Assembly: GCA_016872795.1 (NCBI GenBank)
Contig: VGYZ01000005.1
Span: 1-64,000, forward strand
From: Planctomycetota bacterium
Lineage (GTDB): Bacteria; Planctomycetota; UBA1135; GCA-002686595
Length of the DNA stretch: 64,000 bases
Direction: 5' to 3'
Positions 1 to 64,000 of the stretch are shown piece after piece (within the stretch, counting starts at the first letter, position 1; every line of letters starts with the position of its first letter). Made by a program: the position numbers and the translations under genes. The notes below the pieces were generated by a model that was not told the origin of the DNA, did not search any database, and worked only from the letters and a program-made list of their open reading frames with translations.

Positions 1-227
1 CGCCCGCCGCGCATCCTCCGGCCCCGAGCGCGGCCAGCGCTCCCCGCCTCCCGTGCGCCCCCCGACCTCGAGCTCCAGCCCGCGCTCCGCCCGCGCCCAG
101 CCGTCCCCCATCCAGTTTTCCTGCCGCACGAGTCCCACGCTCCCCAGTCTGCGCTGCGCGCGCCCTCCGAGCCAGCGGCCACACCGCTCAAGAAGGCGTG
201 GCTCCCACTCCTGACCCGCCATCCCAT
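1..227 (-). CDS. Possible 5' part of a gene leaving the left edge
   Basis: A minus-strand frame stays open from an ATG at 227 to the window edge (about 75 residues). It is rich in W, R, E and G (it begins MAGQEWEPRLLERC) and its third codon positions are mostly G or C, as in real genes here. I recognise no family, and there is no clear ribosome binding site. The same frame is closed just upstream by the stop at 283-285 that ends the transposase remnant, so it is not a continuation of that element. It could be a real gene start or a chance open frame. Confidence 0.25.
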   Translation of the reverse strand, partial: MGWRVRSGSHAFLSGVAAGSEGARSADWGAWDSCGRKTGWGTAGRGRSAGWSSRSGGAREAGSAGRARGRRMRGG

Positions 228-282
228 GCTCCTGCCAGTTCTTGCGGTAGCCGATCTGCTTGTTCCGCTTTCGGCAGCACGG

Positions 283-495
283 TCAACGCGCGTCGAACGA
301 CACGCGCGCGACAGGCAGCATGGAGAAGCGCTCGCCGTTCCGCCGCTGGTCGCGCAGCTTCCCTTGGAAGTTGTGGACCTCGCCGTTTTCCATTGGGCTG
401 CCCGACACGAGGAAAAGCGTCTTCACATTGAACTTCCCCGGTCAATCGCGCACCGATGTCGCCGTGAGTTCGCGGCCGTTGTCGCTGCGCCCGGA
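283..495 (-). pseudogene. Remnant of an IS3-family transposase (OrfB, integrase core)
   Basis: Read on the minus strand, this segment encodes an rve-type block typical of IS3-family OrfB. It has RSDNGRELTATSVRD, then VKTLFLVSGSPMENG, then NFQGKLRDQ, then NGERFSML. In intact family members these read RSDNGPEF...VRDW, PGSPWENG, ESFNGKLRDE and F-L. Here the tryptophan codon after VRD is a TGA stop (442-444). The catalytic Glu of the usual ESFNG is replaced by His. Homology breaks off at both ends, and no OrfA, terminal repeats or target duplication are visible. This is a decayed fragment of about 210 bp. The match is made by eye. Confidence 0.75.
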
Positions 496-515
496 GCTTC
501 CGCATCCTGCTCGGT

Positions 516-776
516 GTGACGGCGGGATTCAGCGTCGTATCCACGCTGCAGCAAACCCATGCTGGGCAAACGGACCTGCGGCCGGGAGGCTGGATCCACT
601 GCCTATTGCTGCTCTCGGGACTCAACCTGTGGATGTACGGTTCGCTCAGGGCTCTTGAGCGTGGCCTCTGGGGGCCGCTCACGCAGTTAGCGGCGGATGT
701 GCTCGTAACGACCCTGCGCTGGATGGGCCTCGACCGGGGTTCGCGGGCAAGCGACAAGACCGTCGACTGGGCGTAG
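516..776 (+). CDS. Uncertain small ORF in the gap before rnpA
   Basis: An 86-codon frame starts with GTG and ends 10 nt before the rnpA ATG. It contains a hydrophobic stretch near residues 27-43 (WIHCLLLLSGLNLWMYG) and a basic tail. No family is recognised. The stretch 496-786 normally carries rpmH in the rpmH-rnpA-yidD arrangement, but no L34-like sequence (small, Arg/Lys-rich, KRTYQPS-like) is readable on either strand. The frame may be a degraded or spurious ORF. Its last codons overlap the presumed rnpA promoter. Confidence 0.2.
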   Translation: MTAGFSVVSTLQQTHAGQTDLRPGGWIHCLLLLSGLNLWMYGSLRALERGLWGPLTQLAADVLVTTLRWMGLDRGSRASDKTVDWA

Positions 777-779
777 GCT
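751..779 (+). promoter_or_regulatory. Putative promoter of rnpA-yidD
   Basis: GCGACA (751-756) is followed after 17 nt by TAGGCT (774-779), which resembles a -35/-10 pair. The -10 hexamer lies only 7 nt before the rnpA ATG at 787 and no Shine-Dalgarno sequence is seen. Transcription from it would give an almost leaderless mRNA. Confidence 0.45.
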
Positions 780-786
780 CTTGCAC

Positions 787-1185
787 ATGGAGAGCGAAGG
801 GCGACGGCTGCGCTTCACGCGGGCGCACCGCGTGGTCCGCAAGGGCGACTTCGCGCGCGCCTTCAAGCAGGGCTCGCGTGCGCGCGGCGACCTGCTGGTC
901 GTCGTGGCCTGCCTCAACGGTCTCGCGCACCCGCGTCTGGGACTCTCGGCCGGCAAGGCGATCTGGAAGGGCGCAGTGCAGCGCAACCGGCTGCGACGCT
1001 TGTTGCGCGAGGCCTTTCGACTCGAGCAGCACGACCTGCCGCAGGACTGCGACTTCGTGCTGATCCCGGGCCAGCCGAAGCTCGTGCCCGAGATGGGCGC
1101 GCTGCGCGCGGAGCTCGTCAAGCTCGCGCGCAAGGCCGCGCTGCGCGCGCGCGAGCGCGGGCCGCGGCCGGAGCGCACGAAGTGA
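787..1185 (+). CDS. rnpA: Ribonuclease P protein component
   Basis: This is the small basic protein subunit that helps the RnpB RNA bind and cleave the 5' leader of pre-tRNA in the cytoplasm. The product is about 132 residues, within the usual 110-135. It shows the family layout: an N-terminal [18 protein letters not shown] helix, a beta strand (LLVVVACL), and the RNR-type signature [18 protein letters not shown] near residues 60-77. I chose ATG 787 over a TTG two codons earlier because a -10-like TAGGCT ends 7 nt upstream. The last codons overlap the GTG of yidD, so the two are probably co-translated. rpmH, its usual upstream partner, is not seen. Confidence 0.93.
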
Positions 1186-1415
1186 GCGTCCTCGGACGAG
1201 CTCTGGCCCTGCCGGTGCGTTTCTACCGACGCTTCCTGTCGCCGCTGAAGCCGCCGATGTGCCGCTTCAGCCCGACCTGCAGCCAGTACGCGATCGAGGC
1301 CTTCGAGCTGCACGGGCCGCTGCGCGGTCCGTGGCTCGCGCTCCACCGCATCGCCCGCTGCCATCCGTTCTGCGCAGGCGGTCACGACCCGGTGCCGCCG
1401 CGCCGCGCGCGCTGA
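1182..1415 (+). CDS. yidD: Membrane protein insertion efficiency factor YidD
   Basis: YidD is a small inner-membrane-associated protein that assists insertion of membrane proteins with YidC. The 77-residue product carries the family signature almost intact: [12 protein letters not shown], then [14 protein letters not shown], then [16 protein letters not shown], then GGHDPVP. The conserved cysteines (about 27, 33 and 66) are present. The GTG start overlaps the rnpA stop codon in a GTGA arrangement. yidC, normally next in this operon, is on the other strand near 38-40 kb. Confidence 0.95.
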
Positions 1416-1461
1416 ACGGGCTCGCAGCGCTCGCGCTGGACGCGACCGGGGAGCCATCTCC

Positions 1462-1467
1462 TATGCT
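1462..1467 (+). promoter_or_regulatory. -10-like TATGCT before the TolB-like lipoprotein gene
   Basis: TATGCT lies 9 nt before the ATG at 1477 and there is no Shine-Dalgarno sequence, consistent with a very short leader. The -35 side is weak (TGGACG about 19 nt upstream). Confidence 0.35.
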
Positions 1468-1476
1468 CTTCGCCCG

Positions 1477-2562
1477 ATGAAGAGCACCTCCCTCGCGTTG
1501 TGCGGCGCCTTCGCCGCGCTGGCGTCCTGCGCCACGACTCCGACCGCCGTGCCCACGCCGCTGCCGACCCTCGCGCAGCGCGACGAGCTCATCCAGCCCG
1601 GCGAAAGGCACTTCGCGCACCTCTGGCAGCTCACGCGCCGCGGCAACAACGCGGAGGGCTACTGGAGCTTCGATGGCTCGAAGCTCGTGCTGCAGCGCGA
1701 GGTCGACGGCAGCTGCGACCGCATCTTCGTGCTCGGCGAACACGGGCCGGAGCTGCGGCAGATCTCGAGCGGCCAGGGCGTGACCACCTGCTCGTACTTC
1801 ATGCCCGGCAACAAGGAAGTGATCTACGCCTCGACGCAGGCGGTCCAGTCGAGCTGCCCCGCTCGCCCCGACATGAGCGAGGGCTATGTATGGGCGATCC
1901 ACCCCGAGTACGAGCTCTATGTGCAGGATCTGGCGAGCGGAGCCGAACGGCAGCTGACGAACATTCCGGGCTACGACGCCGAGGCCACGGTGTCGCCCAT
2001 GGGCGATCGCATCGTCTTCACCAGCACGCGCTCGGGCGATCTCGAGCTGTGGACCTGCGCGCTCGATGGCAGCGACGCGAAGCAAGTGACGAACGAGCTC
2101 GGCTACGACGGCGGCGCGTTCTTCAGCCACGACGGCAAGCGGCTCGTCTTCCGCGCCACGAAGTTCACCGACAGCGGCATGGGCACGCGCGAGCGCTATG
2201 TCGACCTGCTCGCGAAGAACAAGATTCGCCCGCAGCTGCTCGACATCTACACCTGCGACATCGACGGCTCCAACCGCCGCAAGGTGACCGATCTCGGCGG
2301 CGCGAGCTGGGCGCCCTACTTCTTCCCGGGCGATCGCCGGATCATCTTCTCCACCAACCACCACGACCGGCGCGAGCGGCAGGTCGAGTTCGACCTGTTC
2401 GCGGTCAACGATGACGGCTCGGACCTCGAGCAGGTCACGACCTATGTCGGCTTCGACAGCTTCGCGATGTTCTCGCCCTGCGGGCGCTGGCTCGTCTTCG
2501 CCTCGAACCGCGGAGGCACCGAGGCCGGTGAGACGAACCTGTTCCTCGCGCTGTGGCAGTGA
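1477..2562 (+). CDS. TolB-like beta-propeller lipoprotein
   Basis: This is a 361-residue exported lipoprotein. Residues 1-18 form a signal peptide ending in a lipobox (LASC18), so it should be anchored in the periplasm or outer membrane. The rest consists of PD40/WD40-like blades of the TolB family. Repeats such as YWSFDGSKLVLQ, ATVSPMGDRIVFTSTRSGDLELW, AFFSHDGKRLVFRA and FAMFSPCGRWLVFASNRGG recur about every 45-55 residues. Family members read as TolB-like propellers without the N-terminal TolB domain, and their function is not established. No tol-pal genes lie nearby. It runs convergently into the M28 peptidase gene with a 6-nt gap. Confidence 0.85.
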   Translation: MKSTSLALCGAFAALASCATTPTAVPTPLPTLAQRDELIQPGERHFAHLWQLTRRGNNAEGYWSFDGSKLVLQREVDGSCDRIFVLGEHGPELRQISSGQGVTTCSYFMPGNKEVIYASTQAVQSSCPARPDMSEGYVWAIHPEYELYVQDLASGAERQLTNIPGYDAEATVSPMGDRIVFTSTRSGDLELWTCALDGSDAKQVTNELGYDGGAFFSHDGKRLVFRATKFTDSGMGTRERYVDLLAKNKIRPQLLDIYTCDIDGSNRRKVTDLGGASWAPYFFPGDRRIIFSTNHHDRRERQVEFDLFAVNDDGSDLEQVTTYVGFDSFAMFSPCGRWLVFASNRGGTEAGETNLFLALWQ

Positions 2563-2568
2563 GCGTTG

Positions 2569-4401
2569 CTACTGCGCCTCACGCGTCGCGAGCGTGACGC
2601 GCACTTCCTCGACCTTGCCGTCGCGCAGGAAGCGCGCGAGCACTACATCGCCGGGCTTGTAGGTCTGCAGCGCGTAGACGAAGTCCTGAATCGTCTCGAT
2701 TTCGATGTCGCCCACCCGCACGAGCACATCGCCCGCGAGCATGCCCGCCTTCTCCGCCGGGCTGCCGGGCGAAGTGCCCGAGAGCAGCAGGCCCTTGCCG
2801 TCGTGCGCGTACTCCGGCACCGTCCCGAACCACACGCGGAAGCCGCCCGCGCGCGCTTGACCGGGCTGTGTGCTCGTCGGAGAGGGAGGCTCGACCCACG
2901 CAAGCTTGGGCGTGGCGGCCATGCGCCGCGTGAGCTCGAGCGCAAGTGCCGCGACCTTCGCCGCGCCCTCGGCCTCAAAGCGTTCGGCGTCATCGCTCGG
3001 CTTGTGATAGTCGCTGTGCAGTCCGCTGAAGAAGTGCACGGCAGGGCGCTTGCGCTTCAGGAAGGTCTGGTGATCGCTGCCGCCGACGCCCTGCCCCGAG
3101 AGCGACACATCGAGCTCGAGCCCCACCTGCGGACCGAGCTCCGCGAGCCACGCCGCGAAGGGCTGCGCGGAGCCGGCGCCGAGAACCGCGAGCTTGCCGT
3201 CGCCCGCGCGGCCGACCATGTCGAGATTCAGGTTGGCGACAACGCGGCCAAGCTCGTCCGTCGAGACCTTGGCCCAGTGCTCGCTGCCGAGCAGCCCGAG
3301 CTCCTCGCCCGACCACAGCGCGAACAACACGTCGCAGCCCGGCTTGGGGCCAGCCGCGAGCGCGCGCGCGACTTCGAGCACGACAGCCGTGCCGCTCGCG
3401 TTGTCATCCGCGCCGTTGTGAATCTGCACGCCGCCCCTCGGATCGAGCGAGCCCTCTCCGCCGTAGCCGAGGTGGTCGTAGTGCGCTCCGAGGACGACGC
3501 AGCGCGACGAATCCATGCCGCGCAGGAGCCCGAGTACATTCGTGGCAGGACCGCGTTCTCGCACGACATTCGCCACGACGCGCGCGCTCGCAGCCGGCCG
3601 CGGAGCCTCTGTGAGCGGCGCGCCGGCATCGATCGCCGCGATGGCCGCGTCGTAGCCCGGAACGAGCGCCGCCGCGAGCTCGTGCGAGATGTACAGCGCC
3701 GGCAGCACGCTCTGCGCAGCGCGGCCAAGGTCGAAGGGCGGCAGCGGCTCGGACTGCTGGCTCGGGTGCGGCGCGACGAGCACGGCCAGCGCACCTTGGC
3801 GCTTCGCCGTCATCACCTTCAAGAACAGCGAGCCCGAGTTGCCCCAGCCCGCGCTCTCGTGGACCGCGCCGCTCGACTCCGCGGCGGCCTCGAGCTGCGT
3901 GCCGACCGAGTCCGGCGGCGTGCCGCGCACGATGAGCGCCAGCTTGCCGTCGATGCGCTCGGGAAAGTCGTTCCAGCCCTTCGACGCGTTCACGATTCCG
4001 TAGCCGCACCACGCGACTTCGCCCGCAACCTCTCCGGCCGTCGCGCACGACATCGGCGCGACCTTGGCAGGATCCGTGACGCCATTCACTCCGCTGCCCG
4101 GGCGCACCTCGACGGGCTTGGGCACCTCGAACGACTGCAGGTAGCCCTGCGTGCCGCGCGGCTCGAGTCCGAGCTCCGCCATGCGCTGCGCGATCCAATC
4201 ACCGGCGCGCAGGCCCGCCTCCGTGCCCGCGCGGCGCCCTTCTTGTTCGTCCGCTGCAAGCCACTCGACATCCGCCGCGAGCCTCCGGGCCGTGAGCTCG
4301 GCCTCCGTCGCGACGATGTCCGGGTTGCGCGGGCTCGCGCAGGACGACGCGAGTGCGAGAGCGAGGAGCGACAGGCGAGGCAGGTTCGCGACGAAACTCA
4401 T
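2569..4401 (-). CDS. M28-family zinc aminopeptidase lipoprotein with PA and PDZ domains
   Basis: This is a secreted di-zinc aminopeptidase-type enzyme of 610 residues. The order is a lipoprotein signal (lipobox Cys21), a linker, a protease-associated-like segment (about 100-290), the M28 catalytic domain (about 285-505) and a PDZ domain (about 525-605). Expected metal ligands are visible: GAHYDHLG (His307), NGADDNASG (Asp332), SGEELGLLGS (catalytic Glu366 and ligand Glu367), LDMVGR (Asp394) and the HSDYHKPSD block (462-470). It probably trims peptides in the periplasm, and the PDZ may help substrate or partner binding. The substrate cannot be told from the sequence. It is transcribed divergently from the MBL-fold gene. 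Confidence 0.9.
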   Translation of the reverse strand: MSFVANLPRLSLLALALASSCASPRNPDIVATEAELTARRLAADVEWLAADEQEGRRAGTEAGLRAGDWIAQRMAELGLEPRGTQGYLQSFEVPKPVEVRPGSGVNGVTDPAKVAPMSCATAGEVAGEVAWCGYGIVNASKGWNDFPERIDGKLALIVRGTPPDSVGTQLEAAAESSGAVHESAGWGNSGSLFLKVMTAKRQGALAVLVAPHPSQQSEPLPPFDLGRAAQSVLPALYISHELAAALVPGYDAAIAAIDAGAPLTEAPRPAASARVVANVVRERGPATNVLGLLRGMDSSRCVVLGAHYDHLGYGGEGSLDPRGGVQIHNGADDNASGTAVVLEVARALAAGPKPGCDVLFALWSGEELGLLGSEHWAKVSTDELGRVVANLNLDMVGRAGDGKLAVLGAGSAQPFAAWLAELGPQVGLELDVSLSGQGVGGSDHQTFLKRKRPAVHFFSGLHSDYHKPSDDAERFEAEGAAKVAALALELTRRMAATPKLAWVEPPSPTSTQPGQARAGGFRVWFGTVPEYAHDGKGLLLSGTSPGSPAEKAGMLAGDVLVRVGDIEIETIQDFVYALQTYKPGDVVLARFLRDGKVEEVRVTLATREAQ

Positions 4402-4408
4402 GGCGCAG

Positions 4409-4414
4409 AGGATA
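4409..4414 (-). promoter_or_regulatory. -10-like TATCCT before the M28 lipoprotein gene
   Basis: On the minus strand TATCCT sits 7 nt before the ATG at 4401, with no Shine-Dalgarno sequence between. This matches the short-leader pattern at other transcription-unit starts in the window. Confidence 0.35.
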
Positions 4415-4480
4415 GGCCGCTGCGAGAGCGGTTTCAGCGCTCAAGGCGACCGCGGCCGAATTCGCCGAAGCCAGCGAAGC

Positions 4481-4486
4481 TATGCT
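4481..4486 (+). promoter_or_regulatory. -10-like TATGCT before the MBL-fold gene
   Basis: TATGCT lies 10 nt upstream of the ATG at 4497 and the intervening bases lack a Shine-Dalgarno sequence. The hexamer and following CTCnGCCCG are nearly the same as before the TolB-like gene at 1462. Confidence 0.35.
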
Positions 4487-4496
4487 CTCCGCCCGC

Positions 4497-5282
4497 ATGC
4501 ATCTGCAAGTGATCTCGTCGGGCAGCAAAGGCAACTGCGCTCTGGTGCGAGCGGGCGAGGTGCGGGCGCTCGTGGACGCCGGTCTGTCGGGGCCGGAGCT
4601 GGAAGCGCGCCTCGAGCGGGCGGGGCTGCCGCCGCCGAGCACGGATCGCAAGACGCTGCACCATGTGTGGGTCACCCACGGCCACCTCGACCATGCGCGC
4701 TCGGCGGGCAAGGTCGCGCGCTCGCACCGCGCGCTGCTCCACTGCGCGGAGAGCCTGATGGGCAACGCCGCGATCCGGCGCTGCCGCAATCTCTCGACGC
4801 TCAAGGTCGGTGGCACGCAGGAGCTCGACGGACTCGTGGTGCGCAATGTCGCGATCCCCCACGACGCGCATCCGACCGTGGCGTTCCGCATCGAGCACGA
4901 GGGCCGCGTCGCCGCGATCCTGACCGACATGGGCCGCCCCGACGACGGCGTCGCGCGCGCGCTCGCCGATGCCCACCTGCTCGTGCTCGAGTTCAACCAC
5001 GACCTCGGCATGCTCGAGCGCGGACCCTATCCGGCCATGCTCAAGAAGCGCGTCTCCGGGGACGGCGGGCACCTCTCCAACGAGCAGTCCGCGCAGATGC
5101 TGCGCAAGCTCGCCGGCGCGAACCTGCACACGCTGGTGCTCGCGCATCTCTCGGAAACGAACAACCGCCCCGAACTCGCGCGCGAAGTCGCAGAGCGCAC
5201 GCTCGCCGAGCTCGGCCTCGCAGCGCGCGTGCGCGTGGTGATCGCGAGCCAGGACGCGATCGGCGAGAACCTCGCCGTCTGA
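4497..5282 (+). CDS. MBL-fold metal-dependent hydrolase, WalJ/YycJ-like
   Basis: This is a cytoplasmic metallo-beta-lactamase-fold protein of about 261 residues. It opens with the WalJ/YycJ signature SSGSKGNCALV and carries the metal-binding HGHLDH at 61-66, preceded by VWVT. Later metal ligands are plausible in PHDAHPT, TDMG and LAHLSETNN. Family members are thought to act in nuclease-like or cell-wall/DNA-linked processes, but the substrate is unsettled. I take ATG 4497 instead of an in-frame ATG 15 nt upstream because the MHLQVISSG start matches the family and follows the -10-like hexamer. It ends 4 nt from the convergent addA stop. Confidence 0.85.
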   Translation: MHLQVISSGSKGNCALVRAGEVRALVDAGLSGPELEARLERAGLPPPSTDRKTLHHVWVTHGHLDHARSAGKVARSHRALLHCAESLMGNAAIRRCRNLSTLKVGGTQELDGLVVRNVAIPHDAHPTVAFRIEHEGRVAAILTDMGRPDDGVARALADAHLLVLEFNHDLGMLERGPYPAMLKKRVSGDGGHLSNEQSAQMLRKLAGANLHTLVLAHLSETNNRPELAREVAERTLAELGLAARVRVVIASQDAIGENLAV

Positions 5283-5286
5283 TCCA

Positions 5287-8200
5287 CTAGATCGGCATGT
5301 ACTCGTCGGCCTCGATGAAGAACAGGCTCGCCCGCACCCGCTCGAGCGGCAACTTCGTGATCGCGGCCACAGCTGCGCGATAGGCCTCGAGCTGGGGCCG
5401 ATAGTGCTCGCGCCGCGCCTCGAGATCGGCGTCGGGCTTGCTCGTCTTGAAGTCGAGCACCTCCGCGCGCACGATCTGCTCACCCTCGCGCCAGATCGTG
5501 ACGCGATCGAAGCTGCCGCTGTGCAGCGCGCCCCCGACGCGCCTGCGGAAGCGACGCTCGCGCGAGACTTCGACCGCGCCAGCGGGCCGCGTGAAGTGCT
5601 TGACGAAGTTCGGCTGGCCCAGCGCCTTGCGGAAGTCCACCAGGTCCTTCTCGAGTCCCTCGACATCGGGATCGAATCCGCGCGCGAGCGCGCGCAGCTC
5701 GTCATCCGTGCGCAGAAAAGTGTCGAGCCACTCGAACTCCTCGAACCAGCCGTGGAAGCGGCTGCCGCGTCGCTGGCTCGGCGTGTTGCCGACGCTCTCG
5801 AAGAGCTTCTCAGTCCTGACGGTCTCTTCCTGACCGAGTTCCGACGGGCTGAGCCGCTCCAGCTCGCGCCGCTTCTGACTGGGCGCGAACGCGAGCGCGG
5901 TGCCGGCGTTGGACGGCGCGGGTGCCGGCGCGCCTCGCGCACGGAGGTGAGCCGTCCATGCATCGTCCGCCGCATTCGTCCTAGGCAGCACGGACCGGGG
6001 CTCGAGCGCGCCATGTCCCAGCCCGAGGCGCTCGCGGATCAGGCCCGACGCCGTGCAGCGCGGCTCGCCCTTGTCCGTGCCGACCGGGTGGATTACCAGA
6101 TCCAGCCGGTAGCGCGCGCGCGTCATGCCCACATACAGCACGGAGAGCTCGTCGCGCATCACGCGTTCGGCCGCTAGCTCGCCCAGGAGGCTAGGCTCGC
6201 TCACTCCGGCGAACTTCAGCAGGCCGCGAACCTCCTCGGACGAGTGGCGCGACACGAGCTCGATCGAGCGCTCGGCATCGTCCCCTTCTCGCCTCCAGAA
6301 GAACGCGTTCGAGGAGACTTTCCAAGCCTGATCGAGCTCAGGCAGCACGACCGCATCGAACTCAAGGCCCTTCGAAGCGTGCACGGTCATCACCTTGACC
6401 GGCGCCGAGTTTGCGTCCTCCACGCGCTCGCTGCGCACTCGCTCGAGGAACTCGTCGAGCGCGCCGCCCTGCGGCTGCGCAAGCGCGAAGTCGATCAACT
6501 GGGAAAAGCGGTGCCGTTCCCATGTTCCGAGCCCGCTGGCCACCGACTCGCGCAGGTTCGCGAGCCAGCTCGCGATTCCAAGACGAGCGAGCGCGCGCCG
6601 CTGCTCGCGATGCATCGCGGCCGCATCCTTCGCTCGCAAGGTCGCCTCGAGCCCGAGCGCGGGCCCCAGCGGGCTGGTGGCCGCCTGGTACAGCGCCACA
6701 TCGTCCGCAGGATGCTCGAGCCAATGCAGCGCGGCGACGGCCGCCTGCACCGCGACGGAGTCGACGAGCGGATTGCCGCCTTCCCCGCTGGAAGGGATGC
6801 CCTTCTCGCGCAGCTTCGCCAGCAAGAGCGCCGCGAAGTGATTGCGCCGCAGGAGAACGCCGATGGTAGAGCGCGCATCGAGAGCGCGGATCTCCTGCAC
6901 GATCTCGACGGCGCGGAGAATGCAGTGCAAACCGCGATCAGTCTTCTCGGGCGGCTCAGCGCCGGTATGGACGCGCACCACTCCAGCGAGCTTTGGATCA
7001 TTCGCGACATGGCGTCGATAGCCGGAAGTGAAGGCCTCGAGTGCACGCGCGAAGCCCGGCTTGCCGGCGAAGCCTGAGAATGCCGACTTGGGCTCGAACA
7101 CCTCGTTCACGGCGTCGAGCACGGTCTGCGAGGACCGGAAGCTGCGATTGAGCTCCTCGACCTCGAGCGGCTGGAGACGCTGGTCCATGGTCTCGAGCAG
7201 GCGTGGCTCGCCCGCACGCCAGCCGTAGATCGATTGCTTGGTGTCGCCCACACAGAAGAAGGAGCGCGCGCCCTCGGGATCCTGCACGAGTTCTTCCGCC
7301 ACGCGCCGCAGCACGCGCCACTGCATCGGCGCCGTGTCCTGAAACTCGTCGAGCAGCAGGTGATCGATGCGAGCATCGAGCCGCTCTTCGAGTTCCGTGG
7401 ACAGTGACTGCGGACCGCAGGATGCGTGCCGCGCCAGCGTCTGCGCCACTTCGTCGAACCCGAGCTTGCGCGTGCGCTCGCGCGTGGCGCGTCGCCGCTG
7501 TGAATAGAGATCGAGCAAGCGTCTAGCGGAGCGATTGTGAGCCGCCAGCCGCTGGTGCTCGTCGGCGGCCAGGACGAGCAAGAGCGGGTCGTGTACCGCG
7601 ATCCACTCGTCCGGAATGAGGAGCCGGTTGAAGGTGCTGTTTCCGTTCGAGAGCGCCTTGCCGATGCCCTTCGAGAGTTGCTCAGCCAGCTGCGATCTGC
7701 CATCGGAAGTGCGCAACCAGTCAGCGAACGGCGCGTGGCGCACCAGCTCGCCGAGCGGCCCTCGCAGCTTCTCGAAGGTCGCGTACGGATTGCCCGATTT
7801 GTCGGGAACGGGGGGCAGAGCGTCGACGAGCGCAGGCACCTCGTTCAACCGCTCGTCGCTCACCGCTCTGGGCTCGGACAGTCGATCCCACGCCGCGGCG
7901 TCGCTGTCGGCGTGGATCGCCGCAGCGAGCTCGACAGTCGTCGTGAGCAAACCGTGCACGCCACGGCCGTCGGAGCCGCGCTCGAGCTCACGCAGCAAGA
8001 CGCCCCACTCCTCGACATCGAGCGTGGTGAGCGCGGCGGCGACGGACTCGTCACGCGCCAGCCGCAGGTCGACCTCATCGGCGATGCTCCACTCCGGCGG
8101 CAGTCCGAGCTCTCCGGCCAGTGCCTGTGCGACGGACACGAACAGGGCATCCAGCGTGCTGATCCGCAGGCCGTCGATGCGCCGAGCGAGCTCCTCCAGC

Positions 8201-8460
8201 CGCGCGAGATAGCGAGCGCGCCCGAGCTTCAGGCCCAGCTGCAGGTCGAGCTTGCGGGCCTCGTCCTCGCTCGACGCGGCCCGGGCGAGACGCGCGAACA
8301 CGCGCGCGAGGATTTCTCCCGCGGCCTTGCGCGTGAAGGTGGACGCGACGATGCGCTCGTGTGCCACTCCGCTGCAAGCGAGCCGCAAGTAGTGGTTCGT
8401 GAGCTGGTGCGTCTTGCCGGTGCCGGCGGAGGCGCGATACAGGCGCGAGCGGTACTTCAA
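5287..8460 (-). CDS. addA: AddA/RecB-like helicase-nuclease subunit
   Basis: This is a UvrD-type superfamily 1 helicase with a C-terminal nuclease domain, one half of the AddAB double-strand-break resection complex. The product is about 1,057 residues. Walker A is ASAGTGKT (10-17), Walker B LLLDEFQDT (368-376), motif III/IV region GDTKQSIYGWR (405-415), and a later block VMTVHASKGLEFDAVVLPE. The PD-(D/E)XK nuclease at the end shows SFDRV (983-987) and EVLDFKTSK (from 1000). The start is a TTG whose bases overlap the addB stop (TTGA), which is tight translational coupling. The frame stays open far upstream inside addB, but the ASAGTGKT distance fixes the start near 8460. Confidence 0.9.
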   Translation of the reverse strand: MKYRSRLYRASAGTGKTHQLTNHYLRLACSGVAHERIVASTFTRKAAGEILARVFARLARAASSEDEARKLDLQLGLKLGRARYLARLEELARRIDGLRISTLDALFVSVAQALAGELGLPPEWSIADEVDLRLARDESVAAALTTLDVEEWGVLLRELERGSDGRGVHGLLTTTVELAAAIHADSDAAAWDRLSEPRAVSDERLNEVPALVDALPPVPDKSGNPYATFEKLRGPLGELVRHAPFADWLRTSDGRSQLAEQLSKGIGKALSNGNSTFNRLLIPDEWIAVHDPLLLVLAADEHQRLAAHNRSARRLLDLYSQRRRATRERTRKLGFDEVAQTLARHASCGPQSLSTELEERLDARIDHLLLDEFQDTAPMQWRVLRRVAEELVQDPEGARSFFCVGDTKQSIYGWRAGEPRLLETMDQRLQPLEVEELNRSFRSSQTVLDAVNEVFEPKSAFSGFAGKPGFARALEAFTSGYRRHVANDPKLAGVVRVHTGAEPPEKTDRGLHCILRAVEIVQEIRALDARSTIGVLLRRNHFAALLLAKLREKGIPSSGEGGNPLVDSVAVQAAVAALHWLEHPADDVALYQAATSPLGPALGLEATLRAKDAAAMHREQRRALARLGIASWLANLRESVASGLGTWERHRFSQLIDFALAQPQGGALDEFLERVRSERVEDANSAPVKVMTVHASKGLEFDAVVLPELDQAWKVSSNAFFWRREGDDAERSIELVSRHSSEEVRGLLKFAGVSEPSLLGELAAERVMRDELSVLYVGMTRARYRLDLVIHPVGTDKGEPRCTASGLIRERLGLGHGALEPRSVLPRTNAADDAWTAHLRARGAPAPAPSNAGTALAFAPSQKRRELERLSPSELGQEETVRTEKLFESVGNTPSQRRGSRFHGWFEEFEWLDTFLRTDDELRALARGFDPDVEGLEKDLVDFRKALGQPNFVKHFTRPAGAVEVSRERRFRRRVGGALHSGSFDRVTIWREGEQIVRAEVLDFKTSKPDADLEARREHYRPQLEAYRAAVAAITKLPLERVRASLFFIEADEYMPI

Positions 8461-11210
8461 TCGCGACCCTCCTCGTCCGACTCGTCCTCCTGCAGGTCTT
8501 GCGACGCAAGCAGGTCGAACCCGCACAGCGACGCGAGCGAGCGGTCGTGCGGTGCGCGGCTCGGCCGCCCGTCGAACTTGCCGGAGCGAATCGAGGCCAC
8601 GACCTCCCGAGCGCACTGCAGGGCAAGCTCGAGAGCCGGGGTCTCGAGAGAATAGTGCAGGAAGAGCTCCGACGACTCCTGCTTGGAGACCGCGATGTAA
8701 CCGAGCTGGACATTGGCGAGCGCGCTTCGGTGCTGCGGCTCGTAGAGCCAGAAGTAGAGCGGCAGCTGCAAGTCGCGGAATCGGCCGGCCTTGATGTGCA
8801 CCTTGAGGGGCGGCTCGACCTTGTCGCCGGTCTTGTAGTCGCAAATGCGCCACTCTCCCGTGCGCTCGTTGAAGTCGACGCGATCGATGATGCCTCGGAC
8901 GCGCATCCCGTCGAGCTCGCGCTCGTCGGCCTTGAACTCGGTCGCCTTCACGCGCCAGCCTTGGGCCGCCTGCCGCGCCTGCCAGCACGCGACGCGCACG
9001 AGCCGAGAGCGCAGCTTCTCCACCTGCAAGAGGACTGCGGGACGCGCCGAACGGCCGAATCGAGCGTGAGCGCAGCGCTCGAGCTCCGCCAGCAACGCGC
9101 CGCGCAGCTGCGCCTCGTCTGCGCAGCCCGCGAGCTCCGACTCCCCGAGCACCTTGAGCACCTCGTGGGCGAAGATCCCGAACGCGCGCGGATCGAGCTC
9201 CGGCTCGAGCCAGCCCGCGCTGCGGCGCTTCTGCACCGACTGCATGTAGTACAGGAACGGCGACTCGAGATAGGTGCGGAACTCCGTGACGCTGATCGTC
9301 TCCGGGATCGGTTCGCCTCCGATCCACGGTTTCCACGGCTGCGGACTGCCCGACTGCGGCGGAAGCTCGCTGTCGTGCTCCGGGAAAGCACGGCGCACGC
9401 GCTCGAGCGTCGTCTCCGGACCGGCGCGGAACAGAAAACGGCTGGGAACGAGCGGATTGCGCTCCGCATCCTTGCGCGCGGAGAGCAGCAGAGTGGGCGA
9501 GCGACCGGCGACGATGGCTGCGAGGGCCCACACGTCGCGCGCCGCACGCCGACGCTCGTCGAGCAAGCCGAGTTCGCGCCGAGCGGGGTCGCAGAGCAGT
9601 CCTCCGCTCGTCCCGCGCGCGGGAAGCGATCCCTCGTTGAGTCCGCACACGACCCGATGCTCGGCATCGTCGAGCGCGAGCTCGAGCCAGCCGAAGATCT
9701 CGACCACGGGCCGCTTCTCCGAAGGCGGCGCGGGCGGAAGCTCGATCGCGGCGAGATGCCGCTCGAGCAGCCCCGCGAGCTCGTCCGCGGCCAGCGCGCG
9801 CCGACTCCCGGCCATCTCCGCCGCGGCGAGATTGCCGACCTGCCCTGCCAGCGCCTCGAGCGCGCGCACATGGAGCCAGCCTTGGGGATCGCGGGCCTGC
9901 GCCGCAACGCTCGGGTAGGCGCTGCAAAGGAGCGCGCGGATGCAGTCCGCCCACTCGCGCGCGGAACGTCCCGCCACGGCCCCGGCGTTCCCGAGGAGTT
10001 CGTGAGCCCGCGCGAGCGCCGTGCGCAGCGAGCCGAGCCCGCGCTCGGTCGCGTAGGCCGGCGCGAGCGGAAACTCGCCATCGATGCGGCAGGGCACATG
10101 CTCGGAACGCAGCGCATCCACGGCCGCGGCCAGCGTTCCTCCGGGCAGGCCGCACAGCGCCTCGAAGTCCGGATGTCGAGCGAGCGCCGCGAAGTCCTCC
10201 GCGCTGCGCGTGGCGCTCCAGCGCAGCGCAGCGAGGACCAGCCGCGCGGGCAGGGTCTCGAGGAGCGGAGAACCACCGGCCCAGCGCGGCTCGCAGCCCA
10301 GCTCGAGCAGCCGACGCTCGAGGAACGGGCGCACGTCGAGATCCGCGAGACCGATGGCGACATTCTCAGGCGCCGGGGGCGGAACGATCGCCGCAAGGTG
10401 CGCGATCGCGAGCCCTGCCTCCTCGTCGGGAGAATCAACGCAGCGCCAATGCTCCGTCGCGAGGCCCGGATCGCGCTCGCTCCAGTGCGCCACGTCGAGG
10501 AACCCCGAGGCGTCGAAGTGCGACGCTTCCGAAGCGGGCGCGAACACGCAGGCATCGACGAGCGCCACGCGCTCGAGCACGCGCCGCAGCGCACGCGGCG
10601 GATCGACGACCGCGAACAGGTGCACGCTCCAGCGCGGATCGAGCTCGGAGCGCAGAGCATCCTGCGCCGACGACGACGGATCCACCACGCCGCGCTTGCC
10701 GAGCGCCTCGCGGTAGAACTGCTCCACCTGCGCGTAGGCGCGCCAGAGCTCCGCGCTGCCGACCTTGGTCGAGGACTCGGCCACACGCGCCACATCGAGC
10801 GGCGCGACATCCTCCGCCGCCAGCTCGGAGTACGCGCGCGCACACAGGCGCGCGAAACCCTCGAGTTCCATCCGCTCCCCACCGCCCCACAGCTTGCCGC
10901 GAGCGGCCTCGCCCGCCGCCTCGAGCGCCTCGCGCCAGGCGAGCGCGCACTGCCAGTCGGTCGCGAGCAGCGCGCGCCGACGGCGCAGCACCTGCGCCAG
11001 CTCGCCCTCGGAGACGACCCGCGGCGGCTCCCACTCCACAGGCGCAAGCTCCGCGACCAGATCTTCGACGCGCCGAGCCGCGCGGCGACCGGGCAGGACG
11101 AGCACGCAGTCCTGCGGCTTCGACCTACCCGACCGGACCCGCTGAATCCAAATCTCAACCGCGGAACGGAGAAAGGGCCTATCCCAGCCCAGAAAGCTGC
11201 GCTCGCCCAT
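8457..11210 (-). CDS. addB: AddB/RexB-like nuclease subunit
   Basis: This is the partner of AddA in dsDNA end resection and recombination. The 917-residue protein has a degenerate helicase-like N-terminal part (no good Walker A, although VLVLPGRRAARR occupies that place). It also has a C-terminal PD-(D/E)XK nuclease with IIDRVD (774-779) and CDYKTG (790-795), the usual AddB pair. Gene order addB-addA with overlapping codons is the typical operon. The classical iron-sulfur cysteine set of Bacillus AddB is not obvious here, so the protein may be a divergent member. A -10-like TAGGCT precedes the ATG by 10 nt. Confidence 0.85.
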   Translation of the reverse strand: MGERSFLGWDRPFLRSAVEIWIQRVRSGRSKPQDCVLVLPGRRAARRVEDLVAELAPVEWEPPRVVSEGELAQVLRRRRALLATDWQCALAWREALEAAGEAARGKLWGGGERMELEGFARLCARAYSELAAEDVAPLDVARVAESSTKVGSAELWRAYAQVEQFYREALGKRGVVDPSSSAQDALRSELDPRWSVHLFAVVDPPRALRRVLERVALVDACVFAPASEASHFDASGFLDVAHWSERDPGLATEHWRCVDSPDEEAGLAIAHLAAIVPPPAPENVAIGLADLDVRPFLERRLLELGCEPRWAGGSPLLETLPARLVLAALRWSATRSAEDFAALARHPDFEALCGLPGGTLAAAVDALRSEHVPCRIDGEFPLAPAYATERGLGSLRTALARAHELLGNAGAVAGRSAREWADCIRALLCSAYPSVAAQARDPQGWLHVRALEALAGQVGNLAAAEMAGSRRALAADELAGLLERHLAAIELPPAPPSEKRPVVEIFGWLELALDDAEHRVVCGLNEGSLPARGTSGGLLCDPARRELGLLDERRRAARDVWALAAIVAGRSPTLLLSARKDAERNPLVPSRFLFRAGPETTLERVRRAFPEHDSELPPQSGSPQPWKPWIGGEPIPETISVTEFRTYLESPFLYYMQSVQKRRSAGWLEPELDPRAFGIFAHEVLKVLGESELAGCADEAQLRGALLAELERCAHARFGRSARPAVLLQVEKLRSRLVRVACWQARQAAQGWRVKATEFKADERELDGMRVRGIIDRVDFNERTGEWRICDYKTGDKVEPPLKVHIKAGRFRDLQLPLYFWLYEPQHRSALANVQLGYIAVSKQESSELFLHYSLETPALELALQCAREVVASIRSGKFDGRPSRAPHDRSLASLCGFDLLASQDLQEDESDEEGRD

Positions 11211-11220
11211 CGCGAGGCGG

Positions 11221-11226
11221 AGCCTA
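11221..11226 (-). promoter_or_regulatory. -10-like TAGGCT before addB
   Basis: On the minus strand TAGGCT lies 10 nt before the addB ATG at 11210, with no Shine-Dalgarno sequence. It is the presumed promoter of the addBA operon. Confidence 0.35.
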
Positions 11227-11267
11227 GCCAGTACCGGGCGCGCGCGCCACGGGCCTGCCCGACAAAA

Positions 11268-11990
11268 TCAACGCGCGCGCGATTCCCGCAGCGGCTTCAC
11301 GCCCGAGAACACCGACCAGCGCACGATCGCCCACAGCGCGATGAAGCCGTCCTTCGGACCGATCTTCTTGCCCTCGGAGTAGTCGCGGCCCGCGTAGGTG
11401 ATCGGCACCTCGTACACGCGCACGCGCAGCCGCGCGACCTTGGCCGTGATCTCGGGCTCGACCGCGAAGGTCCGCGAGCGAATGTCGAGGCGCTCGGCCA
11501 CCTCGCGCCGGAAGACCTTGTAGCAGGTCTCCATGTCGGTGAGATTCAGGTTCGTGAAGCAGTTCGACGCGAGCGTGAGCGCACGATTCCCCACGTAGTG
11601 CCAGAAGAGGTGCACGCGCGCGTAGGCACCGCCCAAGAAGCGACTGCCGAACACGACGTCCGCCTTGCCTTCCAAGATCGGGCGCAGCAAGACCGCGTAG
11701 TCGCTCGGATCGTATTCCAGATCGGCGTCCTGAATGAGCACGATGTCGCCCGTCACCTTCGAGAAGCCGGTCGCGAGCGCACCACCCTTGCCGAGGTTGC
11801 GCTCGTGGTGGAACACGCGCACGTTCGCGTGCTCCTTGGCGAGCCGGTCGAGGATCGCCGCGCTGCCATCCTTGGAGCAGTCGTTCACGAGGATGATCTC
11901 CTTGTCGAACGGCGTGTCCTGCACGCGGCGCACGATCTCCTCGAGCGTGCGCTCCTCGTTGTACACCGGCATGACGACGGACAGCTTCAT
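11268..11990 (-). CDS. GT2 glycosyltransferase, dolichyl-phosphate-mannose-synthase-like
   Basis: This is a 240-residue cytoplasmic GT-A glycosyltransferase that probably loads a sugar on a polyprenyl phosphate. It has SVVMPVYNEE at the start, VNDCSKDGS (UDP/GDP-sugar binding), NLGKGGALATGF, the metal-binding IQDADLEYDP near residue 90, and the DPMS-like SRFLGG and GRDYSEGKKI motifs. No transmembrane segments follow, unlike some family members. ATG 11990 is preceded by a clear GAGGAG Shine-Dalgarno sequence. It is the last gene of a four-gene glycan block and probably supplies lipid-linked sugar to the GT39 enzyme at 16280. Confidence 0.9.
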   Translation of the reverse strand: MKLSVVMPVYNEERTLEEIVRRVQDTPFDKEIILVNDCSKDGSAAILDRLAKEHANVRVFHHERNLGKGGALATGFSKVTGDIVLIQDADLEYDPSDYAVLLRPILEGKADVVFGSRFLGGAYARVHLFWHYVGNRALTLASNCFTNLNLTDMETCYKVFRREVAERLDIRSRTFAVEPEITAKVARLRVRVYEVPITYAGRDYSEGKKIGPKDGFIALWAIVRWSVFSGVKPLRESRAR

Positions 11991-12010
11991 GGGAACTCCT
12001 CTGGACACGC

Positions 12011-13234
12011 TCAAGTACGGACCTCGACGGCGCCGCGCTCGAACGTACGGAACAGGTCGTCGAGGCCGTAGAACGCGGCCATGGAGGCGATCATCTCCTG
12101 CGACGTCGCGTCGCTCTCGACGCTCCACAGGGGACGCAGGAACAATCCGAAGATCTCCGCATCGGCGCGGCGGCGGCGCGACTGCACTTGGGCGCGACGC
12201 TCCATGCGCGCGCGCCAATGGACCAGCACTTCGTGCACTGCGATCAGGTCGGCCACCGCGTCGCGCGAGATCTCGGGATTGGATCGCACCGCACCGGCGG
12301 CGGAATCGAGATCGACGGCCTTGGCGTGGTAGATCAAGTAGGGATGCTGGTCGGGGATGCGCGCCGCCAAGAGCATGCGACGGATCGCGACGCCCAAGGC
12401 CACCGGCAGGACGCGGTGCAGGTTCTCGTCGTCGTAGTTCTTGAAGATCGTGAGCAGTGGGTTGCGAATCTGGACGAGGCGCACCGTCTCGGGCGGAAAG
12501 CGCCTCGACGTGCTGCTGTGGTGATGCCAGCACACCGAAGTGGGCACATAGTGCACTTCGTGTCCGAGCACCCACAGCCGCCACCCCAAGTCCACGTCCT
12601 CGTAGTACGCGAAGTACTCGCGATCGAAGCCGCCGACATCCTCGAACGTGCGCGCGTCGACGGCCATCGCGCCGCCGCATGCGAACAGCGTGCGCCGCGC
12701 CACATCGTGCTCCGCGGAAGGGACGTCCCCGTATCCGTAGGGGATGCCGATCCCGTGGAAGTTCATCCCACCGCCCGCCGAGTCGATGCGCGCGCCGTCC
12801 CAACTGAGCATCTTGGAGGTCGTCGCGGCGCACTCGCCGCGCACGATCGGAGCCACGAGCTCGCGCAACCACGCGGGGTCGACGCGCATGTCGTTGTTCA
12901 AGAAGGCCACGATGCTGGCGTCGCCCTTGTTGGCGGCACCCTGATTGCAGGCCGGTGCAAAGCCGAAGTTGCGCGGGTTCTCGAGGATGCGCACCCAAGG
13001 AAAGTGCGCCCGCAGCTCCTCGAGGCTCCCGTCTTCCGACCCGTTGTCGACGAGCAGGAACGAGGCTCGACCGCGCGGATAGTCCAACGCCGCGAGGCTC
13101 TCGAAGCAGCGGCGCAGGTGCTGGCGACCGTTGTAGTTCAGCACCACGACGAGCACCTTGGGCAACGCCTCGTTCGGCACCGGCGCACCCGGAAGCACAT
13201 AGAGATCGCCGAGGCTGCCACTCGCTTGGCTCAC
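12011..13234 (-). CDS. GT2 glycosyltransferase, WbbL/rhamnosyltransferase-like
   Basis: This is a 407-residue GT-A enzyme for surface polysaccharide assembly. The N-terminal catalytic region contains VVVLNYNGRQHL, LVDNGSEDGS, NFGFAPACNQG and the donor-binding FLNNDMRVDPAWL. The acceptor-side block DREYFAYYEDVDLGWRLW is typical of WbbL-like rhamnosyltransferases. The C-terminal 120 residues are helical and have no recognised domain. The ATG overlaps the stop of the larger upstream glycosyltransferase gene by 4 nt. Donor and acceptor cannot be deduced. Confidence 0.87.
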   Translation of the reverse strand: MSQASGSLGDLYVLPGAPVPNEALPKVLVVVLNYNGRQHLRRCFESLAALDYPRGRASFLLVDNGSEDGSLEELRAHFPWVRILENPRNFGFAPACNQGAANKGDASIVAFLNNDMRVDPAWLRELVAPIVRGECAATTSKMLSWDGARIDSAGGGMNFHGIGIPYGYGDVPSAEHDVARRTLFACGGAMAVDARTFEDVGGFDREYFAYYEDVDLGWRLWVLGHEVHYVPTSVCWHHHSSTSRRFPPETVRLVQIRNPLLTIFKNYDDENLHRVLPVALGVAIRRMLLAARIPDQHPYLIYHAKAVDLDSAAGAVRSNPEISRDAVADLIAVHEVLVHWRARMERRAQVQSRRRRADAEIFGLFLRPLWSVESDATSQEMIASMAAFYGLDDLFRTFERGAVEVRT

Positions 13235-16014
13235 GGCACGGCCACCTCGGAGTTCGCCGTCGGGGCGCTAGGAAGCGGACCTTCCGGGAGTTCCAGCACC
13301 GTGACCCGCGCGATGCGCAGGTACGAGTGGGGACTCTCGCTGCGATTGTCGATCCGCAGTCGGCTCGCCGGCGACTCGAGATCGACGCGCCAGCGCACGA
13401 CGAAGCTCTTCTCCTCGTCGGCACCGGAAAAGAGCTGGATCCGCTCGAGCTCGCGCCCGTCGAGCTGCACGCCACCGCCGAAGCGGGCCTGGATCTCGCC
13501 GCGCAGGGTCACGAGCTCGAGCGCGATTTCGAGCAGTCCGTCGCCTGCGGCCGAGAGGTCATACTCCACGGCGGAATCGCTGCCCGGTCGCAGTAGGACG
13601 AGCGTGCCGCGCTGCTCGTCGACGCTGCCCTGCCGCGCCCCCGTGGCGACGCCCGCGAGCTCGAGCCGCTTGGGCGCGATGCGCTCGCGTGCGAGGCAGC
13701 ACAACTGGCGATAGCGCACTTCCATCTCGCGGGCATCCTCGGCCATGGTCTTGACGCTTCGACCGCGAGAGATGCGCGCGAGCAGTCCGGGCTCGTCGAG
13801 CAGTCGTGCAACGGCTCGGGCGAGCGAGTCCGGATCGCCGACCTTGAAGTGCAAACCGTCGACGCCATCGCGCACGAGCTCGGCCATCCCGCCGATGTCG
13901 CTCGCGAGCACGGGCGTGCCGAGCAAGAACGCCTCGTGGATCGTGATCGGCGAATTTTCGAACCACACGGACGGCACGACGAGCGCGTCGATGCGCTCGT
14001 GCACTCCGGCGATGTCGCGATTGTCGAACACACCGTGAAAACGAACCGTGTCGCCACAGTCGCGGGCGAGCCGTTCGAGCTCCGCATGGTGCGGATCGCG
14101 CTCGGGGTGGAAGTCGCCGAACACGTGCAACTCCACCGGCCGGCCGTGGAGCACGGCCATCGCGCGCAGCAGCACGTCGACGCCTTTGTACCAGACGAGC
14201 GAGCCGACGAATCCGAGCCGCAGCGCGCGTCCCTCGCGCTGCTCGCGGCGCAGCGGGCGCAGGTGCTCGGTGAGTGTTCCGTAGTCGGAGTACAACGTGC
14301 GACGCCGGTCGAACTTGCCCGACTCGAGCAGTCGCTCGCGCAGGAAGCGACTCGGAGCGATCACGAGGTCGCACGACGCATAGGCGCCCGCCACGATCCC
14401 GTGACGATCGGCGACATCACCGAACTCGCCCACATATTGCCCGAGCGGGCCCGCGCCCGGAGCCTGAAGCGATCCCAACGCGCGCACCAGCGACTCGAGC
14501 GCCGGCAGCGTCTCGCGCGAGCGCTCGACGAGCGCCAGGTCCTCGCCCTTGATGCACGGCAGGCAGCCCAGGCCCTGATTCTTCGCGCAACGCACGCCGT
14601 CGGGCCGGATGAGCTGCACGCGCGCGCACAGGGCCCAGTAATCGTTCACCGTGACGACGGTCGGGATACCGAGCTCCCGACACACCGCGGGCAGCCCCGC
14701 CGACATGTGAATCAGGTGCTGGAAGTGCACCACGTCGGGCGCGAGCTCCCGCAGCAGCTTGCGGAACGCCGCTTCGGCGAGCGGTTGCAGGTAGCTGTCG
14801 CGGATGCGCTGGTGCGCGATGCGATTCGTCATGCGGTACACCCGCACGCCTTGGAACTCGCTCGCGTGAATCGAGAAGTCCGGCTTGCCGCTCTCGTCGC
14901 CGGGCACGCGCGCGAGCACCGCGACATCGTGGCCGCGGCGCTGCATCTCCTGCGCGAGTCTGAGCGTGTAGACCTCGGTGCCCGCCCACGTATCCGGAGG
15001 GAAGCCGTGAACTACGTACAGGATCTTCTTGCGCGTGCGCCGCACGAAGCGCGTCGCGACATGGCGCTCGCGCGACTTGCCGCCTTCGTAGAGTCCGACG
15101 AAGGCCGCGCGGCGCAGACGCTCCGCGCGCACGAGTTGCGCGTCGAGCTGCGCGCCGTCGAAGCCAGCGTTCGCGAGCGCCTCGCGATCGAGCTCGAGCT
15201 GCCGGCGGACGAGCTCCTCGGCCTCCGCGCGCGTGCCGACGCACGTTCGGCCGAGCCACTCTGCGTTGAACTTGCCGTCGATCTCAGCGCGCTTGCGCAT
15301 CTCGTCGGGGCCGTAGTCGTGGCTGTGCTCGACGGTGGCAACGTCGTCGTACACGACCGTGAAGCCGGCCTCGAGCAGCGCGCGAGCCGCGAGCATGTCT
15401 TCGCCGAACTCCGTGCGCGGCATGGGATGGCGCTCCCACACATCGCGTCGAATGGCCGACGCGACATCGTTGAAGTTGTAGAGCAGGCGCCGCGCATGGG
15501 CATCGAGCGCTGCGTAGTCCGCAGGCTCCGGCAGGCGCACTTCGCGGCGTCCAGCGGTGTAGCCGGGATCCTTCTCGCTGAAGACGCGCGTCAGCAGCTG
15601 GGCCTCCGGCCGCGCGACGTTGCGGCAGTACGCCGCGGCCACGAGCGGATCCTCGAAGTTGCGCGCCAACTTGGCGAGCCAGTCAGCGCTCGATGGGATC
15701 GCATCCTGCGTCAGGTAGACGAGCAGATCGCCGCTCGACTCCGCCGCGAGCAGGTTGCGCGTGTCGCCGTGGTCGAAGGCGCTGTTGTGAATCCGCTCGA
15801 TGCGCAGCGGCACGCCCAGCCGCGCGCGCCACGACTCGAGAATCGCGAGCGTGCCGTCGGTCGAGCCCGAGTCGACGACGCACATCTCCCAAGGGAGCTC
15901 ACAGCGCTGCTGCGCGAGCCGCGCGAGCACGCGGTCGAGGAACTCCTCGCCCTGGAAGGTGGGCATCAGCACCGAGATCGAGCGCACCGCTCGCGGCACG
16001 AAGCGCGGCTTCAT
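13231..16014 (-). CDS. Fused GT2-GT4 glycosyltransferase
   Basis: This 927-residue protein joins two transferases. Residues about 12-300 are a GT-A/GT2 domain (SVLMPTFQGEEFLDRVL, VVDSGSTDGT, LTQDAIPSS, EFGEDMLAARALLEAG). Residues about 325-790 are a GT-B/GT4 domain (ILYVVHGFPPDTWAGTEVYT, LGFVGSLVWYKGVDVLLRA, then ENSPITIHEAFLLGTPVLAS, the E-x7-E phosphate-site region). About 120 C-terminal residues look like a beta-sandwich of unknown role. One chain could add two successive sugars to a growing glycan. The ATG has a strong GGAGGAGG ribosome site. It lies between the GT39 gene and the WbbL-like gene. Confidence 0.88.
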   Translation of the reverse strand: MKPRFVPRAVRSISVLMPTFQGEEFLDRVLARLAQQRCELPWEMCVVDSGSTDGTLAILESWRARLGVPLRIERIHNSAFDHGDTRNLLAAESSGDLLVYLTQDAIPSSADWLAKLARNFEDPLVAAAYCRNVARPEAQLLTRVFSEKDPGYTAGRREVRLPEPADYAALDAHARRLLYNFNDVASAIRRDVWERHPMPRTEFGEDMLAARALLEAGFTVVYDDVATVEHSHDYGPDEMRKRAEIDGKFNAEWLGRTCVGTRAEAEELVRRQLELDREALANAGFDGAQLDAQLVRAERLRRAAFVGLYEGGKSRERHVATRFVRRTRKKILYVVHGFPPDTWAGTEVYTLRLAQEMQRRGHDVAVLARVPGDESGKPDFSIHASEFQGVRVYRMTNRIAHQRIRDSYLQPLAEAAFRKLLRELAPDVVHFQHLIHMSAGLPAVCRELGIPTVVTVNDYWALCARVQLIRPDGVRCAKNQGLGCLPCIKGEDLALVERSRETLPALESLVRALGSLQAPGAGPLGQYVGEFGDVADRHGIVAGAYASCDLVIAPSRFLRERLLESGKFDRRRTLYSDYGTLTEHLRPLRREQREGRALRLGFVGSLVWYKGVDVLLRAMAVLHGRPVELHVFGDFHPERDPHHAELERLARDCGDTVRFHGVFDNRDIAGVHERIDALVVPSVWFENSPITIHEAFLLGTPVLASDIGGMAELVRDGVDGLHFKVGDPDSLARAVARLLDEPGLLARISRGRSVKTMAEDAREMEVRYRQLCCLARERIAPKRLELAGVATGARQGSVDEQRGTLVLLRPGSDSAVEYDLSAAGDGLLEIALELVTLRGEIQARFGGGVQLDGRELERIQLFSGADEEKSFVVRWRVDLESPASRLRIDNRSESPHSYLRIARVTVLELPEGPLPSAPTANSEVAVP

Positions 16015-16279
16015 GCTCCTCCTCCCACCCGCTCCAAGCCGGTGCGGATGCAGCGCTGCGCGCAGCAGCGCGCGCGGTCATGGGCTAGCGGAGACGGCAT
16101 GGGGGGCGTACGGGCGCTGATCGAGCGAAGTATAGGAACCCGCCGCGCTCGAGACCCGACAGGCCTTGTGCTTCGACCCCGCGCGAGGCTCGACCTTAGG
16201 CACGCACTCGGCCGCCCGCGGCGCGAAGAGTTTTCCACCCTGGCGCACAGAGAAAAGCGCATTCCGTGGGCCCTCCCGC

Positions 16280-17986
16280 TCATTCGCGCGGCACGCGCCA
16301 GACCTCGAGCACCGGGCCGAGCGAGCGCGCGCGCAGCAGCCGCAGCGTGAAGTGCGGCCATGTGACGAGCTCATCATCGTTGAAGTGATCCGAAAGCTGG
16401 AAGAAGAGCTCGAGCTCGCTCGCCTGAGGATCGAGGTCCGGCGAGAAGCGCGCCAGCCGCTCGCCCTTCGCCCGCAGCGCCTCGCGCACGCGCACCTGCA
16501 GCGGATGGTTCGTGCGCTGCTCGTAGACCTCGATCAGGAACAGCGCGGGGCCGAGCGACTCGAAGTAGGCGGGCAGGTCGGCCGCGGCCGCCCCGCGCGG
16601 AGCGACCAGCCAGCGCAGGTCGTAGGTCGGCGCATCGAGCGCTCCCGGCTCCATGCGCGCCTGCCATGCGGTCCACGGGCTCAGGGGCAGCTTCGGACGC
16701 TTGCCGTAGAAGAGCAGGCCGTCGGGCTTGCGCAAAAGCGGCAGGTCGAGCGCCGGCGGCGCCGCGGACACATACATCGTCTCGTCGCCGCCGCGCGCTT
16801 CCAGCCACTGCGCAGCCTCGACCAGCGTGTCGGGCCGACAGCGCAGCCATGCGAGCTTGGCGCACGCGCACGAGGGCAACACGAGCGCGAGCCCGCATCC
16901 AAGCGCGACGACCTGCGCGCCGAGCCGCGCTGCCCAACGCTGCGCGCCCCACGCGGCGAACACGGCGAGGTAAGGCAAGAGCGGCAGTACGAAGCGCTCG
17001 TAGGTACGCTCGAACAGCCCGATCGCGAGCAGGTACGGCAGCGCGAAGGCGAGCACCACCGCCAGTGCGCGTCCATCGACGCGCTCGCGCTGGAATAGAA
17101 GCGCCAATGCCGCCAGCGGGAGCAGCACGCACAGGAGCGGCTCGTAGTTCCACAGCGACTGGGCGATCACGGCAAAGCCGCGACCGTAAAACTGCGACAG
17201 GTCGACCGCGTGCTCCGCGAGTCGCACCGAGCCGCCCTCGAGCGCGCGCGCCTGCCCGACGCGCTCGAACAGGAACGGGTAGAAAAGCGGGATCGCCGCG
17301 AGCGAAATCGCGACGGCGAGGAGCAGCCGGCGATCGAGGAAGCGCGCTCCCCCACCGCGCAGCGCGTGCGCGACGAGCGCCGAGAGCAGCACTGCGACAC
17401 CGTAGTGCAGCGAGCCGAGCGCGAGCGCCGTCGCCGCGGCAGCCAGCGCGTACGCGCGCCACGAGCCGTCGCCGAGAAGCCGCAAGTGCGCGAGCACCGC
17501 CGCGAGCATCAGCGTCGCCGCGAAGGCGTGCGGCCGCGCCTGCTGGGCGAAGCTTTGGTGCAGCAGGCTCGTCGCCATCAAAGCGGCTGCGAACAACGCC
17601 CAGCCGTCGCGCACGAAGCGCCGCGCGAGCAGGAATGTCAGCGGAATCGCGAGCGAGGCGACGAGCGCGACGAGGAAGCGCACCTGCACATGCGTGTGCG
17701 CCGCCGCAGCGAGGTGGCCCGCGAGATCGCCCGGAGCTCCCGGACCCGCAGCCGGCGGACGCGCGGGCAGCCAGCGCGCGAGGTCGGCGATGAGGTGCGG
17801 ATACTGCTCATCGGGCTCCTCCACCGCCGCCACGCTCCAGCCCTCGCGCACGAGATCCACATGGCCGGGAATGTCCGGGTCCGGCTCCTCCCACACCGGC
17901 ACGCCGAACCCAAGCCCCGTGAGCCGCAGGCCGAGGGTGGCGCCGAAGAGCAGGCCGAGCACGAGCAGGAGGCGTGCGCTGCGCAT
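16280..17986 (-). CDS. Multi-pass GT39/PMT-type glycosyltransferase
   Basis: This is an integral membrane protein of 568 residues in the GT-C fold. It has an N-terminal hydrophobic segment, then a large loop with the acidic motif WEEPDPDIPGH (about 32-42) where family members hold the catalytic Asp. About ten further hydrophobic segments follow, and then a C-terminal periplasmic domain of about 150 residues. Such enzymes move a sugar from a polyprenyl-phosphate donor to protein or lipid acceptors on the outer face of the membrane. The DPMS-like protein at 11268 could make the donor. The ATG follows a GAGGAG Shine-Dalgarno sequence. The specific substrate is unknown. Confidence 0.8.
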   Translation of the reverse strand: MRSARLLLVLGLLFGATLGLRLTGLGFGVPVWEEPDPDIPGHVDLVREGWSVAAVEEPDEQYPHLIADLARWLPARPPAAGPGAPGDLAGHLAAAAHTHVQVRFLVALVASLAIPLTFLLARRFVRDGWALFAAALMATSLLHQSFAQQARPHAFAATLMLAAVLAHLRLLGDGSWRAYALAAAATALALGSLHYGVAVLLSALVAHALRGGGARFLDRRLLLAVAISLAAIPLFYPFLFERVGQARALEGGSVRLAEHAVDLSQFYGRGFAVIAQSLWNYEPLLCVLLPLAALALLFQRERVDGRALAVVLAFALPYLLAIGLFERTYERFVLPLLPYLAVFAAWGAQRWAARLGAQVVALGCGLALVLPSCACAKLAWLRCRPDTLVEAAQWLEARGGDETMYVSAAPPALDLPLLRKPDGLLFYGKRPKLPLSPWTAWQARMEPGALDAPTYDLRWLVAPRGAAAADLPAYFESLGPALFLIEVYEQRTNHPLQVRVREALRAKGERLARFSPDLDPQASELELFFQLSDHFNDDELVTWPHFTLRLLRARSLGPVLEVWRVPRE

Positions 17987-18034
17987 GAAGGCTCCTCAGT
18001 CTCCCCGCCGCCGCCGCCGTTTGCCACGCCAACA

Positions 18035-18071
18035 CGAACGCTTGCGTTCGAAATCCCGGCCTCGCTATGGT
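18035..18071 (+). promoter_or_regulatory. 16-bp palindrome overlapping a promoter-like pair
   Basis: CGAACGC-TT-GCGTTCG (18035-18050) is a perfect inverted repeat in the gap between the divergent GT39 and acyl-CoA-dehydrogenase-like genes. A rightward promoter-like pair, TTGCGT (18042-18047) and TATGGT (18066-18071) with an 18-nt spacer, overlaps it. The right arm therefore lies in the -35 box, as expected for a dimeric repressor site. No regulator gene is adjacent. The leader to the ATG at 18229 would be about 150 nt. Confidence 0.4.
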
Positions 18072-18228
18072 GGCGAGCGAGTTGATCGCCATGGAATTGC
18101 TGCCCCTCCTCTGACCCAGCGCTCCGGCTCGGCGTGCCCGAGCCCCGCGTCCCACCGGACGCGCCGGACGGGTTTCCTAGGGATCCCGCGCCGGGCGACG
18201 GTGGCCTACCCCCACCACCCTCGCCCGC

Positions 18229-19347
18229 ATGAAGTTCGACCACCTCGCCGCGTCCGAAGCGCTCGCCCACGTCGCCCGGGAACACGCGCCGCGCATCGAT
18301 GCGAACGCCGCCTATCCGACGGAATTCATCGCCGCCGCCCGCGCGCAGGGCCTGCTCGGCCTGCTCTCTTCCAAGGACGTCGGCGGGCACGGTGCGGGGC
18401 CGCGCGAAGCCGCCGAAACCGTCGAGCGCGTGGCCCGCGAGTGCGGCTCGTCGGCCCTGGTGCTCACCATGCACTACGCCGGCGCCGCCGTGATCGAAGC
18501 CCACGGCTCGCTCGAGGTTCGCCGCGAGCTCGCGGCGGGCCGCCACGTCTCGACCCTCGCCTTCAGCGAAGCTGGTTCGCGCTCGCACTTTTGGGCTCCC
18601 ACCAGCACGGCGCGCGCCGAGGCGGGGGACGTCGTGCTCGACGCCCACAAGAGCTGGATCACCTCGGCGCAGCACGCGAGCGCCTACGTGTGGTCCAGCC
18701 GCCCGACTTCCGGGAGCGAGCTGTCGAGCCTGTGGCTGGTGCCCGCGCGCTCCAAGGGGCTCTCGGTCGATCGCCCCTTCGACGGCCTCGGCCTGCGCGG
18801 CAACGACTCCGCGCCCGTCACGGCCGTCGGCGTGCGCGTGCCCGCGAGCGCGCGACTCGGCGCCGACGGAGCAGGCTTCGCGATCATGATGCAGACGGTG
18901 CTGCCGCTCTTCAATGTGCTGACCTCCGCCGGATCGATCGGCATGTGCGAGGCCGCCGTGGCGAAGACGGCGGAGCACGTCGGCAGCCAGCGCTACGAAC
19001 ACCTCGGAAGCTCGCTCGCCGAACTGCCGACGATCCGTGCCTACGTCGCGCGCATGCGCATCCAGACCGACATGGCGCGCACGCTGTGGCAGGACACGCT
19101 CGCGGCGCTCGAGACCGGCCGTCCCGACGCGATGCTGCGCGTGCTCGAAGTCAAGGCCGCGAGCGCCGAGACCGCGCGCGAGGTGCTCGACACGGCCATG
19201 CGCGTGTGCGGGGGCATGGCGTTTCGCAAGGACGTGGGCGTGGAACGCCGCTTCCGAGACACGCGCGCCTCGCTCGTCATGGCGCCGACGACCGACCAGC
19301 TCTACGACTTCATCGGCAAGGCGGCGACCGGCCTGCCGCTGTTCTAG
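18229..19347 (+). CDS. Acyl-CoA-dehydrogenase-fold flavoprotein
   Basis: This is a soluble 372-residue protein with the three-part acyl-CoA dehydrogenase fold: an N-terminal helical part (1-110), a middle beta domain (TLAFSEAG..., DAHKSWITSAQHA) and a C-terminal helical domain (230-372) with the typical RRFRDTRA. The catalytic Glu of true dehydrogenases is not evident. The C-terminal site reads VMAPTTDQLYDFIGK where many members have EGT, and the helix-G site reads LPLFNVLTSAG. Lack of a base is seen in flavin-dependent monooxygenase relatives (DszC/HpaH type), so an oxygenase role is possible. It is first in a three-gene cluster with a PhnD-like protein and a TusA/ferritin fusion. Confidence 0.85.
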   Translation: MKFDHLAASEALAHVAREHAPRIDANAAYPTEFIAAARAQGLLGLLSSKDVGGHGAGPREAAETVERVARECGSSALVLTMHYAGAAVIEAHGSLEVRRELAAGRHVSTLAFSEAGSRSHFWAPTSTARAEAGDVVLDAHKSWITSAQHASAYVWSSRPTSGSELSSLWLVPARSKGLSVDRPFDGLGLRGNDSAPVTAVGVRVPASARLGADGAGFAIMMQTVLPLFNVLTSAGSIGMCEAAVAKTAEHVGSQRYEHLGSSLAELPTIRAYVARMRIQTDMARTLWQDTLAALETGRPDAMLRVLEVKAASAETAREVLDTAMRVCGGMAFRKDVGVERRFRDTRASLVMAPTTDQLYDFIGKAATGLPLF

Positions 19348-19359
19348 GGAGAGCGCTCG

Positions 19360-20208
19360 ATGCCGCACTCCATTCGCCTCGGCGCCGTGGCCTACGACCC
19401 CAAGGTCGTCACGATCTGGGACGGCTTTCAGGCCTTCTTCGCCGCTCACGGCCTCGCGTTCGACTACGTGCTCTACACCAACTACGAGCGGCAGGTCGAG
19501 CAGCACTTCGCTGGCGCATTCGACGTCGCGTGGAACTCGCCGCTGGCATGGATCGAGACCGAGCGCGTCGCTCGCGCGCGCAACACTCGCGCCAGCGCGC
19601 TCGCGATGCGCGACACCGACTGCGATCTCAGGAGCGTGATCGCCGTGCGCGAGGAAGGGCCCGTGCGATCGCTCGCCCATCTCGCGGGCAAGGTCGTCGG
19701 CGTCGGCGCGCAAGACTCGCCGCAAGCCACGCTGATTCCGCTCGAGCACCTCGCGCAGCACGGCCTGCTCGCTGGCCGCGACTTCGAAGTGCGGCGCTTC
19801 GACGTGCTCGTCGGCAAGCACGGCGACCACGTCGGAGGCGAGCGCCTCGCGGCGCAGGCGCTCGTGCGCGGCGAGATCGACGCGGCCTGCATGATCGACG
19901 GCAACCACCTCGCCTTCTCCACCGATGGCAGCCTGCCGCGCGCTTCGACGCGCGTGCTCGACCGGACAGGTCTGTTCGACCACTGCAACTTCACGGTGCT
20001 CGACGGCGCCGACGCCGCGCCGATCGCACGCTTGCGCGAGCTCTTGCTCGGCATGCGCTACGACGATGCCGCCGTGCGACCGCTGATGGATCTCGAGGGA
20101 CTCAAGGCCTGGCTGCCCGGCCGCACGAGCGGCTACGCGCTGCTCGAGCAAGCCTGCGACCGCTCGCGCTGGCTCGCGCCGTTCCTGCGTTCCATGGGAG
20201 CGGCGTAG
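19360..20208 (+). CDS. PhnD-like substrate-binding protein without signal peptide
   Basis: The 282-residue product resembles the periplasmic-binding fold of phosphate/phosphonate binding proteins (PhnD/SsuA group). Its start reads RLGAVAYDPKVVTIWDGF. It also has YERQVEQHFAGAFDVAWNSPLAW, the hinge-type LAGKVVGVGAQDSPQ, and GEIDAACMIDGNHLA near residues 172-186. It begins directly with the first beta strand, and no signal peptide or lipobox is present. It is therefore probably cytoplasmic and not a transport receptor. No ABC permease or ATPase lies nearby. A GGGAGAG Shine-Dalgarno sequence precedes the ATG and the next gene starts 5 nt after the stop. The ligand is unknown. Confidence 0.78.
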   Translation: MPHSIRLGAVAYDPKVVTIWDGFQAFFAAHGLAFDYVLYTNYERQVEQHFAGAFDVAWNSPLAWIETERVARARNTRASALAMRDTDCDLRSVIAVREEGPVRSLAHLAGKVVGVGAQDSPQATLIPLEHLAQHGLLAGRDFEVRRFDVLVGKHGDHVGGERLAAQALVRGEIDAACMIDGNHLAFSTDGSLPRASTRVLDRTGLFDHCNFTVLDGADAAPIARLRELLLGMRYDDAAVRPLMDLEGLKAWLPGRTSGYALLEQACDRSRWLAPFLRSMGAA

Positions 20209-20213
20209 CGCTC

Positions 20214-21395
20214 GTGCGTCGTTCACTCGCTCTCGCGGGGCTGGGCTTCGACCGCGGCGCGGGCGTGCTGCTCGCGCGCGAGCTGCGCCGCGCGCAGCCC
20301 GGCGACGAGCTCGAGATCACCGGCAGCGCGAGGGAACTGGGGCTGCATCTCGCGGCCTGGGCGCGCGCGGGTGGTCACGCGCTCGTGGAAGGGCGCGGCG
20401 GCTGGGCGCTGCGCTTCGGCCCCTCGACGCAGGCCCGCCGCCGAGGTGCACAGCGCGCCGGAGCGCCGGAGCCGTCTTCCGTGGCCGAGCACGCCCGGCC
20501 GTGCTGGGGGCTCGCGGCGCGCGGCGCGCTCGTCGAAGCCGGAGGGCAAGCGCTCGGCTTTCGACTCGACCGCGCCGAGGAGATCTGGTTTTCGAGCGCG
20601 GCCGAGCTCTACCGCGCCGCCGCCGCCGCGCAGTGGGATCCGTCCGCCGACATTCCGTGGGACGCGCCGCTCGAGCATCCTGACGAGGTCGAGGACGCGC
20701 TGGTCTGCGTCCTGACGTTCTTGATCGAAAACGAGACGGCCGCACTGCTCGTGCCCGCGCGCTTCGCGACGCAGGTCCACCCCCACTTCCGCGAGGTCGT
20801 GCAACTGCTCGCGCTGCAAGCGGCCGAGGAGGCTCGGCACATCGAGGTGTTCTCGCGGCGAGCCGCGCTGCGCCGCGGCGAGCTCGGACTCTCGACGGTC
20901 GGAGGGCAAGCCTCGCTGCGCACGCTCGTCGAGGAGCCGGACTTCGCGCGCGCTGCGCTGCTGCTCAGCGTGCTCGGTGAGGGCACGTTCCTCAACCTGC
21001 TCGCCTTCCTGCGCGAGCACGCGCCCGACGCGGCGAGCGCCGAGATCATGCGCCGCGTGGCGATCGACGAGGCTCGCCATGTCGCCTTCGCCATGGCGCA
21101 CCTCGGAGAGCACGCGCGAGCCGACGCGACGCTGCGCGCTCGCCTCGCCGCCGCGATCACACAGCGCCATGAGGCACTGCGCGCGAGCGCCGGTCTCAAC
21201 GAGGAAGTCTTCGATGCGCTGGTGCTGCTCGCGGCAGGCTCGTTCGATCCCGAAGCGATCGCGCAAGGTCACGCGCGCGTGCAGGAGCTCCTCGGCCAGA
21301 TGGACGCCGGACGCAGGCTGCGGCTGCGCAAGCTCGGCTTCGACGAGCGCGAGGCGGCCGAACTCAGCGGCCTGCACACGCGCAACTTCATGTGA
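20214..21395 (+). CDS. TusA-like / ferritin-like di-iron fusion protein
   Basis: This is a 393-residue protein starting at GTG 20214. Residues about 1-68 look like a TusA fold (LARELRRAQPGDELEI, then LAAWARAGGHALVE), but the Cys of the CPxP sulfur-carrier motif is missing (FDRGAG occupies the place). A linker leads to a ferritin-like four-helix domain. Its likely iron ligands are Glu172/174 (ENE), Glu206-x-x-His209 (EARH), Glu256 (GEG) and Glu286-x-x-His289 (EARH). A WDPSADIPWD motif (141-150) precedes the bundle, as in some di-iron oxygenases. A di-iron oxidase or oxygenase is the likely activity, but the substrate is unknown. It closes the cluster that begins at 18229. Confidence 0.78.
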   Translation: MRRSLALAGLGFDRGAGVLLARELRRAQPGDELEITGSARELGLHLAAWARAGGHALVEGRGGWALRFGPSTQARRRGAQRAGAPEPSSVAEHARPCWGLAARGALVEAGGQALGFRLDRAEEIWFSSAAELYRAAAAAQWDPSADIPWDAPLEHPDEVEDALVCVLTFLIENETAALLVPARFATQVHPHFREVVQLLALQAAEEARHIEVFSRRAALRRGELGLSTVGGQASLRTLVEEPDFARAALLLSVLGEGTFLNLLAFLREHAPDAASAEIMRRVAIDEARHVAFAMAHLGEHARADATLRARLAAAITQRHEALRASAGLNEEVFDALVLLAAGSFDPEAIAQGHARVQELLGQMDAGRRLRLRKLGFDEREAAELSGLHTRNFM

Positions 21396-21455
21396 GCGCG
21401 CCCGCGGCGTGTGTGGGCGCCGTGGAACGGACCGTGCTCGTCCCGTCAGTGTCGA

Positions 21456-21469
21456 GCGCCCGCGGGCGC
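21456..21469. terminator. GC-rich palindrome between convergent genes
   Basis: GCGCCCGCGGGCGC is a perfect 14-bp palindrome in the 129-nt gap between the TusA/ferritin gene and the convergent spoVR end. There is no T-run on either side. It could stop transcription only with help such as Rho, and it may be incidental in this GC-rich DNA. Confidence 0.25.
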
Positions 21470-21524
21470 GCCTCCTCGCAGACTGGCGGCACGCGCTGCA
21501 CGCCGCTCGAACCGGCGCACCGAC

Positions 21525-22829
21525 CTAGCTCGCGAGGTCGATGGACGCCTCCCCGTCCGACTCGTCTCGCTCGATCCGACCGCCGCTGCATCGCAGTTGG
21601 CGCGGGCTGCCCTTCTCGATCGTCTCGAGCACGACCGGCGCGCGCCAGAGCGACTCGACGCGGGCGAGCGTCTCGCCGGCGCGCTCGAGGTTCAGGTCTC
21701 GTCCATCGTGACGGTGCACGAGACGCAGATCCCGAGTGCGCTGCGCCTCGACGAGCTCGATGCGCGGCGCGCCACCCCACGCGAGCTGCGAGAGCAGCCG
21801 CTCCTTCACATGCCGCGGATCGCGCTCGCGCCCGTCGCCCGCCTGAGCGCGCCGCGTCCGCACGGGCAGCGCGATCTCCCCGGAAGCGACGAACTCCTCG
21901 TCGACGAGCGCATCGACGAACGAAGCATCGTCGTGGAGGCTGCGCAGCCGGAAGAGGTCGTCTCCCCGCCGCTCCGCGTGGCGCCAGAGCGCCAGTCCGA
22001 GCTTGTAGGGGTTGATCCGGCCGGGGCCTTGCTGCGTCGCGCCGCTGTGACAATCCGCGAAGTCGATGATCTCGCTAGCGTCGAGAACGCCGCCGGTCAG
22101 GATCCTGCTGTGCCAGTAGCAGGCCCAGCCTTCGTTCACGATGCGGGTGAGCCGCTGCGGCAGAAAGTAGCGTGCCTCGGCGAGCACGATGCCGGTCGCG
22201 TCGCGCTCCCAGTCCTCGAGCGGCGCATGCTCGACGAGCCAGGCCAGCACATCGTATGTCGGGAGCGTCAGCGTCCCCGCGCCGCTGCAAGCCCAACGGG
22301 AGCGCTGGTCGCGGTACGGATCGAGCAGGTTGTCGAGGCACAGCACGCCGTCGAGAAACCGCTCGACGCGCTCTTGGCCGTGTCGCTCGATGTGCTCGCG
22401 CATGCGCTCCGCATGGCGCGCCATCGTCGCGAGCATGTTCCGATCCGTGCCGGCGAACCATGTGTTGTGGCGGAAGAAGTCGGCGTGCCCACAGACATGC
22501 GCCATCACGAGCTTCTGTTCGCTCTCCACGTTCGAGCGCACGAGCCACGCCACGACAGGATCGGTGTTGATCACCAACTCGTAGATGCGGGCCTGCCCCC
22601 AGCCGTGAGCCTTCTCGAGGCGCTCGTACTCCATGCCAAAGCGCCACGACGGGTAGCGCACAGGAAAGCCCCCGAGCGCGGCCAGCGCGTGGACATCGCT
22701 CGCATCGACGCAGTGGAACTTCAGTGGAAAGAAGTCGAGACCATGACCGCGTGCCGCCTCCTCGATGCGCCGGGCCCAGTTCGCGAGCGAGGGAGTCAGC
22801 GATGTCGATGCAAACGCGCGCGAGCCCAT
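21525..22829 (-). CDS. SpoVR family protein
   Basis: This 434-residue cytoplasmic protein matches the SpoVR/YcgB family: FHCVDASDVHALAALGGFPVRYPSWRFGM in short pieces, YELVINTDPVVAWL, MAHVCGHADFFRHN and NEGWACYWHS. Family members are usually about 470-520 residues, so the C-terminal part is somewhat short. The molecular role is unknown. In many non-sporulating bacteria the gene travels with prkA and the DUF444 gene as a stress or stationary-phase unit, exactly as here. The ATG shares one base with the stop of the DUF444 gene (TGATG). This gene is not evidence for sporulation. Confidence 0.92.
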   Translation of the reverse strand: MGSRAFASTSLTPSLANWARRIEEAARGHGLDFFPLKFHCVDASDVHALAALGGFPVRYPSWRFGMEYERLEKAHGWGQARIYELVINTDPVVAWLVRSNVESEQKLVMAHVCGHADFFRHNTWFAGTDRNMLATMARHAERMREHIERHGQERVERFLDGVLCLDNLLDPYRDQRSRWACSGAGTLTLPTYDVLAWLVEHAPLEDWERDATGIVLAEARYFLPQRLTRIVNEGWACYWHSRILTGGVLDASEIIDFADCHSGATQQGPGRINPYKLGLALWRHAERRGDDLFRLRSLHDDASFVDALVDEEFVASGEIALPVRTRRAQAGDGRERDPRHVKERLLSQLAWGGAPRIELVEAQRTRDLRLVHRHDGRDLNLERAGETLARVESLWRAPVVLETIEKGSPRQLRCSGGRIERDESDGEASIDLAS

Positions 22830-23935
22830 CAGCGCCCGCTCCCGAGAAACGCACGAATCGCGCCCAGCACCTCGCCACGATCGGCCACGCTCGCCGTGAC
22901 GAGTCGAGAATCAGCGCCGAACGCGAGATCGAGGTCCTTCTTGAACTGCCCGGATCCGTACGCGCTCCGGACCTGCCCGTAGCAGAATTGGTTGACGCTC
23001 GGGAGCAACTCGGTGCGCAGCAGCTCGACACAGCGCTCGGTGTCGCGCGCGGACCAGTTGTCCCCGTCGGAGTAGTGGAACGGATAGACATTCCACAGCT
23101 CCGGAGGATACTGCTCGCGCATGACCTGCAGGCACAGCTCGTAGGCCGAGCTGATGCGCGTGCCTCCGGCCTCGCGCACATGGAAGAAGGTGTCGTGATC
23201 CACGACCTTCGCGGCCGCGTCGTGAACGATGTACACGACCTCGAGGTTTCGATACTGACTGCGCAACCATGTGTCGATCCAGAAGGCCTTGAGCCGGACG
23301 ATCTCCTTCTGCTCGCGCCCCATCGAGCCCGACACGTCCATCATGTGGAACACGACCGCGGAACTCTGCGGGCGCGCTGCTGGCCTTGGCGCACGGAAGC
23401 GCAGGTCGTCCTTGACGGGGATCACGCGCGGGTGCGCCGGATTCCACTCACGCGATGCCACCGTGCGACGCAGGGCAGCTGCGAATGTTCTCCGCGCGTG
23501 TCGCAGCGAATCCGGACCACGCGCTCGAAGTCCACCGTAGCGCGGGCCGTCGCCGACCTGGTCGCGGCGTCCGCGCGGCTGAATGTCTGGCAGCTCGAGC
23601 TCGCGACCGAGCATCTGGGCGAGTTCCTCGAGTTCCACATCGACCTCGAGCGCATGCTGGCCGAGGGCGTCGCCCGCCGCGCCTTCTCCAGCCTCTGCAT
23701 CACCGCGCGACGAAGAGTGCCCACTGCGCGGACCGCCACCCTGTCCGTGGCCTTCCTCGTCGCCTAGCGCAAACTCGAAGCGCGGCAGTTCGACCTGCGG
23801 GATCGGAACGCTGACCGCCCGCTCTCCGACATGCGCGATCAGCTCGGAAGTCGACAGGTAGCGCCCGAGGTCGGCACGAATGCGCCCGCGAACGATCTCG
23901 CGAAAGCGCGCGCGATCGGCCTCGATGCGGTCCAC
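22829..23935 (-). CDS. DUF444 (YeaH/YhbH) family VWA-like protein
   Basis: The 368-residue product belongs to the YeaH/YhbH family. It has a disordered, Gly/His/Ser-rich segment (about 60-95), then a von Willebrand A-like domain with the MIDAS-type DVSGSMG at 200-206. Further blocks are VYIVHDAAAKVVDHDTFF, GGTRISSAYELC and YPFHYSDGDNWS. The role is unknown. Its gene is conserved between prkA and spoVR, and the kinase may act on it or through it. It starts 3 nt after the prkA stop and overlaps spoVR, so the three are surely one transcript. Confidence 0.92.
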   Translation of the reverse strand: MDRIEADRARFREIVRGRIRADLGRYLSTSELIAHVGERAVSVPIPQVELPRFEFALGDEEGHGQGGGPRSGHSSSRGDAEAGEGAAGDALGQHALEVDVELEELAQMLGRELELPDIQPRGRRDQVGDGPRYGGLRARGPDSLRHARRTFAAALRRTVASREWNPAHPRVIPVKDDLRFRAPRPAARPQSSAVVFHMMDVSGSMGREQKEIVRLKAFWIDTWLRSQYRNLEVVYIVHDAAAKVVDHDTFFHVREAGGTRISSAYELCLQVMREQYPPELWNVYPFHYSDGDNWSARDTERCVELLRTELLPSVNQFCYGQVRSAYGSGQFKKDLDLAFGADSRLVTASVADRGEVLGAIRAFLGSGR

Positions 23936-23938
23936 GGC

Positions 23939-25981
<2,043 letters not shown>

Positions 25982-26205
25982 GGGCGGGTGGGCCCGCGCG
26001 CGCGGTCGGCGCGGCGGGACTTTGGAGAGTCTCTTCGGGCGCCCGAGCGGGCGTTCTTGCGTCTCGCGCACGGAAATGCGTTCCTGCGACCGCAGCGAAC
26101 CGGCCCGCGTGGCGCAGGCGTGGCAAGGACATCCGAGCCGCTCGCGAAACCCCAGCCGCGAACGGCTGGAAGCGAGCGTGGCAGGCAGGCGCACGCCCCG
26201 CCGAG

Positions 26206-26226
26206 CGCTGCTCCCTTGGAGCAGCG
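26206..26226. other. Perfect 9-bp hairpin upstream of the M28 cyclase-like gene
   Basis: CGCTGCTCC and GGAGCAGCG are separated by CTT. The element is 27 nt before the ATG at 26254 and just upstream of its -10-like hexamer, so it is probably outside the mRNA. It could be a protein-binding site or a leftover terminator; no T-run follows it. It lies in the 272-nt gap between prkA and this gene, which otherwise holds nothing recognisable. Confidence 0.35.
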
Positions 26227-26239
26227 GGGCGGCACGAGC

Positions 26240-26245
26240 TACCCT
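26240..26245 (+). promoter_or_regulatory. -10-like TACCCT before the M28 cyclase-like gene
   Basis: TACCCT lies 8 nt before the ATG at 26254 with no Shine-Dalgarno sequence. It fits the short-leader pattern of the window. Confidence 0.3.
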
Positions 26246-26253
26246 TCGTTCCC

Positions 26254-27228
26254 ATGCCGTCCGGACGCAGCCGCTTCGCTCCCTTCCTGCTCGCTCCCCT
26301 CGCGGCGGCGTGCCTGGCGTCCTGTCCAGAGCCCTCGCCGTCCCCCGCGCCCGCCGTCGAGACGCCGCGGGCGGCGGCCTTCGTCTTCGATGCAGCGCGC
26401 GCGTGGCGCGATCTGGAGAAGCAAGTGGGTTTCGGCCCGCGTCCCGCCGGCAGCGCCGCTCTCGACGCCACCCGTGCGTGGCTCGAAGCGGAGCTGCGCG
26501 CCGCCGGGCTCGCACCGCGCCGCGAGCCGTTTCGTGCTCCGACTCCGCGCGGCGAGGTCGACTTCGCCAACATCTACGCGGATCTGCCGCCGCGATCGGG
26601 AGACACCCAAGCCCCCCTGCTGATCCTCGTGTCGCACTTCGACACAAAGCGCATGGACTTCCCCTTCGTCGGAGCCAACGACGCGGGCTCGAGCACCGCC
26701 ACCCTGCTGGAACTCGCGCGCGCCATCTCCACGGCCGGACCCCGCGAGATCGCGCTGCGCTTCCTGTTCGTCGACGGCGAGGAAGCGGTGCGCCCGCAGT
26801 GGGTCGACCCGGACAACCGCTACGGAAGCAAGCACCACGCCGCGCAGCTAAAGGTCCGCGGCGAGCGCGAGCGCACCAAGGCCGTGATCGTGCTCGACAT
26901 GTGCGGCGATCGAGACTTGCGCTTCCATCGCGATTCATACTCGACCGCATGGATGACCGAGCTCGTCTTCGCCGCGGCACGCCGCGAAGGACTTGCAGCG
27001 CACATCGACGGACCGCGCGATGCCATCGCCGATGACCACCTCTCGTTCCTCGAGCTGGGCATCCCCGCGCTCGACCTGATCGACTTCACCTACGGTCCGG
27101 ACAACTCCTGGTGGCACACGCACGAGGACACGCTCGACAAGTGCAGCGAGCAGAGCCTCGGACTCACCGCGCGCATCGTGCTCGCCGCCCTGCCCGACCT
27201 CGAAGCACGCCTCGCTTCGAAACGCTGA
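26254..27228 (+). CDS. Secreted M28-family protein, glutaminyl-peptide cyclotransferase-like
   Basis: This is an exported protein of 324 residues with a lipoprotein-type signal (possible lipobox Cys at 20 or 24). The catalytic domain follows the glutaminyl cyclase branch of family M28: SHFDT (128-132), ANDAGSSTA with metal Asp143, FVDGEEA with Glu176/177, a W at 183 and RYGSKHHA, then DDHLSFLELGIPALDLIDF and WWHTHEDT with metal His288. Glutaminyl cyclases convert N-terminal Gln to pyroglutamate with one zinc, while peptidase relatives bind two. The FVDGEEA...W...YGS pattern favours cyclase. It is convergent with the M14-like pair, 18 nt away. Confidence 0.85.
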   Translation: MPSGRSRFAPFLLAPLAAACLASCPEPSPSPAPAVETPRAAAFVFDAARAWRDLEKQVGFGPRPAGSAALDATRAWLEAELRAAGLAPRREPFRAPTPRGEVDFANIYADLPPRSGDTQAPLLILVSHFDTKRMDFPFVGANDAGSSTATLLELARAISTAGPREIALRFLFVDGEEAVRPQWVDPDNRYGSKHHAAQLKVRGERERTKAVIVLDMCGDRDLRFHRDSYSTAWMTELVFAAARREGLAAHIDGPRDAIADDHLSFLELGIPALDLIDFTYGPDNSWWHTHEDTLDKCSEQSLGLTARIVLAALPDLEARLASKR

Positions 27229-27246
27229 GACGCGCGCCGCGCGGCT

Positions 27247-28515
27247 TCACTCGAGCCGCGCAGCAACGCTCGCACTGCCGGCGCGCGCCGAGCGCACCTC
27301 GATGCGCACATCGGTCGCCGAGGCGGCCGACAGAAACAGCCGCACGCCGACGCGCTCGCCGCCGCCAAGTTCCGCCAGCGTGACCTTCGACCCGCGAACG
27401 GGCATCGACTTCGACTCTCCCTCGACGATCGACGCAGCGGCGACGACTCGAGCGCCGTGGACGACGAGCTCGGGCATGGTCAGCAGCTCGAGCTCGCGGG
27501 CGCGCGCGCTCGCGGTCGGCAGCGCTCCACTGTTCGTGACCGCGATGTCGAGGCTCCACTGCGCAGGCCCGAGGGCGCCGACCGTGGGGGCGCAAAAGCT
27601 CAAGGTCGGCAGCGCGCGCGCCGCGTGCAGCACGCCCGCGAGTGCCTCGCGCGAGAGCCGTGGAATGTCCCCGATGCGCGGGAGCGCGAGCGGCCCGCCC
27701 CGCTCGAACGAACACGGCAAAGCCAAGACGAAGGCGCCGCGCTCCTCGTAGGCGAAGCGCAGAAACGACCCCGGCGAGCGAGCGGCGAGCTCGAGGCCCC
27801 CCGCCCCGAGTCCCTCGAACCACTCCGACTGAGCGCGCACATCCGCTGCGGGCCACGACACCGCGAGGGGACGCTCCAGCGACGGAGGTACGAGGCGCAG
27901 GCAGGCGGACACATTGGGGTTCGCGACGAGGAACTCCGCCAGGGCGCGCGACTCCGGTTCGGACAAGGGGTACGGCCCCGCTCCCGCCTCCGCGAGCGGA
28001 TCCCATCCGGCCGGGAAATTGCTGTCGAGTTCCACGCGCCGCGGTGCACTCGCCAACATTCCAGACTCGAGTCCAGCGAGCGCCTGCGAGCGCACATCCG
28101 GATGGAGGGCGGGTACGACATACACGGCAACTCGCCCGAGCAACTGCCGGACCGGGCCCTCGTGATGTGCCTCTGCCACGCACTGCCGCACGAGCGCGAG
28201 CGCAAGCTCCGTTCCGAAGAGGTCCTCGCTGCCGAACGCCGCAACGAGCAGCACTGCGGGCCGCGAGCGCGGCGAGTCCCCTTCGAGCAGGGCGAGCGTG
28301 ACGAGCGGGATCTCCAGGCCAGATGCGCTGCGGCCGAGCGACTCGACCCGCACGAGATCGGGGTGCTTGGTCGCGAGTTCCTCGAGCACGAGCGCGAGTC
28401 GTCGCGGGGTGCAGTAACCTTCCGGCCCCGACGGCGCGGCCGGAGCGACTTCGGGCACCGGCGCGGGCAGCGGGTCCTGCGCCCACAGCGCCATGAGCGC
28501 GAACAGGGCGCTCAT
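27247..28515 (-). CDS. M14 carboxypeptidase-like protein lacking zinc ligands
   Basis: This is a 422-residue exported protein (short hydrophobic start MSALFALMALWAQ). The fold follows zinc carboxypeptidases: VESLGRSASGLEIPLVTLAL, a ligand site reading AAFGSED (93-98) where active enzymes have HGxE, LDSNFP (164-169) for the usual DLNRNFP, and CLRLVPP near 205 where a ligand His is expected. His-to-Phe at 94 and loss of the third ligand suggest no zinc site, although Glu97 remains. It probably acts as a binding or scaffold protein. The gene overlaps its upstream paralog by 4 nt (ATGA). ATG 28515 is preferred over upstream in-frame starts because it gives the hydrophobic leader. Confidence 0.75.
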   Translation of the reverse strand: MSALFALMALWAQDPLPAPVPEVAPAAPSGPEGYCTPRRLALVLEELATKHPDLVRVESLGRSASGLEIPLVTLALLEGDSPRSRPAVLLVAAFGSEDLFGTELALALVRQCVAEAHHEGPVRQLLGRVAVYVVPALHPDVRSQALAGLESGMLASAPRRVELDSNFPAGWDPLAEAGAGPYPLSEPESRALAEFLVANPNVSACLRLVPPSLERPLAVSWPAADVRAQSEWFEGLGAGGLELAARSPGSFLRFAYEERGAFVLALPCSFERGGPLALPRIGDIPRLSREALAGVLHAARALPTLSFCAPTVGALGPAQWSLDIAVTNSGALPTASARARELELLTMPELVVHGARVVAAASIVEGESKSMPVRGSKVTLAELGGGERVGVRLFLSAASATDVRIEVRSARAGSASVAARLE

Positions 28516-30164
28516 GGACGCACCTTTACGCTCGAGGGATTGCACCAAGGCGCCACGGCACGCAATGTCAGGCTCGAGCCCTCGGGCGCGAGCACGATCC
28601 ACTCGCGTTCGGCGGAACTCTCACCGCCCGCCAGGGCAGCGAGCTCATCGAGCTCGCGCCCCGCGAGCAGATCCTGTCCGTCCTCCAGCGCGAGCTCGAG
28701 CGTCACTCCGCCGTGCGAGCGCACGGCGGAGCGTGCCGCGAGCGATGTCGGCAGACGCCCCGCGTTGCGCACTCGCGCGCGCAGCGTCGCGATCCGTCCG
28801 TCGCGTTCCGCGCGCACTTCGATCTCAAGTCGCGGCGCGCCTTGGGCGAGCGCGAGCGCGAAACGCTCGATCCCTGCGAGCGCGCGGGCCAGTTCCGAGG
28901 GCGGCGGATTCTCGATCGTCCAAGGCTTCCAGCCTCCGATGCGAACGCGCGCGCTGCCGAGCAAGTGCGGCGTCCACGGCACGAACGCGGCACCGCCGGT
29001 CACATCATCGACATAGGGCCGCCAGCGCAGATCGCGCTCGAGCGGCGGACGCGAGGCGGGAGCCGCCGCGCGCTCGAAACGAGCATCGAGCATGAGTCCG
29101 GGCGTGGTCACGACCACGCCCGGGCCCCACGGCGCGAGCTCGAGCGACAGGGCACCTCCGACGACGGCAAACCAGTCCTGCGCCACTCCGCCCTGATCGA
29201 CGAGCCGCGCGGCGCGGCGCGACAGCGCGCCCGACTGCGCCCGCCCCGTGGCCGTGCGAAACTCGCGCACGCACAGCTCGTACAGCGCGCGATCGGGCAC
29301 GGCCCAACTCTCGATCGCCGCCGTTCCGCCGGGACTGGCGAGCGCGCCGTGCGCCCCCTGGAGGGAGAGCACCGCGAACACTCGGCGCTCGAGCACGAAG
29401 TCCGCGAGCGCGCGCGCGGCGGGCTGGGACAGGGGCAGCGTCCCCGTGCTCGGATCCGCGGCGGGACGCTCCAGCGGGAAGTTGCGCTCGAGCGCGACAC
29501 CACCCGGACCGTCCTCGTTGTAGCGACCGTCTCCGTCGTCATCGCGCCCCTCTGGCCGCAGCGCGAGTCGCGGCGCATCGAGCGGGCCCGCCGGAACAAG
29601 AAAGCGATCGTCATCGGAGAGCACCCAGCCGCCGGCGGAATCCTCGACGAGCATCGACAGGATCAACCCGTCGCCATCGAGGTCATCGGGCCCGTCCTCG
29701 TCGACACTCCCGTCGCGATCGGTGTCCACCGGCGTGTCGTCGCCACCGTCGCCGCGCTGCTGCGTCCGATAGCGCGTGAGCGCGGCCCGCGCGGCACACG
29801 GAATCACGACCACGCTGATGTCGGGCAAGAGCGGGCTCGCTGGCGAACCGAGGGCGCGCGCGCAGGCCACGGCGGCCTCAGCGCCCGAGAGCGAGAGGCC
29901 GTCGAAACCGCCGAGCACGAGCAGCGTCGGTCGCCCGGATCGATCCACCGGACCCTTGCTCGCGATCTCGAACGCCACCACGCCCGCCGCCGCGAGCAGG
30001 GGGTGGGAAAGACGTGCCACGCGCGTCCCCTCGAGCGCGGCGAGCTCGTCGAGCGAGCGCTCGAGCTCCTCGCAGGTGCGATAGCGAGGCTCGTCTTGCC
30101 CCACGAGAGGACTCGCGCCGAGTGCGAGCACGAGGAGGCGCAGGAACGGGCGCAGCGAGACCAT
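28512..30164 (-). CDS. M14-like protein with calcium-loop insert and no zinc ligands
   Basis: This is a 550-residue exported protein with a signal peptide ending near LVGQ. It is an M14 carboxypeptidase relative of a kind with inserted acidic loops. Loops such as DTDRDGSVDEDG (147-158), DLDGDG (161-166) and DDDGDGRYNEDG (208-219) resemble calcium-binding repeats. The zinc site is changed: GGFDGL (85-90) stands for the usual HGxE, and SLQGAHG (267-273) for the third ligand region, while ERNFP (226-230) keeps the DLNRNFP remnant. Activity is doubtful. It is first in the pair with the gene at 27247, and the two probably work together outside the cytoplasm. Confidence 0.77.
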   Translation of the reverse strand: MVSLRPFLRLLVLALGASPLVGQDEPRYRTCEELERSLDELAALEGTRVARLSHPLLAAAGVVAFEIASKGPVDRSGRPTLLVLGGFDGLSLSGAEAAVACARALGSPASPLLPDISVVVIPCAARAALTRYRTQQRGDGGDDTPVDTDRDGSVDEDGPDDLDGDGLILSMLVEDSAGGWVLSDDDRFLVPAGPLDAPRLALRPEGRDDDGDGRYNEDGPGGVALERNFPLERPAADPSTGTLPLSQPAARALADFVLERRVFAVLSLQGAHGALASPGGTAAIESWAVPDRALYELCVREFRTATGRAQSGALSRRAARLVDQGGVAQDWFAVVGGALSLELAPWGPGVVVTTPGLMLDARFERAAAPASRPPLERDLRWRPYVDDVTGGAAFVPWTPHLLGSARVRIGGWKPWTIENPPPSELARALAGIERFALALAQGAPRLEIEVRAERDGRIATLRARVRNAGRLPTSLAARSAVRSHGGVTLELALEDGQDLLAGRELDELAALAGGESSAEREWIVLAPEGSSLTLRAVAPWCNPSSVKVRP

Positions 30165-30175
30165 GCCAACAGCAG

Positions 30176-30181
30176 ATCTTA
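30176..30181 (-). promoter_or_regulatory. -10-like TAAGAT before the M14-like pair
   Basis: On the minus strand TAAGAT lies 11 nt before the ATG at 30164, in an otherwise GC-rich gap, without a clear Shine-Dalgarno sequence. Confidence 0.35.
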
Positions 30182-30335
30182 TCGACCGCACCACCCAGCT
30201 GAGTCCAACCCGGCGCGCGGCCGACAGCCCGCGCGCGACGAGAGTCCCGCACCCGCCGCGCAAGCGTGGATCGGCCGGTGCCGGAAGGCCCGGCTCGCCC
30301 GGCCAGCTCCCCCTTCCCGGCCGCCAGCCGCCTGC

Positions 30336-33300
30336 TCAGGCCTGCGGGCGGGCGACCTCGGCGTCGAACACACCTTCTGGCGCAACTTCGGGTGCAACCT
30401 CGGCAGCGATCGACGCTGCCGCCGGAGGAACGAGCATGTACTCGGGCAGCGGCTCGTCGTCGACCGCCACGACGCGCGGAGCGCGCTCGGGCACCTCGTC
30501 GGCGGCCGTCGCCGCGACTCCGCTGGTGATCTCAGGCACGAACTTCTCGACATCCTGAAACTGCACGGACACCCACGACGAGACGCCCTTGGTCTCCATC
30601 GTGATGCCGTACAGGCGATCGCAGGCGCCCATGGTGCCCTTGTTGTGGGTCACCACCACGAACTGCGACTGCGTGCGGAAGGTCGAAATCATGCCGAGGA
30701 AGCGACCGACATTCGACTCGTCGAGCGCAGCGTCGACTTCGTCGAGCACGCAGAACGGGCTCGGACGAGAGCGGAACACCGCGAACAGAAGCGCGAGCGC
30801 CGTCATCGTGCGCTGCCCACCCGAAAGCATGCGGATTGGCAGCATCTCGCGTCCCGGCGGACGCGCGGAGATCTCGACACCGGCCTCGAGCGGATCGACG
30901 CCCTGCTCGATCGCGAGGTCGGCCTTACCGCCTTGGAACAACTGGCGGAACAGATCGTTGAAATGCTTGCGTACTTCCTCGAATGTCTGCTCGAACAGTC
31001 GCTGACTCTCGATGTTCAGGTGTGCGAGCGCGTCGGCCAGCACCTTGCGCGATTCCTCGATGTCCCTGCGCTGTCCGGTGAGGAAATCCAAGCGCGTCTG
31101 CGACTCCGAGAGCTCGGCCACGGCGTCGGTGTTCACAGGTCCGATGGCGTCGAGCCCGCGCTTGAGCTCGGCGACTTCCTGCTCGAGCGCGTCGAGCGCG
31201 CCTTCCTCCGCGAAACGCTCCTCGGGCTCGAACCCGTGAAGCAACTCGACCTCCCCGATGCCGAGATCCTCGCGCGTGCGGACCACGAGTTCCGCTGCGA
31301 CGAGCTCGATCTTCTGCGCGTCCATGCGCCGCTCCGAGAGCTCGCTCGCGAGCGACTCGAGTTCACGCGTCACCGCGTCGACACGCGCACGGAATACGCT
31401 GACGGCCTCGCGACCCGCGACCTCGGCCTCGCGCAGTTCCTTGAAGCGCGAATCTGCCGCCGCGCGCTCGACGAGCACCTCGTCGCCGCGCGTCCGAACG
31501 CGCGCCGCCTCGGACACGGCCGCATCCGCGGCCTCCGCCTGCTCCCGCGAGAGCCGCTCCGAGCGCTCGAGCTCCGCGCGCGCCTCCGACAGCCCGCGGT
31601 CGAGGTCGCGCACGCGCGTGTGCAGCGTCCCTAGCTCCGCGTTCTGGCGGATGACCACGCTCTCCGCCGAACTGGCGCTCGACTGCAGCGTCTCGAGGCG
31701 CGCCTCGAGCGCCACGCGCTCGGCGTCGAGAGTCGCGAGCCTCTCGTTCTCGCGCGCAAAGTTCGCTTGCGCGGTCGCGTGACGCTTCTGGGTTCCCTCG
31801 AGCTCGGAATCGAGTCGGCGTTCATCGGCGAGAATCGCCTCGTGCTCGCGCGTGAGCTGACCGGCCACGCGGCTCAAGTCGGCGAGGCGCGCCTTGGCAG
31901 TCTGCACCTGTGCGCGCGCATCGGTCAGTTGCTGCCGGCGACGATCGCACTCCGACTGCGCGTGCGCGCGGCGCTCGGCCACGACGCGGCGTTCGCCCGC
32001 GAGGCGTTCGAGCTCCACCGTCTCCTCCCGGATCGCCTTCTCGATCGCCTCGAGCTCGCGCGCAAATTCGGCAGCAGTCGAGCGACGCCCGACGGCGCCC
32101 TGCGTCACCTCGCGGTGCCCGCCGAACACGCCAGCGACGCTGACGAGGTCACCCTCGGGCGTGACGAAACGCCACTGCGGATGCTCGCGCACGAGAGCGA
32201 GCGCGAGCTCGAGTTCCTCGACGACGAGCACATCACCGACGAGCAGCGCGGCGAGCGGCTCGAAGCCGACACTGCACTCGACCTCATCGAGCAGGCGCGG
32301 GAACGCCGCGAGCGCGGCGTCGCGCTTGGTTTGTTCGCGCGCGCCGATCCCGCTCGGCACATAGACGCGCACCTGTCCGCACTTGCGCTCCGAGAGCCAG
32401 CGCAGCATGCGGCCGGCGAGATCGGGCCCGAGCGTGACGAGTCCGAGTGCCGCCGGCCCGAGCGCCGCGTCGAGCGCGCGCGCGAGCCGCGTCGAGGTGC
32501 GCAGGTGGTCGGCGACCAGCCCCTTGAGCTGCTCCGGCTCGCAGGGGCCTTGTCCGCGGCGCGTGCCCTCGAGCAGCGCGCGAGCGCCCGCTTCGAGGCT
32601 CGAGCGCTCGTGTTCCATGTCCTTGAGCGTGTCGATGCGGCTCGAGATGCGCGCGCGCTCCACCTCGTGCTTCGAGCGCGTGGCGCGGCGTTCCTGCTCC
32701 TCGCGCTCGAGCGCCTGCTGCCCAGCCTGCAAGTCGTGCAGCGATGTTTCCGCCACTGCGAGGTCATTCTGCCCGTCGATCACGCGGCCTTCGGCGGCGG
32801 CCTGATCGCCCTGCAATACCTCGACCTCGCGACCGGACTCCTCCATGCGCAGCTGCGCGCGCTGCAAGCGCTCCGACAGACTCGGACGCGACAGTTCGAT
32901 CGTGCGCTCGAGGTTCTGGGCCGCGGTGCGCTCGTTGAGGTGCGAGAGCACGAGCTGGTTCTGGCGTTCGCACGATGCCCGCAGCTCGCGCTGCGTGTTG
33001 CGCGTCTCGCGCAATGTCACCTGCTCGCCGTCCGCCGCGCTGCGCGACTGCGAGAGCTGCTCTTCGATCGCCGCGGCCCGCGCGCGCACATCCGCGATCT
33101 CGATGCCGCGCGTCTGCACGACGCCCCCGAGCTCGAGCGCCCGGCGCGCCTCGCCTTCGGAGCTGCGGCGAAGGTCCGCCGCGCGGGACTCGAGCTGGCG
33201 CTGACGCTCGGCGCTCTCGCTGTCCTCGCCGACGAGACGCCGAATCTCGCCCGAGAGACGGTCGATCTCGGCCGAGATCGTCTCCTGCTCGCGCTCGCGA

Positions 33301-34112
33301 GCGCTGACATCGGCCTCGCCGTCGGCGCGCAAGCTCTTGAGCTGCTCGCAGCGCGCCTCGAGCGCCGAAATCTGCTCGGACAGGCCCGCGAGAGCGCTGC
33401 GACCCTCGTGCAGGCGATGCTTGAGGTAGCGCGAGCGCCGACCCTTCCACAGCTCGCGCGCCGCGACGAAGCGCTCGGCCTTGCCGGCCTGGATCTTCAG
33501 CGAGCGCACGCGGCTGCCGAGTTCTTTGAGCACATCGTCGAGGCGCATCAGGTCGCCCTCGACGCGCTTGAGCTTGGCGTCGGTTTCCTTGCGCTTGACC
33601 TTGTAACGGCTGATACCGGCAGCTTCCTCGAAGATCGCGCGGCGATCGAGCGAGTTGGCCGACAGCGCCGCGTCGATCTTGCCCTGCTCGAGCACCGCGT
33701 AACCACGGCTGCCGAGCCCCGTGTCGAACAGCATGTCGCGCACGTCCTTCAAGCGCGCGCGCTCGCCGTTGATCAGATACTCGCCCTCGCCCGAGCGGTA
33801 CACGCGGCGCGTGATCGCCACCTCCAAGCCCTGCTGGGCGATCGTGCCGCAGGTGTTGTCGAGCACGAGCGTGACTTCCGCGACATTCATCGGCGGGCGC
33901 GAAACCGAGCCCTTGAAGATCACATCGGACATCTCGCCACCGCGCATGGACGTGGGGCGCGTCTCGCCGAGCACCCAGCGCACGGCATCGACGACATTCG
34001 ACTTGCCGCATCCGTTGGGGCCGACGATGCCGGTGAGAGAATCGTAGAAGTTGAGCGTCGTGCGATCGGCGAAGGACTTGAAGCCGAACAGTTCGATGCG
34101 TTGCAGTCGCAT
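30336..34112 (-). CDS. smc: Chromosome segregation protein SMC
   Basis: This 1,258-residue ABC-type ATPase forms the V-shaped condensin dimer that compacts and separates chromosomes with ScpA and ScpB. The head has Walker A GPNGCGKS (31-38) and an N-terminal MRLQRIELFGFKSF. Long coiled coils flank a hinge near 510-680. The C-terminal head shows the signature MLSGGQRTM and Walker B CVLDEVDAALDESN. After the last strand, roughly 60 residues rich in Pro, Ala, Glu and Val form a disordered tail that ordinary SMC proteins lack. It follows the nrdD-like gene by 2 nt. ScpA and ScpB are not in the window. Confidence 0.96.
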   Translation of the reverse strand: MRLQRIELFGFKSFADRTTLNFYDSLTGIVGPNGCGKSNVVDAVRWVLGETRPTSMRGGEMSDVIFKGSVSRPPMNVAEVTLVLDNTCGTIAQQGLEVAITRRVYRSGEGEYLINGERARLKDVRDMLFDTGLGSRGYAVLEQGKIDAALSANSLDRRAIFEEAAGISRYKVKRKETDAKLKRVEGDLMRLDDVLKELGSRVRSLKIQAGKAERFVAARELWKGRRSRYLKHRLHEGRSALAGLSEQISALEARCEQLKSLRADGEADVSAREREQETISAEIDRLSGEIRRLVGEDSESAERQRQLESRAADLRRSSEGEARRALELGGVVQTRGIEIADVRARAAAIEEQLSQSRSAADGEQVTLRETRNTQRELRASCERQNQLVLSHLNERTAAQNLERTIELSRPSLSERLQRAQLRMEESGREVEVLQGDQAAAEGRVIDGQNDLAVAETSLHDLQAGQQALEREEQERRATRSKHEVERARISSRIDTLKDMEHERSSLEAGARALLEGTRRGQGPCEPEQLKGLVADHLRTSTRLARALDAALGPAALGLVTLGPDLAGRMLRWLSERKCGQVRVYVPSGIGAREQTKRDAALAAFPRLLDEVECSVGFEPLAALLVGDVLVVEELELALALVREHPQWRFVTPEGDLVSVAGVFGGHREVTQGAVGRRSTAAEFARELEAIEKAIREETVELERLAGERRVVAERRAHAQSECDRRRQQLTDARAQVQTAKARLADLSRVAGQLTREHEAILADERRLDSELEGTQKRHATAQANFARENERLATLDAERVALEARLETLQSSASSAESVVIRQNAELGTLHTRVRDLDRGLSEARAELERSERLSREQAEAADAAVSEAARVRTRGDEVLVERAAADSRFKELREAEVAGREAVSVFRARVDAVTRELESLASELSERRMDAQKIELVAAELVVRTREDLGIGEVELLHGFEPEERFAEEGALDALEQEVAELKRGLDAIGPVNTDAVAELSESQTRLDFLTGQRRDIEESRKVLADALAHLNIESQRLFEQTFEEVRKHFNDLFRQLFQGGKADLAIEQGVDPLEAGVEISARPPGREMLPIRMLSGGQRTMTALALLFAVFRSRPSPFCVLDEVDAALDESNVGRFLGMISTFRTQSQFVVVTHNKGTMGACDRLYGITMETKGVSSWVSVQFQDVEKFVPEITSGVAATAADEVPERAPRVVAVDDEPLPEYMLVPPAAASIAAEVAPEVAPEGVFDAEVARPQA

Positions 34113-34114
34113 GG

Positions 34115-36199
34115 TCAGCGGGAGGGACCGCTCGCGCGCTCGCGCGCGGGCGCTTGTGTGGTGCGGATCTCGGGGTCGAACAAGTGGGACTCTTCGGAGG
34201 CCACGGAGGACGGCGGAACGCGCTCGTGATCGCCGGAATCCTCACGCAACCGGTCGAAACGGCGCCAGGACTCCACGAGCGACAGCGGACCGCCGCGCGA
34301 AGTGTCCTCGGGCAGGGGATGCAGGGCTCCGACCTCGACGGTCGAGAGCAGCACGGCTTCCGCGGACCACGGCGTGCGCCCGTGCACGGGCGAGAGCCGG
34401 TAACCGGCGACATACGGTGCGCGCGACGCGACCGAAGCGATGTCGCCGAAGAGCAAGTGCTGGGCGTGCTGCGGCAGCGCCGCATCGAGCTCCGCGAAGC
34501 GCGCGCGAGCCTGCTCGCCGAAGTACGGGGTGAGCGCCACAGCGATGCGTTTCGCATCCCCCGCGCGCTGCAAGGCCTCGGCGAGGAATCCCACCACCCG
34601 CGCACCCTGGTCGGGCCGCACATCGCCATCGCCGAGCGTCGCGAGCGCTTCGCGCAGGCCCACCGGAGTCACCGCATAGGCGAGCCGCCCGCGCAAGTCG
34701 CCGGGCCGCGAGCCGCGCGTGCGGCGCTGGAACGCCGCGAGGTCCGCGAGTGCCTCGACGGCCGCCCTGACCGCGCCCGAGAGCAACTCGAGCGCGCGGT
34801 CTTCGCGCCAGGGCCCCGCGCGCAGCGCGATGCGCGGCAGGTTGATCGCGACCGCGCCGCCACATGTGAGCGTCGCGCGCTCGTGCGCGTGGCGATGCAG
34901 GCCCGGCCCCACGCACGCCACCGCCTCCGTGCCCCATGTCGGCACCAGCCGACCCGCGAGCAAGAGCGACTCCACGGCCGCGAGATAGGCGGGATCTCCG
35001 CCGCGATCTTCGAGCCGCCGCGCGAGATCCGAGTGATCGATGAACAGCCGCGGTGCAAGGCCCATGTGCGGCAGCGCGGAGAGCGCCTCGATCAGGCGAT
35101 CGGTCGCCGTCTGCGAACGCGCACCGCCGCCGCCGACCTGCAGGTCGAGCGAGCGACCGGCCGCGCTGGCGCACGCGCACAGCGCGCGCAGCCACATCTC
35201 GAGAGCGGAGCCACGCGAGCTCGCGCACAGCGGCGCGAGCAGCGCCGACGCGTCCTCGAGCACGACGCCATGCGCGACATCGCGCGCCACGAGCGCCAGC
35301 TCGTCGAGCACATCGTAGGGAGCATCCGCCTGCGCGCCACCCGCTTGCAGCAGCGTCGCCGGAACCGCGCACCACAGCGCCTGCTGCGGGCGGCCGAGGT
35401 CGAGCACATGCAAGTCGCCGGCGAGGTGCGCGCGCGCGCTCTCGTCGCTCAGAACCTCGTGCAGCGCGAAGCGCCGCAGCACATCGCCCGCGATGCGCTG
35501 GTGAATGCCGCGCTCGGCGAGTTCCTCGCCCTGCGGTGCGCGCGCGGGATCGAGCGGCGCGTCTTCATGCGCGAGCGCGTTGCGCAGATCGAAGCTCGGC
35601 AGGCCGTACGAAACCTGCCGCCGCAGCGCCGCGGACAGGCCGAGGTCGAGCAGCTCGTTGTCGACGAGCTCGCGCACGAGCGCGGTGGACACCTGCCTCC
35701 AGCGTGCCGCGAACACGCGCTCCTCGACGCGCGTGGCGACTTTCTCCGCGAGCTCGCGCGGCAGCTGAGCCTCGTTGATCAGCGCCGCCACGATGCGCAC
35801 CTTGCTCCAAGCCTGCGTGCGGTCCTTGGCCTGCACTTCGACGGGCTGCTTGCCCGAAGCATCGCCGTCGTGCACCGACAGCGCCTCGCGCGCGCGCGCG
35901 CGCCGATCGCGGTAGAGAATGTAGGTCTTGGCGACATTGGCTCGGCCGAGTTCGATCAGGGCCTGCTCGACCAAGTCCTGAATCTCCTCGATGCCGGGCA
36001 CCGCGGCACCCGGCGGAGACTGCGCGCCATAACGCCCTTCGAGCGTGAGCGTGACGACGCCGGCAATCTCGCCCGCGAAGCCCGGATCGACCTCCCCCGC
36101 GGCCTCGAGGGCCTTGGAGACGGCGGCGTCGATCTTGCGCGCGTCGAAGGGCACCTCCCGTCCGTCGCGCTTGCGCACGCGCGTCGGCACCCTACGCAC
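34115..36199 (-). CDS. NrdD-like protein with two ATP-cone domains, lacking the glycyl-radical end
   Basis: This 694-residue protein has an ATP cone (about 4-105) starting RVRKRDGREVPFDARKIDAAV and a second cone-like region (about 118-215). A segment like the start of class III ribonucleotide reductases follows (IAGDVLRRFALHEVL, then HLAGDLHVLDLG). Later LTCGGAVAINLPRIAL resembles the NrdD INLPR block. The C-terminal end has neither the CxxC...CxxC zinc site nor the Gly radical motif, and it closes in a polar tail. A working reductase is unlikely unless it uses another radical source. It overlaps nrdR by 8 nt and shares its NrdR box. Confidence 0.7.
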   Translation of the reverse strand: MRRVPTRVRKRDGREVPFDARKIDAAVSKALEAAGEVDPGFAGEIAGVVTLTLEGRYGAQSPPGAAVPGIEEIQDLVEQALIELGRANVAKTYILYRDRRARAREALSVHDGDASGKQPVEVQAKDRTQAWSKVRIVAALINEAQLPRELAEKVATRVEERVFAARWRQVSTALVRELVDNELLDLGLSAALRRQVSYGLPSFDLRNALAHEDAPLDPARAPQGEELAERGIHQRIAGDVLRRFALHEVLSDESARAHLAGDLHVLDLGRPQQALWCAVPATLLQAGGAQADAPYDVLDELALVARDVAHGVVLEDASALLAPLCASSRGSALEMWLRALCACASAAGRSLDLQVGGGGARSQTATDRLIEALSALPHMGLAPRLFIDHSDLARRLEDRGGDPAYLAAVESLLLAGRLVPTWGTEAVACVGPGLHRHAHERATLTCGGAVAINLPRIALRAGPWREDRALELLSGAVRAAVEALADLAAFQRRTRGSRPGDLRGRLAYAVTPVGLREALATLGDGDVRPDQGARVVGFLAEALQRAGDAKRIAVALTPYFGEQARARFAELDAALPQHAQHLLFGDIASVASRAPYVAGYRLSPVHGRTPWSAEAVLLSTVEVGALHPLPEDTSRGGPLSLVESWRRFDRLREDSGDHERVPPSSVASEESHLFDPEIRTTQAPARERASGPSR

Positions 36200-36662
36200 C
36201 CTCCGGACGACGCTGCTCGAGGATCGGGTTCAACTCGTCGAGGAACTGCACTACATCCTTGAACTCGCGATACACGCTCGCGAAGCGCACATAGGCGACC
36301 TGATTCAAGCCCTTCAGTTCCTCCATCACGAGGTTCCCGATCACGGAACTCGGCAGCTCACGGTCGTACTCTTCCTGACAGCGCGCCTCGATGCGCGCTG
36401 CGGCCTTCTCGAGCTCCTCGGTCGAGACCGGGAGCTTCTCGCAGGCGCGCATCATCCCCCGCAGCACGCGCTCGCGCTCGAAACGCACCCGCTCGCCGTT
36501 CTTCTTGATCACCCGCAGTGGCGTCTCCTCGGCGCGCTCGTAGGTGGTGTAGCGCAGGTAGCACTCGAGGCACTCCCGGCGACGGCGGATCGAGGCCCCT
36601 TCGAGGGCGGCGCGGGAGTCGACGACTCGGTCGTTGTCCTGCTTGCAACGCGGGCACTTCAT
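36192..36662 (-). CDS. nrdR: Transcriptional repressor NrdR
   Basis: NrdR is the zinc-ribbon/ATP-cone repressor of ribonucleotide reductase genes. It is about 156 residues, the normal length. CPRC (3-6) and CLEC form the zinc ribbon, with RRRRECLECYLRYTTYER between the domains. The ATP cone follows (VIKKNGERVRFERERVLRGM), ending with YVRFASVYREFKDVVQFLDEL. A near-consensus NrdR box 35 nt upstream suggests it controls itself and the NrdD-like gene. The gene is 95 nt downstream of mnmE and may have its own promoter there. Confidence 0.97.
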   Translation of the reverse strand: MKCPRCKQDNDRVVDSRAALEGASIRRRRECLECYLRYTTYERAEETPLRVIKKNGERVRFERERVLRGMMRACEKLPVSTEELEKAAARIEARCQEEYDRELPSSVIGNLVMEELKGLNQVAYVRFASVYREFKDVVQFLDELNPILEQRRPEGA

Positions 36663-36696
36663 GGGGCGTTCCGGCCAGACCGGAGGGCCGTGGATC

Positions 36697-36712
36697 CTAC
36701 AATATCTTGTGT
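36697..36712 (-). promoter_or_regulatory. NrdR box before nrdR
   Basis: On the minus strand ACACAAGATATTGTAG matches 13 of 16 positions of the NrdR box consensus ACACWATATATWGTGT. It is one of the few AT-rich islands in this 70% G+C region and lies 35 nt before the nrdR ATG. Only one copy is seen; many NrdR sites are paired about three helical turns apart. It implies autoregulation of the nrdR/nrdD-like unit. Confidence 0.6.
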
Positions 36713-36757
36713 CTGGAGGGCGAAACCAGTCCGACCGGCTGCGCCCCCCGCCCAAGG

Positions 36758-38074
36758 TCACTTGCCGAGGCAGAAACGCGCGAACAGGGCGTCGAGCACA
36801 TCCTCGGGGCTGGTGTGGCCCGCGATCGCGTCCAGCGCGTCGAGGGCCGCGCGCAGGGACTCCGCCACGAGGTCGAGCGGCCCCTCCGCCTCGAGCAGCG
36901 CCCGGCCCTCCGCCACGCGCTGCCGCGAGCGCCGCAGAGCCTCCACATGCCGTTCCGAGAGCTCGCGGGCGCTGCCCGCGGCCGTGGGCCGGCTCGCGAG
37001 CGCGAGCTCGACCGCCAATGCCAGCTCTTCGAGCCCGCGTCTCTCGAGCGCGCTGGTCTGGATCCCCGGCCCCGGCTCGAGCGCGCGGTCGCACTTCGCG
37101 CGCACCAGCAGCTCGTCCGCGCTCTCGCGCGGCGCAGCCTCGCGCGCGTCGTACACGCGCAGCCGCAAATCCGCCGCGAGCCGCTCGTGCTCCCCCACGC
37201 GCTGTGCAACGCGGTCGGGGTGCTCCGGCTCGAGCGCCAAGAACTCCGCGCTCTCTCCCGCCGTGTCCACGAGCTCGCACTCGAGCGTCGGCAGGATCCA
37301 CACGCCGCGCAGCGCATCGCGCGTCGTGCCCGCGCGCTCGCTGACGAGCGCCGCACCGCCGACAAGCGCGTTGAACAGCGCGCTCTTGCCCGCGTTCGGT
37401 CGCCCGACGAGCACCACGCGGGGCCGTTCCGTGCGCCGCGTGCGCTCGCGCTCCCAGCCCAGCGCGACCTCGAGTTCCTCCTCCACCGTTCGCGCGCGTT
37501 CACGCAGCTCCTCGAGCGGCACATGCCCGGTGTCCGCCTCGTCGAAGTCGAGACTCGCCTCGCACAAGACGCGCAGTTCGAAAAGGCGCGCGCGCAGCGA
37601 CGCGAGTCGCTGCGAGAGCCCGCCGAACAGCAGCGCGGTTGCGGCCCGCCGCTCGGCCTCGTCCTGCGCCGCCACCAGCTCGAGCACACCCTCGGCTTGC
37701 GAGAGGTCGATGCGCCCGCTCTCGAACGCGCGCCGCGTGAATTCGCCGGGAGCCGCGAGCTCCGCTCCGAGTGCGACGAGGCGCGCGAGCGCGGCGGCGA
37801 GCAGCGGGGGCGAGCCGCAAAGATGCAGTTCGCACACATCCTCGCGCGTGAACGAGCGCGGCCCGGGCATCGCGAGCACGAGCACGGGCTGCGCGCCTTG
37901 GCCGTCGTGCAACCGCCCGCGCCACGCGCCGCGCGACGCGAGCGCGCCGCCCTCGTCAAAGCTCGCGCACGCGCGCACGAGCTCGAAGGCGCGCGGACCC
38001 GAGACGCGAATCACCCCGCGCGCGCCGGGCCCCGGCGGCGAGGCGATCGCCGCGATGGTGCTCCGGTGCGCCAT
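36758..38074 (-). CDS. mnmE: tRNA modification GTPase MnmE
   Basis: MnmE works with MnmG to install the (carboxymethyl)aminomethyl group on wobble U34 of tRNAs. The protein is 438 residues (usual 450-460). The N-terminal formyl-THF-like domain reads IAAIASPPGPGARGVIRVSG. The embedded GTPase shows G1 GRPNAGKS, G2 GTTRD and G3 DTAG. G4 reads AKCD in place of NKxD, which may weaken guanine specificity. It ends in FCLGK, the family's conserved cysteine motif. It follows yidC by 4 nt. MnmG is not in the window. Confidence 0.95.
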   Translation of the reverse strand: MAHRSTIAAIASPPGPGARGVIRVSGPRAFELVRACASFDEGGALASRGAWRGRLHDGQGAQPVLVLAMPGPRSFTREDVCELHLCGSPPLLAAALARLVALGAELAAPGEFTRRAFESGRIDLSQAEGVLELVAAQDEAERRAATALLFGGLSQRLASLRARLFELRVLCEASLDFDEADTGHVPLEELRERARTVEEELEVALGWERERTRRTERPRVVLVGRPNAGKSALFNALVGGAALVSERAGTTRDALRGVWILPTLECELVDTAGESAEFLALEPEHPDRVAQRVGEHERLAADLRLRVYDAREAAPRESADELLVRAKCDRALEPGPGIQTSALERRGLEELALAVELALASRPTAAGSARELSERHVEALRRSRQRVAEGRALLEAEGPLDLVAESLRAALDALDAIAGHTSPEDVLDALFARFCLGK

Positions 38075-38078
38075 GGGG

Positions 38079-40046
38079 CTACTTGCGCTTGCCGCCCTTG
38101 CCGCGCGAGGCCTCGGCCGCGCGCTGCGCTTCTTCTGCTCGCGCCATCATCTTCTGCATCCACGACTTCTGCTCCTGCCCCGGAGGCGGGAGCGAGTCGT
38201 CGATCGGCCAGATCTTCTTCACCACCGTCATCTCGAGAATGCCGAGGCCCGACTGCACGATCATGTAGAGCGAGAGGCCGGAGGCGTAGTTGTAGAGGAA
38301 GATGCCCATGATCGCGGGCATCCACATCATCATGCGCTGCATCTTCGCCGCCTGCTCGTCGGTCGGGACCGGCATCAGCTTCTGTTGCCACACCCACAGC
38401 ACGATCATCAGGATCGGCAGCAGGTTGAAAGTCTCGATCACGCCCACGAGCGGCAGGTGCGTGTCGAGGTTGAGCGGCAGCATCGCATCGGGCTTCGAGA
38501 GGTCCTCGATCCACAGCGCGAAGGGCGCGTGGCGAAGCTCGAACGCCGTGCGCAGACACGCGTAGAGCCCGAAGAACACGGGCATCTGGATGAACATCGG
38601 CAGACAGCCACCGAGCGGCGGCGTCAGCCCTTCGCGAGCGAACAGCTCCTGCTGCAGCTTGCGCGACTTCACCGGATCGCCCTCATGGCGCTTCTTGATC
38701 GCGTCGAGCTCCGGCTGGAAGCGCTTCATCTTCTTCTGGAAGCGCGCCATCGCCGTCTGCGAGCGACGGTTGATCGGATAGAGCAGCAGGCGCACCACGA
38801 GCGTCAGGAAGATGATCGCCATGCCCCAGTTGCCCACGATGGAGTGGAAGAAGCGCAGGATTCCGACCAGCACGGCGCCCAGCCCGGCCAGCGAGAACAG
38901 GCCGCAGAAGCTGCCGATGTCGCCGTCGACGAGCGCCTTGAAATCGGCGTGCTCGGCATACATCACCTGCGTGTCCTTGGGGCCCGCGTACAGCGCGTAG
39001 GGATAGCTGCGCGTCTCGCCCTTCGGCGGCAGATCGAGCTCGACCACCACATCGGTGACCACGAACTTCCACTGCTCTTGCGCCTTCTCCAAATCGGCGC
39101 GGCCCGCGGCGTCGTCGTACATGCGCCGCCAGCGCGCGCTCGTCATCGACGCGCGCGCCTGGTCGTTGGCGCCGCGCATCAGCACGGCGAAGTAGTGGTT
39201 GTGCACGCCGGCGAAGGAGAGCTCGTCGAACGGCACCTCGAAGGTGTTGGTGCGCTCGCGTCCCGCATCGTCGCGCGGCACGCTCTGGGAGACCGGCAGC
39301 ATCGCGCGCCGCGGCAGGTCTTCGCTGGTGCGACCGGCGGCAATCGCCTGCGGATCGATGTAGAACTTGTCCGTCGAGTCCTGCGGAAGGATTTCCGCGG
39401 GCGTGAACGCGTAGCCAAGACGCCGCGCGCCCTCGAGCGACTGGTTCTCGATCGCCAGCTCGACATCGATGCGATACATGCCCGGGTTGAAGCGCACGCG
39501 CTTGACCCAGCGCACGCCGCTGCCCTGCGCTAGGTCGAACTCGACACCGTGCTCGATCTCGCGCATGCTCCACAGCGCCTGATCGAGCGGCTCGCGCTCG
39601 AGATCGCGGCTCGACGGCTCGCTCTTCCACGCGAGCGATCCCGTGAGGCTGCCGCCGGAAAGCTTCGAGTCGAGCAGAGTCACCCAGTGGGCGGCATCGG
39701 CACGCGCGGCCTCGTCGAGCCTAATCTGGTCGTAGAAGTTCGCGAGCTTGAGCTCGGTGAGGCGCGCGCCGCGGTTCGAGAATGTCGCGCGGTAGCTGCC
39801 TTGGGTGCCGGGCGTGCCGAACACGAGCGACAGCGTGCGCTCGCTCTCCTCGCCCACCTTCTCGCCGAGCACCGGCCGGTCATCGACAGGCTTGGGCTGC
39901 GTGGTTTCGTTCGCGCGCGCTGCATCGAAGGGAGCCTCGATTCCGAGCGGCGGGCGTGGCGACTCCGGCGGCTTGGGGGCGAAAAACTGCCACACGACCA
40001 GCACGACGGTCGAGAGCAAGAGGGCGGTGAGCAGGCGCTTTTCCAA
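38079..40046 (-). CDS. yidC: Membrane protein insertase YidC
   Basis: YidC is the Oxa1-type insertase for inner-membrane proteins. The 655-residue protein has an N-terminal transmembrane anchor (LLTALLLSTVVLVVWQFF), a large periplasmic beta domain (about 60-370) typical of diderm bacteria, and a C-terminal group of about five transmembrane segments. The GMAIIFLTLVVRLLLYP, QKKMKRFQPELDAIKKRH and GCLPMFIQMPVFFGLY blocks are family hallmarks, and a basic tail ends it. The start is a TTG (40046). It sits with mnmE but far from rnpA-yidD, on the opposite strand. Confidence 0.97.
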   Translation of the reverse strand: MEKRLLTALLLSTVVLVVWQFFAPKPPESPRPPLGIEAPFDAARANETTQPKPVDDRPVLGEKVGEESERTLSLVFGTPGTQGSYRATFSNRGARLTELKLANFYDQIRLDEAARADAAHWVTLLDSKLSGGSLTGSLAWKSEPSSRDLEREPLDQALWSMREIEHGVEFDLAQGSGVRWVKRVRFNPGMYRIDVELAIENQSLEGARRLGYAFTPAEILPQDSTDKFYIDPQAIAAGRTSEDLPRRAMLPVSQSVPRDDAGRERTNTFEVPFDELSFAGVHNHYFAVLMRGANDQARASMTSARWRRMYDDAAGRADLEKAQEQWKFVVTDVVVELDLPPKGETRSYPYALYAGPKDTQVMYAEHADFKALVDGDIGSFCGLFSLAGLGAVLVGILRFFHSIVGNWGMAIIFLTLVVRLLLYPINRRSQTAMARFQKKMKRFQPELDAIKKRHEGDPVKSRKLQQELFAREGLTPPLGGCLPMFIQMPVFFGLYACLRTAFELRHAPFALWIEDLSKPDAMLPLNLDTHLPLVGVIETFNLLPILMIVLWVWQQKLMPVPTDEQAAKMQRMMMWMPAIMGIFLYNYASGLSLYMIVQSGLGILEMTVVKKIWPIDDSLPPPGQEQKSWMQKMMARAEEAQRAAEASRGKGGKRK

Positions 40047-40098
40047 GATGAGCTCGCGGGGATTCCGAGGGGAGGAAGCAGTTCGAGACGCAGGCGCG

Positions 40099-40917
40099 CT
40101 ACTGGCCCAGCGCGAGGCGATCGGCGAGGTGCACGGGCAGCTTTGGCACGGCGCGGATGTGCTCCTGCGCCGTGGCGATGTCGTACTCCAGCCGCACGAA
40201 GTTCAGGTCGTGGCCGTCGAACAGCGCGTAGGAGAGCCGCCGGTCGCCGTCGCGCGGCTGACCGACCGATCCGATGTTGACGATCGCGCGACAGCGCGCG
40301 AGGTTGCCGAGCTCGTAGGGACCTTCGGTCCCGCGCGGTCGGTAGTAGCGTGTGTCCTCGTAGAAGACGCCCGGCACATGGCTGTGGCCGACGAAGCACA
40401 CACCGCAGCGGCCGTCGGGATCGAGCGCGCGCATGCGCTCGAAGTTGGCCTGCATCTTGGCCCCGTCGCGCGCGTCGCGCGGCAGGAGGTACTCGCGCAC
40501 CGGATCGCGCGGGCTGCCGTGGGCGTACATGGCGCCTTCCTCGATCACGAGCGGCTCGAGCCCACCGAGGAAGTCCCAGTATTCGAGCGCCCGCTCCCCG
40601 CTCGTTCCGCCGGCGTTGATCTGGTCGCGCGTCCAGTCGATCGCGCGCCGCGCGCTGGGATTGAAGTCCTCGCCCGAGGAGAGCACCGCGGCCTCGTGGT
40701 TGCCCTGCAGGCACAGCCCGCGCGGCGCACCCTCGCGCGGCGCGCAGGCCTCGATCACGAGATCGAGGCACTCGGTCGGCCGCGCGCCATAGCCGATCAC
40801 ATCCCCGAGGCACACGAAGCGCGCCGCCCCCCGCTCGCGCGCATCCCGCATCGCGAGAGTGAGCGCCGGCAGGTTGCCGTGCAGGTCCGAGATGAGGGCA
40901 GTCAGCGGGTATGTCAC
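40099..40917 (-). CDS. Calcineurin-like metallophosphoesterase
   Basis: This is a cytoplasmic phosphoesterase of 272 residues. Binuclear metal motifs are complete: SDLHGNLPAL (about 10-19), GDVIGYGARPTECL (about 38-51), GNHEAAV and GHSHVPG. Such single-domain enzymes of the YfcE/diadenosine-tetraphosphatase-like branches hydrolyse phosphodiesters or nucleotide polyphosphates, but the substrate cannot be told here. The start is GTG. It lies between the GT4 gene and yidC with gaps of 91 and 52 nt. Confidence 0.88.
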   Translation of the reverse strand: MTYPLTALISDLHGNLPALTLAMRDARERGAARFVCLGDVIGYGARPTECLDLVIEACAPREGAPRGLCLQGNHEAAVLSSGEDFNPSARRAIDWTRDQINAGGTSGERALEYWDFLGGLEPLVIEEGAMYAHGSPRDPVREYLLPRDARDGAKMQANFERMRALDPDGRCGVCFVGHSHVPGVFYEDTRYYRPRGTEGPYELGNLARCRAIVNIGSVGQPRDGDRRLSYALFDGHDLNFVRLEYDIATAQEHIRAVPKLPVHLADRLALGQ

Positions 40918-41008
40918 GGGGCGCGGGTTCCCAAGGGTCGGACGAGGCCGCGGCGCCCGCCCCGACAGGGGCGGGGATTATCAGCCCCACCCCCCACCCG
41001 GGCAAGCT

Positions 41009-42025
41009 CTAGACCGGCTCGTCGACGGTCGCGACGGTGCCACGCGCGGCCGGGAGCTGCGCGGGGCGCGCTTCGGCTGGCGCGGGCGCACAGCGCAGCG
41101 CGAGGACGAACGCGAGGGCGACAAGGGGCGTGCCGAGCCAGCCCAGGAAAATCGCGGGCAGGGAGGTGGCGAGGAGCACCAGCGCGACGCTCGCGGGCGC
41201 GAGGCCGCGCGCTTGCAGCCGGTGAGCCAGATGGCGGCGATCGCCCCGCCACGGCGCGAGCCCGAGGCGCGCTCGGACGAGCACCAGTCGGCCGAGGTCG
41301 AGCGCGGGCAGCAGGAGTGCGGGCCAAGCGGCGGGCACGAGCAGGAACATCAGTCCGAGCGCGTGGCTGCCGGCATCTCCGAGGATCGCGCGCGGCGCGC
41401 GACCGCGGCGCGCGAGGTTGAAGGGCAGGAACGCTGCGAGCGCCGCGGCGAAGAAGGGCGCGCAGCCGAGCATGGACGCGCAGCCCAGGCCGCTCGCCGC
41501 GCCGTCGGCGTTGTCGAAGGTGTTGATCCAGTTGAGCGCGACGCAGGCCGCGAGCACGGCGAGCGCGAGCACGAGCCACGCGCGCGGATCGTGCGGCGCG
41601 GCCATCACCACGGGGAGCGCGAGCACCACGCCGACAGCGGCCTGCCCCGCGAGCTTCTGCGCCGGACGCAGCCCGTCCTCGAGCAGGTCGTCGAGCGTGC
41701 CGACCGCGAAGGCGAGCAGCAGCGCTCCGAGCGGCCACAGCGTGACCTCGCGCCCGAGCGCGGCGGACACGAGCTCGCGCAGCTCGCGACCGGGCACGAA
41801 GCCTGCGCGCGCGCGCCCGAGAAACTCCATCGCGACCCAGCCCGCGAGCACGCCGGCGAGCACGATCGCGCCACCGCACAGGGGCAGCGATGCGGAGGCG
41901 CGCTTGCGCTCGCTCGCACCGCCGTCGACCCAGCCCGCGCGGCGCGCCAACGGAACGAGCGCCAGCGCCGCGAGCATGCTGGCGCCCAGCGCCACCAGCG
42001 TCGGAACGGCCGTCGTCGCGTCCAT
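41009..42025 (-). CDS. MraY/WecA-type polyprenyl-phosphate sugar-phosphate transferase
   Basis: This is a multi-pass membrane protein of 338 residues that moves a sugar-1-phosphate to a lipid carrier at the start of glycan synthesis. Family Asp motifs are present: GTLDDLLEDG, NTFDNADGAASGLG and GDAGSHALG. A cytoplasmic HRL loop is seen at GDRRHLAHRLQARG, like the HHxH region of WecA/TagO. It is more like WecA/TagO than MraY because the MraY peptide-binding features are missing. It could start the surface glycan made by the glycosyltransferases at 11-18 kb. It lies 5 nt after nadD. Confidence 0.85.
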   Translation of the reverse strand: MDATTAVPTLVALGASMLAALALVPLARRAGWVDGGASERKRASASLPLCGGAIVLAGVLAGWVAMEFLGRARAGFVPGRELRELVSAALGREVTLWPLGALLLAFAVGTLDDLLEDGLRPAQKLAGQAAVGVVLALPVVMAAPHDPRAWLVLALAVLAACVALNWINTFDNADGAASGLGCASMLGCAPFFAAALAAFLPFNLARRGRAPRAILGDAGSHALGLMFLLVPAAWPALLLPALDLGRLVLVRARLGLAPWRGDRRHLAHRLQARGLAPASVALVLLATSLPAIFLGWLGTPLVALAFVLALRCAPAPAEARPAQLPAARGTVATVDEPV

Positions 42026-42030
42026 CTCCC

Positions 42031-42699
42031 CTACTCGCCCCCGCCCCCGTAGACGCCCTGGGAGCGGATGTATTCCAGCACCGCGGCCGGCAGGGCCTCG
42101 ACCGGCCACTCGCCGCGCTCGAGCCGCGCGCGCACCTGCGTCGAGGACTCGGGCGAAGCGGGCGCGCGCACGAATCCGCTCTCGAGCCGTGCGAAGGCCT
42201 GCGGCGAGAGCGTGGCGCGCAGATGCGCCAGCACGGCTTCGTCGCCGCCGTCGCGCCACACCACGACCGGTTGCGCGAGGGACAACACTTCACCGACGCG
42301 ATGCCAGCGCTCGAGCCCGCGCAAGTTGTCCCAGCCGAGCACCAGGAACAGCTCGCAATCGGGGCGCAGTCCGGCGCGCGCGGGCAGCTCGCGCAGGGTG
42401 TCGAAGGTGTAGGAGGGGCCGCTGCGTTCGAACTCGAGCGTCGAGATCCATGCGCGCTCGTCACCGGCGAGCGCGAGCTCGAGCATGGCGAGCCGATCCG
42501 CCTCGCTGGCGAGTCGCTTGAGCGGCTTGTGCGGCGGACGCGCGGCCGGAACCCACAGGAGGCCGTCGAGCCCGAGCCGCTCGCGCGCGACGCGCGCCAC
42601 ATGCAGGTGCCCGTTGTGAACAGGATCGAACGAGCCGCCGTAGATGCCGACGCGCGCGAGGTGCGCGAGCGAGCGGGCCTCTCGGCGGGACTCGACCAC
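42031..42699 (-). CDS. nadD: Nicotinate-nucleotide adenylyltransferase
   Basis: NadD joins ATP to nicotinate mononucleotide in NAD synthesis. The 222-residue product has GIYGGSFDPVHNGHLHVA with the HxGH site, WVPAARPPHKP, and the C-terminal SSTQVRARL (ISSTxIR class). The start codon is GTG 42699, 4 nt after the hisS stop. The next gene starts 5 nt after it, so hisS-nadD-GT4 look like one operon. Confidence 0.95.
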   Translation of the reverse strand: MVESRREARSLAHLARVGIYGGSFDPVHNGHLHVARVARERLGLDGLLWVPAARPPHKPLKRLASEADRLAMLELALAGDERAWISTLEFERSGPSYTFDTLRELPARAGLRPDCELFLVLGWDNLRGLERWHRVGEVLSLAQPVVVWRDGGDEAVLAHLRATLSPQAFARLESGFVRAPASPESSTQVRARLERGEWPVEALPAAVLEYIRSQGVYGGGGE

Positions 42700-42703
42700 G
42701 CGC

Positions 42704-43969
42704 CTAGCGCCCGAGCAGCGCGCGCGCGCGCGCCGCGAGTTCGGCCTGTGGCACGAGTTCTTGCGTGCCGTTGCGCATGTCCTTCAGCTGTGCAGTGCCC
42801 GCCGCCTGCTCGGCGCCGCCGAGCACCACGACGAGCGGGTGCCCGCCGGAATTCGCCGCCTTGAACTGCGACTTCACGCTGCGCGCTTCAACATCGTAGA
42901 TCGCCGACAGCCCGCCCGCGCGCAGCGCCTGCGCCAGCGCGAGCAGGGGAGCCTCGAGCCCGGCGCCCGCGGCGACCACATACACATCGATCGGCGCGGG
43001 AGCGACGGCCTGCGCGAGCCCGAGCTCCTGCATCAGGATCAGCGTGCCGGTGAAACCGATGGCGAAGCCGATCGCGGGCAGGTCGCTGCCGCCGAGGTCG
43101 CGCAGGAGGTGGTCGTAGCGACCGCCGCCGCACATCGCGCTGCGCGCGCCGAAGCGCGGGTAGTGCAGCTCGAAGATCGTGCGCGTGTAGTAGTCGAGGC
43201 CGCGCACGATGCCCGTGTCGACCTCGGACTTGCGGCCGAGCGCGACGAGGCTCGAGCGCACGGCGTCGAAGTGCGCGCGGTTGGCGTCGGTGAGAAAATC
43301 GACCAGCACCGGGGCCCGCTTGTTGAGCTCCACGCAGGCCGGAGTCTTGCAGTCGAGCACGCGCAGCACGTTGCGCCCGAAGCGCGAGCGGCACAGCTCG
43401 CAGCGCTCGCCGAGCTCTCTCGCCACGCAGGTCTTGACCGCCTCGCGGAAGCGCTCGCGGTCCTCGCCGTCGCCCATCGAGTTGACGCGCACCTCGATGC
43501 CGCCGATGCCGAGCGCCTCGAAGAAGCTCGCGGCCATGTGGATGCACTCCGCGTCGAGGCGCGGGTCGAGGCTCCCGAGGCACTCGACATCGAACTGCGT
43601 GAACTGGCGCTCGCGGCCCTTGGTCGGGCGCTCGCCGCGGAACATGGGCCCGATGGTGAAGAGCCGCTGCAGGGGTGCGTTCTTGTCGAAGCCCGCCTCG
43701 AGGTAGGCCCGGGCGATGCCGGCCGTGGCCTCGGGGCGCAGGGTGAGGTGGGCGTCCCCCTTCTGCAGCGAGAACATCTCCTTCTCGACGATGTCGGTAA
43801 CCTCGCCCACGGAGCGGATAAAGAGGGCCGTCTCCTCCACCAAGGGCGGCCGGATCTCCCGGAAGCCATGGGCGCGAGCGAGGCGCCGGGCCTCGTGCTC
43901 CAGCCGCTCCCACAGAGGGATCTCGGCCGGGAGGACATCGCGCATGCCGCGCACGGCTTGGTACTGCAT
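42704..43969 (-). CDS. hisS: Histidyl-tRNA synthetase
   Basis: This class II aminoacyl-tRNA synthetase charges tRNA-His. The protein is 421 residues. Motif 1 is near the start (GMRDVLPAE). Motif 2 reads FRGERPTKGRERQFTQFDVE, with the histidine-A motif GLDYYTRTIFE and the histidine-B motif CGGGRYD later. The C-terminal anticodon-binding domain is present (PIDVYVVAAG and IYDVEARSVKSQFKAAN). The first ATG giving the family N-terminus is 43969. It begins the run that continues through nadD and the GT4 gene. Confidence 0.97.
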   Translation of the reverse strand: MQYQAVRGMRDVLPAEIPLWERLEHEARRLARAHGFREIRPPLVEETALFIRSVGEVTDIVEKEMFSLQKGDAHLTLRPEATAGIARAYLEAGFDKNAPLQRLFTIGPMFRGERPTKGRERQFTQFDVECLGSLDPRLDAECIHMAASFFEALGIGGIEVRVNSMGDGEDRERFREAVKTCVARELGERCELCRSRFGRNVLRVLDCKTPACVELNKRAPVLVDFLTDANRAHFDAVRSSLVALGRKSEVDTGIVRGLDYYTRTIFELHYPRFGARSAMCGGGRYDHLLRDLGGSDLPAIGFAIGFTGTLILMQELGLAQAVAPAPIDVYVVAAGAGLEAPLLALAQALRAGGLSAIYDVEARSVKSQFKAANSGGHPLVVVLGGAEQAAGTAQLKDMRNGTQELVPQAELAARARALLGR

Positions 43970-44060
43970 CTTTGGCTTCTGGAATGTGGCTCTGGCCCGC
44001 TCGCAGCCCCTCATCCGGGGGCTCCCGACCGTCCGGCGAGGACCCTTCGGGGGTCTCAAC

Positions 44061-44090
44061 TTGACGGGCGGGAGCGGCCCTGTCCATACT
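44061..44090 (+). promoter_or_regulatory. Sigma-70-like promoter before the small lipoprotein gene
   Basis: TTGACG (44061-44066) and CATACT (44085-44090) are separated by 18 nt. The pair lies in the divergent gap after hisS and would give a leader of about 80 nt for the gene at 44177. A short hairpin, GACCC-TTCGG-GGGTC, lies at 44041-44055. Confidence 0.5.
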
Positions 44091-44176
44091 GCGCTGCCTC
44101 GGAAGGTCCCCTCGGCCGACCGGGCCCCCATTGAAGGCGCCTGCGAAGGCGACCTCGACCCCCACCTGACCGCCCC

Positions 44177-44488
44177 ATGAAGCGTCTGTCCCTCGGCGCC
44201 CTCGCGCTCCTCGGCATCTTCGGTGCCAGCTGCTCGTCCCCCGCTTACGAGAACAACCACTGGCACCTGAACAGCGTGCCGGCGCGGATGAGCTACCAGT
44301 TCGCCGGGTACATCCAGAGCACGGACGGTCCGTACCTCCAGAAGCTCGGCGCCGACATGAGCAGCATCGGCACGACCCTGCGCCGTCACCTGCTCAACGC
44401 CAACGAGGGCAACCCGCTCCTGCCGCAGGCGCCGCTCAAGCCCTACCGCCCCGAGCCGCCCAAGGTCGAGTTCAAGATCGGCGAGTGA
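44177..44488 (+). CDS. Small lipoprotein of unknown function
   Basis: This is a 103-residue exported lipoprotein: the signal peptide MKRLSLGALALLGIFGASC ends in a lipobox Cys (19). The mature part has no Cys-rich or repeat structure. A helical central region (AGYIQSTDGPYLQKLGADMSS) is followed by a proline-rich end (PLKPYRPEPPKVEFKIGE). I recognise no family. It has its own promoter-like sequence upstream and a strong hairpin just after the stop, so it appears to be a monocistronic, possibly well-expressed envelope protein. Confidence 0.75.
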   Translation: MKRLSLGALALLGIFGASCSSPAYENNHWHLNSVPARMSYQFAGYIQSTDGPYLQKLGADMSSIGTTLRRHLLNANEGNPLLPQAPLKPYRPEPPKVEFKIGE

Positions 44489-44516
44489 TCTCCTCGCGGT
44501 CGAGCCCGGCTCAGAG

Positions 44517-44542
44517 GGGCTCGGCTTGGCCAAGCCAAGCCC
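44517..44542. terminator. Bidirectional hairpin between the small lipoprotein gene and miaA
   Basis: A 13-bp inverted repeat with one mismatch is centred at 44529/44530 (left arm GGGCTCGGCTTGG, right arm CCAAGCCAAGCCC). It lies in the 55-nt gap between convergent stop codons and ends one base before the miaA stop. It probably terminates transcription from both sides, although neither side shows a long T-run. Confidence 0.6.
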
Positions 44543-44543
44543 G

Positions 44544-45470
44544 CTAGGCCCAATCGAACCAACGCAGGACCTCGTCGACACGCTCGGCGAGGTCCTGCGG
44601 CGTTTCCGGGGTTGCCACCACGCGCGCCTCGCGAAACTTCCGGAACCATGTGCGCTGGCGGCGCGCGAACTGGCGCGTGGCGAGCGCGATCTGCTCCGCG
44701 GCCTCGGGGCGCGAGAGGCGTCCGTCGTGCAGGTCGAGCGCGACCGCGTAGCCGAGCGCCTGAGACGCCGTCGCGCTGAAGCCTCCGCCCGCGCGCACGG
44801 CCGCTGCTTCGGCCGCCCAGCCCGCGTCGAGCATCGCGCCCGTGCGCTCGACGATGCGCTGCTCGAGCCGCGCGGGCTCGGGCGCGAGCTCGACCACGCG
44901 CCGCGGTCGCTCGCTCGCGCCCGAGCCGTCCCAGCCCCACTCGCGCTGCCAGTCGCTCAAGGGCCGACCACTTTGGTGCCAGACCTCGAGCGCGCGCACG
45001 ACGCGCTTGCGGTCGTTGGCGTGGATGCGAGCGGCGGCGGCGAGATCGACGCGCGCGAGCTCCGCATGCAAGGCCGCGGCACCTTCGAGCTCGTAGCGTC
45101 GCTCGAGGCTCGCGCGCAGGGCGGGATCGACATCGGGTCCCTCGAACAGGCCGTGCACCAGCGCCTTGTAGTAGAACGCCGTGCCACCGACGAGCAGCGC
45201 GCGCCGACCGCGGGCGGCGATGTCCGCGAGCGCCGCCTCCGTCGCTGCGAGCCAGTGTTGGATCGTGTACACCTCGCTCGGCGCGGCGAGGTCGAGCCCG
45301 TGGTGCCGCACGCGCGCGCGCTCGGGTGCAGTCGGCTTGGCAGTGCCGATGTCCATGCCCCGGTACACGAGCATCGAGTCCATCGACACGACCTCGGCCC
45401 CGGCCCGCTCCGCGAGCTCGAGCGAGAGCGCGCTCTTGCCGCTCGCCGTCACGCCGAGCAGCACGCGCAA
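44544..45470 (-). CDS. miaA: tRNA dimethylallyltransferase
   Basis: MiaA adds a dimethylallyl group to A37 of tRNAs reading UNN codons. The product is about 308 residues with P-loop GVTASGKSALSLELA at the very start. MDSMLVYRGMDIGTAKP has Leu in place of the usual Gln of DSxQVYR, and GGTAFYYKAL and the C-terminal ATRQFARRQRTWFRKF are typical. The TTG at 45470 is my best start because it puts the P-loop at residue 5-12. A TTG at 45488 is also possible. A longer frame from 45581 would overlap the start codon of the divergent gene and is unlikely. Confidence 0.93.
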   Translation of the reverse strand: MRVLLGVTASGKSALSLELAERAGAEVVSMDSMLVYRGMDIGTAKPTAPERARVRHHGLDLAAPSEVYTIQHWLAATEAALADIAARGRRALLVGGTAFYYKALVHGLFEGPDVDPALRASLERRYELEGAAALHAELARVDLAAAARIHANDRKRVVRALEVWHQSGRPLSDWQREWGWDGSGASERPRRVVELAPEPARLEQRIVERTGAMLDAGWAAEAAAVRAGGGFSATASQALGYAVALDLHDGRLSRPEAAEQIALATRQFARRQRTWFRKFREARVVATPETPQDLAERVDEVLRWFDWA

Positions 45471-45557
45471 TTCCTGCTTTCCCTCCAACGCGGCGGGATC
45501 TTCGCATGTACAGGCCGTCCGAGCAGCACCGCAACGCCCGCCGCGCAAGGTGATTGC

Positions 45558-45563
45558 TACGCT
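45558..45563 (+). promoter_or_regulatory. -10-like TACGCT before the secreted-protein gene
   Basis: TACGCT lies 16 nt before the ATG at 45580 in the divergent miaA gap. It fits the short-leader pattern less tightly than others. Confidence 0.25.
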
Positions 45564-45579
45564 CTCCCCCCACGCCACC

Positions 45580-46506
45580 ATGCACCAGATCCTGCCGCTC
45601 GCCGTCGCCCTGCTCCTGACTCAGGACCCCGTTCCGGCCCCGAGCCCGGCACCCGCGCCGACACAGGCCCCCCTGACCCAGCCCTCGGAGCTCGTGCCCG
45701 GCGCCGTGCCAGAGAGCGCGAGCCCCAAGGCGCGCGAGCTGTGGGGCGCGCTGCGCAGCGCCACGGGTGGAGCGACGCCCCAGCCCAAGGTGAGCGCCTT
45801 CGAGCTCTCCTTCGACGCCCGCGGCTGGGAGGCGGGCGGCCGCGGCGAGGCCGACTTCAACGACGGCCGCATCCGCTTCCTCGCGCCGGGCTTCGTCGAC
45901 TCGTCGCTCGAGGTCAAGGGCCGCCGCCGCCTGCGCGGACCCGAGGGCGACTGGCTCGTCGATGGCGAGGGTCGCAGGGTGCGCCTTGCGGGCATCGACT
46001 ATGAGCAGGACCGCCGTGAGCTCGATCAAATCGTGCACATCGCGCGCACCTTCGCGAACCTCGTCGACGCGGGCAACCTGCGCCTGCGCTCGCTCGCGGT
46101 GCTCGACGCCCCGCCCTTCCCGCTGCCGGAGTCGATGCTCGAGCGCGCCAAGGGCCTCGCGTGGCTCGATCTCCTGAGCCCCGACTTCGCCATCGCGCGC
46201 AAGGACGGCACGAGCACCGGGCGCGAGGTGCGCGCCTGGATCGGCCTCGACGCGACGACGCGGCTGCCGCGCCTCGCCGTGGTGGCCGAGGACGACAAGG
46301 GCACGCTCGTGCATGAGAGCGCGACGCTGCTCCTCTTCGACAAGTACAAGGCGATCGACGGCTTCCAAGTGCCGTTCGATGTGCAGACCTTCCCGCCGGA
46401 CCTGACGCGCTCGCCGTGGCAGTTCGCGGAGAAGGCCAAGCTGCGGCTGTACGTGAAGAGCGCGTCCCTGCGCGCGCCGCTTGTGCCGGAGAGCTTCAAG
46501 CCCTGA
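45580..46506 (+). CDS. Secreted protein of unknown function
   Basis: This is a 308-residue exported protein with a short signal (MHQILPLAVALLLTQ) followed by a Pro/Ala-rich linker (residues 16-45). The rest, about 50-308, is a single domain with many beta strands (FELSFDARGWEAGG, DGRIRFLAPGF, VRAWIGLDATTRLPRLAVV, KAIDGFQVPFDVQTF). It is reminiscent of a LolA/LppX-like half-barrel that handles lipids, but I cannot confirm this by eye. It is convergent with mutL across an 10-nt gap. Transposon or horizontal origin is not indicated. Confidence 0.75.
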   Translation: MHQILPLAVALLLTQDPVPAPSPAPAPTQAPLTQPSELVPGAVPESASPKARELWGALRSATGGATPQPKVSAFELSFDARGWEAGGRGEADFNDGRIRFLAPGFVDSSLEVKGRRRLRGPEGDWLVDGEGRRVRLAGIDYEQDRRELDQIVHIARTFANLVDAGNLRLRSLAVLDAPPFPLPESMLERAKGLAWLDLLSPDFAIARKDGTSTGREVRAWIGLDATTRLPRLAVVAEDDKGTLVHESATLLLFDKYKAIDGFQVPFDVQTFPPDLTRSPWQFAEKAKLRLYVKSASLRAPLVPESFKP

Positions 46507-46516
46507 GCGCGCGCGC

Positions 46517-48334
46517 TCAGCGCCGGTAAAAGGCCTTCTCGAGATCGGCGAGCGTGAAGCGCACGCGCGTCGGCCGCCCGTGCGCGCAGGTCTGCGCGTT
46601 GCTCTCGTCGCGCGCGCGAGAGAGCAGGGCGCGCATCTCGAGCTCCGAGAGCTCGTCTCCCGCCATCACAGACGAGCGGCAGGCCGTGCGGTGCAGGATT
46701 TCCTCGAGCAGGTCTTCCGCGCCCGGCGCGCCGCCGGTGCGCTCGACGGCGGCGATCACTTCGTGCACGAGTGCACTCGGATCCGCGCGGCGAAAGCGCG
46801 CCGGAGCGCCGTGCACCGCGATCGTTCCGCTGCCGAAGCGCGCCAGCAAGAGCCCGATGCGCGCGAGCGACTCGAGGTGCGGTTCGACGAGCTCCGCCGC
46901 CGCGCCGCCGACTTCGACCAGTTCCGGCACGAGCCGACGCTGCACCTCGACCGCGCCGCGCGCGAGCTCGGCCTTCAGGTCCTCGAGCGTCAGGCGCTCG
47001 TGCAGCGCATGCTGGTCGACGATCTCGAAGCCATCGTCGTTGGCGACCAAGATGTAGGTGCGTCCCACCTGCAGCAGCGGACCGCGCACGGGTGTCGGAC
47101 GCGGCGCAGCGGCCGGCTCGGAACTCGCGGGCGACGCAGCGGCCCCGGTTGCCGGCGTCGCCTCCGCCGGCGCACTCTCGCGCACGAACACGGGCAGCTC
47201 GCGCGGGCGCGGCTCGGGCTGCAACTGCCACGCGGGCGCAGGCAGCGTGAACTGGCGCGCGAGCGGCGCAGGCCCGTCGCGCCGCGCGGCCGAGTCGATC
47301 ATGCGCTCGCCCGGCGTCGCCATGTCGAGCGCGGACACCGCGCCACGCAGGCTCGCGACAAGGAACCCGAACATGCGCCGCTCGTCGCGGAAGCGCACTT
47401 CGGCCTTGGCGGGATGCACGTTGACATCGACCTTGGCGGGATCCATCGCGAGCGACAGGAACGCCACGGCTTGGCGCCCGTCGACGATGAAGCCGCGGTA
47501 GGCGTCTTTGAGCACGCGCGCGAGGATCTTGTCGCGCAGCGGACGCCCGTTCAAGAACCACATCTGCCGCGTCGTGTCGTTGCGCGCGAAGCGCGGTGGC
47601 GCGACGAAGCCGGACAGCACCGTGTCGCCGTCGCGCGCCTCCACCGGCGCGAGCGCGTCCGCGAGCTCGGCACCGAATGTGCGGCGCACGCGCGCGCGCA
47701 GGTCCATCGCGGGCTCGACCTCGAACGCGCGACGCCCGTCGTGGGTCACGACGAATCCGACCCCCGGCTGCGCGAGCGCTAGTCGCTGCACGATGTCCAG
47801 CGCCCGCCCGAGTTCCGTCGCCGTGGTCTTGAGGAAGCGTCGGCGCGCAGGCGTGTTGAAGAACAGGTCGCGCACCTCGACGCGCGTGCCCTCGGGACCG
47901 CCGCTCTCGCGGATCTCGCCGAGTCGCCCGCCCTCGATCTCCACGGACGCGCCCAGCGGCGCTCCACGCAGGCGTGAAAACATGCGGCAGCGCGCGACCG
48001 AGGCGATCGAGGCCAGCGCCTCGCCGCGGAAGCCGAGCGTCGCGATGTGATCGAGATCGGCGACGTCGGAGAGCTTGCTGGTCGCGTGCGATGCGAACGC
48101 CAGCGGAATCTCCGCCGGCGGGATGCCGCCGCCGTCGTCGACGATGCGGATGAGCGCGACGCCGCCCTCCTCGAGGTCGAGGTGGATGCGCGCGGCACCT
48201 GCGTCGAGCGCGTTCTCGACGAGCTCCTTCACCACGGAGGCCGGGCGCTCGATCACCTCGCCCGCGGCGATCTGGTTCTTGACGAGCTCGGGGAGCTCGG
48301 CGATCGCGGGCCGGGACGGGACTTCGTGGGACAT
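46517..48334 (-). CDS. mutL: DNA mismatch repair protein MutL
   Basis: MutL links MutS recognition to strand nicking. The 605-residue protein has the GHKL ATPase N-terminal domain (KNQIAAGEVIERPASVVKELVENALDAG, DGGGI, TLGFRGEALASI). A Pro/Ala-rich linker (about 335-400) precedes the C-terminal endonuclease domain. The metal motif DQHALHERLTLE fits DQHAx2Ex4E, and CAHGRPTRVRF matches the CPHGRP end motif. It is therefore a nicking-type MutL, as in bacteria without MutH. It lies 12 nt after holA and has a -10-like TAGGAT 9 nt before its ATG. MutS is not in the window. Confidence 0.96.
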   Translation of the reverse strand: MSHEVPSRPAIAELPELVKNQIAAGEVIERPASVVKELVENALDAGAARIHLDLEEGGVALIRIVDDGGGIPPAEIPLAFASHATSKLSDVADLDHIATLGFRGEALASIASVARCRMFSRLRGAPLGASVEIEGGRLGEIRESGGPEGTRVEVRDLFFNTPARRRFLKTTATELGRALDIVQRLALAQPGVGFVVTHDGRRAFEVEPAMDLRARVRRTFGAELADALAPVEARDGDTVLSGFVAPPRFARNDTTRQMWFLNGRPLRDKILARVLKDAYRGFIVDGRQAVAFLSLAMDPAKVDVNVHPAKAEVRFRDERRMFGFLVASLRGAVSALDMATPGERMIDSAARRDGPAPLARQFTLPAPAWQLQPEPRPRELPVFVRESAPAEATPATGAAASPASSEPAAAPRPTPVRGPLLQVGRTYILVANDDGFEIVDQHALHERLTLEDLKAELARGAVEVQRRLVPELVEVGGAAAELVEPHLESLARIGLLLARFGSGTIAVHGAPARFRRADPSALVHEVIAAVERTGGAPGAEDLLEEILHRTACRSSVMAGDELSELEMRALLSRARDESNAQTCAHGRPTRVRFTLADLEKAFYRR

Positions 48335-48343
48335 CGGCTCGGA

Positions 48344-48349
48344 ATCCTA
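48344..48349 (-). promoter_or_regulatory. -10-like TAGGAT before mutL
   Basis: On the minus strand TAGGAT sits 9 nt before the mutL ATG at 48334. It overlaps the holA stop codon, so mutL may have an internal promoter as well as read-through. Confidence 0.3.
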
Positions 48350-49453
48350 GCGCGCGCGCGCCGCGGCCTTGCGCGACCAGCGCAGCGCGAGCCGCACGAA
48401 GTCGCTCCCATCGACCTCGCCGCCCTGCCGCGAGCGCCGCTCGATGGCGAGCAGGTCGTCGAGCATCGTGCGCCACTGCTCGGGCGGCCGGCTCGCGATC
48501 GCCGCACGCAGGGTCTTGTCGAAAGCCGTGATGCCGACCTGCGCCGCCGCGTCTTCGGCGTTCATGCCCCCGCGCACGAACTCCACCGCGGCGAGCCCCG
48601 AGCGCACCTTCGGGCGCAGGTAGCCGAGCAAGATCGCCACGAGCGCGTTCTGGTCCGTCTCGCGACCGCCATCCTTCTCGCGGCGCATGCCGCCGGAGAA
48701 GAGCGTCTCGACGGCCTGCACCGTGCGCGGCGTCTCACCCGCGAGCAGCGCGTCGCACACATCGCCCGGCGAACCCGCGGCCGCGGCCGACAGGCGCGCG
48801 AGCACTTCCGAGCCGCCCGCGGAGATCGCCGCGAGCTGGTCGTCGAGTGCTGCGAGGTCGTTGCCCTGCGCGTGCGCGAGCAGCACGGCTTGGTCGGTGG
48901 AGAGCTTCACCTCGCGCTCTCTCGCGCGCGCGAGCAGCCACTCGACCAGCTCGGTGCTGCGCGGATCCGCGTTGCGCGCCCACGGCGGCGGTCGCTCGTA
49001 GAGCTTGCGGAACGAGCGCATCTCCCCGCCGGACGACTGCAGTTCCTTCACGACCGCGAGGTCCGCGCGCAGCCCGTCGCCGACGAGCACCACGGTCCCG
49101 GCGCGGCGCGCGACGAAGCCGCGGATCGCGCGCGCGAGCGCCGACTCCGCGCTGCCCGACTTCTTCAGGAGCGACTCCGGCTCGCCGACGATCACGAGCC
49201 GCAGCGACGCGAACATCGCGCTGCTCGACAGGTCGTCGATCAGGGCCTGAGCCTTGAACTCGGGATCCTTGGCGTTGTGGCGGCAGATCTCGTGCTCGAG
49301 CGCGCGCGAGCGCTCGATGAGCGCATCGACCGCGCGGTCGCGAAACCAGCGCTCGGCCCCGCGCAGAACATAGGCCGGCGCCAGCGCCTTCGAGCCGCGC
49401 AGCGCGGTCACGAAGCCCGACCACTCCGCGCGCGGATCCGCGTCCTTTGCCAT
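48347..49453 (-). CDS. holA: DNA polymerase III delta subunit
   Basis: HolA is the clamp-loader subunit that opens the beta clamp. The 368-residue product begins ALAPAYVLRGAERWFRDRAVDAL, near the family's YLLxGxExxL start. It has the central SSSAMFASLRLVIVGEPESL strand and the C-terminal helical domain (ISAGGSEVLARLSAAA, AILLGYLRPKVRSG). It sits between ubiA and mutL, a common location for replication/repair genes with short gaps. The N-terminal 20 residues precede the usual domain start. Confidence 0.88.
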   Translation of the reverse strand: MAKDADPRAEWSGFVTALRGSKALAPAYVLRGAERWFRDRAVDALIERSRALEHEICRHNAKDPEFKAQALIDDLSSSAMFASLRLVIVGEPESLLKKSGSAESALARAIRGFVARRAGTVVLVGDGLRADLAVVKELQSSGGEMRSFRKLYERPPPWARNADPRSTELVEWLLARAREREVKLSTDQAVLLAHAQGNDLAALDDQLAAISAGGSEVLARLSAAAAGSPGDVCDALLAGETPRTVQAVETLFSGGMRREKDGGRETDQNALVAILLGYLRPKVRSGLAAVEFVRGGMNAEDAAAQVGITAFDKTLRAAIASRPPEQWRTMLDDLLAIERRSRQGGEVDGSDFVRLALRWSRKAAARAR

Positions 49454-49462
49454 GCGGCGCAG

Positions 49463-49468
49463 ACTTTA
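49463..49468 (-). promoter_or_regulatory. -10-like TAAAGT before holA
   Basis: On the minus strand TAAAGT lies 9 nt before the holA ATG, in the 12-nt gap after ubiA, with no Shine-Dalgarno sequence. Confidence 0.3.
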
Positions 49469-50332
49469 CGCCAAGAGCGCCCGGTCGAGCGCCAGCCCGG
49501 CGAACAATCCGACGCCCACCCAGCCGTTGAGCGTGAAGAAGGCCATGTCCACGCGGCTCAGGTCATCGGGCGCCACCAGCCGGTGCTCCCACACAAGGAG
49601 CAGCGCCGCCAGCGCGATCGCGGCGAGGTAGATCCAGCCCAGCTCGGCGCGCTGCCACACGACCACGAGCAGCACGACCGTCGCGACATGCAGCACGCGA
49701 GCGACCAGCAGGGCGCGCGCGGCCCCGAAGCGCGCCGGAATCGAGTGCAGCCCCTCGGCCGCGTCGAACTCGCGATCTTGGCAAGCGTAGATCAAGTCGA
49801 ACCCCGCCACCCAGCACAGCACGGCGCTTCCGAGCACGAGCGGCGTGCGCCAGTCGCCCTCGAAGCCGCCGGAGATCGCGAGCCACGCCGCCGGCGGCGC
49901 CAGCCCGAGCGCGAGACCGAGGAAGGCGTGCGCAAGCCATGTGAAGCGCTTGGTGAAACTGTAGAACAACAGCACCGCGAGCACCGGCAGCGCGAGCTTG
50001 CCGCACAGCGGCGAGAGCGCCCACGCCCCGAGCACGAACACGGCGCTCGAGAGCGCGACGAGCGCGAGCACCGCCGGCGCCGAGAGCACGCCCGCGGGCA
50101 GTTCGCGTCCGCGCGTGCGCGGATTGCGGGCGTCGATGCGGCGATCGAGCCAGCGATTGAAGCCCATGGCCGCGGTGCGCGCCGCGACGGCGCACACCAC
50201 GATCCACGCGAGGCTCCTCCACGCCGGAACGCCGTTCGCGGCCAGCCACGCTCCTTGCAGCGCGAACGGCAACGCGAAGATCGAGTGCCGAAACGCGACG
50301 AGGCGGCCCCAAGCCGCCACGCTCGCGCTCAC
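49466..50332 (-). CDS. ubiA: UbiA-family prenyltransferase (MqnP-type possible)
   Basis: This is an integral membrane prenyltransferase of 288 residues with eight or nine hydrophobic segments. It carries the family metal-binding motifs: NRWLDRRIDARNPRT (NxxxDxxxD) near 62-76, and YACQDREFDAAEGLHS (DxxxD) near 177-192. In UbiA these attach the polyprenyl chain to 4-hydroxybenzoate; in MqnP they act in futalosine-pathway menaquinone synthesis. Neighbours ubiX and ubiE do not decide which. The GTG start overlaps the ubiX stop (GTGA). Confidence 0.88.
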   Translation of the reverse strand: MSASVAAWGRLVAFRHSIFALPFALQGAWLAANGVPAWRSLAWIVVCAVAARTAAMGFNRWLDRRIDARNPRTRGRELPAGVLSAPAVLALVALSSAVFVLGAWALSPLCGKLALPVLAVLLFYSFTKRFTWLAHAFLGLALGLAPPAAWLAISGGFEGDWRTPLVLGSAVLCWVAGFDLIYACQDREFDAAEGLHSIPARFGAARALLVARVLHVATVVLLVVVWQRAELGWIYLAAIALAALLLVWEHRLVAPDDLSRVDMAFFTLNGWVGVGLFAGLALDRALLA

Positions 50333-51006
50333 GCGCGCTCCTCGGGAGCGAGCGGATCGCGCGGCGGCGGCACCCCAGTGCCCGCGTCTTCGTCCGGCGG
50401 CGGCAGCCCCTTCCAGCGCGCGCCGACGGCATGCGGCACGCGCAGCGTGTCGAGGATCTTGCCGACCACATGATCGACGAGGTCCTCCAGCGAACGCGGC
50501 CGGTGATAGAAGCCCGGACTCGCCGGCAGGATCACGGCGCCAAGGCGCGCCATGCGCAGCATGTTCTCCAAGTGGATCGGCGAGTACGGCGCCTCGCGCG
50601 TGACCAGCACGAGCGTGCGCCGCTCCTTCAGCGCCACATCGACCGCGCGCTCGACCAAGTTCGAGCTGAAGCCGACCGACACGCGCGCCAGCGTGCCCAT
50701 GCTGCACGGGCACACGATCACGCCGCCAGTGAGCGCCGTGCCGGACGAGGGCGGCGCCTCGATGGCCTTGGTCGGGAAGGCGCGCAGGCGCTCGCCCCAG
50801 TCCTTGCCGAGGCGCGCGGTGAGCGCCGGTCCGAGGTTCGCGCCGTCCGCGCCCGGATCGATGCCGACCTCGTGGCGCAGCACCTTGATGCCCGCCTCCG
50901 TGACCGATGTATCGATGTCCTGACCGTTCTCGAGCAGCGCTCGGATCAGGGCCAGCGCGTAGGGATGGCCGCTGCCACCGGTGATGCCGACGAAGTAGCG
51001 ACTCAC
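50329..51006 (-). CDS. ubiX: UbiX-like flavin prenyltransferase
   Basis: UbiX makes the prenylated FMN cofactor for UbiD-type decarboxylases. The 225-residue protein starts RYFVGITGGSGHPYALAL (FMN site). SGTALTGGVIVCPCSMGTLARV contains the conserved CPCS block, and then LVLVTREAPYSPIHLENMLRM and ILPASPGFYHRPRSLEDL follow. A Pro-rich tail of about 30 residues is extra. The GTG start overlaps the CPBP gene stop. A UbiD-type partner is not in this window, so it must lie elsewhere. Confidence 0.94.
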   Translation of the reverse strand: MSRYFVGITGGSGHPYALALIRALLENGQDIDTSVTEAGIKVLRHEVGIDPGADGANLGPALTARLGKDWGERLRAFPTKAIEAPPSSGTALTGGVIVCPCSMGTLARVSVGFSSNLVERAVDVALKERRTLVLVTREAPYSPIHLENMLRMARLGAVILPASPGFYHRPRSLEDLVDHVVGKILDTLRVPHAVGARWKGLPPPDEDAGTGVPPPRDPLAPEERA

Positions 51007-51824
51007 CAGATCACGTCCGGATCGAGACCGATCCACAGGGCGACATTGAAGAGCCCGTGAGCCCAGGCAGCGACGCCCGGACCGCGCAGGCGGAAGAGCA
51101 GTCCCATGGCCACGCCGCCGAGCGTGAGCCAAGCGAAGAGCGCCGGGTCGAACGGCCGTCCGCCGGGCCCGAAGTGCCGCAGCACGGGCTGGAAATGCGC
51201 GGCGGCGAAGAGCAGCGAGGAAAGCGCGAGGCCGAGCACCTCGGCGCTCGCGCGCGCGACGCGCTCTCGCACGCCGAGCGCCGCGAGAAACCGCCGCACG
51301 AGCCAGTACACGAACGAGTACAGACCCACGCGAAACACGAGCTCTTCCCAGGCCCCCGCACCGAACACGAGCGCCGTGTCGACAAGCCCCGGGCCCGGCT
51401 GACCGATATTCCAGGAGGCGTCGAGCACAGGCAAATAGGGCGCGCACGAGCGCAGCACGATCACCATCACGGGCCCGAGCACGCAGGCCGCGAGCGCGCC
51501 TTCGAGAAACACGCGTGCGAGATCGGAACCCAAGCTCGCGCGGCCGCGGCGGGAGGCGACGAGGAACGCCGCGAGACTCCCGAGCAGCAGCACGATCGCG
51601 CGCGCGGCATCCGCGTGGGAACCGAAGGGACGCAGCAGAAGTCCGAGAAACAGCTCGCCAAAGTTGCGCGCCGAGCTCGGCTCCGCGAGCAGTGCGAACT
51701 CGTAGCACGCAAACAACGGCACGATCGCGACCAGTCCCACCGAGAAGCTGCGCGTCGGCGCAAGCGTCGAGTCGGCAACCTCCGCGCGTGACCGCACGCG
51801 CGCGCTCGTCGCCGCGGCGCTCAT
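51003..51824 (-). CDS. CPBP-family intramembrane protease
   Basis: This is a 273-residue integral membrane protein of the CPBP/Abi (Rce1-like) family. Active-site motifs are EELVFR (EExxxR), FAAAH (FxxxH) and HGLFN (HxxxN). Around seven hydrophobic helices are visible. Such enzymes cleave substrates inside the membrane or modify prenylated proteins. It lies between ubiE and ubiX and overlaps both by 4 nt. It is therefore co-translated with the quinone genes, but its role there is unknown. Confidence 0.88.
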   Translation of the reverse strand: MSAAATSARVRSRAEVADSTLAPTRSFSVGLVAIVPLFACYEFALLAEPSSARNFGELFLGLLLRPFGSHADAARAIVLLLGSLAAFLVASRRGRASLGSDLARVFLEGALAACVLGPVMVIVLRSCAPYLPVLDASWNIGQPGPGLVDTALVFGAGAWEELVFRVGLYSFVYWLVRRFLAALGVRERVARASAEVLGLALSSLLFAAAHFQPVLRHFGPGGRPFDPALFAWLTLGGVAMGLLFRLRGPGVAAWAHGLFNVALWIGLDPDVIW

Positions 51825-52507
51825 GCTCGCGTCCCCCAGTGCAGGCTGGCGATGCCGAATGTCAGGCGCTCGTAGCCGCAGTCCTTGAGCCCCGCGACCT
51901 CGAGCTGGCGCCGGAACGCATCGGGCTCGGGCCAGGCCGAGACCGTGCGCGGCAGGTAGCGATAGGCCTCTCGATCCCCGGAGATGAGCCCGCCGATCCA
52001 CGGCAGCACCTTCAGGAAGTAGAAGCGATACAGCACGCCGAGGAGTCCCGGCGGCGGCGGGCTGAACTCCAGCACGAACAGCTTGCCTCCCGGCTTGAGC
52101 ACGCGCGCAAGCTCGCGCAGGCCGAGGTCTGGGTCAGCCAAGTTGCGCACGCCGAACGCGACGCTGCACACATCCGCGCAACCGGTCGCCACCGGCAAGC
52201 GCATCGCATCGCCGTGGATGAACGCACCCGACAGAGCGCGCGTCTGCGCCTTGGGTCCCGCGTGGCGCAGCATCTCGGGCGTGAAATCGACTCCGACCAC
52301 GCGCGCGCCCGCAGCCGCGAACTCGATCGAGAGGTCGCCCGTGCCGCAGCAGGCATCGACGACGAGCCGACCTTGCAGCGGCCCCGCACGCCGGACGGTG
52401 CGATCGCGCCAGCGCCGATCGATGCCCGCCGAGAGCAGCCGGTTCAGCAGGTCGTAGCGACCGGCGATCCGGCCAAACATGGAGCGCACTTCGCGCGGGT
52501 CGGGCAT
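51821..52507 (-). CDS. ubiE: UbiE/MenG-type quinone C-methyltransferase
   Basis: This 228-residue SAM-dependent methyltransferase acts in the last or second-last step of menaquinone or ubiquinone synthesis. It shows the N-terminal VRSMFGRIAGRYDLLNRLLS, the SAM motif VVDACCGTGDLS, and SVAFGVRNLADPDLGLREL with RVLKPGGKLFVLEFS. The methylation of demethylmenaquinone is the likely reaction, given no ubiquinone-specific genes nearby. A -10-like TAGGCT lies 12 nt before the ATG, so this gene probably begins the ubiE-CPBP-ubiX-ubiA-holA-mutL transcript. Confidence 0.93.
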   Translation of the reverse strand: MPDPREVRSMFGRIAGRYDLLNRLLSAGIDRRWRDRTVRRAGPLQGRLVVDACCGTGDLSIEFAAAGARVVGVDFTPEMLRHAGPKAQTRALSGAFIHGDAMRLPVATGCADVCSVAFGVRNLADPDLGLRELARVLKPGGKLFVLEFSPPPPGLLGVLYRFYFLKVLPWIGGLISGDREAYRYLPRTVSAWPEPDAFRRQLEVAGLKDCGYERLTFGIASLHWGTRA

Positions 52508-52519
52508 GGGTGGATCGGC

Positions 52520-52525
52520 AGCCTA
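52520..52525 (-). promoter_or_regulatory. -10-like TAGGCT before ubiE
   Basis: On the minus strand TAGGCT lies 12 nt before the ubiE ATG at 52507, with no Shine-Dalgarno sequence. It is the presumed start of the long quinone/repair operon. Confidence 0.35.
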
Positions 52526-52573
52526 GCGCATCGCTCGGCGCGACTCACGCTCCCCCACTCGGGCCACAAAGAC

Positions 52574-52608
52574 CCGCGCCCGCCCGGCGCGAGGCCGGAC
52601 GGGCGCGG
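52574..52608 (-). terminator. Strong hairpin after the lipoprotein gene at 52646
   Basis: A 9-bp arm (CCGCGCCCG with CGGGCGCGG) and a 4-bp inner arm (CCGG with CCGG), separated by one mismatch, enclose a 7-nt loop (CGCGAGG). On the minus strand it is followed by GGTCTTTGTGG, a weak T-rich stretch. It lies 37 nt after the stop codon of the large lipoprotein gene and before ubiE, so it probably ends that transcript. Confidence 0.55.
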
Positions 52609-52645
52609 CAAGTGCTCGACCGGCGCAGGCCGCCGGAATCGCCTC

Positions 52646-55600
52646 TTAGTGTCGGAAGTACGAGCCGAGGAAACGCGCTCCGGCGCAGGGGATCGACTGG
52701 GTGCCCGGCACATACTTGTCCGTGTCGAAGCGCGTGAAGCCGCTCGTCAGCGCGATCACGTCGATGACGCCGGGCCCTTCGCTCGAGTTCGGGATCGCCG
52801 CGAACATGAAGTCGGGGAACACCGTCTGCGTCGGGGCACCACCGCCCGCGCGGACCGCGGACTTGCCGTTGATCAGAATCGGCGAGCCGACACCGTAGGG
52901 CGTGGAGAAGTTGGCCGAAGCCCCGAGGTTGTTGAGCTCGTCGAACACGATGTCGATCGGCACGCCCGTGAGCTGGGTGGGACCGATCGAGGTCTTGACC
53001 TTGAGGCTCAAGTCGCGGAACTGCGGGTTGAGGAAGCCCGCGAAGCCGCCGCCGAGGGGCTGTACGCCGAAGGATCCGCTGGCTGCGTCGATGCGCGTGA
53101 TGGCGCCGCCGAGCTGGCCGCTCGGCGTGCCGTCGATGGTCAGCGGGTTCTCGTGGACGATCCACACCGAGCCGCCGAGGTAGTCGTAGTTCAGCGCGAT
53201 CTTCTTGGGGCTGGAGAACGAGAACGGCGAGACGCCGATCGTGTCGTCGTAGCCCCAGCCGTTGACCCCGTTGGGACCCGACTCGAACAGCGTGAGGTCG
53301 CCATTGCGGTTGAGGATCCAGCCGAAGTACACATTGCGCTGGAAGCCGAAGCCCTGCTGGCGCTGAGAGATCACGACATCGAACGGCGCACTCAGGTTGC
53401 CGAAGACCGTCTTGCGCACATTGAATGTGAACGCGGAGATGATCGAGAGCGAGCTGTCTTCCTCGTTGCAGACCAGGATGTCCTCGTTGCCCGGATCCCA
53501 CTCGAGGCCGCGCGGGCCGCGACCGACCGGCGTTACCTTGATGGTCTGGTGGAAGGTCGACGAGGCCGGATCGATGTCGATGAAGGTGACCGTGTCCGCG
53601 TTCTGGTTCGAGATCGCGATGAAGTCGAGGTTCGGCGCCATCGTCATGTCAGTCGGGTCGGCGCACGGGATGCGCTCGATGACCGTCATGCGGTTGGAGT
53701 TGAACACCACCACCTCGCGCCGCGCGCGGTCGAGCATGTACAGGAAGTGCCCGATCTGCTGGCGGTACATGTACGAGAGGCAGGCGCCCGAGGTCAGCTC
53801 GATCGGACGGTCCGGGCCCTCGAAGAAGGCGTTCTGGAACTGCGCCAGCGTGCCCGACGGCGGGTTGGAGAACTCGCGCAGGGCGTCACCGGGCACGAGC
53901 AGGTTGCCGAAGCCGAGCCCCTTGCCCGCGGGCGGCGGCGGATCGATGGTGAACTTCGAGGTCGGCTCTTCGCCGCCGATGAAGGGCTGCAGGCACAGCG
54001 GCGGGAAGCGCAGCACCGGCGGGTTGGGGTGCGGAGCGAAGGAGATCGGGTTCGCGCCGCCGGGCACCTGCGCGGCCGGGAGCTGGTTGCCGGTCGGCGG
54101 GCCGAGGGTCTGGTTGGTCTGGAACGCTGTCTGGACGAGCTTCTTGCCGGTCACGGCGCAGAAGCTGCCGCCGCCCGAGCGGCAGCCGGTCGAGTCCTTG
54201 CCGTTGTGGTAGACGGTGTCGAGCGGGTTGCCCAGCGCCATCTCACCCACCGATGTGATCAGCGGCGCGCGCACGAGCTGGTCGCTCAGCGAGCTGTCGC
54301 GCGTCAACGTGAACACGCCCGACGAGCCGCCGTCCACCGTGCAGGTGCCCGGGAACAGCGGCGGGAACATGGTGGGCCCGTACTGGATCAGGTTCGGATT
54401 GTTCGGGAAGTTCGACCAGCTCTTGGGAAAGGTCAGGTAGCTGAAGTCGAAGCGCGGATCGCCCGTCGACTGCCCGAAGCCGTTGAGGTCGATCACCGAG
54501 ATCGAAGGAACGGCGCCGACGCGGCCGACGAGGATCGCCTCGGGAGCCACCGGCGCGTTGACGAGGCCCGGGCCCTCGCCCGTGGTGAAGTCCGTGGTCG
54601 CACCGAGGCTGTTGCGGTTGCCCGCGAAGTCGCGCACCTGCAGCGGCACGAATGTCATCGTCACGCGGTTGAATGTGCCGCACCCCTGCGACACCGGACC
54701 ATTGCCCGGGAAGCCGAACTGGGGCGTGAGCACCCACTTCGAGAGGTCGAACACCGAGGGCGGCATGCAGGTGTAAGGCACCTGCGTTTGCTGGTTCGCG
54801 GGCCCGAAGACCAGCGTGATCGCGGGGCTCACGATCGGCAGCTGCACGGTCGGGAACGAACCGACGCTCGTGGGCTGGACCGGCTCGGTGAACTCGACTT
54901 GGATCGCCGTCAGCGGGTCGACATCGACATCGCCGAAGCTCGGGCTGGTGAGCGGAATCGAGTTCGGCGCCGGGGTGGTGAGCACTTCGGGCGCCACGCT
55001 ATCGGCGCCCACGGTGGCGCTGGCGACGGCCTGACGCTGCAGCTGGTTTTGGTTCACGGCGCGCAAGGCCGTGGTCGCGCGCAGTCGGATCTGGCGATCG
55101 ACCGGGAAGCGCTCGTGGGTCGCGAGGTCGCCGTCGGTGTCCACCACGAACACGAACACCTTGTCGCTCACGAGCTTCGAGGCGCCCGTGAAGCCGATGG
55201 TGCTCTCCGTGGCCGGGAAGCCCTTGCCATCGGGAATCCCGTTGCCGTCGAGATCGACGGAGCCGGCGATCGGCTTGCCGTTGACATCGAGCTCGACCCA
55301 ACGCTCGAACAGCAGACGACCGGGGTTGTTCGGATCGACGCCCGCGTAGGTGCGACCGGCGACGAAGGCGCGGCCGGCGATCGGCGCCGACTGGCCCGTG
55401 GTCGGATCGAGCGCCAGCACCGTGATCGGACCGATGAGGCCGGAGTTGGCCTGTCCAGCGGGCGACGGATCGAGCACCGAGTCCACATCCAAGGGCTGGG
55501 TGAACTCGGCGTAGATGAAGTGGTTGCCCGCGTCACCGTTGGGGAGGCGCGCCTCGGTCGGCCACTCGGTGACCGGCAGGATCGGGTTCGCCGGCGTGAC

Positions 55601-55831
55601 ATTGCCGGTGAGATCGTCGAAGCTGCGGATCAGGACGATCTCGGCGGTCGGGTCGCCGTTGACATCCGCCTTGCGCACCTGATGGGGCAGCATCAGGCCG
55701 AAGCCGTTCGACACCTCGAGGAGGTCCAACTGGGACGCCGAGCCCGGGGCTCCGCTGCCTCCGCCGGAGCAGGAGGCAACGAGGAACACCACCGGGGACG
55801 CCGCCAAGGTCCATGCCAGCTGTCGCTTCAT
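52646..55831 (-). CDS. Large Ig-like/beta-propeller lipoprotein, copy 1
   Basis: This is a 1,061-residue exported lipoprotein (lipobox VASC20). The N-terminal half holds repeated Ig-like segments of the SbsA/Big_5 kind. Each has a conserved turn such as NSIPLTSPSFGDVDVDPLTAI followed by IQVEFTEPVQPTS. A middle region carries four to six Cys and the GxNPISFAPHPNP motif. The C-terminal third (about 700-1,060) is a beta-propeller with YVTN-like blades (VVVFNSNRMTVIERIPCADP, NADTVTFIDID, DILVCNEEDSSLSI). It probably sits on the outside of the cell as an adhesive or binding protein. Its closest relative is the next gene upstream. Confidence 0.85.
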   Translation of the reverse strand: MKRQLAWTLAASPVVFLVASCSGGGSGAPGSASQLDLLEVSNGFGLMLPHQVRKADVNGDPTAEIVLIRSFDDLTGNVTPANPILPVTEWPTEARLPNGDAGNHFIYAEFTQPLDVDSVLDPSPAGQANSGLIGPITVLALDPTTGQSAPIAGRAFVAGRTYAGVDPNNPGRLLFERWVELDVNGKPIAGSVDLDGNGIPDGKGFPATESTIGFTGASKLVSDKVFVFVVDTDGDLATHERFPVDRQIRLRATTALRAVNQNQLQRQAVASATVGADSVAPEVLTTPAPNSIPLTSPSFGDVDVDPLTAIQVEFTEPVQPTSVGSFPTVQLPIVSPAITLVFGPANQQTQVPYTCMPPSVFDLSKWVLTPQFGFPGNGPVSQGCGTFNRVTMTFVPLQVRDFAGNRNSLGATTDFTTGEGPGLVNAPVAPEAILVGRVGAVPSISVIDLNGFGQSTGDPRFDFSYLTFPKSWSNFPNNPNLIQYGPTMFPPLFPGTCTVDGGSSGVFTLTRDSSLSDQLVRAPLITSVGEMALGNPLDTVYHNGKDSTGCRSGGGSFCAVTGKKLVQTAFQTNQTLGPPTGNQLPAAQVPGGANPISFAPHPNPPVLRFPPLCLQPFIGGEEPTSKFTIDPPPPAGKGLGFGNLLVPGDALREFSNPPSGTLAQFQNAFFEGPDRPIELTSGACLSYMYRQQIGHFLYMLDRARREVVVFNSNRMTVIERIPCADPTDMTMAPNLDFIAISNQNADTVTFIDIDPASSTFHQTIKVTPVGRGPRGLEWDPGNEDILVCNEEDSSLSIISAFTFNVRKTVFGNLSAPFDVVISQRQQGFGFQRNVYFGWILNRNGDLTLFESGPNGVNGWGYDDTIGVSPFSFSSPKKIALNYDYLGGSVWIVHENPLTIDGTPSGQLGGAITRIDAASGSFGVQPLGGGFAGFLNPQFRDLSLKVKTSIGPTQLTGVPIDIVFDELNNLGASANFSTPYGVGSPILINGKSAVRAGGGAPTQTVFPDFMFAAIPNSSEGPGVIDVIALTSGFTRFDTDKYVPGTQSIPCAGARFLGSYFRH

Positions 55832-56164
55832 GGGATCAGGTTCGCTCGCTGTCTGTAGGGGGGCCGCTCGCGGCCGCGCACGAAAGGGGGTGCGTAGTCT
55901 AGTCAGTCAACCGTGCGAGGATGTAAGCAAATTTGCCATCCGAGCGACCCTCTGGGCCATCCGCCGATAGCGGTCCCACGCACGATGCGTAGTCCCCGCG
56001 GCTGGGGTCAACAAACCCTGTGCCACGCACGGACTGCTGGACCGATCGAAGCGGGAACGATGTCGCGAGAGCACTCAGACCCCGCCCACCGCCCGAGCGT
56101 GCGATCGACGGGGGCCGAGCTGGAACTCCCAGGCTGTGCGCTTTCGAGCAATCCTGCGTGCGGA
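55832..56164. other. 333-nt gap between the two large lipoprotein genes
   Basis: No gene is recognised. The gap is slightly poorer in G+C than its neighbours. A perfect 10-bp palindrome GCAAATTTGC is at 55927-55936, about 95 nt before the ATG of copy 1. A 6-bp hairpin GGCCGC-TC-GCGGCC is at 55862-55875 in its likely leader. The region probably holds the promoter of copy 1. I cannot place a -35/-10 pair with confidence. Confidence 0.35.
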
Positions 56165-59100
56165 CTAGCGCCGGAAGAAGGTGCACAGGAAGCGCGCACC
56201 CGAGCACGGCACGGACTGGATCCCTGAGAGGTACTTGTCCGTGTCGAAGCGCGTGTAGCCGCTGGTCATGGCGATGACATCGATTACGCCCGGACCTTCG
56301 CTCGAAGTCGGCACCGCGAGGAACATGTAGTCTGGGAAGATCGCAGCAGCGGTGTTGTTCTTGATCACCGACTTGCCGTTGATCAGGATGCCCTGTCCCA
56401 CGCCGAAGTTGGACTGCGTGTTCTGGGAGGCGCCGAGGTTGTTGAGCTCGTCGAAGACGATGTCCACCGGCACGCCGGTGAGCTCGTTGGGACCGATCGA
56501 GGTGCGAACCTTCATGCTCATGTTGCGGAACTGCGGGTTGATCTGGCCCTGGAAGCCGTTGAGCGGCAAGAGGCCGAAGGCGCCGCTGTCGATGTCGACG
56601 CGCGTGACCGCGCCGCCGATCTGGCCCGTCGGAGTGCCCGTCTCGCTGAGCGGGTTCTCGTGCAGGATCCACACCGAGCCGCCCACGAACTCGTAGTTGA
56701 GCGCGAGCTTCTTGGGATTCTCGAAGGTGAAGGGCGCGACCCCCACCGTGTCGTCGTAGCCCCAGCCGTTCACGCCGTTGGGGCCCGATTCGAAGATCGT
56801 CAGGTCACCATTGCGGTTCAGGATCCAAGCGAAGTAGACGGCGCGGTTGTAGCCGAAGCCGATCTGGCGCTGGAGGATCACGACATCGAACGGGCGCTCG
56901 AGGTTGCCGAAGATCGTCTTGCGCACATCGAAGGTGAAGGCCGAGAGGATCGAGACCGAGCCACCCTCCTCGTTGCAGACGAGGATGTCCTCGTTGCCCG
57001 GATCCCACTCGATCCCGCGCGGACCACGACCGACCTGGGTGACCTTGACGACCTTGTGGAAGGTCGCCGACCCCGGGTATGTGTCGATGAATGTGACCGT
57101 GTCGGCGTTCTGATTCGAGACCGCGATGAAGTCGAGGTTCGGCGCCATGGTGATGTCGGTCGGATCCGCGCAGGGGATGCGATCGAGCACCGTCATGCGG
57201 TTGGAGTTGAACACCACGACTTCGCGGCGCGCGCGGTCGAGCATGTACAAGAAGTGACCGATCTGCTGGCGGTACTGGTGCTCGAGGCACGGGCCCGAGC
57301 TGGTCAAGATCACGCGGTCCGGGCCCTCGAAGAAGGCGTTTTGGAACTGGGCCGCGATGCCCGTCGGCGGGCGATCGAACTCGCGCAGCGGGTTGCCGGG
57401 CACGAGCAGGTTGGCGAAGCCCAGAACCGTCGCCGTGTAGATCGAGGTCGGCTCCTCACCGCCGATGAAGGGCTGCAGGCACAGGGGCGGGAAGCGCAGC
57501 GGCGGCGGGTTGGGGTGCGGAGCGAAGGAGATCGGGTTGGCACCGCCGGGTACGATCGCGGCCGGAGCCTGGTTCGGCAGCGGCGGTCCGATCGTCTGGC
57601 CGGTCTGGAACGACGTGCGAATGACCTTCTTGCCGTTGATCGAACAGAAGTTGCCGCCGTTGAAGCGGCAACCGGTCGCGTCCTTGCCGTTGTGGTAGAC
57701 GAGGTCGAGCGACTGGCCGAGCGCCATCTCCCCGACCGAGGTGATCACCGGCGGACGCACCAGCAGATCCTCGAGCGAGGTGTCCTCGGTCAGCGTGAAC
57801 GCGCCCGCCGAGCCCCCGTCCACCGTGCAAGTGCCGGGGAACAAGGGCGGGTACATCGTCGGCCCGTACTGGATCAGGTTCGGGTTGTTGGGGAAGTTCG
57901 ACCAGCCCTTGGGGAAGGTCTGGTAGCTGAAGTCGAACTGCGGATCGCCCGTCGACTGTCCGAAACCGTTGAGGTCGAGCACCGACAGGCCCGGCGCAGC
58001 GCCGAGGCGGCCGATGACCACGGCTTCGGGAGCCACCGGCGCGTTGACGATGCCCGGACCCTCGCCCGTGGTGAAGTCCGCCGTCGCCGCCAGCGAGTTC
58101 GTGTTGCCGGCGAGGTCGAGCACCTGCTGGGCCACGAAGGTGATCGTCACGCGGTTGAAGGTGCCGCAGTTCTGGGTCGCAGGACCGTTGCCGGGGAAGG
58201 GGAAGTTTGGCGTGAGGATCCACTTGGAGAAGTCGTAGATCGACTCCGGCAGGCAGGTGTAGGGAACCTGCGTCTGCTGGTTCGTGGGGCCGAACACCAG
58301 CGTGATCGCGGGGCTCACCACCGGCGGCACGACCGTCGGGAAGGAACCGACGCTCGTCGGCTGCAGCGGCTCGGTGAACTCCACGATGATCGGCGCCTGC
58401 GGGTCGATCTGGTCGTCGCCCAGACTCGGGCTGGTGACCGGGATCGCGTTCGGCGGCGGCGTCATGGAGACTTCGGGCGCGACCAGATCGCTGCCCACCG
58501 TGCAGCTGGCCACCACCTGCTGCGCGAGCAGCTTGCCGTTGTACGACCTCACCGCGCGCGTGGCGCGCAGCTTGATCTGGCGATTGGCGGGGAACTGCTC
58601 GTGCGTCGAGAGGTCGTTGTCGCTGTCGACCACGAACACGAGCGTGTTGGGGCTGATGAGCTTCGAGGCGCCCGCAAAGCCGAGGGACGACTGTGTGCCC
58701 GGGAAGCCCAGGCCATCGCTCTGGCCGTCTCCGTCGATGTCGAGCGAGGTCGCGCGCGGAACGCCCGCCGAGTCGTACTCCACCCAGCGCTCGAACAGCA
58801 GCTCGCTGGGATCGTTCGGATCCGGCCGCGAATAGGTCTGGCCGTCGATGAACGCGCGGCCGGGGACCGGCACCGCGATGCCCGTGCCCGGATCGAGCGC
58901 GAGCACCGTGATCGTGCCCACCAGTCCGAAGTTCGACTGGCCGACCGACGCGGAGTCGAGCACGCTGTCGACATCGAGGGGCTGGCTGAACTCCGCGTAG
59001 AGGTAGTGGTTGCCCGACTCACCGTTGGGCAGGCGCGTCTCGATGGGCCACTCGGTCACCGGCAGCACCGGGTTGAGCGGAGTGACATTGCCCGTCAGAT

Positions 59101-59305
59101 CCGCCAGCGAGCGAATCAGGACGACTTCCGTACCGGGGTTGCCCTGCGCATCGGCCTTGCGGACCTGATAGGGCAGCATCAAGCCGAAGCCGTTGGAGAC
59201 TTCGCGCAGGTCGAGGTTGCCCCCCGACGAGGAGCCAGAGCCGCCGCCGCAGGCGGCGAGGACCAACGGTGCGAGGGCAATCGACCAAGGGAGGGTGCGA
59301 CGCAT
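56165..59305 (-). CDS. Large Ig-like/beta-propeller lipoprotein, copy 2
   Basis: This is a 1,046-residue paralog of the preceding gene. The lipobox is LAAC18, followed by a Gly/Ser linker. The same order of Ig-like segments, middle Cys-containing region and C-terminal YVTN propeller is kept, with long identical stretches (for example VSNGFGLMLPYQVRKAD, NGFGQSTGDP, NPNLIQYGPTM, RQQIGHFLYMLDRARREVVV). Short regions between conserved blocks differ. ATG 59305 gives a normal signal peptide. An in-frame ATG 69 nt upstream would add a charged N-terminus and is rejected. Tandem duplication followed by divergence is the obvious origin. Confidence 0.85.
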   Translation of the reverse strand: MRRTLPWSIALAPLVLAACGGGSGSSSGGNLDLREVSNGFGLMLPYQVRKADAQGNPGTEVVLIRSLADLTGNVTPLNPVLPVTEWPIETRLPNGESGNHYLYAEFSQPLDVDSVLDSASVGQSNFGLVGTITVLALDPGTGIAVPVPGRAFIDGQTYSRPDPNDPSELLFERWVEYDSAGVPRATSLDIDGDGQSDGLGFPGTQSSLGFAGASKLISPNTLVFVVDSDNDLSTHEQFPANRQIKLRATRAVRSYNGKLLAQQVVASCTVGSDLVAPEVSMTPPPNAIPVTSPSLGDDQIDPQAPIIVEFTEPLQPTSVGSFPTVVPPVVSPAITLVFGPTNQQTQVPYTCLPESIYDFSKWILTPNFPFPGNGPATQNCGTFNRVTITFVAQQVLDLAGNTNSLAATADFTTGEGPGIVNAPVAPEAVVIGRLGAAPGLSVLDLNGFGQSTGDPQFDFSYQTFPKGWSNFPNNPNLIQYGPTMYPPLFPGTCTVDGGSAGAFTLTEDTSLEDLLVRPPVITSVGEMALGQSLDLVYHNGKDATGCRFNGGNFCSINGKKVIRTSFQTGQTIGPPLPNQAPAAIVPGGANPISFAPHPNPPPLRFPPLCLQPFIGGEEPTSIYTATVLGFANLLVPGNPLREFDRPPTGIAAQFQNAFFEGPDRVILTSSGPCLEHQYRQQIGHFLYMLDRARREVVVFNSNRMTVLDRIPCADPTDITMAPNLDFIAVSNQNADTVTFIDTYPGSATFHKVVKVTQVGRGPRGIEWDPGNEDILVCNEEGGSVSILSAFTFDVRKTIFGNLERPFDVVILQRQIGFGYNRAVYFAWILNRNGDLTIFESGPNGVNGWGYDDTVGVAPFTFENPKKLALNYEFVGGSVWILHENPLSETGTPTGQIGGAVTRVDIDSGAFGLLPLNGFQGQINPQFRNMSMKVRTSIGPNELTGVPVDIVFDELNNLGASQNTQSNFGVGQGILINGKSVIKNNTAAAIFPDYMFLAVPTSSEGPGVIDVIAMTSGYTRFDTDKYLSGIQSVPCSGARFLCTFFRR

Positions 59306-59867
59306 CGAAGTTCGGAGAGAGGATGTGGACGGGACGGGACGCGGGCCGCGTCCCGACGACCGGCGGTTGGGCACGGGCGTGGGATCGAAGCTCGGTCGCT
59401 CCGCTCACCTTGCTCAGGGGCAGGTGCGGGCCGATGCGCGGGCTCGAGCCACCGGCGACACGCGGTCGCGGGGGCACATGCTCGCGCCCCGTCGCACTCC
59501 GACGCGCGGAGCGAGACGAGGGCACCGGCTCCACAGCCCTGATGGGGCGGGGGGAGCCAAGACTGCAAAGCGTAGGTTGTACCGAAGCAGCGCCGGTCAG
59601 ACACCCTCCCGTCCCGAGATTCTCGCGCTCGGCCCCACCGGACCCGACCCGCTGGCCCGCGATCCCCGCCGGCGTCGGGTCTCGAGCGCCTGCGGGCGCC
59701 GCGGGCCTCGGGCGCTGCCGGTCTCGGGCATGGCCGCGGGCGCACTGCACGGCTGGGGGGGGGCGGAGCGCGCGATCAGGCTCGACGCCCGGCGGCGGGG
59801 AGCTCCGCAGCGCTCCGATCCACGCACGCGCGATCGCGCCCGCGCTGTGGATTCCGGAGAGAAGCGC
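59306..59867. other. 562-nt gap between copy 2 and ruvB
   Basis: No convincing gene is present. Open frames here have no protein-like composition and run through the other strand's leader. A hairpin GGGACGCG-GGC-CGCGTCCC lies at 59336-59354, 31 nt upstream of the copy 2 ATG, and could be in its leader. A run of ten G residues is at 59757-59766. The region probably contains the promoters of both divergent genes. Confidence 0.35.
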
Positions 59868-59882
59868 GGGCTAGGCTAGCCC
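59868..59882 (+). promoter_or_regulatory. 15-bp palindrome with -10-like TAGGCT before ruvB
   Basis: GGGCTAG-G-CTAGCCC is a perfect inverted repeat that ends 1 nt before the ruvB ATG (59884). It contains TAGGCT (59872-59877), 6 nt from the start codon, so the palindrome overlaps the presumed -10 box and the transcription start. It could be an operator. It does not match the known LexA consensus of E. coli (CTGT-N8-ACAG) or Bacillus (GAAC-N4-GTTC). Confidence 0.4.
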
Positions 59883-59883
59883 C

Positions 59884-60965
59884 ATGAGCGATGCGGGGCG
59901 TTCGGAGGCTGGCAGTGGGTCCGTGTTCCACGGGCTGCGCACGGAGGGGCTCGAGGCCCTGCTCGGCAGCGCCCCGGCGGGCGCCGAGCTCGAGTTCGAG
60001 AACACCCTGCGGCCCCAGCGCTTCGACGAGTTCGTCGGCCAGCGCCAGACGCTCGAGAACCTGCGCGTGGCCATCTCCGCCGCCAAGGCACGCAAGGACA
60101 CGCCCGACCATGTGCTGCTCTCCGGCCCGCCGGGTCTGGGCAAGACGAGCCTCGCCAAGCTGATCGCGATCGAGCTCGGCACGACCTTGCATTCCACCAC
60201 CGGGCCGGCGCTCGAGCGCGCCCGCGACCTCGTCGGCATCCTGACGCAGCTCAAGCGCGGCGATGTGCTGTTCATCGACGAGATCCACCGCGTGCCGGCG
60301 GCCGTCGAGGAGTACCTGTACTCGGCCATGGAAGACTACGCGGTCGATCTGACCCTCGACCAGGGCCCGAACGCGCGCGTGTTGCCGCTCAAGCTCGAGC
60401 GTTTCGTGCTCGTCGGAGCCACCACGCGCGAAGGCCTGCTCTCGGCGCCCTTCCGCGGTCGCTTCGGCCTGCTCGAACGGCTCTCGCCCTACCCGACCGA
60501 GGACCTGATCGCGATCCTCGAGCGCTCGGCGCGCATCCTCGCCGTCGCCATCTCCCCCTCCGCAGCGCGCACCGTCGCCGAGCGCAGCCGCGGCACGCCG
60601 CGCATCGCCAACCGCTTCCTGCGCCGCGTGCGCGACCTCGTGCAGGTCTGTGGCGCCGCGCGCGCCGAGCCCGCGCACGCGATCGAGGCCCTGCGCCGCA
60701 TGGGCGTCGACGAGTTCGGGCTCGAAGACACCGACCGGCGCATCCTCGCGGTGCTCGCTCGCAACCTCACGCGCCCCGTGGGCTTGAAGACGCTCGCGGC
60801 GGCGATCGGCGAGGCCGAGGACACCGTGGAAGAAGTCTTCGAGCCGCACCTCCTGCGCTGCGGATTCCTCGAGCGCACCAGCCGCGGCCGCCTGATCACC
60901 GCCGAGGGCTGCGCTGCGATCGGAGTCGACGCGGCGAGCCTGCGCCCCGAGGGCGAGAGCGCGAC

Positions 60966-60969
<4 letters not shown>
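59884..60969 (+). CDS. ruvB: Holliday junction branch-migration helicase RuvB
   Basis: RuvB is the AAA+ motor of the RuvABC resolvasome. The 361-residue protein has the N-terminal LRPQRFDEFVGQ, Walker A SGPPGLGKTSLAK, Walker B LFIDEIHR, sensor block VGATTREGLLSAPFRGRFG and the C-terminal winged-helix (RTSRGRLITAEG). An N-terminal extension of about 40 residues precedes the usual start. RuvA and RuvC are not adjacent. A spoIID-like gene and tgt follow, and the stop overlaps the next start. Confidence 0.97.
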
Positions 60970-63486
<2,517 letters not shown>

Positions 63487-63540
63487 GGCAGCGGACTGCG
63501 GCGCGGGAGGACCGCAGCGATCCTCCCGCGCGCGAGCGGC

Positions 63541-64000
63541 CTAGCGCTGGCCCTTGGCCGGCGCAGCGATGACTTCGAGGCGCGCGACGTCGAAAGCGCG
63601 CGGACGGTTGAGCGCCGCCGTCGTGCTGCGGATCGGGCCGCGCGTCTCGGTGCCGTTGAAGCCGACCTCGCAGCCGAGGAAGTCGGCGAAGTCGAGGCGA
63701 CCGCTGGCGCAGCCCAGTTCCGCGACGAGCTCGCCGCCGAAGCGCAGGAAGTACACCGCACGGCTCTCGCCGGGCAGGGTGGCCTTCTCGATGCGGCCGC
63801 GGCCGTCGAAGCGACCGTCGAATGGCTGGCGGCGCGCGGCGCGAGCCATCTCGTCTCGGCGCTTGCTCAGCGCGGCGTCGATCGACTGCTTCTGGCGCTC
63901 GAGTTCCGCGCTGAGGTTGGCGCCGTCGGCGTAGGCCGAGCAGAGCTCGATGCGATCCTTGACGAGCTTCGTCGTCGCCTCGCCCGGGCCCAGCGCGAGC
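63541..64000 (-). CDS. 3' part of an unidentified gene, cut by the window edge
   Basis: An open minus-strand frame runs from the window edge to the stop at 63541 and gives about 152 C-terminal residues. A probable coiled coil (NLSAELERQKQSIDAALSKRRDEM) precedes a small beta-rich domain (GRFDGRGRIEKATLPGE, FGGELVAELGCASGRLDFADFLGCEVGF) and a short tail. It has the look of the end of a cell-surface or SH3-like domain protein. The name and role cannot be assigned from this part. The gap 63487-63540 to the small four-Cys gene holds nothing recognisable. Confidence 0.65.
   Translation of the reverse strand, partial: LALGPGEATTKLVKDRIELCSAYADGANLSAELERQKQSIDAALSKRRDEMARAARRQPFDGRFDGRGRIEKATLPGESRAVYFLRFGGELVAELGCASGRLDFADFLGCEVGFNGTETRGPIRSTTAALNRPRAFDVARLEVIAAPAKGQR

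Follow-up and report, generated by a model that had tools for sequence, protein, structure and literature searches.

A window of 64,000 nucleotides from a Planctomycetota bacterium, the whole stretch of DNA that was analysed, contains three adjacent genes (Table 1) whose combination raises the question of what process could call upon a flavoprotein-like acyl-CoA dehydrogenase (ACAD) fold, a PhnD-fold protein (here also SBP) and a fusion of a TusA-like with a di-iron domain. An initial annotation had described three co-directional genes separated by 12 and 5 nt, and renewed inspection of the coordinates, strand and gaps found each of them to be correct. Gene calls were made with a simple codon-usage script, such that the borders of flanking genes are approximate; the cassette genes themselves are real, as other phyla have homologues that are 53-84% identical and keep this gene order. 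In the window genome the cassette lies beside SpoVR-DUF444-PrkA, with sel genes not adjoining, and an Rfam search of window positions 17000-22500 yielded no match.

Table 1. Cassette genes in the window and the evidence used to assign them.
Feature	Coordinates	Strand	Evidence
ACAD-fold flavoprotein-like gene (gene 1)	18229..19347	+	Pfam, NF049984 score, 18-row alignment
PhnD-fold protein gene (gene 2), cytoplasmic	19360..20208	+	PF12974, NF049985 score, AF2 model, residue conservation
TusA-like/di-iron fusion gene (gene 3), GTG start	20214..21395	+	Pfam below cut-off, AF2 model, PDB fold search, invariant ligands

Pfam recognises each of the three acyl-CoA dehydrogenase domains (N, M and C) in the product of gene 1, and database records label genes of this kind as acyl-CoA dehydrogenase family. 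The position of the catalytic Glu in the YEGT motif corresponds to Ala352 in this protein (motif VMAPT), and Ala occupies it in all 18 aligned relatives. A Glu at a shifted position, which the annotation had named as the mark of an ordinary enzyme, is likewise missing, since the alternative LCAD/IVD position (helix G) does not carry one either. The description of an ACAD fold lacking its catalytic Glu is thus borne out, and a function as a beta-oxidation dehydrogenase was ruled out. The matching account of the locus as a whole, in which an ordinary beta-oxidation dehydrogenase has acquired its neighbours by chance, can draw on the fold and on the annotation of the records but is scarcely credible, given a catalytic Glu that is missing in 18/18 sequences and a gene order that is kept across phyla. 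The protein scores 405.7 bits with NF049984, the model of the Rv1679 family, under its curated cut-off of 600, and 48.8 bits with the DszC model (cut-off 850), the catalytic base being absent. Models for SfnB, DszC and sulfinopropanoyl-CoA desulfinase are found among its relatives, and no flavin reductase gene was noticed next to the ACAD-like gene.

Gene 2 encodes a member of the PhnD family (PF12974, E=1.6e-26), and its AF2 model (pLDDT 91) has PhnD, PtxB and HtxB as top PDB matches, followed by AioX and ArrX. The predicted fold begins at residue 3 and therefore leaves no space for a signal peptide, in agreement with the earlier proposal that the protein lacks an export signal. Invariant residues specific to the cassette, K153 H154 G155 D156 together with H208 C209 in an 18-row alignment, set the conserved positions of this protein apart from those of transport PhnDs. 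Its score with NF049985, the model of the Rv1680 family, is 199.7 bits, under the curated cut-off of 400, and the Rv1680-type SBP is itself similar to the putative selenate SBP model TIGR04553, with a score below cut-off. The SBP is strongly conserved across cassette loci.

The third product consists of a TusA-like domain at approximately residues 1-70, a linker, and a di-iron ferritin-like domain at approximately residues 125-393. The annotated fusion of a Cys-less TusA-like domain to a ferritin-like domain was recovered in our analysis, with a TusA match that is itself weak (E=0.02; 15.2 bits against a curated Pfam cut-off of 28.6); the Pfam AurF match also falls below cut-off, and the predicted N-terminal order of beta-alpha-beta-alpha-beta-beta in the AF2 model fits the TusA fold. 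The Cys of the CPxP motif is missing in 18/18 rows, and the domain therefore cannot serve as a Cys persulfide carrier; the role of TusA persulfide carrier was accordingly rejected. Six di-iron ligands (E174, E206, H209, E256, E286 and H289) are invariant in the 18 rows, where they form a set of four carboxylates and two His in the order E..ExxH..E..ExxH, and a PDB fold search with the model of this domain revealed resemblance to ADO, VlmB and R2lox.

Searches located the fusion protein at 15 loci, distributed among Planctomycetota, Myxococcota/Deltaproteobacteria, Caulobacterales, Actinomycetota and a Hydrogenophaga MAG; one of them (L002) differs very little from the locus in the window. Wherever the context of a fusion locus is intact, the PhnD-like gene adjoins the fusion gene, and the ACAD-like gene adjoins as well except in Caulobacterales, whose six genomes carry no ACAD of the cassette family. 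No genes other than those of the cassette are shared between loci, and there is no permease or ATPase gene among them. Genome searches detected the cassette in 12 of 246 Planctomycetota (the window and 11 further genomes), 4 of 250 Burkholderiales (three further), and the SBP family in 14 of 396 Actinomycetota (13 further), most of the genomes examined being MAGs. A plasmid search gave no match for the fusion protein and three actinomycete plasmids for the SBP. The set is conserved across Planctomycetota, Myxococcota, Pseudomonadota and Actinomycetota, and a check of co-occurrence across genomes, on which the annotation had staked its grouping of the genes, found them together far beyond chance.

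The first two genes are remotely related to FadE16 (Rv1679) and Rv1680 of M. tuberculosis, where the third partner is Rv1681/MoeX, a radical-SAM protein. At a mycobacterial-type locus (L040), four genes score above cut-off for NF049984, NF049985, NF049973 and NF049986 (the Rv1678-Rv1681 models), and the third cassette gene encodes a radical-SAM protein; a Mycolicibacterium plasmid carries a similar set. In the SBP tree the radical-SAM form is nested in a di-iron group (support 92/90), and the third enzyme has therefore probably been exchanged. Profile comparison of the N-terminus of the fusion protein with that of Rv1681-type proteins aligns the same region without reaching significance (probability 1.6%, E 0.03), and homology of the two TusA-like N-termini is therefore unproven. 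On other side branches, one locus (L049) has a MetE-like third gene that overlaps the SBP gene by 4 nt, a Miltoncostaea oceani plasmid (L118) carries its radical-SAM gene elsewhere in the cluster, and three loci (L050-L052) possess the ACAD-SBP pair alone. The core of the cassette is thus the ACAD-PhnD pair, and the third partner is exchangeable (di-iron, radical SAM or MetE-like). A few actinomycete variants have GT2, TIGR04282 and ArsM-like genes nearby, a possible arsenosugar link that we record as a lead only; neighbours of this type are not general to the di-iron form.

The genomes that carry the cassette have a further character in common. SelB and/or SelD is present in 41 of 43 cassette genomes, with SelD above cut-off in 39 and SelB in two of the remaining four; the published frequency of SelD is 33.7% of sequenced bacteria (PMC5029168), an all-bacteria background that is not specific to the phyla considered here. 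All genomes whose cassette is of the di-iron, pair-only or MetE-like type (41/41) have SelD and/or SelB, and the two that lack both (G165 and G214) are radical-SAM-form genomes, which indicates that the chemistry has no strict tie to selenium. The window's own genome encodes SelB together with a SelD containing an in-frame TGA. Within Planctomycetota, SelB occurs in 11 of 12 cassette genomes versus 161 of 246 overall (65%; P=0.04); in Actinomycetota, in 12/12 genomes of non-radical-SAM type (one split selB counted) versus about 53-54% of the sample; and in the Caulobacterales sample, in 1/1 versus 7/99. The combined exact P for enrichment within phyla is 7e-6 without the radical-SAM type and 0.0013 with it, values that are optimistic because the genomes are related, and the within-phylum signal is modest since SelB is common in the Planctomycetota and actinomycete samples. 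Five di-iron-form genomes (G004, G005, G007, G559 and G791) have no SelB match and all possess SelD, a pattern that favors a function at the SelD step or before it over one in selenocysteine (Sec) decoding.

The placement of the cassette in several genomes is consistent with this association. In the Hydrogenophaga MAG (L016), selA is followed after a 31-nt gap by the ACAD, SBP and fusion genes and, after a further 48 nt, by selB and tRNASec, with formate dehydrogenase (fdh) genes, fdhE and a SECIS match lying upstream. In a second, distant lineage, an actinomycetal cassette (L047) that belongs to a different subgroup from that of L016 forms part of a single-strand array, selD-tRNASec-selA-selB-ACAD-SBP-fusion, in which the last two junctions are 4-nt overlaps. 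In a Kofleriaceae MAG (L006), tRNASec is located 46 bp beyond the fusion gene. Across 45 loci, three sel adjacencies within 200 bp were seen, compared with approximately 0.02 expected by chance. On the M. oceani plasmid, a distance of about 6 kb separates selA-selD from the ACAD-SBP pair, and in two actinomycetes (L042 and L045) a LysR_Sec_metab-like regulator gene diverges from the fusion gene, its product scoring 237.8 and 249.2 bits, respectively (cut-off 250). The location of the L016 cassette behind fdh and fdhE, and the name given to MoeX in M. tuberculosis, that of a molybdopterin protein, might suggest that the module does not serve selenium as such but matures or supports molybdoenzymes, selenium formate dehydrogenase among them; we regard this as very unlikely, as neither fdh nor Mo genes came to notice at L047 and L006, and the five SelB-less di-iron-form genomes also speak against it. 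Given that the cassette is nearly confined to selenium users in our samples and is located inside selenocysteine operons in some of them, it probably helps to obtain or handle selenium, and we conclude with high confidence that it represents a selenium-metabolism module.

This conclusion bears on the ligand that had originally been proposed. An oxidative role remains plausible for a base-less ACAD and a di-iron site of the O2 type, but the phosphonate half of the proposal finds no support: no observation speaks for phosphonates, and selenium is what genomic context and co-occurrence indicate. A pathway that senses a small phosphonate or breaks it down oxidatively, which would suit the closest folds of the gene 2 product (PhnD, PtxB and HtxB), is highly improbable: no cassette was noticed to have a C-P lyase, phosphonatase or phosphite gene nearby, the conserved KHGD and His-Cys residues are unlike those of transport PhnDs, and the context is that of selenium instead. 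A module for sulfur acquisition through organosulfur oxidation, with the selenium link arising secondarily from the overlapping chemistry of the two elements, would account for the TusA-like domain, for the SfnB, DszC and desulfinase models among the relatives of the ACAD-like protein, and for a mycobacterial form that exists without SelD or SelB. It is nonetheless distinctly improbable in view of the placement in sel operons and of SelD/SelB in all di-iron-form genomes, and sulfur-starvation genes were not noticed beside the cassette.

We favor, by a modest preference, a role in the supply of selenium rather than in its use. On the opposite reading, the cassette would make a small molecule that contains or carries selenium downstream of SelD, with the SBP-fold protein acting as an enzyme and the di-iron and radical-SAM proteins representing an O2-dependent/O2-independent swap of the kind usual for cofactor pathways. 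SBP-fold proteins that act as enzymes include MqnA, MqnD and Thi5, and the strong conservation of the SBP, the exchange of the third enzyme within the SBP tree, and the GT2, TIGR04282, DoxX-like, radical-SAM and MTAP-like genes near actinomycete variants are all compatible with such a product. These additional genes are, however, absent from most di-iron-form loci, and the best placements of the cassette are with Sec decoding genes (selA, selB and tRNASec), for which a separate selenometabolite has no need, making this alternative unlikely.

The best explanation overall, to which we assign slightly less than an even chance, is a supply module at or upstream of SelD that couples the oxidation of organic selenium to a handover by the PhnD-fold protein in mostly aerobic bacteria. 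In such a scheme, an organic selenium compound, such as a methylated one, would undergo oxidation or dealkylation by the ACAD-like flavoprotein that lacks its base and by the TusA-like/di-iron protein. The PhnD-fold protein of the cytoplasm might then bind the small selenium species that is released, by means of its PhnD/AioX-type anion site and its invariant His-Cys pair, and could pass it on for reduction to selenide and subsequent use by SelD. What we infer in this scheme are the substrate, the direction (supply as opposed to use of selenium), the aerobic conditions and the individual protein reactions. That the chemistry involves methyl- or organo-selenium, so that SelD would be fed with selenium freed oxidatively from organic forms, is possible if rather doubtful, and the MetE-like third gene of L049 would suit methyl-selenide or demethylation chemistry. 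More speculative still is the full O2-dependent route, in which methylated or organic compounds would yield their selenium to aerobic selenium users and a dedicated cytoplasmic PhnD-fold carrier would bring it to SelD; on the same tentative footing, this route could be for aerobes what the corrinoid methyl-selenide pathway is for anaerobes, with FadE16-Rv1680-MoeX as its mycobacterial radical-SAM sister form.

Little is known of the acquisition of selenide and its safe transport to SelD in bacteria, and the candidate genes listed in reviews are few; in four phyla or more, the cassette links selenium metabolism to three protein families that have no assigned function. As a system it appears to be undescribed. 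The annotation knew of no named system with this gene set, and the open-access literature that we searched likewise yielded neither a description of it nor a function for Rv1679-Rv1681; recent selenium reviews do not mention the cassette families under the terms searched. Selenium accessory genes such as YedE, YedF, LysR_Se and DUF3343 were found through co-occurrence and neighbourhood with SelD, and the cassette families are not named among the candidates of that study (PMC5322559). By the same two kinds of evidence, the cassette displays SelD/SelB co-occurrence in 41/43 genomes and sel neighbourhoods in three unrelated genomes (L016, L047 and L006). YedF resembles the fusion protein in having a TusA/SirA-like domain, and differs from it in retaining CPxP and in carrying a DsrE domain.

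A published analogue in logic is the type I mlp cluster of anaerobes, which encodes corrinoid methyltransferases, is mostly Sec-linked with a minority clade that lacks selenium, and has been inferred to handle methyl-selenide (PMC10418091). The cassette shares with it a strong co-occurrence with Sec genes and a minority clade without selenium, although the two have no genes in common and mlp is restricted to anaerobes (PMC10418091). At the level of single proteins, VlmB, ADO and R2lox have the fold and the di-iron ligand set of the fusion protein but are only approximately 15-22% identical to it, lack the added TusA-like domain and occur in unrelated genomic contexts. PhnD/PtxB and AioX/ArrX, known proteins whose ligands are small oxyanions, share the fold of the gene 2 product, which differs in having no export signal or adjoining ABC partner genes and in its invariant KHGD and His-Cys residues.

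Among the nearest known gene sets is Rv1678-Rv1681 of M. tuberculosis (DoxX-like, FadE16, SBP-like Rv1680 and radical-SAM MoeX), in which the ACAD-like and SBP-like genes are homologous to those of the window and stand in the same order. The window proteins fall far below the NF049984 and NF049985 cut-offs and are thus relatives rather than members; moreover, the third gene of the window encodes a TusA-like/di-iron rather than a radical-SAM protein, no DoxX-like gene is present, and the radical-SAM-form genomes searched are without SelD and SelB, unlike those of the di-iron form. The cassette also gives an initial pointer to the function of FadE16, Rv1680 and MoeX as a single module that has the selenium-linked di-iron form as its relative, and within which FadE16 would be a misannotated ACAD, Rv1680 a cytoplasmic protein of binding-protein fold, and MoeX a radical-SAM enzyme.

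Directly downstream of the cassette, the window carries SpoVR, DUF444 (YhbH) and PrkA genes, which by sequence also lie near the cassette in its close relatives (loci L003 and L004).

Two Caulobacterales loci without the ACAD-like gene (L009 and L010) have a UPF0176/rhodanese-domain gene ahead of the PhnD-like gene, which in one Caulobacter MAG (L009) is split over two frames, possibly an assembly error. Near the actinomycete cassette variants we observed DoxX-like, GT2, TIGR04282, MTAP-like and radical-SAM genes, with which these variants possibly form a larger biosynthetic cluster. Among the plasmid-borne forms, the mycobacterial one is preceded by a deiodinase-like and an AhpD/carboxymuconolactone-type gene, and the radical-SAM partner in Rhodococcus opacus, which is unannotated in the feature table and matches as two separate pieces, may be decayed.

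Coordinates of genes in and around the cassette loci
Feature	Position	Source or strand
SpoVR, DUF444 (YhbH), PrkA	window 21525-25957	- strand, opposite the cassette
FGE-sulfatase-domain gene	L102:10631-11659	planctomycete G559
PhnD-like gene, split	L009:9097-9936	Caulobacter MAG
UPF0176/rhodanese-domain gene	L009:8037-9026; L010:4765-5727	
Actinomycete variant neighbourhoods	L118:2639-11838; L041; L049; L050	
Deiodinase-like and AhpD/carboxymuconolactone-type genes	L119:3908-4723	mycobacterial plasmid
Radical-SAM partner gene	L120:9852-10400	Rhodococcus opacus plasmid

In one planctomycete (G559), an inserted FGE-sulfatase-domain gene separates the PhnD-like and fusion genes; this domain also occurs in EgtB/SenA-type enzymes.
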